A stretch of 27,531 nucleotides of DNA from a virus (IMGVR_UViG_3300008266_000374:1-27531), one strand, 5' to 3'. Shown: positions 1 to 27,531, numbered from the stretch's first letter. Notes: generated by a model not told the origin, from the sequence alone. Translations and numbers: made by a program.

Positions 1-52
1 CTTCTCTCAGCGTTCTGAATCCGATTAACGTAGCCTTCGGAGTTTGGCTCAT
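1..52 (-). CDS. Partial unknown phage protein (N-terminus only)
   Basis: Only 17 codons lie in the window, beginning MSQTPKATLIGFRTL; the rest runs off the left edge. The ATG overlaps the stop of the upstream gene as ATGA, and an AAGGAG ribosome site lies 8 nt before it, inside the end of that gene. It is therefore the next member of the leftward operon. No function can be read from the fragment. Confidence 0.6.
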   Translation of the reverse strand, partial: MSQTPKATLIGFRTLRE

Positions 53-183
53 TTCGGTTGCTCCTTCAGTTGTTCAATGCGTGTACGCATTTGTTTCTCC
101 GCCCGCAACGCCGTTAGTTCGCCAAGTTGCGTATACAGTAGATCCTGTAGTCGCTTGATCTCTTTGTCTTTCTCGGCGCTCAT
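49..183 (-). CDS. Small coiled-coil-like protein, 44 aa
   Basis: A 44-codon gene encoding a highly charged, probably fully helical peptide (starts MSAEKDKEIKRLQDLL, ends LKEQPK). Leucines and isoleucines recur at heptad-like spacing, which suggests a short coiled coil. The ATG overlaps the stop of the upstream gene (ATGA) and the gene's own stop overlaps the next ATG in the same way, so it sits in a translationally coupled chain. The last 18 nt (49-66) are identical to those ending the gene at 981-1199. No family is recognised; a role as a small accessory or inhibitor protein would be speculation. Confidence 0.6.
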   Translation of the reverse strand: MSAEKDKEIKRLQDLLYTQLGELTALRAEKQMRTRIEQLKEQPK

Positions 184-506
184 GACTGCCCCCGAGCGCG
201 GATTTTTCGCGCACACTCATTCGCCGTGTGCCGTTCTTCAATCATCATCCCAGCCCCGCACTCAACTTTGTCACACACCTTCGCACACGCCTCACGCTCG
301 GCGGCTACAGCATCCCGTAGCCGCTCGTTCTCCCGCAATGCCTTGAGGACGTGCCGCAGCGACGGGTACTGGCTGTAGTCACCAGACGCAATCATCTCGT
401 CAGCGTTTTCGTTCCAAATGAATTCGCCTTCTGCGGTAACGCGCAGGACTTCGTTTCCGCTACTAACATTTCCGCTACTAACGTATGCGATGTATTCGTA
501 GGTCAT
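180..506 (-). CDS. Unknown phage protein, 108 aa
   Basis: The start at 506 was chosen over a longer reading frame because AGGAGG stands 7 nt before this ATG and the ATG overlaps the upstream stop as ATGA. The protein begins MTYEYIAYVSSG. Its middle (FIWNENADEMIASGDYSQYP) looks like a small beta domain. The second half, with LRENERLRDAVAAEREACAKVCD and then two further cysteines, is typical of short phage early proteins that end in a helical, cysteine-containing tail. No specific function is recognised. It is co-transcribed with its small neighbours. Confidence 0.7.
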   Translation of the reverse strand: MTYEYIAYVSSGNVSSGNEVLRVTAEGEFIWNENADEMIASGDYSQYPSLRHVLKALRENERLRDAVAAEREACAKVCDKVECGAGMMIEERHTANECARKIRARGQS

Positions 507-712
507 CGTGACTCCTCCTGCACTGGCCACTTTGCTGGCGTAGCAGAAAAACAAGTTGCGCCGCTGACATCTAGCGTCGTTTCACCCACCGGTTCTGCCA
601 GCGCGACGCGGAGGTTGTCTCGGGCGCTGTTGTAAATGCTTGGTCCTTTGGTGGGCACCAATGTCTCCAACGCCTCCAGCGCCTGCTGTGCGGCATCGCG
701 TAGGGTTGTCAT
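503..712 (-). CDS. Unknown phage protein, 69 aa, sharing its N-terminus with the upstream gene
   Basis: Begins MTTLRDAAQQALEAL. A GGAGG site precedes the ATG at 712, and the ATG overlaps the stop of the upstream gene. The first 13 residues are nearly identical to those of the upstream gene product (MTTLREAAQQALEYM), and both have an 'AEP' motif further on, so the two genes look like a tandem duplication whose distal parts have diverged or been swapped. The stop overlaps the start of the next gene. Function unknown; short helical proteins with this N-terminus are common in phage early regions. Confidence 0.65.
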   Translation of the reverse strand: MTTLRDAAQQALEALETLVPTKGPSIYNSARDNLRVALAEPVGETTLDVSGATCFSATPAKWPVQEESR

Positions 713-984
713 GCGGCACCTCCACAGGTAACCCGTATCGGGCAATCTGAACGCGAGCAAACGTAGCCATAAGCCTTGCCGTCCGCGCCGATACCACACA
801 CGCGGCACCCGCGCTTTTGCTCTACGCCAATGGCTTTGCCCCAAGGGATCTCGGGATACTGCGGCTCTGCCATCGCGGCCTCAAGCCGCTCAACGATTGC
901 CCATTCCTCTGGGCACATATCCATCTGCCCGACAGACTTCATGTACTCCAACGCCTGCTGTGCGGCTTCGCGTAATGTGGTCAT
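709..984 (-). CDS. Zinc-ribbon-like small phage protein, 91 aa
   Basis: The N-terminal helix (MTTLREAAQQALEYM) is followed by an acidic middle and a C-terminal cysteine cluster at about residues 60-87: CRVCG, then CSRSDCP, plus a terminal cysteine. Two CxxC-like pairs about 15 residues apart suggest a small zinc ribbon or rubredoxin-like knuckle. The protein shares its N-terminus with the next gene (503-712). Four-nt stop/start overlaps on both sides place it firmly in the operon. Nucleic-acid or protein binding is possible but only inferred. Confidence 0.65.
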   Translation of the reverse strand: MTTLREAAQQALEYMKSVGQMDMCPEEWAIVERLEAAMAEPQYPEIPWGKAIGVEQKRGCRVCGIGADGKAYGYVCSRSDCPIRVTCGGAA

Positions 985-998
985 TTCGGTTGCTCCTT
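981..998 (-). repeat. 18-bp repeat holding a ribosome site, a gene end and the next start
   Basis: On the minus strand, AAGGAGCAACCGAAATGA occurs here and again at 49-66. Each copy carries an AAGGAG site, encodes the last residues KEQPK of one gene, and ends in the ATGA overlap that starts the next. Confidence 0.85.
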
Positions 999-1199
999 AT
1001 AGTCGATCACTGCATCGCGGTCTAAGCAAACACTTCGGTATCCATTATTTATCGGCACACCACCGGCCTGCCTGCATTGATCGTGCCGTTCTTTGCGTAC
1101 ACCGCCAACGAACACAATGAGTACAATAGAAGCCGCAATCAAACCAATCGAAGCACAGGCCGCCCATGCAATGTGTGTGTCTATCTCTGGGAATTTCAT
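981..1199 (-). CDS. Small single-pass membrane protein, 72 aa
   Basis: Residues about 10-33 form one long hydrophobic segment (IAWAACASIGLIAASIVLIVF) after a short polar N-terminus. Basic residues follow (RKERHDQCR), then a soluble tail of about 35 residues with two cysteines. This fits a single-pass inner-membrane protein with its tail in the cytoplasm by the positive-inside rule, or an inverted arrangement with a disulphide outside. The gene follows another membrane protein gene with an ATGA overlap. Superinfection exclusion or a lysis role are possibilities, not demonstrated. It ends KEQPK like the 49-183 gene product. Confidence 0.65.
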   Translation of the reverse strand: MKFPEIDTHIAWAACASIGLIAASIVLIVFVGGVRKERHDQCRQAGGVPINNGYRSVCLDRDAVIDYKEQPK

Positions 1200-1399
1200 T
1201 TCTGTTCCTCCTCATACATCCTGGCCTTGGCTGGAACTTCCCATGGAAGCACGTAACACTTAGGCCCCTTTGCTATTAACTCTTCTGGGCTTGGATTTGC
1301 AGGCGGCTTAGGCTCTGTTATGTAAGTGCCGAAGATAACGCCTGAGCACACAAGACCAACAGCAAAGAGGGTTTCAGTCACCTCTGATTTGTATCCCAT
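1196..1399 (-). CDS. Small single-pass membrane protein, 67 aa
   Basis: Starts MGYKSEVTETLFAV at the ATG at 1399, preceded by AGGGTG; the longer reading frame upstream has no ribosome site and runs into the previous gene. Residues about 9-28 are a transmembrane segment. A proline-rich linker (EPKPPANPSPEE) and a charged tail follow. The stop overlaps the next start. It is one of three consecutive small membrane proteins. Family not recognised. Confidence 0.6.
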   Translation of the reverse strand: MGYKSEVTETLFAVGLVCSGVIFGTYITEPKPPANPSPEELIAKGPKCYVLPWEVPAKARMYEEEQK

Positions 1400-1403
1400 G
1401 GCA

Positions 1404-1634
1404 TCACCCTGACACAGGCTGGTCTGAAGTGATGTAGTACGAGACAAGGAAGGCAAAGTATGCCGTCAACTGCAGAAGGCACACGGCAAAGAACTGCCCA
1501 ACAGTGACGCCGACCTTGAAGAACACGAACCACACAGTCAATCCAAGAACTGCGAATGGCGTCAACAGCACGACGCCCATCAGGATGTAGATCAACGTTT
1601 TAAATGCATATCCAAATGCAAATCCGCCAACCAT
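1404..1634 (-). CDS. Hydrophobic membrane protein, 76 aa, two or more TM segments
   Basis: Start at 1634, where GGAGG lies 5 nt before the ATG; the longer frame upstream is overlapped by the preceding gene. Almost the whole chain is hydrophobic, with long segments at about residues 12-38 and 43-68 separated by a short K-containing turn, so two transmembrane helices are likely. Size and topology would allow a holin-like protein, but no endolysin is nearby and the gene is in the early leftward operon, so that is only one option. Confidence 0.6.
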   Translation of the reverse strand: MVGGFAFGYAFKTLIYILMGVVLLTPFAVLGLTVWFVFFKVGVTVGQFFAVCLLQLTAYFAFLVSYYITSDQPVSG

Positions 1635-1635
1635 G

Positions 1636-1842
1636 TTAGCCTCCGTAATACTTGAGAACGATATTGAATGCTTCGATATGCCGCTTGATCTCGGCAATAT
1701 CTTCATCCCTATCTACATGGAATATGGAAATGCCTGAGCGATTCTTGACGTTCTTCAGGTCAAGCTTCAGGATCTTGACTGTCTCCTTCAGTTCGTCTCT
1801 GACGATATCGTTAACGCCTTCAATGCATAACTCGACTTTCAT
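1636..1842 (-). CDS. Unknown small phage protein, 68 aa
   Basis: Begins MKVELCIEGVNDIVRDEL and ends EAFNIVLKYYGG. The pattern of a short strand, a charged helix, a strand and a helix suggests a compact alpha/beta fold. The ATG overlaps the upstream stop by 4 nt, and the next gene starts just after its stop. No recognised family. Confidence 0.6.
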   Translation of the reverse strand: MKVELCIEGVNDIVRDELKETVKILKLDLKNVKNRSGISIFHVDRDEDIAEIKRHIEAFNIVLKYYGG

Positions 1843-2036
1843 TCGCTGTCCTCCTCTGAAATGTCATGCGGATACCAAGACCCTTGCCGTGATGAACGCC
1901 TCTCGGCTTCGATCTCGGAACTGAACTCGTCATACACGGCCATCTTCTTGGCCAACTCGTTCGGGTATCCTTGGTCACGGTAATAGTCTGCATTCCTATC
2001 GATCCATGACCTGATCGGCTGCTTTGGTTCTGTCAT
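1839..2036 (-). CDS. Unknown small phage protein, 65 aa
   Basis: Begins MTEPKQPIRSWIDRNADYY. It is polar and rich in aromatic, arginine and acidic residues, with an acidic C-terminus (DISEEDSE). ATGA overlaps at both ends couple it to its neighbours. No known motif was recognised. Confidence 0.6.
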   Translation of the reverse strand: MTEPKQPIRSWIDRNADYYRDQGYPNELAKKMAVYDEFSSEIEAERRSSRQGSWYPHDISEEDSE

Positions 2037-2230
2037 TCTGGAATCCTCGCTTTCTCAATTAACATGTGAAACATCTCGAGTTTCTCTTCTTCAGTGAGAT
2101 CGTCAACGGAACATCGCCGTCTAGTGTCGATGACAACAAGACCATCAGGCGATTCGCTTCTCGTTGTGATAACCACTTCTTTCAGGTCTGGGTCGCAAGC
2201 ATATGACTTCCATCTAAACACTATTTCCAC
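2033..2230 (-). CDS. Unknown small phage protein, 65 aa
   Basis: Begins MEIVFRWKSYACDPDLKEVV. Alternating hydrophobic residues in the first 35 positions suggest a small beta sheet, followed by an acidic helix (DDLTEEEKLEMFHMLIEKA). Coupled to the next gene by an ATGA overlap. Function unknown. Confidence 0.6.
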   Translation of the reverse strand: MEIVFRWKSYACDPDLKEVVITTRSESPDGLVVIDTRRRCSVDDLTEEEKLEMFHMLIEKARIPE

Positions 2231-2242
2231 GGCGATTCTCCT

Positions 2243-2428
2243 TTACATTGAGATCATTGTTCCTGCCACTATTCCTAATGAAAATACAACCAGACAGAGG
2301 ATGATCTCGCCAGCAAGACGATCCTTCCTCTCAATATCGAAGTCCTTTTCGATCTTGAACATTTGATCCTTTAGCATCTGGATCTCCTGGTTCTTCCTGT
2401 CAATGACATACTCATGGCGCTGCTTCAT
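2243..2428 (-). CDS. Tail-anchored coiled-coil membrane protein, 61 aa
   Basis: The N-terminal half (residues about 5-38) is highly charged and heptad-like (NQEIQMLKDQMFKIEKDF), followed directly by one hydrophobic segment at residues about 40-60 that ends the protein. This is a C-terminally anchored membrane protein with a cytoplasmic coiled coil. Its ATG overlaps the stop of the metallopeptidase-like gene upstream (ATGA), so the two are made together. A membrane tether for a partner protein is an inference. Confidence 0.6.
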   Translation of the reverse strand: MKQRHEYVIDRKNQEIQMLKDQMFKIEKDFDIERKDRLAGEIILCLVVFSLGIVAGTMISM

Positions 2429-2871
2429 GCCATCCCTCCGACTATCTTCCTGCTCTCGTCAATGAGCTGGCTGTAGATATCCTCGTCCTTCATGCCGCTG
2501 TACCTGACGTTGTAGGACATGCCTTCGTTGACCGGCATGCCGACCTGCTTGATGGTGTCGTTCACCTTGTAGTCGCAGGCCATACCCCATATCAGGACGT
2601 TCTTGCCAGACGCACGGAGGCAGTGCTCGTCAAGGACATGCAATGCCTCGTGCATGACTAGGCTATCTAGTTGCTCGTCACTGAGCAGGACTGTGTGGCT
2701 TGGGTTGAAGAACATATTGGTTCCATCGGTTGCTGCGACTGCATACCTGTCAGTCATAACAACCCGCATGGATCGCAATGTCTTACCAATGCCTGTGAAC
2801 TTGCGTGTCAGCCGCTTCATCGACTCAGACACTCTGTCAGCCTGCATCTTGACTGGAATCAATCCGTCCAT
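2425..2871 (-). CDS. Stand-alone zinc metallopeptidase-like domain protein (DUF2201_N type), 148 aa
   Basis: The diagnostic stretch is HEALHVLDEH at residues 74-83, preceded by a substrate-strand-like ATDGTNMFFNP and followed by ACDYKVNDTI at about 98-107. This order (ATDG..(Y/F)(F/Y)NP, HExxH, A.DY.(I/V)ND) is that of the putative metallopeptidase domain found N-terminal to a VWA-like domain in longer bacterial proteins. Here the VWA part is absent and the protein stops about 40 residues after the motif. Zinc binding by H74 and H78 with catalytic E75 is expected from the HExxH motif. Whether it cuts a host or phage protein is unknown. It is coupled to the gene below by ATGA and overlaps the gene above by 13 nt. 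Confidence 0.7.
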   Translation of the reverse strand: MDGLIPVKMQADRVSESMKRLTRKFTGIGKTLRSMRVVMTDRYAVAATDGTNMFFNPSHTVLLSDEQLDSLVMHEALHVLDEHCLRASGKNVLIWGMACDYKVNDTIKQVGMPVNEGMSYNVRYSGMKDEDIYSQLIDESRKIVGGMA

Positions 2872-3068
2872 TCTGACCTCTTGCCAATTCCAAGTAGCCC
2901 AAGTTCGTAGTTGAGAACCTGAAGCATGCGCTTGTGATACGAGATCTTCGCGAGAATCTCGTAACGCTTTAGGATTGCTGCCCGTGACTCGTCAGGCATG
3001 TCGGCCATGGCCTGCTCGAGGAACTGCTGCTGCTCTTCCATCTGATGTTGATACTCTTCTGATGTCAT
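2859..3068 (-). CDS. Helical Q/E-rich small protein, 69 aa
   Basis: Begins MTSEEYQHQMEEQQQFLEQ and is predicted to be almost entirely helical, with a glutamine- and glutamate-rich first third and a leucine-rich second half. It overlaps the metallopeptidase-like gene by 13 nt, so the two products are probably made in a fixed ratio. It could be a partner or inhibitor of that enzyme, but only gene position supports this. Confidence 0.6.
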   Translation of the reverse strand: MTSEEYQHQMEEQQQFLEQAMADMPDESRAAILKRYEILAKISYHKRMLQVLNYELGLLGIGKRSEWTD

Positions 3069-3071
3069 GGC

Positions 3072-3503
3072 TCACCAACTCGCTTGGTAATAGATTGAAC
3101 GGCGCTCAGTCTCCTTGTTGTACGGAGCATTGGCCCACTGCATTGCCGCTGTAAATGCAAGGACATCATTCTCTACAGACTTGTCGTAGTCCTCCTTGTT
3201 TCTGGATGGGTGAGGGGATGCGCCGAAGAAGAAGCCAGACCCATGTGGTAGTCGATGTGACTTGATTGCATCAAGGATGGCAAGCAAGTCCTTCCCTACA
3301 AGCAATATCGGCTGGCAGTTATCAATCCCACCAGCGAAACTATCCACGATAAAGCGATGCAGGTTTGGGTGCTTGCGCCAATATGCCAGCTCAAGCACAT
3401 GCTCTGTCTTAGGGAACCCATCCTCCATCACATCGAGTTCTGGGTTGGTGTAGTCACGACGGAGGAAGTGCTTACGCCCTTCAAGGTACATATCAAGTCC
3501 CAT
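3072..3503 (-). CDS. Conserved phage protein of the 'MGLDMYL' type, 143 aa
   Basis: The N-terminus MGLDMYLEGRKHF, the central ELAYWRKHPNLHRFIVD and the segment CQPILLVGKDLLAILDAI are the hallmarks of a widespread but functionally uncharacterised phage family that nearly always begins MGLDMYL. Length is typical. Its ATG overlaps the upstream stop by one base (TAATG). No catalytic motif is evident. Confidence in the family is high; function is unknown. Confidence 0.75.
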   Translation of the reverse strand: MGLDMYLEGRKHFLRRDYTNPELDVMEDGFPKTEHVLELAYWRKHPNLHRFIVDSFAGGIDNCQPILLVGKDLLAILDAIKSHRLPHGSGFFFGASPHPSRNKEDYDKSVENDVLAFTAAMQWANAPYNKETERRSIYYQASW

Positions 3504-3868
3504 TACTTGACCCTCATCACTTCAAGTACGTTTCGCTTCTTGTTGCGAGCAGTCATCACGCTGCCCTTGCCCCACTTAAACACTGCCATCGAGGACAGGT
3601 GACGGGCAATTGAATCCAGATGCAGATTACCCGCTGGGATCTCTGTGTATTGGCCTGGCTTCAGTTCGTTGAAGTACTTTGCGTAGTGCTTGTACACGAC
3701 GCCCCTTGGGTATGAAACATACCCCCTAGTCTTCCCTGATGCCTCTCTTTGGCTGGAGAGACGCTCTCCAGATGCCAACTTGATTTCATACGTGGCATTG
3801 ATTGCGTTCAAGTATTTAATGAACTTGTTCATTAACTTGCTCTCAGTCTTCACTGTCTTTGCTTTCAT
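3503..3868 (-). CDS. Unknown basic phage protein, 121 aa
   Basis: The start at 3868 (MKAKTVKTESKLMNKF) is preceded by AAGGTG at good spacing; the longer frame reaching 3970 overlaps the upstream gene and was not used. The protein is lysine- and arginine-rich throughout (GKTRGYVSYPRGVVYKHYAKYF; C-terminal ARNKKRNVLEVMRVK), which would suit nucleic-acid binding. It follows a 22-nt gap after the upstream gene and joins the next gene through TAATG. Family not recognised. Confidence 0.65.
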   Translation of the reverse strand: MKAKTVKTESKLMNKFIKYLNAINATYEIKLASGERLSSQREASGKTRGYVSYPRGVVYKHYAKYFNELKPGQYTEIPAGNLHLDSIARHLSSMAVFKWGKGSVMTARNKKRNVLEVMRVK

Positions 3869-3890
3869 GTTTATACACCTTATGTTGGTT

Positions 3891-4214
3891 TCAATCAATC
3901 TTTGATGTACCAGTTTCAACAAATGCAATGGCCGAGTTGAACAGATCATCAGCCAATGCCCTGTTATCATTGCAATGGAATTCTATGAACTCCTCAATCA
4001 ACCGCATCTTTCCGTAGTGCTCCTCCGATTTCATAAAGAATGTCAGCCGCTGCATTGCAGGGAACAGGTGCTTGAGCCTGTCACTGGCCTGCTGCCATGC
4101 AATGCTAGTCGGCGGATTGGATCGCTGAATGTCCTGGTTTTTATCTATCATCGAAAGGATGGTTGATTCCCAGAACCGAAGTTCTTCCATTGATGTGTCT
4201 TCATAGTCAATCAT
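3891..4214 (-). CDS. Unknown helical phage protein, 107 aa
   Basis: Begins MIDYEDTSMEELRFWESTILSM. It appears mostly helical, with conserved-looking tryptophans and a central QASDRLKHLFPAMQRLTFF. A ribosome site AGGAGA lies about 6 nt upstream. The regulatory palindrome at 4238-4254 lies 24 bp before this gene's start, inside the tail of the previous gene. No recognised domain. Confidence 0.6.
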   Translation of the reverse strand: MIDYEDTSMEELRFWESTILSMIDKNQDIQRSNPPTSIAWQQASDRLKHLFPAMQRLTFFMKSEEHYGKMRLIEEFIEFHCNDNRALADDLFNSAIAFVETGTSKID

Positions 4215-4223
4215 CGTCTTCTC

Positions 4224-4502
4224 CTATGCTGCTTCCGACATAACCGAGTTATGTTCATCGTTGCTTCGATGCCAAATTGCCTCGTCTTTCCTTGCATAGC
4301 CACCCTTTATGGCGTCTTCCATGGTTAGATAGGATGCCTGTACTCTGTACTCATCAACCCTTATAGTGCTGAATGCGTTGTTCCGCTCTTTCAAGCGAAG
4401 CAAGTTCTGCGATGCTTCCTCCCTTGATCTTAGGAATTCTCCATCTGAAATCCATGATGAATAATCCGTGTAGTACTGTTCGACCCAGTATATGATCGGC
4501 AT
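4224..4502 (-). CDS. Unknown phage protein, 92 aa
   Basis: Begins MPIIYWVEQYYTDYSSWISDGE. The N-terminal part is aromatic-rich, followed by a charged helix and a small C-terminal segment. The last codons (HNSVMSEAA) are written over the palindrome ACATAACCGAGTTATGT, so the site and the coding end coincide. AAGGAGAACCAAG precedes the ATG. Function unknown. Confidence 0.6.
   Translation of the reverse strand: MPIIYWVEQYYTDYSSWISDGEFLRSREEASQNLLRLKERNNAFSTIRVDEYRVQASYLTMEDAIKGGYARKDEAIWHRSNDEHNSVMSEAA
4238..4254. promoter_or_regulatory. 17-bp palindrome, copy 1
   Basis: ACATAACCGAGTTATGT, overlapping the last codons of the 4224-4502 gene, 24 bp before the next gene's start. Confidence 0.85.
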
Positions 4503-4514
4503 CTTGGTTCTCCT

Positions 4515-5438
4515 TTACAGGGTGCTAGGGGTGATGTTCTCGTTCACAAACAGATCCTCGATCCACTCACTAGCCTGAGAGGGATCGTCGGACACCATCT
4601 CCTCGACATAGGTCTCATCCTCGTAGCAGTAGGAGAGCAACGCGCTAGCCTTCCACGGCGCATCAAGTACCCACTGGTCAAGGTTGTTGTTGAGCCACGA
4701 GTTGTAGGCAGCCTTGAGGATCGGGCGGATACTCTCCTTGCTGTCAACAACCTTGTTCTTGACGGTGACTGACTTGACTCGACCGCTGGGGTACGAGGTA
4801 GCCATATCCCAATCAAGGTAGTCATTGCCAAGGCCGGAGTAGCCATAGCCACGATAGGACTTCGTTGCACCTTGGAAGCCATGCATGGAAGGCGTCCACG
4901 CATAGGTGTTGGACAGCCACGCATCATTGAAGGTGACGCCAGCGGATCGATTGATGATGACTGCCTCGCCGGAGCCGGTCATGAAGCCGAACTTGTTGGT
5001 GTTGCCGATCAGATCGCCAATGAACGCCTGATAGGCGGGCGAGAGGATCAGGTCTGGCTGGTAGGACAGGGCAGGCTGAATGACATTGGCGATGAAGTGC
5101 CACGTATCAGACTTGCTGCGATCATTGTCATTGCCCGATGAGAGGATGCCGTTATGCGCCATCCAGATGTTCTTGGTGACGTAGTAGGGGTGGCAATTCT
5201 CGAGGTCAATGTCGCCATGGGTCTGCATACGGGCATGCCAGATGCACTCCCGACCTTCGGCATACTGGCGATAGAACTCGACGAACTCCGCGGCATTGGT
5301 GGGCAGTGCTTTCTTGACAACAACATTGCCAGCTGTAGCGAACATGATGCCAATGCCATCACGATTCTTGCCATACACATCCTTGAGGAAGGCGTCGGTG
5401 AAATGGGTGGTTTCTTTCTGGTGTACCAAAAGACACAT
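4515..5438 (-). CDS. Class-II (Ntn-type) glutamine amidotransferase, 307 aa
   Basis: The protein starts MCLLVHQKE, so removal of Met1 exposes Cys2, the catalytic nucleophile of class-II glutamine amidotransferases. Further family motifs appear in order: DGIGIMFA at about 27-34, WHAR at 67-70 with a following T.H, NCHPY at 81-85, and MAHNGIL at 93-99. These correspond to the glutamine-binding and oxyanion regions of GATase domains, which hydrolyse glutamine to supply ammonia. The N-terminal 180 residues are that domain; the C-terminal part (about 190-307) has a linker with RGYGYSGLGNDYLD and an acidic end, unlike known synthetases. The partner that uses the ammonia is most likely the amidoligase just upstream, 50 nt away. 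GGAGAG precedes the ATG. An N-terminal hydrolase of another substrate is the alternative. Confidence 0.85.
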   Translation of the reverse strand: MCLLVHQKETTHFTDAFLKDVYGKNRDGIGIMFATAGNVVVKKALPTNAAEFVEFYRQYAEGRECIWHARMQTHGDIDLENCHPYYVTKNIWMAHNGILSSGNDNDRSKSDTWHFIANVIQPALSYQPDLILSPAYQAFIGDLIGNTNKFGFMTGSGEAVIINRSAGVTFNDAWLSNTYAWTPSMHGFQGATKSYRGYGYSGLGNDYLDWDMATSYPSGRVKSVTVKNKVVDSKESIRPILKAAYNSWLNNNLDQWVLDAPWKASALLSYCYEDETYVEEMVSDDPSQASEWIEDLFVNENITPSTL

Positions 5439-5469
5439 GATGATTACTCTCCGTGGTTGAAATGAATCG

Positions 5470-5486
5470 ACATAACTCGGTTATGA
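5470..5486. promoter_or_regulatory. 17-bp palindrome, copy 2
   Basis: ACATAACTCGGTTATGA, one base off the consensus and with its centre inverted (TCG). It lies between the amidoligase stop and the glutamine amidotransferase ribosome site. Confidence 0.8.
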
Positions 5487-5488
5487 AA

Positions 5489-6961
5489 CTAGGCGGCTTC
5501 TGCGTTGGCGCCTGCCCGTCCACGCAATCGACTGGTGACGTAGGAGCGGAGGATCTTGGTCTCATCCGCCATGTTGGTGGCACAGAAGGTGAGGAACGAT
5601 CCTGCCGATAGTTGGTTGACGCTAGTGACTGCGGGGCGACAGAACTCGATGACCGCATGGCAGAACTCAATGGCTGCAATGACAGCCTCGTACTTGAGGG
5701 AGCCGCGGAAGATGCGGAACTCGATGGTCTTGGAGTTGGTCAGGTTGACTGCCTCGTATCGGTCGAAACTGGTATGGATACCATTGCCGATCTTCTTTTC
5801 CTTGATGTTGCAGTAACCAGTGCTATAGCGGCGAGCCAGAGCACGAATGAACCACTCGTTGTCTGGGCTATTGACGAAGGCAACGATCTTCTGGATCTGC
5901 AGCGGGGTGAGGCCACTGCGACTGACATGGACATGCAGGCCGCACGTCGAGGTCGCATGGCTACGCATACCCTTGGTTAATCCAGGCTGAGTGAGGAACT
6001 TGAACAGCTCCCGATGTGCTGGCAGAGAAAGGGGCTGGGTGATCATCTCGAAGCCATGGGACAAGGAGCCGTCGTTCTCGAAGAACATCATCCGGCCTTC
6101 CTTGTTGACTACATCGTTGACAGCCTTCGCACAGGCTGAGCGACTCTCATCGCCGCACTCGACCTCGAGTTCGACACCGATGAATCGCATGTGCTTGGCA
6201 GTCCATGTGTCGTGCTGCAGACGAACAAGGGCTCTGGACGAATGGTAGCCGCTGATGACGCCGTCGTCGTCGTCACTGTCTGACCCGTAGTCCTCGTGGA
6301 CATACTCATCAAGCCGAGCATCAAAGCGGAAATTTTCGTTATGCCGGCTGATGCGGACCCTCTCGCCGTTCTCGTCTAGGGCTTCTCGGACGTCGTCGTT
6401 GCTGATGTACAGCTCCTCGTATTCAGACCATGTGTAGTTCTCATCGCAGCAAGTTTCACAGATGAGGCGCGAGTCAACCTCGCGAACGTCTCCGTCGGCG
6501 CACATGGAGCCACATTCCGGGCACTCGTAGGCGCAGAGTGTTTCAGTCAGGTACTCGCGGATCTGCCCTGCGTCGAGGTAGACGTCGGCAGACTGATGCC
6601 ACTCGTCAATCTGCGAGGAGCCGATGTGGTACGGCTTATTGTAGAACTCGCACTCAAGCAATATGAGCGGCATGCGGTATGTGGCTTCGTTAGCAGCCCA
6701 CTCCATTGGCTTGATGAGTCGGCTCTTGGCGACAGAGATATCGATTGCCAGATGAGAGCGGTCTAGTTGCTCTTGGCGGCCAAATTTATGCGGATATTCC
6801 GCAATGATCTTGCGCAAGATGGCTATGGCGGAGTCGTAGTTATGGTCAAGCAACTTGGCCCAGCTGCTGATGAAGGACAGGCGAGACTGCTCAAGATCGG
6901 GAGGCAGCGGGTCTGCTGCAAGGAGGATACGGCGTAGTCGATTTGACATGAGAATGCTCAT
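5489..6961 (-). CDS. Amidoligase (COOH-NH2 ligase) with N-terminal zinc ribbon, 490 aa
   Basis: The C-terminal half carries the glutamine-synthetase-like amidoligase motifs in order: GVELEVE at 262-268 (metal-binding glutamates), ENDGSL at 295-300 then FEMITQPL at 304-311, CGLHVHVS at 340-347, an RYEAVNL at 401-407 and TIEFRIFRG at 412-420. This family couples ATP use to amide-bond formation between a carboxyl and an amino group. A zinc ribbon lies at about 147-172 (CPEC...C, CETCC), and a very acidic linker at 226-234. The first 140 residues are helical and unrecognised. AGGAG stands 6 nt before the ATG at 6961. A palindrome lies on each side of the gene. The neighbouring glutamine amidotransferase could supply ammonia or process a glutamyl substrate. 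The actual substrate is unknown. Confidence 0.85.
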   Translation of the reverse strand: MSILMSNRLRRILLAADPLPPDLEQSRLSFISSWAKLLDHNYDSAIAILRKIIAEYPHKFGRQEQLDRSHLAIDISVAKSRLIKPMEWAANEATYRMPLILLECEFYNKPYHIGSSQIDEWHQSADVYLDAGQIREYLTETLCAYECPECGSMCADGDVREVDSRLICETCCDENYTWSEYEELYISNDDVREALDENGERVRISRHNENFRFDARLDEYVHEDYGSDSDDDDGVISGYHSSRALVRLQHDTWTAKHMRFIGVELEVECGDESRSACAKAVNDVVNKEGRMMFFENDGSLSHGFEMITQPLSLPAHRELFKFLTQPGLTKGMRSHATSTCGLHVHVSRSGLTPLQIQKIVAFVNSPDNEWFIRALARRYSTGYCNIKEKKIGNGIHTSFDRYEAVNLTNSKTIEFRIFRGSLKYEAVIAAIEFCHAVIEFCRPAVTSVNQLSAGSFLTFCATNMADETKILRSYVTSRLRGRAGANAEAA

Positions 6962-6986
6962 CTTTAACTCCTGGTTTTGTTGTTGG

Positions 6987-7003
6987 ACATAACTGAGTTA
7001 TGT
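6987..7003. promoter_or_regulatory. 17-bp palindrome, copy 3
   Basis: ACATAACTGAGTTATGT, between the 7015-7248 gene's stop and the amidoligase start. Confidence 0.85.
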
Positions 7004-7014
7004 CGGATGGATAA

Positions 7015-7248
7015 TCACTGACGGCAACGGTCTTTCACCCGACCGTTATTGAGAAGGGTCGGCACGACACCCATGTCGAGTGCCATGTCATACAGGCGCA
7101 TGGCATAAGCCTTGTCGCCCACCACGATGACCTGCCCCTTGACCTTCAAGGCCCAGCCGGATCGACCATTGGCTGATGCGCGGGACATGACACTCGCAGT
7201 GGATGAGCGAGGCAGTAGGGTATTGAGGATGGATCGGTCGAGGTTCAT
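7015..7248 (-). CDS. Unknown basic small protein, 77 aa, upstream of the amidoligase
   Basis: Begins MNLDRSILNTLLPRSS. The N-terminal half is serine/arginine-rich and looks flexible (STASVMSRASANGRSG), followed by a small beta-containing part (WALKVKGQVIVVGDKAYAMRLYDMALDMG). GGGAG precedes the ATG, which overlaps the upstream stop (ATGA). Because it lies directly before the amidoligase, it is a candidate partner or substrate, but nothing in the sequence proves this. Function unknown. Confidence 0.6.
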   Translation of the reverse strand: MNLDRSILNTLLPRSSTASVMSRASANGRSGWALKVKGQVIVVGDKAYAMRLYDMALDMGVVPTLLNNGRVKDRCRQ

Positions 7249-7514
7249 GGCGTTACTCCCGCAGCAAGAATGGCTGAGTCGATCTTGCCGCCGTCTGCGT
7301 AGTGGATGGTGATGGGGCTGTCAGTCGCGGATTCATACATCCCGACAATCCAGTTGTCGCTGTCGATGTCGTCAACTCCACAGCCACTGTTATCAGTGAC
7401 CATGAGGTAGTGCTCGCCGTCGTTGATCGACCGCATGTAGGCAGTGCATCCACCGCCTGTGGTGTCTAGGGAGAACCCCAGCTCACGAAGTCTTGTAGTG
7501 GTGTCAGTACTCAT
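7245..7514 (-). CDS. Unknown small phage protein, 89 aa
   Basis: The ATG at 7514 is chosen because GAGGAGG lies about 10 nt before it; a TTG six codons further upstream has no site. The protein begins MSTDTTTRLRELGFSLD and looks like a small all-beta domain (CTAYMRSINDGEHYLMVTDNSG, then DNWIVGMYESATDSPITIHY). Glycine and acidic residues are frequent. It overlaps the upstream gene by 11 nt and the downstream one by 4 nt. Not recognised. Confidence 0.6.
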   Translation of the reverse strand: MSTDTTTRLRELGFSLDTTGGGCTAYMRSINDGEHYLMVTDNSGCGVDDIDSDNWIVGMYESATDSPITIHYADGGKIDSAILAAGVTP

Positions 7515-7740
7515 CTGAGTCTTCCTCCTCAAGGCTGGTGGTGTAAACGAAAACGTAATAGGTCGGACTCACCTTGACGAAGGTGCCGACCGACTGCCTA
7601 GTGCCGTCGGGCATGAGGCGGTACTGCATGTCGGAGGTGTACTGGATGAACTCGGCATAGTCCTTGACATGGATTTCAGTGGCCCAGTGCTGGGTCTCCC
7701 CAACGGGTAATGTGTCTACGCACAGAATGGTGATGAACAT
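7504..7740 (-). CDS. Unknown small phage protein, 78 aa, first clear gene of the leftward operon
   Basis: AAGGAG sits 7 nt before the ATG at 7740 (MFITILCVDTLPVGE). The reading frame is open to 7851, but that extension is coded across a perfect hairpin and has no ribosome site. The protein has a beta-rich body (YRLMPDGTRQSVGTFVKVSPTYYVFVYTTS) and an acidic tail (LEEEDSDEY), a pattern seen in many small early phage proteins. It is the first gene with good translation signals after the long leader. Function unknown. Confidence 0.65.
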   Translation of the reverse strand: MFITILCVDTLPVGETQHWATEIHVKDYAEFIQYTSDMQYRLMPDGTRQSVGTFVKVSPTYYVFVYTTSLEEEDSDEY

Positions 7741-7769
7741 GTGATGCTCCTTGTCTAGTGGATACCCAC

Positions 7770-7797
7770 GGCAGGCCTGTCTCCCAACAGGCCTGCC
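7770..7797. promoter_or_regulatory. Perfect 11-bp-stem hairpin in the operon leader
   Basis: Arms GGCAGGCCTGT and ACAGGCCTGCC enclose a 6-nt loop. It lies 30 nt before the first clear gene of the leftward operon (start at 7740). No T-run follows on either strand, so it is not a typical terminator. It may be an RNA stability or processing element, or a protein-binding site. Confidence 0.6.
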
Positions 7798-7860
7798 TAG
7801 GCTATTCACTCGGGTTGTACAAGCGAGATAGCGATGTATGCGGATACTCACGGCATGGCG

Positions 7861-7877
7861 ACATAACCGAGTTATGT
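7861..7877. promoter_or_regulatory. 17-bp palindrome, copy 4
   Basis: ACATAACCGAGTTATGT, extended by a G/C pair to GACATAACCGAGTTATGTC. In the leader, about 120 bp before the first clear leftward gene. Confidence 0.85.
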
Positions 7878-7965
7878 CGTCATTCAGCCGCTAACGCCGC
7901 AGGACGTACGTTGCCCGTCCGTACCGGCTACGGAGAGAGACGCCTAGGTGGTATTGCATACAGGC

Positions 7966-8157
7966 TTAACATCCGCATCCCTGCCTGATTCCACAGGGGT
8001 AGTGATCCATGCCGCCATACATGGCATACAGACACAGCGTGTCTTTCTGCACTAGCCGCACATGATCGTGTACTTGGATCTGCCCATCGAGGGGTTGTCT
8101 GATGCCTTTTTGTTGTTGTATGCACCAACACCGACTTGTCGCGTCTTCACTCCACAT
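7966..8157 (-). CDS. Possible small cysteine-rich protein in the leader, 63 aa (doubtful)
   Basis: An open frame from an ATG at 8157 would encode a peptide whose second half looks protein-like (VHDHVRLVQKDTLCLY, then YPCGIRQGCGC at the end). Cysteines and histidines could bind metal. Against it: only a GGGTGGG-like stretch precedes the ATG, an in-frame stop lies closely upstream, and it sits within the untranslated leader of the leftward transcript. It may be a small real gene, a decayed one, or chance. Confidence 0.25.
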   Translation of the reverse strand: MWSEDATSRCWCIQQQKGIRQPLDGQIQVHDHVRLVQKDTLCLYAMYGGMDHYPCGIRQGCGC

Positions 8158-8306
8158 GGGTGCAGCCCACCCATCAGCGCATCATTGCCCGAGCGAGGTT
8201 GTCATCCTCGCCCCGATCCTCTTCCAGACCGTTTCATCACTTCCACAGAGTAGCCGCCATATCTAGCCGCGCCACTACGATGATTCCGTGAATCCCGCCA
8301 TCGTCG

Positions 8307-8323
8307 ACATAACCGAGTTATGT
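8307..8323. promoter_or_regulatory. 17-bp palindrome, copy 5
   Basis: ACATAACCGAGTTATGT, about 45 bp downstream of the predicted start of the leftward promoter, a place where a bound protein would block elongation. Confidence 0.85.
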
Positions 8324-8365
8324 TGAAACCTAGGTCGCAACGCCGGTCTATCGATTGGCCCGAGC

Positions 8366-8394
8366 ATTATGACATATGTATATACCTATGTCAA
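8366..8394 (-). promoter_or_regulatory. Leftward early promoter
   Basis: On the minus strand, TTGACA (8394-8389) is followed by a 17-bp spacer and CATAAT (8371-8366), a near-consensus sigma70 promoter with a predicted start near 8359. Positions 8371-8392 form a 22-bp palindrome with one mismatched pair, exactly filling the promoter, which looks like an operator. The 17-bp palindrome at 8404-8420 is centred about 53 bp upstream of the start. Confidence 0.75.
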
Positions 8395-8403
8395 GTCCCC
8401 TGG

Positions 8404-8420
8404 ACATAACCGAGTTATGT
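8404..8420. promoter_or_regulatory. 17-bp palindrome, copy 6
   Basis: ACATAACCGAGTTATGT, 9 bp upstream of the -35 box of the leftward promoter; centre about -53. It also lies just upstream of the possible terS -10 box. Confidence 0.85.
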
Positions 8421-8490
8421 TGGATGGCAGGAATAAGGGGAGTTGCCTATACTCGAGGATCACCTGGAATTGGTAATGAGGATATGACGT

Positions 8491-9039
8491 ATGGCAAGCA
8501 ATGAGCCAGTGACTAATGGACTGAAGCCACTGACACCTAAGGCCCTGAAATTCTGCGAACTTGTGGCTAAAGGGCAACGAGTGTCTGAAGCCTACTGTAA
8601 TTCGTATGAGGTACAATATAACACTAAGAAGGCGTCTATACATGCAGCCGCCGGTCGCCTCATGGGTGACCCGAGAGTGCGTCGGCAGATCGAAAGGCTG
8701 AAGGAGAAGGACGCTGCGGCGGTGTTCCAGCAGGCGGTGGGCCTGCGGCAGTGGACGCTTGACCGTCTGAAGGACGAGGCTACGGACAAGGAGAACCCGC
8801 CAGCGGCTAGGGTGACGGCCCTGGGGCTACTGGCTAGGGCGTCTAGGCTGATCGAGAGCGGCAGTCAGCAGAGCGTTAACGTGAACGTGGCGACCGTCAA
8901 TCGAAGTGCGTCTGAGATCGAGCGTGAGCTGCTCGACCGTCTAGCTTCTCTGACGACCGACAGTCATGCTGAAAACGATGCGGTGGATGGGGAGATCCTG
9001 CCTGCAGATCCAGGTGATGATGACGCTGAGCCGACATAA
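8491..9039 (+). CDS. terS: Terminase small subunit, 182 aa
   Basis: LTPKALKFCELVAKGQRVSEAY at about residues 13-35 is the typical N-terminal helix-turn-helix entry of phage small terminases, which bind the packaging site on phage DNA. A further helical region (GRLMGDPRVRRQIERLKEKD) and a central oligomerisation part follow, then an acidic C-terminal tail (DPGDDDAEPT), a usual contact to the large subunit. Length is normal. GAGG precedes the ATG at modest distance. The stop codon lies inside the palindrome at 9034-9050. The large subunit follows on the same strand, separated by an inverted gene. Confidence 0.85.
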   Translation: MASNEPVTNGLKPLTPKALKFCELVAKGQRVSEAYCNSYEVQYNTKKASIHAAAGRLMGDPRVRRQIERLKEKDAAAVFQQAVGLRQWTLDRLKDEATDKENPPAARVTALGLLARASRLIESGSQQSVNVNVATVNRSASEIERELLDRLASLTTDSHAENDAVDGEILPADPGDDDAEPT

Positions 9040-9050
9040 CTGAGTTATGT
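9034..9050. promoter_or_regulatory. 17-bp palindrome, copy 7
   Basis: ACATAACTGAGTTATGT, containing the terS stop codon and just before the terminator at 9057-9093. Confidence 0.85.
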
Positions 9051-9056
9051 TGACGC

Positions 9057-9093
9057 AAAAAAAAACACCCTAGGTGGTTAGCCTAGGGTGTTT
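9057..9093 (-). terminator. Strong leftward intrinsic terminator
   Basis: A 12-bp stem (AAACACCCTAGG and CCTAGGGTGTTT) with a 7-nt loop is followed on the minus strand by nine T's (A-run 9057-9065). It would stop leftward transcription from the inverted gene at 9123-9611 before it enters terS antisense. On the plus strand only TTT follows, so rightward termination after terS would be weaker. Confidence 0.9.
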
Positions 9094-9122
9094 CGGTGGT
9101 GACCATGTATGCGTCGTGGTGG

Positions 9123-9611
9123 TTACTTCAGACTATTGATCGTCGTAGTCATCGCAGCGGTAATGCGATCGCGGATGGCGATTGCGTCCGCCTTTGGCTT
9201 ACTGCCGATGAAAGCCACGACAGCAGCGACCATATCGGTCGCTGTCATCGATTGCAAGGTAGCGGGTTGCGTTACCTTGCTGCTCTTTGTGGCTGGTACC
9301 TTAGCAGTCTCTGCTGCTTTGCTACCCTTGCCGCGCTTCTTTGTGCCGCGATTGGTTAGTACCAACCCTAGCGGCTTAACGATATATTTAATCAAAACCG
9401 CATTAGTGCGATTGCGGTAGCCTTTGGCGGTTTCCTTATCGGAGAATTTAGCGTCTATAGCAGCGTTAACCGCTATACGGCGCTCCCTAAACTGCTCCGC
9501 AGTAGTGCAGCCACTGTACAGCGCTTGCACTTCCTTAGTGACATCACCTGTAGCCTTACCCTCTGATCGGATGGCGGTTACAAGTTTGCTTACGTTTATT
9601 GTCTTATTCAT
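9123..9611 (-). CDS. Unknown 162-aa protein of an inverted gene between terS and terL
   Basis: Begins MNKTINVSKLVTAIRSEGKATG. An N-terminal helical domain (about 1-85) is joined through a basic, lysine-rich linker (TNRGTKKRGKGSKAAETAK) to a small C-terminal helical domain (about 117-162). GGGAG stands 9 nt before the ATG. The gene is inverted relative to its neighbours and has its own promoter (9697-9724) and terminator, the layout of a moron. Its promoter carries the same upstream palindrome as the main leftward promoter, so autoregulation or shared control is possible. The basic linker suits DNA binding, but I see no clear helix-turn-helix. Function unknown. Confidence 0.75.
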   Translation of the reverse strand: MNKTINVSKLVTAIRSEGKATGDVTKEVQALYSGCTTAEQFRERRIAVNAAIDAKFSDKETAKGYRNRTNAVLIKYIVKPLGLVLTNRGTKKRGKGSKAAETAKVPATKSSKVTQPATLQSMTATDMVAAVVAFIGSKPKADAIAIRDRITAAMTTTINSLK

Positions 9612-9671
9612 GCGTCATTACTCCCAGAATGGTTGTGGTGACGCATACATGGCCAGATTTTTAAAGAGCGC

Positions 9672-9690
9672 GCCGGTAGTGAATACCGGC
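9672..9690 (-). promoter_or_regulatory. Hairpin at the start of the inverted gene's transcript
   Basis: Arms GCCGGTA and TACCGGC with a 5-nt loop begin at about the predicted transcription start (near 9690) of the promoter at 9697-9724. It would fold at the 5' end of the RNA, consistent with an RNA-stabilising structure; an operator is the alternative. Confidence 0.55.
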
Positions 9691-9696
9691 ATCACA

Positions 9697-9724
9697 AGTA
9701 TATACATATGGCCGCTAGTGTCAA
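9697..9724 (-). promoter_or_regulatory. Leftward promoter of the inverted gene
   Basis: Minus-strand TTGACA (9724-9719), a 16-bp spacer and TATACT (9702-9697). The palindrome at 9735-9751 is centred about 53 bp upstream of the predicted start, the same distance as at the 8366-8394 promoter. A 13-mer, CATATGTATATAC, is shared by both promoters in opposite orientations. Confidence 0.75.
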
Positions 9725-9734
9725 CACCAATCCG

Positions 9735-9751
9735 ACATAACCCAGTTATGT
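9735..9751. promoter_or_regulatory. 17-bp palindrome, copy 8
   Basis: ACATAACCCAGTTATGT, 10 bp upstream of the -35 box of the inverted gene's promoter; centre about -53, matching copy 6. Confidence 0.85.
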
Positions 9752-10049
9752 CCACCTGGCGGACAGGCCACTCTAGGCGCCGCGCACCACGCGCAGGCGC
9801 GTCAAAGAAAACCCAAAGAAATCACCCCTACGCCGTCGTCACGACTGCCTGGGGAGATGGCGGGGGATGGGGGGAGCCCCCCTGTGCGGCGACGGTACCC
9901 GCGACAGACCCATACACTATTCCCCTCATTCGATTCCCTACTTCCGACCCCTACCCCGTCTCTTTTTTACCACACTCCCCACAGGCAGTCTCTTCCCCCT
10001 ATTTGCAAAATAATTGCCTTACCTCCCATACCCCCACCCCCTATATTTC

Positions 10050-10069
10050 TGTGGATATCCTGTGGATAA
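10050..10069 (+). other. Two tandem DnaA boxes
   Basis: TGTGGATAT and TGTGGATAA are separated by CC, giving an 11-bp repeat. The second is the exact complement of the consensus TTATCCACA; the first differs at one position. The AT-rich stretch about 80 bp downstream could be an unwinding element. Host DnaA binding is the usual meaning of such boxes. Confidence 0.6.
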
Positions 10070-10232
10070 CTCATGTTCTTGGTGTACCCACAATGTGTGT
10101 ACGTGGCGTGAAACTGCCCGTCTGGGAACTTGACAAACACCTGTTTTGAAATATCGCTTACATATCTCCTAACTTAATGATTCTGTTCAACTTAAAACTC
10201 AATTTCTTGTGAAAAAACGCTTGTTGAATTTT

Positions 10233-10260
10233 TTGTCAAGGGGGGGTAGCATGCTACAAT
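10233..10260 (+). promoter_or_regulatory. Rightward promoter before terL
   Basis: TTGTCA (10233-10238), a 16-bp spacer rich in G, and TACAAT (10255-10260). The predicted start near 10267 leads into the terL and head operon. Both boxes match sigma70 well (5/6 each). It is the only good rightward promoter seen before the structural genes. Confidence 0.65.
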
Positions 10261-10337
10261 CGAGGGTAATCCCCCCTAAGAACCCCCGGGTATTCCCATA
10301 AAGCAGGTATACAGCCATACCTTTCTTGCAGGGGGTT

Positions 10338-10370
10338 ATGCAGAGGGGTCTTGGTGAGCCCCCTCTGCAT
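10338..10370 (+). promoter_or_regulatory. Long hairpin covering the first ATG of terL
   Basis: Arms ATGCAGAGGGG (10338-10348) and CCCCTCTGCAT (10360-10370) pair perfectly around an 11-nt loop. The left arm begins with the first ATG of the terL frame. In RNA it would hide that ATG, so it may limit translation or show that the real start lies elsewhere. It has no following T-run. Confidence 0.65.
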
Positions 10371-11927
10371 GGTGTAATTACTCTTGCTGTACCGCGTGCG
10401 CGGCTATATAGGGATTTAGATATTCTTAACTTGAATCCAGTGCTGCTTGGGAAGATTTCTTCCCTTCCTGAGGATCAGAAGGCGGAGTTGCTAACCCTGC
10501 TGGATGAGCTTGAGAAGGCCAAGGAGACCGAGGCAGCCCAGACTGAGTTCATGCCTTTTGTCAAAAGCCAGTGGCCTGCCTTCATTGAGGGCGAGCATCA
10601 CAAGGTTATGGCTGAGGCATTCGAGCGGGTAGCCACTGGGAAGTGCAAGAGGATGATTATCAACCTCGGCCCTCGGCATACCAAGTCTGAGTTCTCTTCG
10701 TTCTTGTTCCCTGCTTGGTTCCTGGGTAATTACCCAAACAAGAAGGTGATTCAGTGTTCCCATACAGCAGAGCTGGCAGTGGGGTTTGGCCGTAAGGTAA
10801 GAAATCTTGTAGGTTCTGAGGAGTATCGAAAGATATTCTCCGATGTGAGCTTACAGGCAGACTCCAAGGCTGCGGGTCGCTGGAGCACTAACAAGGGTGG
10901 GGAGTATTTCGCCATTGGTATTGGCGGCGCTGTGACGGGTAAGGGTGCTGATCTTCTGATCATCGACGACCCTCACAGCGAACAGGAGGCTGCCCTAGGC
11001 GATCCTTCTGTGTATAACCGGACGTATGAATGGTACACCTCCGGGCCTAGGCAGCGTTTACAGCCGGGTGGGGCCATCATTATCGTGATGACCCGATGGC
11101 ATCAGAAAGACCTTACCGGCAGGGTATTGAAGTCTTCGATAGAGCGAGGTGGGGTGGATGAGTGGGAGGTTATAGAATTACCTGCCATTCTGCCTTCTGG
11201 GAAGCCGTTATGGCCTGAGTTCTGGTCTCTGAAGGAACTCGAGTCGATCAAGGCAGAACTGCCTGTAGCCAAGTGGTCAGCCCAGTATCAGCAGAACCCG
11301 ACCTCGGAAGAGGGTGCGATTGTAAAGCGGGACTGGTGGCGAGTATGGGAGAAGGAAGATCCGCCTCCCTGTGAGTTTATTATCCAGTCTTGGGATACCG
11401 CTTTCACCAAGAAACAGACTTCAGACTTCTCTGCGTGTACCACGTGGGGGGTATTTAAGCTTGCAAACCCGGAAACCGGCGTAACACAGAACAACATCAT
11501 CCTATTGGACGCTGTGAAAGAACGCATGGAATTTCCGGAACTAAAGCGTAAGGCATATGAGATGTACCACATGTACAACCCAGATGCCTTCATTGTCGAA
11601 GCCAAGGCGGCTGGTGCCCCGTTAATTTATGAACTGAGGGCAATGGGTATCCCGGTATCGGAGTTTACCCCCAGCCGTGGTAACGACAAGGTGGCTCGCG
11701 TAAACGCGGTCAGTGATTTGTTTTCAAGCGGGGTCGTGTGGGCACCGCAGACTCGCTGGGCAGAAGAAGTTGTGGAGGAATTCGCATCTTTCCCAAACGC
11801 CGAGCATGATGACTTGGTAGACTCCAGCACCCAAGCCCTGCTGCGATTTAGGCAGGGTGGGTTTGTTTCAGTCGGTAGCGATGAGCCTTATGAGAAGGTT
11901 CGTCGAATTCGCAAAGCCCCCTATTGA
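10338..11927 (+). CDS. terL: Terminase large subunit, 529 aa from this start
   Basis: The ATPase part has the adapted Walker A LGPRHTKSE (about residues 109-118), Walker B LLIIDDP (207-213) and the coupling segment TRWH (252-255). The C-terminal RNase H-like nuclease has SWDTAF with D353, VEAK with E421, and HDDLVDS with D491/D492. This is the motor and headful or cos nuclease that packages DNA into the prohead. Length is normal. The start is uncertain: the frame opens at TTG 10326, the first ATG is 10338 with AGGGGG only 2 nt away and locked in a hairpin, and similarity-like sequence begins around LNPVLLGKI. The portal gene follows after 10 nt. Confidence 0.92.
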   Translation: MQRGLGEPPLHGVITLAVPRARLYRDLDILNLNPVLLGKISSLPEDQKAELLTLLDELEKAKETEAAQTEFMPFVKSQWPAFIEGEHHKVMAEAFERVATGKCKRMIINLGPRHTKSEFSSFLFPAWFLGNYPNKKVIQCSHTAELAVGFGRKVRNLVGSEEYRKIFSDVSLQADSKAAGRWSTNKGGEYFAIGIGGAVTGKGADLLIIDDPHSEQEAALGDPSVYNRTYEWYTSGPRQRLQPGGAIIIVMTRWHQKDLTGRVLKSSIERGGVDEWEVIELPAILPSGKPLWPEFWSLKELESIKAELPVAKWSAQYQQNPTSEEGAIVKRDWWRVWEKEDPPPCEFIIQSWDTAFTKKQTSDFSACTTWGVFKLANPETGVTQNNIILLDAVKERMEFPELKRKAYEMYHMYNPDAFIVEAKAAGAPLIYELRAMGIPVSEFTPSRGNDKVARVNAVSDLFSSGVVWAPQTRWAEEVVEEFASFPNAEHDDLVDSSTQALLRFRQGGFVSVGSDEPYEKVRRIRKAPY

Positions 11928-11937
11928 CAGGTAAATA

Positions 11938-14415
11938 ATGGCAATTGACAAGACTCTTGTTCCATTGATTCCTGACGACCCGGATGCTCAGGCAGCCGAG
12001 TTGGAGATTGATGTGATTGCCATGGGCGAGGATGCCCCGGCGATCACAGTCAATGAGGATGGGAGCGTGGACATTGAGTTCGGTGAATCCGACTCGATGG
12101 GCGAGACAAGTCATGACGCCAACCTTTCTGACTATTTAAGCGATTCTCAGTTGACCTCCCTTGGCAACGAGTTGATTGGCCTGTATGAGGCTGATAAAGA
12201 CACTCGGGCTGACTGGGAGAAGGCATATGTCAAAGGGCTGGATCTGCTTGGCCTGAAGATCGAAGAGCGAACAGAGCCTTGGGCTGGCGCTTGTGGTGTG
12301 TTTCACCCGCTGCTGACTGAGGCAGTCGTTCGGTTCCAGGCTCAGGCGATTACCGAGATCTTCCCGGCTCAAGGGCCGGTACGCGGTGTAGTGGTAGGCA
12401 AGCACACCGAAGACAAGGATCGGCAGGCAGTGCGGGTTCAGGACTACATGAACTACCTCCTGACCGAGCGTATGACCGAATACAGGGCTGAAACGGAGAA
12501 GATGCTCTTCTCCCTGCCCTTGGCTGGCAGCGCCTTCCGTAAGGTCTATTATGACCCGCAGTTGATGCGCCCTGTATCGATGTTCGTCCCTGCAGAGGAT
12601 CTGGTGGTGTCTTATGGCGCCAGTGATCTTGAGACAGCAGAGCGTGTTTCGCACATCATGCGAAAGACCCGGAACGAAGTTCGCAAACTGCAGGTAGCCG
12701 GGTTTTATCGGGACATTGATCTGGCTGATCCTGTTAATCAGCCGAGCAACATCAAGACCAAGGAAGACCAGTTATCTGGTGTTTCGCCTTCTGAATTGAC
12801 TGACAATCGATTCACCTTGATCGAGATGATGGTTGATCTTGACCTCGAGGGATTCGAGGACAAGGACGAAGAAGGCTCTGCTACTGGCATAGCCTTGCCT
12901 TACGTCATCACCATTGATAAGAGTTCAAGGGAAGTTCTTGCCATTCGCAGGAACTGGGACGAAGGGGATGAGCTCCGGAAGAAGCGCGATCATTTTGTGC
13001 ATTACCGGTATCTCCCGGGCGTAGGCTTCTATGCCTTTGGCTTGATTCACCTGATCGGTGGTTTGGCGAAGAGTGCCACGAGCATCCTGCGTCAATTGGT
13101 CGATGCCGGTACGCTGTCGAATCTGCCGGGTGGTTTGAAGGCTCGAGGTCTTCGGATCAAGGGTGATGACACCCCGATTGCTCCGGGTGAGTTCAGAGAT
13201 GTTGACGTCCCCGGCGGCAGTATCCGTGACAACATCACCTTCCTGCCCTATAAAGAGCCCTCAGGCGTTCTGTACAGCCTTTTAAACAACATTGTTGATG
13301 AAGGCCGTCGGTTTGCTTCGCTGGCAGATATGAAGGTTGCAGACATGAATGCTGAGGCGCCTGTAGGCACCACCTTGGCCATTCTTGAACGCACCATGAA
13401 GGTCATGAGTGCGATTCAGGCTCGGCTTCATGCTTCGCTTCGGCAGGAACTTCGCCTGCTTTCTGGGATTATTCGCGACTTTGACGAGCCGTCTTACCCG
13501 TATGAGGTTGAAGGCGGCTCTGATATTAAGTCAGAAGACTTTGATGAACGGATTGATATTGTCCCTGTAAGCGATCCCAATGCAAACAGCATGGCTCAGC
13601 GAATTATGCAGAGTCAGGCTGCCTTGCAGTTGTCGACTTCAGCGCCTCAGCTGTATGACATGAAAGTTTTGCACCGCCAGATGCTTGAAAGCATGGGCAT
13701 TAAGAATGTCGATGAGATTATCAAGCCGGATGAGTCAGAGACCCCTGCTGATCCTGTGCAAGAGAACATGAATGTGGTGAACATTAAGCCTGTGAAGGCT
13801 TTTGCTTACCAAGATCACAAGGCTCACATTGCGGTTCACTCTGCATTTATGCAAAGCCCCGCATTTATGGGCTTGCAACAGACCCCAATGTTCAGTGCCA
13901 TGCAGGCAGCGATGGATTCGCATATCCGCGAACACATTGCCTTCCAGTATCGGCAAGAAATTGAGCAGCAAATGGGTGCTCCGCTGCCGAATAATGATGA
14001 GGTTCTGCCGCAGAACGTTGAGAAGCGGCTCTCTCCGCTTATTGCTGCTGCGGCATCGCAAGTTTCTTCCAATCAGGCCCGTATTGCCGAGATGGAGAAG
14101 AATCAGCAGTTGCAGAAAGACCCGATTATCCAGCAGAAGGAACAGGAGCTGGCGATTAGACAGGCTGACGTCCAGCGCAAGGCGCAGGAAGCGGCAGCAA
14201 AACTTAATCAGACAGCCCAAGCTGCTGCGGCTCGCAACGCAATTGAGATGGAAAGAATCCGCTCTCAGGAGAGAGTTGCACAGGCTGCTGTAAAACAGCG
14301 TATGATTGATACGCTCATTAATGCAGAGCTGGAACAAAAGCAGATTGAGTCTGCTGAAGTTCAGAAAGGCGTTGATGTGGGGATGGAAATAGGTAAAAGG
14401 ATCTCAGGGGCATAA
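11938..14415 (+). CDS. Portal protein (P22-like, podovirus type), 825 aa
   Basis: The portal forms the dodecameric channel at one capsid vertex through which DNA enters and leaves. The core shows motifs of the large P22-type portals, such as EPWAGACGVFHPLLTEAVVRF (near 115), SLPLAGSAFRKVYYD (about 195), a VPAEDLVV segment, and RYLPGVGFYAFGLIHLIGG in the stem region. An acidic N-terminal extension (about 1-70) and a long alanine/glutamine-rich helical C-terminus (about 700-825) resemble the barrel of P22-type portals. The CAGGT site lies just upstream and the gene follows terL closely. Identity as portal is strong from size and position; the exact subfamily is inferred. Confidence 0.9.
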   Translation: MAIDKTLVPLIPDDPDAQAAELEIDVIAMGEDAPAITVNEDGSVDIEFGESDSMGETSHDANLSDYLSDSQLTSLGNELIGLYEADKDTRADWEKAYVKGLDLLGLKIEERTEPWAGACGVFHPLLTEAVVRFQAQAITEIFPAQGPVRGVVVGKHTEDKDRQAVRVQDYMNYLLTERMTEYRAETEKMLFSLPLAGSAFRKVYYDPQLMRPVSMFVPAEDLVVSYGASDLETAERVSHIMRKTRNEVRKLQVAGFYRDIDLADPVNQPSNIKTKEDQLSGVSPSELTDNRFTLIEMMVDLDLEGFEDKDEEGSATGIALPYVITIDKSSREVLAIRRNWDEGDELRKKRDHFVHYRYLPGVGFYAFGLIHLIGGLAKSATSILRQLVDAGTLSNLPGGLKARGLRIKGDDTPIAPGEFRDVDVPGGSIRDNITFLPYKEPSGVLYSLLNNIVDEGRRFASLADMKVADMNAEAPVGTTLAILERTMKVMSAIQARLHASLRQELRLLSGIIRDFDEPSYPYEVEGGSDIKSEDFDERIDIVPVSDPNANSMAQRIMQSQAALQLSTSAPQLYDMKVLHRQMLESMGIKNVDEIIKPDESETPADPVQENMNVVNIKPVKAFAYQDHKAHIAVHSAFMQSPAFMGLQQTPMFSAMQAAMDSHIREHIAFQYRQEIEQQMGAPLPNNDEVLPQNVEKRLSPLIAAAASQVSSNQARIAEMEKNQQLQKDPIIQQKEQELAIRQADVQRKAQEAAAKLNQTAQAAAARNAIEMERIRSQERVAQAAVKQRMIDTLINAELEQKQIESAEVQKGVDVGMEIGKRISGA

Positions 14416-14421
14416 TTCCTG

Positions 14422-14613
14422 ATGCATGCTGAACATGTGTTGGATTTCCTTAAAGGGGAGATCCGTAAATTCATGAACGACTACGCGGATAATATCGCTA
14501 CTGGTTCATGCCAAGACTTCGCAGAGTACAAGCGTATGTGCGGAGTTATCGAGGGCTTGGCCCTTGTTGAACGAGAAATCCTAGACTTGAAGGATAAGCT
14601 CGAAAATAGCTAA
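14422..14613 (+). CDS. Unknown small protein after the portal, 63 aa
   Basis: Begins MHAEHVLDFLKGEIRKF and is mostly helical (CGVIEGLALVEREILDLKDKLE), a type often found between portal and capsid genes in phages. It starts 6 nt after the portal stop. No function is known; a small head-assembly factor is an inference from position. Confidence 0.7.
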   Translation: MHAEHVLDFLKGEIRKFMNDYADNIATGSCQDFAEYKRMCGVIEGLALVEREILDLKDKLENS

Positions 14614-14626
14614 TGATTTAGCGAAT

Positions 14627-14643
14627 CGCGGAATGTCTCCGCG
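14627..14643 (+). promoter_or_regulatory. Short intergenic hairpin before the co-chaperonin gene
   Basis: Arms CGCGGA and TCCGCG with a 5-nt loop, in the 44-nt gap between two genes. No T-run follows, so it could be an RNA processing or stability element rather than a terminator. GAGGTAGT for the next gene starts 6 nt downstream. Confidence 0.35.
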
Positions 14644-14657
14644 CAGTAGAGGTAGTA

Positions 14658-15047
14658 ATGACTAGCATTGCTCTCGTTAATCCGCTCCCCAATAAGGAGC
14701 AGGCCCAGAAGAAGGCAACTCAGTTGCCGGAACCTAAGGGCTTTAAACTCTTGATTGCCCTGCCCGACATCGAAGAGAAGACGGAAGGTGGGATTCTCAA
14801 GGCTTCGGAAACCATACGCAACGAGTCTGTTGCCACTGTTGTCGGGTTTGTCCTGAAACTTGGCCCGGATGCATACAAGGACGAGAAGCGATTCCCGTCT
14901 GGCCCATATTGCAAAGAAGGCGATTGGGTAGTGTTTCGTGCGTATAGCGGTACTCGCGTCAAGATCCATGACAAAGAGTTCCGAATCATCAATGACGACA
15001 CCGTTGAGGCAGTTGTCGATGACCCCCGAGGCATTGAACGAGTATGA
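14658..15047 (+). CDS. GroES-like co-chaperonin, 129 aa
   Basis: The Cpn10 pattern is visible: GFKLLIALPDIEEKTEGGILKASE (residues about 28-51), with a GGI(L) tripeptide of the mobile loop that docks to GroEL, then VATVVGFVLKLGP, GDWVVFRAYSG and a final DTVEAVVDDP strand. It is longer than GroES by about 30 residues at the N-terminus and in the middle, as in T4 gp31-like phage co-chaperonins. No GroEL is encoded here, so it presumably works with the host chaperonin to fold the capsid protein or scaffold. It lies between portal and scaffold, and its end overlaps the scaffold start by 4 nt. GAGG precedes the ATG. Confidence 0.8.
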   Translation: MTSIALVNPLPNKEQAQKKATQLPEPKGFKLLIALPDIEEKTEGGILKASETIRNESVATVVGFVLKLGPDAYKDEKRFPSGPYCKEGDWVVFRAYSGTRVKIHDKEFRIINDDTVEAVVDDPRGIERV

Positions 15048-16111
15048 CGGACGAAAACAAGGAAATTGAATCTGCTGCAGATGAGCAGCAGTTGCATTCC
15101 GAAGAGAGTAAGTTCTTCGGGATCAAGACACAGATTCTTCCTCGAGCAGGGGATTCTGAGCCTGATGATGATGTCAAGATTGAAATCGTTGACACTCGCA
15201 AGCAAGAGGATCGCCGCCCAAAGAAGGCTGAGGCAAAGGCCGAGTCTTCTGATGATGAATCTGAAATTGAGAGCTATGGTACGCGAGTTAAGAAGCGCAT
15301 TGATAAGCTCAAGTATGAGTACCATGAAGAGCGGCGCCAGAAAGAGGAAGCCTCTCGATTGCGTGACGAGGCTATCACCTACGCTCAGCGGATTCAGGAA
15401 GAGAACAAGCGTCTCTCCGCGCTGGTCACCGATAGCCAGAAGGCAATCCAGCAGCAGATCACTGAACGCGCTAAGGCTGCAGGGGCATTGGCTGAAGCAG
15501 AACTGCGTCGAGCCCATGAATCAGGAGACGCTGACGCCATCGTAAAGGCTCAGCAAAGCCTGACTCGGGCACAGTTGACTGAGGCTGCTGCTCCGTCATA
15601 TGCAAGTCAGATTGCTGCCAAGTTGCGGGAATCCAAGGTGGACTATGAGCCACCCAACGTCCTGAGTCAGGCAGCCAAGTCTGTTCCCCAGCCGGATGCT
15701 AAGGCTTCTCGCTGGCAGGCTGATAATCAGTGGTTCGGTAAAGATCCTGAGATGACCAGCTTCGCATATGGTGTTCATCAGAAACTGATTAGTGAGCATG
15801 GCCAAGACTACGCAACATCTGATGCGTATTACGAAGCCATCAATAAAAGAATGCGTCAGGTATTCCCTGACCGTTTCTCGGAAGAAGATGAGATTGACTT
15901 TGAAGCCGATCAGGCTGAAGTCGAGACTCGCGCTGCAGCTCCGAGAAAAGCATCCAAGCGGATGCCCGTTGTGGCCCCGGCAACTCGTAGTTCCGGTTCA
16001 GCCCCACGCAAAGTGCAGTTGACGGCCACGCAAGTTGCTCTCGCCAAGCGACTTGGATTGACTCCTCAACAGTATGCCATGCAAGTAATGAAGGAGATGA
16101 AAAATGGCTAA
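15044..16111 (+). CDS. Capsid scaffolding protein, 355 aa
   Basis: A highly charged protein with an acidic N-terminal third, a long coiled-coil region (about residues 80-185, e.g. VKKRIDKLKYEYHEERRQK), a more ordered middle and a basic C-terminus with LTATQVALAKRLGLTPQQYA. This layout and its position just before the head genes are typical of scaffolds that guide prohead assembly and are then removed; the basic C-terminal helix usually binds the capsid protein. ATGA overlap with the co-chaperonin gene suggests joint regulation. No protease motif is seen, so a fused protease is unlikely. Confidence 0.75.
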   Translation: MTDENKEIESAADEQQLHSEESKFFGIKTQILPRAGDSEPDDDVKIEIVDTRKQEDRRPKKAEAKAESSDDESEIESYGTRVKKRIDKLKYEYHEERRQKEEASRLRDEAITYAQRIQEENKRLSALVTDSQKAIQQQITERAKAAGALAEAELRRAHESGDADAIVKAQQSLTRAQLTEAAAPSYASQIAAKLRESKVDYEPPNVLSQAAKSVPQPDAKASRWQADNQWFGKDPEMTSFAYGVHQKLISEHGQDYATSDAYYEAINKRMRQVFPDRFSEEDEIDFEADQAEVETRAAAPRKASKRMPVVAPATRSSGSAPRKVQLTATQVALAKRLGLTPQQYAMQVMKEMKNG

Positions 16112-16562
16112 TGAGCGCAAACCTCGCGAAATTGAAACTCGTGCTAACGAAACTCGGAATCAGAGTTGGAAGCCCCCTTCGGTTCTGCCTGATCCTATCC
16201 CGCAAGACGGGTGGGTATTTAGGTGGGTTCGTACTGCGTCCTTAAACCAATTGGACAACAAAAACACTTCCATGCGCCTTCGTGAGGGCTGGGAGCCTGT
16301 ACGTGCTGAAGATCATCCGGAATTGCAGATCATGTCTGATCACAACTCCGAGTGGGCGAAGCGTGGTGCCATTGAAGTAGGTGGTCTCTTGCTATGCAAG
16401 ATGCCGGTAGAGAAAGCGAAAGCCCGACAGCAGTATTACGAGCAGAAGGCTGAGCAGCAAGTAAGCTCTATCGACGGAAACTACATGCGTGAAAATGACC
16501 CGCGAATGCCAATGCTGAAGCCGGAGCGTAAGACGAGAGTCACGTTTGGTAGCGGAAACTAA
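16104..16562 (+). CDS. Putative head protein, 152 aa
   Basis: Begins MANERKPREIETRANETRN and overlaps the scaffold by 8 nt. The core has W-rich segments (DGWVFRWVRTASLN, then REGWEPVRAEDHPE) and GGLLLCKMPVEKAKAR, followed by a helical region and a basic tail. Proteins of this type lie between scaffold and capsid genes in aquatic podophages. Virion or assembly role is inferred from position; no enzymatic motif. Confidence 0.65.
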   Translation: MANERKPREIETRANETRNQSWKPPSVLPDPIPQDGWVFRWVRTASLNQLDNKNTSMRLREGWEPVRAEDHPELQIMSDHNSEWAKRGAIEVGGLLLCKMPVEKAKARQQYYEQKAEQQVSSIDGNYMRENDPRMPMLKPERKTRVTFGSGN

Positions 16563-16609
16563 GGAATTGTTCCTTGGCAACCGCATTTTAATTAACAGGA
16601 GTATCAAGT

Positions 16610-17179
16610 ATGTCTAGCACTGCTACCCCCTATGGGATGCGGCCGGTTGGCGTCCTTGGTGGTCGTCCGGAAAACGGCTCGTTCAACAGCTACAAGATTG
16701 CTAGCGGCTATGCTGCTAACGTATTTTATGGCGACGTTGTGAAGCTGGTTTCTACCGGTGTCGTTGAGAAGGACACTGGAACGGCCACTTTGACCCCGAT
16801 TGGCGTTTTTGTTGGTTGCCGTTTCACGAACCCTACCTCGAAGGAACTGACGTTCTCCCAGTACTGGCCGACCGGTACTGTGGCTTCGGACGCCTTTGCC
16901 TACGTTGTGGATGATCCGTGGGCTGTCTTCCAGATCCAGGCTAACGGCTCGGTCGCCCAGGCCGCGCTCGGTGAGAACGCTGAAATTGTTCAGACCGCTG
17001 GCAGCACCGCCATCGGCACGAGCAAGAACAGCCTCAACGCGACGACCGCAACGACCTCGACGCTTCCGCTTCGACTCGTGGCGTTTGTTGATGGCCCCAA
17101 TAGCGCAGTTGGCGATGCGTACACTGATTTGATTGTTAAGTTTAACAATCACCAGTTGACCACGCTTGCTGGCATTTAA
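16610..17179 (+). CDS. Putative head decoration/structural protein, 189 aa
   Basis: Starts MSSTATPYGMRPVGVLGGRP. The block YGDVVKLVSTGVVEK, then PIGVFVGCRF and TFSQYWPTGTVASDAFAYVVDDP identify a family of all-beta virion proteins commonly encoded next to the major capsid gene. It probably decorates or cements the capsid. A strong AGGAG site precedes the ATG, and the leader AACAGGAGTA is shared with the capsid gene downstream, fitting a highly expressed protein. Codon use is noticeably enriched in C-ending codons. Function inferred. Confidence 0.75.
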   Translation: MSSTATPYGMRPVGVLGGRPENGSFNSYKIASGYAANVFYGDVVKLVSTGVVEKDTGTATLTPIGVFVGCRFTNPTSKELTFSQYWPTGTVASDAFAYVVDDPWAVFQIQANGSVAQAALGENAEIVQTAGSTAIGTSKNSLNATTATTSTLPLRLVAFVDGPNSAVGDAYTDLIVKFNNHQLTTLAGI

Positions 17180-17194
17180 CAGGAGTAACTAGCA

Positions 17195-18103
17195 ATGGCT
17201 ATTTCACGTGCACAGTTGCTCAAGGAACTCCTTCCGGGCCTCAATGCGTTGTTTGGTCTTGAGTACAAGAAGTACGAAGACGAGCATGCTGAGATCTATG
17301 AGACGGAGAACTCTGAGCGTTCTTTCGAAGAGGAAGTGAAGCTTTCGGGATTCGGCGCTGCGCCGGTCAAGAACGAAGGCTCTGCGATCTCTTACGACAA
17401 TGCCCAGGAGTCGTTTACGGCTCGCTATAACCACGAGACGATTGCTCTCGGTTTTGCGATTACCGAGGAGGCCATGGAGGACAACCTCTATGACTCGCTC
17501 TCGTCGCGTTACACGAAGGCTCTCGCTCGCGCTATGGCGCACACGAAGCAGGTTAAGGCTGCCTATCCGCTTAACGCGGGTTTCAGTGCTTACCAGTCGG
17601 GTGACGGCGTGTCGCTGTTCAACACGAGCCATCCGCTTGTCAGCGGTGGTGTCAACTCCAACCGTCCTTCGGTGGGTGTTGACCTGAACGAAACGTCGCT
17701 TGAAGCGGCGGTCATTCAGATCTCGGAGTGGACAGACGAGCGTGGTCTTCTGATTGCTGCGCGTCCGCGTAAGCTCATCGTCCCGCCCGATCTGATGTTT
17801 GTTGCCAAGCGCGTTCTCGATACGGATCTCCGTCCGGGCACCGCTGACAACGACATCAACGCGATGAAGGCGATGGGAACGATCCCGCAGGGTTATTCGG
17901 TCAACCACTACCTGACCGACAGCAATGCGTGGTTCATTATGACGGACATTCCGAACGGCATGAAGCATTTCGTGCGTGCTCCTCTTGAGACGAGCATGGA
18001 CGGAGACTTCGATACCGGGAATGTGCGGTATAAGGCTCGCGAGCGTTACTCGTTTGGCGTCAGCGATCCGCTGGGCGTCTGGGGTTCGCCGGGCGCTTCC
18101 TGA
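17195..18103 (+). CDS. Major capsid protein (Mu gpT-like), 302 aa
   Basis: Residues 1-60 include LFGLEYKKYEDEHAEIYETENS, followed by EEVKLSGFGAAPVKNEGSAISYD, ALGFAITEEAMEDNLYDS, FNTSHPLVSGG and the C-terminal FVRAPLETSMDGDFDTGN, the ordered motifs of the Mu gpT-like major head family (HK97 fold). This protein forms the icosahedral shell. AGGAG precedes the ATG and the gene is followed by a strong terminator, which fits the need for very high expression. No N-terminal delta domain is seen, so a separate scaffold fits. Codon use is strongly biased, as expected for the most abundant protein. Confidence 0.9.
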   Translation: MAISRAQLLKELLPGLNALFGLEYKKYEDEHAEIYETENSERSFEEEVKLSGFGAAPVKNEGSAISYDNAQESFTARYNHETIALGFAITEEAMEDNLYDSLSSRYTKALARAMAHTKQVKAAYPLNAGFSAYQSGDGVSLFNTSHPLVSGGVNSNRPSVGVDLNETSLEAAVIQISEWTDERGLLIAARPRKLIVPPDLMFVAKRVLDTDLRPGTADNDINAMKAMGTIPQGYSVNHYLTDSNAWFIMTDIPNGMKHFVRAPLETSMDGDFDTGNVRYKARERYSFGVSDPLGVWGSPGAS

Positions 18104-18116
18104 TAAAGGAGCAAAG

Positions 18117-18147
18117 GAGGGGGCCGCAAGGCCCCCTCTTCTTTCTT
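18117..18147 (+). terminator. Strong intrinsic terminator after the capsid gene
   Basis: A 9-bp GC-rich stem (GAGGGGGCC and GGCCCCCTC) with the GCAA tetraloop is followed by TTCTTTCTT. It starts 13 nt after the capsid stop and would limit read-through to the later genes. Confidence 0.92.
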
Positions 18148-18159
18148 GGCATTAACGCT

Positions 18160-18198
18160 GTACCAGACAGGCCAAGCTGACGACATGTAGACTGGTAC
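18160..18198 (+). promoter_or_regulatory. Inverted repeat and weak promoter candidate before the next gene
   Basis: GTACCAG (18160-18166) and CTGGTAC (18192-18198) form an inverted repeat with a 25-nt loop. CTGACG at 18177-18182 with TTATCT at 18201-18206 (18-bp spacer) is a weak sigma70 match. Genes downstream of the terminator need either read-through or such a promoter. Confidence 0.35.
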
Positions 18199-18225
18199 GG
18201 TTATCTCGCATGTGAGGAAATGAAT

Positions 18226-18672
18226 ATGTCTTTTACTACGTTCTCCGGCCCGGTTCGTTCGGGCACTGTTCGCGAAGGTGCTGCCCGTAATTGCGGCGTA
18301 GTTGTGTTGGCGCAGACCAAAGTGGTCAACTACAACGACGGCACGGCAGTGGCCGCCTTCACGATTCCGGCTGGCGCCCAGATTGTTCGCGCCACGTTCA
18401 ACACAACCACGACCTTTACGGCAGCCTCCACGATTGTTGTGAAGGTGGGTGGCACGGCGATTAACTCGGCTACTACGATCACGACTGGTGGCCCGTATGC
18501 CGTCACGATCACCAACTCGCAGGCTGTTGGTCTGCTGCTCAATGTCGGCACGACCGATGCGGCAGTGACCTATGACCTTTCGGTTGGCGCTTCGTCGGCT
18601 GGTCAGGGCACGCTGATTGTCGAGTACATCCAGCGCGCTTCGGACGGTTCGATTAATCCGGCCTCGGCCTAA
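18226..18672 (+). CDS. Small beta-rich virion protein, 148 aa
   Basis: GAGGAA lies 6 nt before the ATG at 18226 (MSFTTFSGPVRSG), whereas the ATG two codons earlier abuts that site, so 18226 is preferred. The protein is an alternating threonine/valine/alanine chain (FTIPAGAQIVRATF, TFTAASTIVVKVGGTAI), typical of a beta-sandwich head or fibre accessory. It follows the capsid terminator. A head-fibre or decoration role is plausible but unproven. Confidence 0.7.
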   Translation: MSFTTFSGPVRSGTVREGAARNCGVVVLAQTKVVNYNDGTAVAAFTIPAGAQIVRATFNTTTTFTAASTIVVKVGGTAINSATTITTGGPYAVTITNSQAVGLLLNVGTTDAAVTYDLSVGASSAGQGTLIVEYIQRASDGSINPASA

Positions 18673-18684
18673 TTAATTGTCTTT

Positions 18685-18718
18685 AGGGTCGCGGGAGGTT
18701 ATCCTCCCGCTTGACCTT
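18685..18718 (+). terminator. Intergenic hairpin, possible weak terminator
   Basis: GCGGGAGG and CCTCCCGC form an 8-bp stem with loop TTAT; flanking AGGGTC and GACCTT extend it past a 2-nt bulge. Only two T's follow the inner stem, so termination would be weak. It may serve RNA stability. Confidence 0.45.
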
Positions 18719-18729
18719 GGGAGAGATAT

Positions 18730-19131
18730 ATGGCAGATGCAGTAAGAAGCCAAACCCTGATTGATTCGGATCGGGTTGCTATTATCAAATTCACCAACGT
18801 CAGTGATGGCACTGGCGAGTCTGGAGTCATCAAGGTCGATGTCTCCACGTTGTCAGCGCCTGCTGGCAAAACTTGCACCAGCGTCGCGATTGAGCGTATT
18901 TACGCATCAACCTATGGCATGGGCGTTGACATCCTCTGGGATGCCACGACCGATGTGCTGGCTATGACGCTGAGTCAGGATCAGTTCTTCGAATACAAGT
19001 TCGATGATATTGGCGGACTTTGGAACGACGCTGGCGCTGGCAAGACCGGAGACGTTCTGTTCTCGACGGTTGGCGCCACTGCCGGGGATCGTTACACCAT
19101 TATCCTGTACCTTGCCAAGCGCTATAGCTAA
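18730..19131 (+). CDS. Putative virion protein, 133 aa
   Basis: Begins MADAVRSQTLIDSDRVAII. The pattern of beta strands (SDRVAIIKFTNVSDG, then GVIKVDVSTLSAP and DRYTIILYLAKRY at the end) resembles a jelly-roll or Ig-like small structural protein found next to head genes in aquatic phages. GGGAGAG precedes the ATG. The stop overlaps the next start by one base (TAATG). Function inferred from position. Confidence 0.65.
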   Translation: MADAVRSQTLIDSDRVAIIKFTNVSDGTGESGVIKVDVSTLSAPAGKTCTSVAIERIYASTYGMGVDILWDATTDVLAMTLSQDQFFEYKFDDIGGLWNDAGAGKTGDVLFSTVGATAGDRYTIILYLAKRYS

Positions 19132-19490
19132 TGGTTAAGGGCGTTAAGCGGCTGCCATCCGGCGGCATTGAATACCGGGGGCAGAAGTTCTCGGGATTCA
19201 ACAAGCCTAAGGATGCCCCTGCTGGAGATGAGCACAAGAAGGTTGTGCTTGCTAAGAAGGGCGATAAGGTCAAGTTAGTTCGATTTGGACGGAGAGGTTA
19301 TGGCCACAACTACTCGGCGGAAGCCCGTAAAAACTACCTTGCGCGTAGCGCGGGGATCAAAGGCAAGGGCGGCCGTAACACCGCCAGTGACCCTTTCTCC
19401 GCAAATTACTGGGCAAGGAAGGTTCTTTGGGCGGGTGCTGGTGGCAGCAAAGCAGCGCCTCCAGGCGGCTCTCGATTTAGTAAGAAGTAA
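19131..19490 (+). CDS. Very basic phage protein, 119 aa (possible DNA-associated virion protein)
   Basis: Lysine and arginine are frequent throughout (KGVKRLPSGGIEYRGQKF; KKVVLAKKGDKVKLVRFGRR; ARKVLWAGAGGSK). The central GHNYSAEARKNYLARSAGI and FSANYWARKVLW are conserved-looking motifs of a protein commonly found in aquatic phage head modules. Charge suggests DNA or RNA contact inside the virion or at the connector. The ATG overlaps the upstream stop. Exact function is unknown. Confidence 0.65.
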   Translation: MVKGVKRLPSGGIEYRGQKFSGFNKPKDAPAGDEHKKVVLAKKGDKVKLVRFGRRGYGHNYSAEARKNYLARSAGIKGKGGRNTASDPFSANYWARKVLWAGAGGSKAAPPGGSRFSKK

Positions 19491-19511
19491 ATTCAAATGA
19501 ACAGGGGCAAT

Positions 19512-19919
19512 ATGGAAAAGCAAGTCATGAAAGCCCCTTCCTCGCCTAAGGCGAAGAAGAAGGTTGGCAAGGTCATGGGTGAGTTCAAGCGTGGAACGCT
19601 GAAGTCCAGCTCTGGTCAAAAGGTCAAGGGCCGTGATCAGGCAGTGGCTATTGCGCTTTCAGAGGCTCGCTCAGCCATGCAGCGCAAGTATGGTGGTAAG
19701 GCTATCACCATGTACAAGGACTCCGTAGATCGCCGCTTTGGCGGTATGGAGATGGATTCATACGGTAACAAGAAAGAGCCTTTCCGAGGCAGCCCCAAGA
19801 AGGCTCGGGAACTTGGGAAGAAGGATCGCATGGAGCGATGGGCGGAGCAGCGTATGCGGCATGCCGAGAAGTATGCTCCTGGTGTTAGTCTTGATATGAA
19901 GTCGAAAGGGGAGAAGTAA
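19512..19919 (+). CDS. Basic phage protein, 135 aa
   Basis: The ATG at 19512 (MEKQVMKAPSSPKAKKKVG) has AGGGG 5 nt upstream; the ATG at 19497 (five codons earlier) has no clear site. The block KVGKVMGEFKRGTLKSSSG followed by KGRDQAVAIALSEA is a short conserved phage motif (a small uncharacterised family). The C-terminal half is helical and strongly basic (KKARELGKKDRMERW). It lies in a run of three basic proteins. Virion association is likely from position only. Confidence 0.7.
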   Translation: MEKQVMKAPSSPKAKKKVGKVMGEFKRGTLKSSSGQKVKGRDQAVAIALSEARSAMQRKYGGKAITMYKDSVDRRFGGMEMDSYGNKKEPFRGSPKKARELGKKDRMERWAEQRMRHAEKYAPGVSLDMKSKGEK

Positions 19920-19920
19920 T

Positions 19921-20055
19921 ATGATGGAATGTCGCGGTATGGGTGCTGCCAAGAAAGGCAAGAAGCCCGTTGCAATGGCTAAGGGCAAGAAGGTTGCCAG
20001 CAAGATGGCTGTTGGCGGTGGCGTTAAGCGCAAGATGAAAGGGAAGAGTTGCTAA
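19921..20055 (+). CDS. Tiny lysine-rich protein, 44 aa
   Basis: A 44-codon frame reading MMECRGMGAAKKGKKP... and ending KRKMKGKSC, with about a third lysine or arginine. GGGGAG lies 8 nt before the ATG. It starts right after the stop of the preceding gene, and the next gene begins immediately after its own stop (TAAGTG). Size, position and codon-level spacing support a real gene. Such short cationic proteins resemble histone-like tails or DNA-condensing peptides; the function is inferred. Confidence 0.65.
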   Translation: MMECRGMGAAKKGKKPVAMAKGKKVASKMAVGGGVKRKMKGKSC

Positions 20056-20766
20056 GTGACAACTTCCGCATCAGCGACCTTTAACCTTGACTTGAATGCC
20101 ATCGTTGAAGAGGCATTCGAGCGATGTGGAGGGGAACTCAGGTCTGGCTACGATCTTCGCACAGCGCGACGTAGCCTGAATCTGATGCTGATGGAATGGG
20201 CTAACCGGGGTATCAACTTGTGGACTATCGAGCAAGGTAGTCAGGTGTTGACCCCGGGAACTGCCACATACAATCTGCCAGTAGACACCGTTGATCTACT
20301 CGAGCATGTAATCCGAACGGGCAGTGGCACAACGCAAACTGATATTGATATCAGTCGGATCTCGGTAAGCACCTACGCTTCGATTCCAAACAAGACGGCA
20401 CAGGGCCGCCCTATTCAGGTTTGGATTGATCGCAAGTCGGGTCAGACGAGCGCTGCTAGCGTTATCCAGTATCCAACCTTCACGGTATGGCCAGTTCCTG
20501 ATAACAGTCAGACCTATACCATGGTGTACTGGCGCATGCGCCGTATGCTTGATGCTGGCACTGGTGTTACAAACCAGGATGTCCCGTTTCGCTTCCTGCC
20601 TTGCTTGGTTGCTGGGCTGTCTTATTTCCTATCTGTGAAGATCGCTCCGGATCGTATGGTTGCCTTGAAGGCAATGTATGACGAGAGCTGGGAACTTGCC
20701 GCCGGCGAGGATAGGGAGAAGGCTTCTGTCCGGTTTATCCCAAGGCAGCAGTTCATTACAGGCTGA
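20056..20766 (+). CDS. Head-tail connector/adaptor protein (P22 gp4-like), 236 aa
   Basis: A GTG start follows directly on the previous stop, with GGGAAGAG upstream. NAIVEEAFERCGGELRSGYD then RTARRSLNLMLMEWANRGINLWTIE is the signature of the adaptor (gp4-like) proteins that extend the portal after packaging in podophages. Later blocks (LPVDTVDLLEHVIR; IQVWIDRK; TMVYWRMRRM; FLPCLVAGLSYFL) follow the same family order. Length is typical. It sits ahead of further adaptor-type genes, as expected. Confidence 0.78.
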   Translation: MTTSASATFNLDLNAIVEEAFERCGGELRSGYDLRTARRSLNLMLMEWANRGINLWTIEQGSQVLTPGTATYNLPVDTVDLLEHVIRTGSGTTQTDIDISRISVSTYASIPNKTAQGRPIQVWIDRKSGQTSAASVIQYPTFTVWPVPDNSQTYTMVYWRMRRMLDAGTGVTNQDVPFRFLPCLVAGLSYFLSVKIAPDRMVALKAMYDESWELAAGEDREKASVRFIPRQQFITG

Positions 20767-20768
20767 CA

Positions 20769-21146
20769 ATGCCAACTAAGTTCGCTGCTGGCGTCCACAC
20801 GATAGCGGAATGCGATCGATGTGGGTTCACTTACAAACTAAGCGAACTTAAAGGTCTTGTAATCAAGACCAAGAATGTGAACATCCTTGTTTGCGATCAG
20901 TGCTGGGAGCCAGATCAGCCCCAGTTGCAAATAGGGATGTATCCTATAGATGACCCACAAGCTATCCAGAACCCTCGCCCTGATAACAGTTATTACGCTG
21001 TAGGGGCTAATGGGGCTACTGGCAGCAGAATGATTCAGTGGGGATGGGCACCGGTTGGCGGTGCCAGATCATATGATGATGGACTCACGCCCAATGACTT
21101 AGTTGCCAGAGGGTCTGTGGGAACTGTAACGGTAGTGACAAGCTGA
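20769..21146 (+). CDS. Zinc-ribbon small protein in the adaptor cluster, 125 aa
   Basis: Two CxxC pairs, CDRCG at about 15-19 and CDQCW at about 42-46, form a classic zinc ribbon. The rest is polar, with glycine/serine-rich segments and VTVVTS at the end. It starts two nt after the previous stop and lies between two connector genes, a place where such zinc proteins are found in related phages. Virion or assembly role is inferred; specific function unknown. Confidence 0.7.
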   Translation: MPTKFAAGVHTIAECDRCGFTYKLSELKGLVIKTKNVNILVCDQCWEPDQPQLQIGMYPIDDPQAIQNPRPDNSYYAVGANGATGSRMIQWGWAPVGGARSYDDGLTPNDLVARGSVGTVTVVTS

Positions 21147-21153
21147 GAGTTGC

Positions 21154-21810
21154 ATGAACTATTCTCAACTAAGCCAGGCTATTCAAGATTACTGCCAATC
21201 GACAGAAACGTCGTTTGTAAGCAATATCCCGACGTTCGTGCAGCAAGCCGAGCGTCGGATTTACAACACTATCCAGTTCCCGTCTCTTCGCAAGAATGTG
21301 ACTGGTAACACCTCAAGTGGTAATAAGTACCTGACCTGCCCTGATGACTTCCTTGCGCCTTATTCGCTGGCAGTAATCCTTGCAGATGGCAGTTATGAGT
21401 ACATGCTGAACAAGGACGTTAACTTTATCCGTGAGTCGTTCCCGTCGCCAACAGCGACTGGCGTTCCCGGCTATTACGCTCTGTTTGGCCCTAGGTCTAC
21501 TAACCCTAACGAGTTAACCTTTATCCTTGGGCCAACCCCTGATGCAGCCTACTCTGTAGAGCTGCATTACTTCTTCTATCCAGAGTCGATTGTCACAGCA
21601 GGCACAAGCTGGCTTGGCGACAACTTCGATACGGTCTTGTTGTATGGCTCGCTGGTCGAAGCCTACACGTACCTTAAGGGAGATAATGATCTCCTTCAGC
21701 AGTATGATAGTAAGTACAAGGAAGCCATGGTATTGGCCAAGGCCCTTGGCGACGGAAAGAACCGTCGTGATGCGTATCGTTCTGGTCAGGCGAGGATGCC
21801 GGTTGTATGA
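21154..21810 (+). CDS. Adaptor/head-tail joining protein (SU10-like), 218 aa
   Basis: NYSQLSQAIQDYCQS at the start, then FVQQAERRIYNTIQFPSLR and TCPDDFLAPYSLAVI, ELTFILGP, ELHYFFYPE and FDTVLLYGSLVEAYTYLKG, match the ordered features of an adaptor family seen in podophage tails, where it forms a ring beneath the portal. The C-terminal helix has basic residues (KNRRDAYRSGQARM). Only a weak ribosome site (GAGAG) is present. The stop overlaps the next start by ATGA. Confidence 0.75.
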   Translation: MNYSQLSQAIQDYCQSTETSFVSNIPTFVQQAERRIYNTIQFPSLRKNVTGNTSSGNKYLTCPDDFLAPYSLAVILADGSYEYMLNKDVNFIRESFPSPTATGVPGYYALFGPRSTNPNELTFILGPTPDAAYSVELHYFFYPESIVTAGTSWLGDNFDTVLLYGSLVEAYTYLKGDNDLLQQYDSKYKEAMVLAKALGDGKNRRDAYRSGQARMPVV

Positions 21811-22094
21811 GTCTTAATTCACAAGGTTTCATTGGTAACGTCAAGGTGTTTACCACGGATAATCGTGGGTTTACTCCAGAAGAAATTGCTGAACGAGCAT
21901 TGGATAAAATCATTTATGTGGGTGACCGAAGCCACCCTGTGATCCTTGAACAGGCTCGTGCGTTTAAGGATCAGCTTCGCAGTGTATTGATTCACTACTT
22001 TGAAGAAGCGCAGCAGAGCGAACGGGTAACGATTACCGCCAAACTCCGTGCTGCAGGACACCCACACATCGCAGATATGATCGGAGAACTTTAA
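21807..22094 (+). CDS. Unknown small protein in the tail cluster, 95 aa
   Basis: Begins MSLNSQGFIGNVKVFTTDN. RGFTPEEIAERALDKIIYVGD and HPVILEQARAFKDQLRSVL, with a helical rest, are typical of a small conserved phage protein that follows the adaptor gene. The stop overlaps the next start by one base (TAATG). No enzymatic motif. Role in tail assembly is inferred from its place. Confidence 0.7.
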   Translation: MSLNSQGFIGNVKVFTTDNRGFTPEEIAERALDKIIYVGDRSHPVILEQARAFKDQLRSVLIHYFEEAQQSERVTITAKLRAAGHPHIADMIGEL

Positions 22095-22543
22095 TGGCTA
22101 TTACCCAAGCAATGACGACCAGCTTCAAGGTCGAAATCCTCAACGGCATCCATGCCTTCGGCACCACGGTCACTCGTGGCGCGACTACGCCGGATACCTT
22201 CAAGATCGCTCTTTACACCTCGTCGGCTACGCTTGACTCCACGACCACGGTGTACAGCACCACAAACGAAGTGGCGACTGGTGGAAACTACACGGCTGGC
22301 GGCAACACGCTGACCACGGTGGCTCCTACCTCGTCGGGCACGACGGCGTTCTTGGACTTCAACGACACTACGTGGTCATCCTCGACCATCACGGCAAACG
22401 GCGCGTTGATCTACAACAGCACCCAGTCAAACAAGGCTGTGGCAGTGCTGGCGTTTGGCAGTGACAAGTCTTCTTCGGGCGGTAACTTCACGATTCAGTT
22501 CCCCGTTGCAGATGCGTCGAACGCCATTCTGCGTATTGCTTAA
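22094..22543 (+). CDS. Beta-rich virion protein, 149 aa
   Basis: MAITQAMTTSFKVEILNGIH at the start, PDTFKIALYTSSATL, VATGGNYTAGGNTL, ILRIA at the end. The strand-rich, threonine-rich pattern identifies a protein type very common in phage tail regions, perhaps a fibre or a tail-attached spike element. Codon use is C/G-ending, similar to the capsid genes. Function inferred. Confidence 0.72.
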   Translation: MAITQAMTTSFKVEILNGIHAFGTTVTRGATTPDTFKIALYTSSATLDSTTTVYSTTNEVATGGNYTAGGNTLTTVAPTSSGTTAFLDFNDTTWSSSTITANGALIYNSTQSNKAVAVLAFGSDKSSSGGNFTIQFPVADASNAILRIA

Positions 22544-22555
22544 TAGGAGCCTAGC

Positions 22556-22987
22556 GTGGCAGACAACGTAGGATATACACCGGGATCAGGCGCTATTGTC
22601 GCTGCCGATGATATCGGCGGTGTTCTGCACCAGCGGGTCAAGATTGGGGTTGGCACAGACGGAACTGCCGTCGATGTCTCATCTGCTAATCCGATGCCTG
22701 TAGCGGATGCTACTGCAGAGGAAACTCGACAGAGCATGATGATGCTTCTGACGCGCATGTTGAACTACTTCAACGCGCCGATGGGGTATGACAAGTCCTT
22801 GCAGCGACAGCGCGGCACGGTGGTGTTGGAGTCTGGCACGGTGACGACTGTGACGACTGTGACGACTGTGACGACTTGCGCCGCCGTTACGTCGCTTAAC
22901 AACTTGGACGGCTACAACGCCCGTATGCAGATTCTGGATAACAACCGAGTTGCATGGGCACAGTGTGTCCGCGCACGCATTACTTGA
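22556..22987 (+). CDS. Virion-associated protein with VTT repeats, 143 aa
   Basis: GTG start with AGGAG 7 nt upstream. The N-terminal part (VGYTPGSGAIVAADDIGGVLHQ) and the stretch IGVGTDGTAVDVSSANPMPV are typical of small aquatic-phage structural proteins. Residues about 95-107 are (VTT)n, encoded by four exact GTGACGACT units. The C-terminal part (DNNRVAWAQCVRARI) completes a small beta domain. The repeat may form an extended beta arm or shaft. Confidence 0.7.
   Translation: MADNVGYTPGSGAIVAADDIGGVLHQRVKIGVGTDGTAVDVSSANPMPVADATAEETRQSMMMLLTRMLNYFNAPMGYDKSLQRQRGTVVLESGTVTTVTTVTTVTTCAAVTSLNNLDGYNARMQILDNNRVAWAQCVRARIT
22841..22876 (+). repeat. Four tandem 9-bp repeats GTGACGACT
   Basis: Four exact copies encode (VTT)4 in frame. 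Such arrays change length by slippage, so the protein length may vary between phage isolates. Confidence 0.95.
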
Positions 22988-22998
22988 GGTAGAGACGC

Positions 22999-24624
22999 AT
23001 GGCTAACACATTTAAAAAGGTCATTGATACTCTGGTATGGCGGCAGATTCCGCCGATGCCTAACGCCCATGCCGCTGCGGTCAGTGTTTGCAGCGACCTA
23101 CGCAATGACATCTCGCGCAACCCGTTTGTGTATCAGTTGGTCAGCGCTACGGTACTAAACCGCTATAACATCATCACCAAGGGCTCTGCATTTGTTGGTA
23201 GCCCTGCCCTTGGCGGTACGTTTGGTGCGGGTGCTGCATCGGCGTTTATCCCTTCCTTTGGCTTGGTCGGCACTATCGCCGCAGGCGCTACGACTACGTC
23301 AGTCACGCTGACAACCGCCCTGCCTACTGCTGTGGGCGTGAACATGCTTGCCAACCGTGGCGGCTCTGGCGAGTACGGCTACAAACTTCGCATCATTGAC
23401 AACGGTGCAGGCGGCTCGGGTAAGACTGCCGAGCGATATATCACTGGCAACACGGCTAGCACTACGCCGGTTATCACTGTGCTGTCGTCGTTTGGCTTCA
23501 CGCCTGTCTCTGGCTCGCGCTACGAAATCGTCGCGGGTCGCGTTGCGATGTTGTCTGCGGGTGCGCTGGCTGCTACCTCGTGGCGTTCGTTTGAAGTTGC
23601 AACCAACACGTTTGCGTCGATGACGCAGACCAACCTCCCGGCAACGATTGGTACTGATTCAAGTCTCATGGTGCTGGATGAACAGTATGTGCCTTACGAC
23701 AACTCACCCGGCGATGGGATGATTAAGGGTGCATACAACTACGACACAGGCGTTGTGTCTCGTTATGCTTTGACTGCAACGGCCACTGCCGCAGGTACGC
23801 TCACTGGTCAAGCCACGCTGGGTGATGCGGTGGTGCTGGCAAACGAATACCGCAACTTCCAGATTCGCATTGTCGAAGATACGACCAACACCACGGCGGT
23901 CGGCCAGCGGCGCATCATTGCCTCGCACACCGCAGGGCCGTCACCGGTCTACACCCTTGGCACCAACTGGACGGTTACGCCTAGCAGCACTGCCAAGTAC
24001 GTTATTGAGTTGCCGAATCTGTGCTTGCTCCGCAGCACGGCCACCACCACGGTGTACACCTACAACTACACCGACGCCACGATCAACAACGGCACCAACA
24101 ACATCACCGCAAATGCGTGGTCAACGACGTATTTTGGTGCGGCTCCTGCGGCTAACGCGGCGGGTGGTATGTGGGCACCGTCTTTTGGTATCCAGCCCGA
24201 TGCGAACCGTTACGCTCGACAGAGTTTCTGTTACTTCTTCCGTGGCGGCGCGGCGACTCTGGACGTGCTGGATATCGCAGCCTCGATCACCGGAACATGG
24301 ACTGGTGCGATCACTTACGACGGCAGCCCCGGCGCTTTGCCGACGACTGGTTCTGGCGGCTGCTACAGCCCGTTCGACAACGAAGGTCGGATGGTTTATC
24401 TAAATCTGTACGTTGCATCGCAAATTTCGCAGATGTACCGATTTGACGTACAGAACCGAGTGCTGTCCACCTTTACACCGACTGACTTCTTACAATCGGG
24501 TGCCGCGGCGCTTGGCAATCGCGTGGCGTGTTATTGCGCCATCGACGGCACTGACACCTACGACACGGTGTTCCTGCAGTCGCATCTGTCCACGGTCGCA
24601 CAAGAGTGCGTGGTGCTGGTATGA
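22999..24624 (+). CDS. Large beta-rich virion protein, 541 aa
   Basis: Begins MANTFKKVIDTLVWRQIPP. Repeating segments with small residues and aromatic pairs (NKG-like turns, FGFTPVSGSRYEIV and WTVTPSSTAKYVIE) recur about every 160-190 residues, suggesting repeated beta domains or a propeller. FDNEGRMVYLNLYVASQISQMYRFD near the C-terminus resembles propeller blades. No enzymatic motif. It lies between adaptor and fibre genes, so it may be a tail-hub, nozzle or fibre-base protein. GAGGTAGAG precedes the ATG. Confidence 0.65.
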   Translation: MANTFKKVIDTLVWRQIPPMPNAHAAAVSVCSDLRNDISRNPFVYQLVSATVLNRYNIITKGSAFVGSPALGGTFGAGAASAFIPSFGLVGTIAAGATTTSVTLTTALPTAVGVNMLANRGGSGEYGYKLRIIDNGAGGSGKTAERYITGNTASTTPVITVLSSFGFTPVSGSRYEIVAGRVAMLSAGALAATSWRSFEVATNTFASMTQTNLPATIGTDSSLMVLDEQYVPYDNSPGDGMIKGAYNYDTGVVSRYALTATATAAGTLTGQATLGDAVVLANEYRNFQIRIVEDTTNTTAVGQRRIIASHTAGPSPVYTLGTNWTVTPSSTAKYVIELPNLCLLRSTATTTVYTYNYTDATINNGTNNITANAWSTTYFGAAPAANAAGGMWAPSFGIQPDANRYARQSFCYFFRGGAATLDVLDIAASITGTWTGAITYDGSPGALPTTGSGGCYSPFDNEGRMVYLNLYVASQISQMYRFDVQNRVLSTFTPTDFLQSGAAALGNRVACYCAIDGTDTYDTVFLQSHLSTVAQECVVLV

Positions 24625-24785
24625 GCCTCGCTGAGTTGATCCAGTTGGTGCAGAACAAGTTGGCTGCGCTTAACTCTGCGCGGGGAACGGCGGCATCACT
24701 TGGCGATATCAACCAAGTAATCTTGATTGATGCTCAGATTGTCGAGACGCAGTTGACGCTGGATCAACTCAACACGCTGGTGTAA
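24621..24785 (+). CDS. Small helical protein, 54 aa
   Basis: Its ATG overlaps the stop of the previous gene as ATGA. It encodes SLAELIQLVQNKLAALNSARG then DAQIVETQLTLDQLNTLV, two amphipathic helices around a short glycine turn. Four nt before the next gene. Sequence and coupling support a real gene; it may be a coiled-coil partner of the preceding or following virion protein. Function unknown. Confidence 0.7.
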   Translation: MSLAELIQLVQNKLAALNSARGTAASLGDINQVILIDAQIVETQLTLDQLNTLV

Positions 24786-24788
24786 GCC

Positions 24789-25739
24789 ATGCTCCTAACG
24801 CTACTTCAAAGTGGCGGGACTGGGGGCAATGTTATTGTCAACGCCACCGGCCTGTCCGCTACAGGTCAGGTTGGAACTGTTACTGTACTGAATGACTTCA
24901 CGGTGCAGGTCACCGGAGTCTCGGCCACAGGAGCCGTAGGTACTGTTACAGCCCTGACTGGGGCCACGGTATTCCCGACTGGCGTATCTGCCACGGGCGC
25001 TGTTGGCTCGGTCACTGTCGATACTGGCGGCGGCTCTGTTACCGTTAATGCGACAGGCGTTGCCGGTACGGGTCAGATCGGCACGGTCACGGTATCACTT
25101 GGGGCAACGATCTCCGTCACAGGAGTTGCAGCTACCGGCCTTGTTGGCACCTCAACGATCCTTACCGGGGCCACGATTGTCCCCACAGGGGTATCTGCCA
25201 CAGGCTTCATTGGCGCCCCGACGATTATTACCAATGCCATATTCTCCGTTACCGGAGTGTCGGCAACTGGCTCGATAGGCACTGTCAGCGTTGCTATAGA
25301 CGCCTCTGCGGTTGTTACAGGCGTTTCTGCGACAGGCGCTGTGGGCAGCACCACAGTGGTCACTGGGGCGCTTATAGAGGCTCTGGGGCTGTCTGCCACA
25401 GGCTCTATCGGCGATGTATCGGTTATCGGCGTTGCCAATGTATCGGTTACCGGCGTATCTGCAACGGGCGACCTAGGCACCGTCTCTGTTGGCATTGGCA
25501 AGGATGTCCCTGTCACCGGGGTGTCGGCTGCAGGCAGCATTGGTTCTGTTGCGGTGATAGGTGAGGCAGTGGTGACACCGACTGGCGTTTCAGCCACCGG
25601 GTTTATTGCTTCTGTGAATGTTTGGAGTATTATTAATGACACCCAGGTTTCGTCCTGGGTGGCTGTGCCGAACAGCCAAACGAGTGCTTGGACTGAAATA
25701 GGCAACTCGCAAGCTCCAAACTGGAAGTTAATTAACTGA
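24789..25739 (+). CDS. Repeat virion protein with twelve 22-residue units, 316 aa
   Basis: Residues 20-285 are twelve copies of a 22-residue unit beginning TGVSATG.(V/I)G(T/S)V(T/S)V; the third is 25 residues because of a 3-residue insertion. The regular length and valine/glycine/alanine make-up suggest a beta-solenoid or extended fibrous shaft. The last 31 residues are three shorter units with tryptophans (SSWVAVPNS, SAWTEIGNS, NWKLIN), which may be the attachment point. Position before the fibre gene suggests a fibre or fibre linker. Repeat proteins of this type occur in aquatic phages; function unknown. Confidence 0.8.
   Translation: MLLTLLQSGGTGGNVIVNATGLSATGQVGTVTVLNDFTVQVTGVSATGAVGTVTALTGATVFPTGVSATGAVGSVTVDTGGGSVTVNATGVAGTGQIGTVTVSLGATISVTGVAATGLVGTSTILTGATIVPTGVSATGFIGAPTIITNAIFSVTGVSATGSIGTVSVAIDASAVVTGVSATGAVGSTTVVTGALIEALGLSATGSIGDVSVIGVANVSVTGVSATGDLGTVSVGIGKDVPVTGVSAAGSIGSVAVIGEAVVTPTGVSATGFIASVNVWSIINDTQVSSWVAVPNSQTSAWTEIGNSQAPNWKLIN
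24846..25643 (+). repeat. Twelve 66-bp imperfect coding repeats
   Basis: The units encode the 22-residue TGVSATG repeats in frame; one has a 9-bp insertion. Nucleotide identity between units is highest around the TGVSATG codons, enough to allow copy-number change by recombination. Confidence 0.9.
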
Positions 25740-25755
25740 TTTAGGAGATTGCTCA

Positions 25756-27531
25756 GTGGCAAGTACGTACAGTTCAAACCTCGGTATCGAGCTGATTGGA
25801 ACAGGTGACCAGTCTGGCACCTGGGGTTCCACCACCAATACTAACCTCGGCACCCTGATCGAACAGGCCATTTCCGGTTATGCCACTCAGGCAGTGACGA
25901 CTGGCGCTGACACCACAATCACCATCCCGAATGGCTCGAGTGGCGTCGCCAGAAACATGTACATTGAGTTGACGGGGTCAGGCGGTGCTAGCACCAACCT
26001 GATTGTCCCTGCCAACAAGAAACTCTACTTCATTTTCAATAACACCTCGTCCGGGCAGGTCACGGTCAAGGTTTCGGGTCAGACCGGTATCTCGGTTCCC
26101 AATGGCAAGAAGATGGTTCTGGTGTCGAACGGCACCGATATTGTCACTGCCGAGAACTACGTCGCTTCGCTCTCATCGGACAACCTGTCTCTGACGGGAA
26201 GCCTCTCTGTAGGAACTACCTCTGCCTTTACCGGCGTTGCAACTTTCACTGCGAACCCTGTGCTAAACGGCGGCACCGCCAACGGCGTGTTGTACCTGAA
26301 CGGCAGCAAGGTGGCGACGAGTGGGTCGGCGCTGGTGTTTGATGGCACCAACCTCGGCATCGGCACGACGAGTCCTGGATATCAATTAACAATTCTTCGT
26401 CGGACAGGCTCCACAATCACAGCCCCGCTGCTTAACTTGCAATCGCAAACTAGTGGCTCCGTTGACGGAGATAGTTTCATTCTTTTCGGCACGCAGGCCG
26501 CAAATTGGTCGGCAGGCGTAGATCAGGCTGACTCTAATAAATTTAGAATTGAACCGGCCAGTACACTTGGGTCGGCAGATGGACTAACAATAACAACTAC
26601 AGGCAACCTCGGCATCGGCACGGCGAGTCCGGCTTATAAGTTGGATGTTGACGGCACGATCAATGGCCGTGGGCTGCAAGCAAGCGGGACTGCAAGTCTT
26701 TCATTTAGCGCGAACAAGTGGATGGTGCAGAACGAAGGCACCAGCATCATGCGTTCATACGCCTGCGGTGCAGATACATCAACCTACGGACGTTGGCAAC
26801 ACTACACCGCTAAATCCGATGGCGGGGCAACAATGGTGTTTGAGGCTGATGGCTCCGGCAACCTCGGCCTCGGGGTCACGCCGAGTGCGTGGGCAGGAAA
26901 AGCATTTCAAATTGGAAATGCCTCGAATAGCGGATGGGCGTCAATTGGATATGACGCAAACGGCAAGGGATTTTTTTCCACATCCGCCTACAACAACACC
27001 GGAAGTTCGTGGACATACACGGCAACAGGCTTTGCCGCAACGTTGTATTCGGCGGATTCAGGCTCTCACAAGTGGTTTAACGCCCCCTCCGGCACCGCAG
27101 GCAACCCCATCTCGTTCACGCAGGCGATGACGCTCGACTCCTCCGGCAACCTCGGCATCGGCACGGCGAGTCCGGGAAAGAACCTTGAGGTGGCTGCGGC
27201 AACGGATACGACCATCCGAATCCGCAACACGACAACTGCCATCAGTTCTACCGTTTATGGAACTCTTGATTGGGCTACTTCCGACAGTTCGGCCCCCGGC
27301 GGCATCGTAGCCAAAATCGACACTTTTGATGATTTCCCCGGGGGTGGCGGTTTTGGTGACAGAGCCGCTTTGCGGTTTTTCACAAACAACTCAACGGCTC
27401 TTGCCGAACGTATGCGCCTCGACTCCTCCGGCAACCTCGGCTTGGGCGTCACGCCGAGTGCGTGGACAGGTTCTGGCGGGAAAAACATTGAGATCGGCGC
27501 AACCGGCAACGCCATTTTCGGCAGTGCAAGT
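25756..27531 (+). CDS. Tail fibre protein, partial (C-terminus beyond window)
   Basis: GTG start at 25756 with TTAGGAG upstream; 592 codons remain open to the window end. The N-terminal 130 residues (MASTYSSNLGIELIGTGDQSGTWGSTTNTNLGTLIE) resemble the virion-attachment domain of aquatic-phage fibres. From about residue 195 the motif (S/T)GNLG(I/L)G recurs five times, spaced 85-96 residues apart, typical of repeated fibre domains. Codon use and repeats suggest recombination-prone receptor-binding parts. The C-terminal tip, where any chaperone or receptor domain would lie, is off the window. Confidence 0.8.
   Translation, partial: MASTYSSNLGIELIGTGDQSGTWGSTTNTNLGTLIEQAISGYATQAVTTGADTTITIPNGSSGVARNMYIELTGSGGASTNLIVPANKKLYFIFNNTSSGQVTVKVSGQTGISVPNGKKMVLVSNGTDIVTAENYVASLSSDNLSLTGSLSVGTTSAFTGVATFTANPVLNGGTANGVLYLNGSKVATSGSALVFDGTNLGIGTTSPGYQLTILRRTGSTITAPLLNLQSQTSGSVDGDSFILFGTQAANWSAGVDQADSNKFRIEPASTLGSADGLTITTTGNLGIGTASPAYKLDVDGTINGRGLQASGTASLSFSANKWMVQNEGTSIMRSYACGADTSTYGRWQHYTAKSDGGATMVFEADGSGNLGLGVTPSAWAGKAFQIGNASNSGWASIGYDANGKGFFSTSAYNNTGSSWTYTATGFAATLYSADSGSHKWFNAPSGTAGNPISFTQAMTLDSSGNLGIGTASPGKNLEVAAATDTTIRIRNTTTAISSTVYGTLDWATSDSSAPGGIVAKIDTFDDFPGGGGFGDRAALRFFTNNSTALAERMRLDSSGNLGLGVTPSAWTGSGGKNIEIGATGNAIFGSAS
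26350..27450 (+). repeat. Five NLG(I/L)G domain repeats in the fibre gene
   Basis: Conserved AACCTCGGC units lie at 26350, 26605, 26860, 27148 and 27433, that is 255, 255, 288 and 285 bp apart, all multiples of 3. The DNA around two of them (GACTCCTCCGGCAACCTCGG) is nearly identical, allowing in-frame domain gain or loss. Confidence 0.85.

Follow-up and report, generated by a model that had tools for sequence, protein, structure and literature searches.

The amidoligase gene and the class-II (Ntn) glutamine amidotransferase (GATase) gene that follows it form a near-obligate module with a fixed gene order. The GATase gene was found directly downstream and on the same strand in 172 of 178 distinct amidoligase loci with enough sequence, taken from viral contigs, phage records and bacterial genomes, and no downstream GATase was detected in the other six amidoligase relatives. 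The count covers amidoligases of at least 250 aa with distinct C-termini and at least 1.2 kb of downstream sequence; five further loci are located at contig ends and stand outside the 178. A GATase was adjacent to the amidoligase in 73/77 cases from bacterial genomes and in 99/101 cases from viruses, the viral pool being enriched for pairs as it was obtained in part by scanning with the GATase. In the set of 80 loci found with the amidoligase profile only (L100-L179), just L106 and L174 show no GATase, and in both the sequence ends there. Viral contigs were scanned with each protein family separately, and phage records and bacterial genomes were also searched. Alignment-based scans were needed, as a scan of the viral contigs with a single protein returned two weak loci only. 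The samples used for adjacency and context are the closest relatives, the best 80 loci per scan, rather than an unbiased census of PF12224. The intergenic gap between the two genes is mostly 3-60 nt, or there is a short overlap. The Pfam entry PF12224 itself mentions amidotransferase-like neighbours.

The two genes are also inherited together. Pairwise distances of the amidoligases and the GATases correlate at 0.89 over 76 pairs, a value that was reached in 0 of 1000 permutations (permutation maximum 0.16). As a control for simple co-divergence with the phage, the comparison was repeated in 28 loci that also hold a terminase. The correlation between amidoligase and GATase was 0.96, while that of either one with the terminase was 0.76-0.77, indicating that the pair genes travel together more tightly than either does with the terminase. 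In phages and mobile elements alike, and whether the hosts are Gram-negative or Gram-positive, the two genes are thus passed on nearly as one unit, which argues for a substrate that host cells commonly contain. Annotation of amidoligases in phages goes back more than ten years, with no substrate or reaction assigned to them. The pair represents their minimal form: apart from its two genes, no biosynthetic gene is consistently linked in phages. This, together with its wide inheritance as a unit, makes it a tractable model for phage amidoligase function.

The pair described here is found in a 27.5-kb stretch of DNA, the whole of which was analysed and is referred to as the window. It is an HTVC023P/HTVC027P-like podovirus by its portal protein (44-45% identity) and is probably a fragment of a virus genome. 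Its nearest long relative is a 58-kb record (G001) with a portal identity of 82%, which carries both pair genes, at 50% and 67% identity. Table 1 lists the features of the locus. Both genes are on the minus strand, with the GATase 50 nt downstream of the amidoligase, and the pair sits in an early-type leftward operon. The coordinates and motifs that the first-pass annotation had given for both genes were exact. GS-like and Ntn folds are predicted for the two proteins, and the residues expected to act in catalysis hardly vary among 76 pairs, which supports the functionally linked two-gene amide-forming system in an early-type operon that had been proposed there. Neither a missing fold nor a loss of conserved catalytic residues, either of which would have spoken against that proposal, was found.

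Table 1. Features of the amidoligase-GATase locus and of the surrounding early region, in window coordinates. Counts refer to nonredundant pairs.
Feature	Position	Strand	Remarks
Class-II (Ntn) GATase gene	4515..5438	-	307 aa
MAHNGIL, residues 93-99	5142..5162	-	N96 in 75/76, G97 in 76/76
HAR, residues 68-70	5229..5237	-	H68 and R70 in 76/76
Cys2, predicted N-terminal nucleophile after Met removal	5433..5435	-	C in 76/76
Amidoligase gene, predicted GS fold	5489..6961	-	490 aa
TIEFRIFRG, residues 412-420 (E414, R416)	5702..5728	-	invariant in 76/76
CGLHVHVS, residues 340-347 (H343, H345)	5921..5944	-	both His invariant in 76/76
GVELEVE, residues 262-268 (E264, E266)	6158..6178	-	invariant in 76/76
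Zinc-ribbon segment, C147/C150/C168/C171	6449..6523	-	each Cys kept in 74-76 of 76
Palindrome	4239..4253		25 nt upstream of ORF 3891-4214 (-)
Palindrome	5471..5485		33 nt upstream of GATase start
Palindrome	6988..7002		27 nt upstream of amidoligase start
Palindrome	7862..7876		upstream of ORF 7504-7851 (-)
Palindrome	8308..8322		downstream of leftward promoter
Palindrome	8405..8419		10 bp upstream of -35 box, leftward early promoter
Palindrome	9035..9049		end of ORF 8491-9039
Palindrome	9736..9750		11 bp upstream of -35 box, promoter of ORF 9123-9611
Sigma70-like promoter TTGACA-17-CATAAT, TG before -10	8366..8394	-	consensus match only, 11/12
Sigma70-like promoter of ORF 9123-9611, TTGACA-16-TATACT	9697..9724	-	consensus match only, 11/12

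By family, predicted fold and conserved residues, the 490-aa protein is a putative GS-fold amidoligase for which ATP-dependent ligation is predicted. It matches Amidoligase_2 (PF12224) with 31.3 bits, above the curated cut-off of 22, and, in PHROGs, phrog_16683 (4e-36) and phrog_2443, 'amidoligase enzyme' (3e-15). A helical N-terminal region (residues 1-141) is followed by a zinc ribbon with short beta repeats (143-222), a GS-like catalytic domain (260-440) and C-terminal helices. The AlphaFold model (single chain, alignment of 61 sequences, mean pLDDT 89) was compared with solved structures using Foldseek and matched GS (5.5e-6, probability 1.00), GmaS (4.4e-4) and Dop (6.6e-4), as well as PafA and YbdK. 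TM-scores to solved folds were only 0.2-0.5, low values of the kind expected between distant relatives that carry additional domains. When the amidoligase alignment was run as a profile against the PDB, no ligase came up; the only matches, to UHRF1 and MCM, were weak and fell on zinc-finger-like regions. The alignments behind this model and that of the GATase were built without rows from GenBank phage records. Residues E264, E266, E305, H343, H345, R378, N406, E414 and R416 are constant in all 76 nonredundant pairs and, by analogy, E264 and E266 of the GVELEVE motif may be the metal-binding ExE of GS-like enzymes.

The zinc ribbon had been described as an addition to the amidoligase of the window. 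The conservation of its cysteines (Table 1) showed instead that it is a family feature of nearly the whole clade. Some Ruminococcus relatives have several zinc ribbons, Firmicute relatives carry more than one, and a few of these proteins give weak LIM matches. The viral loci L005 and L010 have neither a downstream GATase nor a zinc ribbon, but several amidoligases that were scored as ribbon-negative by pattern do have a GATase, and the tie between ribbon and GATase is a lead only.

The 307-aa protein was assigned on the same kinds of evidence as a class-II Ntn GATase with predicted glutaminase activity. It has 29.1 bits to GATase_4 (PF13230; curated cut-off 23), a profile that is matched by 53 of the 61 GATase family members at E 0.01. 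The Ntn glutaminase domain occupies residues 1 to about 195, and a low-confidence linker (196-230) connects it to a helical C-terminal domain (234-298). In a profile search of the PDB, GlmS came first (4.2e-9). The AlphaFold model (single chain, alignment of 56 sequences, mean pLDDT 86) matched the GlmS glutaminase domain (4.3e-6), EgtC (2.4e-5) and also PurF in Foldseek. Residues C2, H68, R70, G97 and D111 are constant in the 76 pairs and N96 varies once. We take R70 to be the counterpart of the arginine of GlmS that binds the carboxylate of glutamine, and by analogy with the same enzyme N96-G97 would form the oxyanion hole. The position aligned to Trp74 of GlmS, the gate residue of that enzyme, is mostly Met (65/76 pairs).

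Glutamine-dependent amide synthesis is the simplest reading for a GS-fold ligase accompanied by a class-II GATase. On balance, we favor the view that the two proteins are produced early in infection and constitute a self-contained system for amide formation that is fed by glutamine. In such a system, Cys2 of the GATase would attack a gamma-glutamyl amide, most simply that of free glutamine, to release ammonia. The amidoligase, using ATP and Mg, would activate a carboxylate as an acyl phosphate, and the ammonia from the GATase, or a different amine, would then be coupled to it. A macromolecular substrate is suggested by the zinc ribbon and the beta repeats; this region could dock a protein of the host or a molecule linked to a nucleotide or to the envelope, and perhaps the GATase as well. 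We infer the requirement for the GATase, because GS-fold enzymes can use free ammonia, and likewise the enzymatic activity of the pair, the direction of nitrogen flow, a physical complex and the macromolecular substrate. A role in the virion was set aside, since the operon is of the early type and the pair is present on elements without virions. These two points speak indirectly for a host or regulatory molecule as the possible target, as suggested in the first-pass annotation.

The main rival to glutamine-fed amide synthesis, which we regard as rather doubtful, is a ligase combined with a trimming enzyme. Here an amine would be tagged or protected by the amidoligase with a gamma-glutamyl group or a different amino acid, and an EgtC-like Ntn hydrolase would take this group off again or process an intermediate. 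The structures closest to the GATase model include EgtC, a gamma-glutamyl hydrolase, which fits trimming about equally well. Those closest to the amidoligase model include GmaS, YbdK and Dop/PafA, enzymes that handle gamma-glutamyl or carboxylate-amine chemistry, and the Met found at the gate position of GlmS points in the same direction. However, the best matches of the GATase in both sequence and structure are GlmS glutaminase domains. The invariant or nearly invariant R70, N96-G97 and D111 would also speak for binding of glutamine, but EgtC-type enzymes bind gamma-glutamyl groups too and the residues shared with EgtC and GlmS are common to both enzyme types, so they do not discriminate.

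Phage amidoligase-GATase pairs were known before, and the window adds another one. Both genes were reported in the Methylophilales OM43 phages MEP401 and MEP402, with Marvin cited in the same work (PMC10580990). In these phages the genes are adjacent, in the same order and early, before the primase/helicase genes, with about 32% identity to the window for the GATase and 30-33% for the amidoligase, but they belong to a different virus family (Zobellviridae). The available part of that report gives the presence of the genes without adjacency statistics, co-inheritance or a zinc ribbon. Podoviridae sp. ctgrD200 (MW202733) has an amidoligase (43% identity) immediately followed by a GATase (36%) that is annotated as hypothetical; unlike the window, its genome is described with an RNA polymerase, a DNA polymerase and methyltransferases. 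Mycobacteriophage Marvin gp105-gp106 and relatives also combine a Cys-rich N-terminus and an amidoligase with a following class-II GATase, although identity to the window pair is only about 28-30%. In many records of Marvin-related Mycobacterium phages the amidoligase itself is annotated as 'glutamine amidotransferase domain protein', while the class-II GATase of Marvin is the next gene, gp106. The present analysis adds counts for the near-obligate adjacency and shows co-inheritance in excess of the phage-background control. It further adds the clade-wide distribution of the zinc ribbon, the occurrence of the two genes as a stand-alone form, and their presence on mobile elements.

An amidoligase and a GATase also occur in the early module of LUZ24/tf/RIO-1/phiEco32-type phages (PMC3890496, PMC5498523), where the cassette adds an ATP-grasp protein, a second COOH-NH2 ligase and a GGCT protein. 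No ATP-grasp, GGCT/AIG2 or COOH-NH2_lig gene was found among the 61 scanned genes of G001, nor was an ATP-grasp, GGCT or second COOH-NH2 ligase gene found among the tested early ORFs of the window, which is a fragment. The system of the window is therefore set apart from the LUZ24-like and RIO-1-like cassettes, and its assignment to the larger 'peptidoglycan modification cassette' was rejected. It is likewise distinct from a longer set of amide-chemistry genes in one region of Stenotrophomonas phage StenR_269 (L004 4199-12357). The genes are annotated as GGCT-like, class-II GATase, glutamine-synthetase-like, ATP-grasp-like ('D-alanine-D-alanine ligase'), amidoligase and a second GATase.

These comparisons bear on modification of the envelope, in which D-Glu or mDAP carboxylates of peptidoglycan precursors would be amidated or extended, in the manner of MurT-GatD or AsnB/LtsA, with altered sensitivity to lysis or to superinfection. 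Such a function was proposed for related phage genes in PMC10580990, PMC5498523 and PMC11318856; the first and last of these, citing Iyer et al. 2009, suggested a cell-wall change against superinfection, or secondary metabolites. GATase-dependent amidation of peptidoglycan carboxylates is established for MurT-GatD (PMC3267633). Nevertheless, the remaining genes of the proposed cassette are those missing from G001, no cell-wall gene was found to recur beside the pair in the viral loci, and a zinc ribbon would be unexpected on an enzyme that modifies precursors. We consider this reading unlikely.

The bacterial copies suggest another possibility, in which a defence or regulatory protein of the host would be modified by the pair at the entry of a phage or mobilizable element. 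In a set dominated by Ruminococcus and its kin, a relaxase, resolvase or integrase homologue is located at most 8 kb away in 60 of 80 bacterial loci, and DUF960 is present in 62/80 (phmmer), usually directly upstream of the amidoligase. Among 78 viral loci, no third gene was found to recur in most, and the commonest immediate upstream neighbor was a DUF932 protein (11 loci). Mobilizable elements have little in common with phages beyond entering a cell and becoming established in it. In addition, the genes are early and the zinc ribbon implies a macromolecular target. All of this is circumstantial, however; PADLOC gave no match and a literature search found no paper with both 'amidoligase' and 'anti-defense', so that counter-defence seems improbable. 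We put forward with low confidence a broader proposal, that the zinc-ribbon amidoligase and the GATase constitute a distinct two-gene system of macromolecule modification (amidation or tagging) on unrelated lytic phages and mobilizable elements, whose target during establishment would be a host macromolecule, such as a protein of defence or regulation. Production of a secondary metabolite or modification of a DNA base is very unlikely, as no linked biosynthetic, transport or base-modification genes were found in G001 or recurrently in the other loci, even though peptide-like or secondary metabolites have been proposed as products of GS-fold amidoligases (PMC10580990, citing earlier work); a DNA-base modification pathway was set aside for want of partner genes.

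The sets on mobile elements of Ruminococcus and other Clostridia resemble the window in having a zinc-ribbon amidoligase directly followed by a class-II GATase. They differ in their identity (about 30%), a shorter N-terminus, several LIM-like ribbons, a preceding DUF960 gene and a nearby relaxase or resolvase. Relaxase and MobC-like genes lie close to the triplet DUF960-amidoligase-GATase in L283, L310 and similar Ruminococcus loci, and in Firmicute elements DUF960 might serve as a third partner or be a substrate. A search of plasmids gave only six weak matches, on C. difficile and mycobacterial plasmids.

The first-pass annotation had also noticed a palindrome before each gene of the pair and suggested that expression of the two could be tuned separately from the rest of the operon. 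The palindromes are real. The sequence CATAAC-N3-GTTATG occurs in eight copies in the window, all within 4239-9750, and a scan of both strands allowing up to three mismatches gave 18 matches versus 0.73 expected by chance. Separate tuning was not supported, since the element also precedes other genes and both strong minus-strand promoters (8394-8366 and 9724-9697, the two best promoter-like sites on that strand). The former is, from its sequence, the candidate promoter of the leftward operon with the pair. A simpler reading is that the palindrome marks a shared phage-wide early regulon. In sister phages the palindromes are again found before both pair genes; the arms are kept and the core has changed almost uniformly, a pattern that resembles an array of operators changing in step with its regulator. 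Arrays like that of the window are present in L096 (6505-15942) and L098 (4362-18919), with 7-9 copies per phage, and these frequently lie 10-20 bp in front of a -35 box or immediately ahead of a ribosome-binding site. A tie between this palindrome and the pair in all phages was rejected, because CATAAC-N3-GTTATG is confined to close kin of the window. In a few other phages with the pair, the corresponding places hold repeated palindromes of unrelated sequence.

The ORF at 9123-9611 (-) encodes a 162-aa protein and has its own promoter-like site and a terminator. Homologues were found only in loci with the CATAAC palindrome array and in none of 313 loci without it, which makes this protein a candidate regulator, although shared ancestry alone could explain the co-occurrence. 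Two other proteins of the window deserve mention. That encoded at 2425-2871 (-) has a DUF2201_N putative metallopeptidase domain (Pfam, 5e-17) and is labeled as an HNH endonuclease in PHROGs (phrog_1314); members of this family are present in 7 of the 78 loci with the pair. The other one, encoded at 24789-25739 (+) in the tail region, is repetitive and contains many TGVSATGxVGTV-type repeats.
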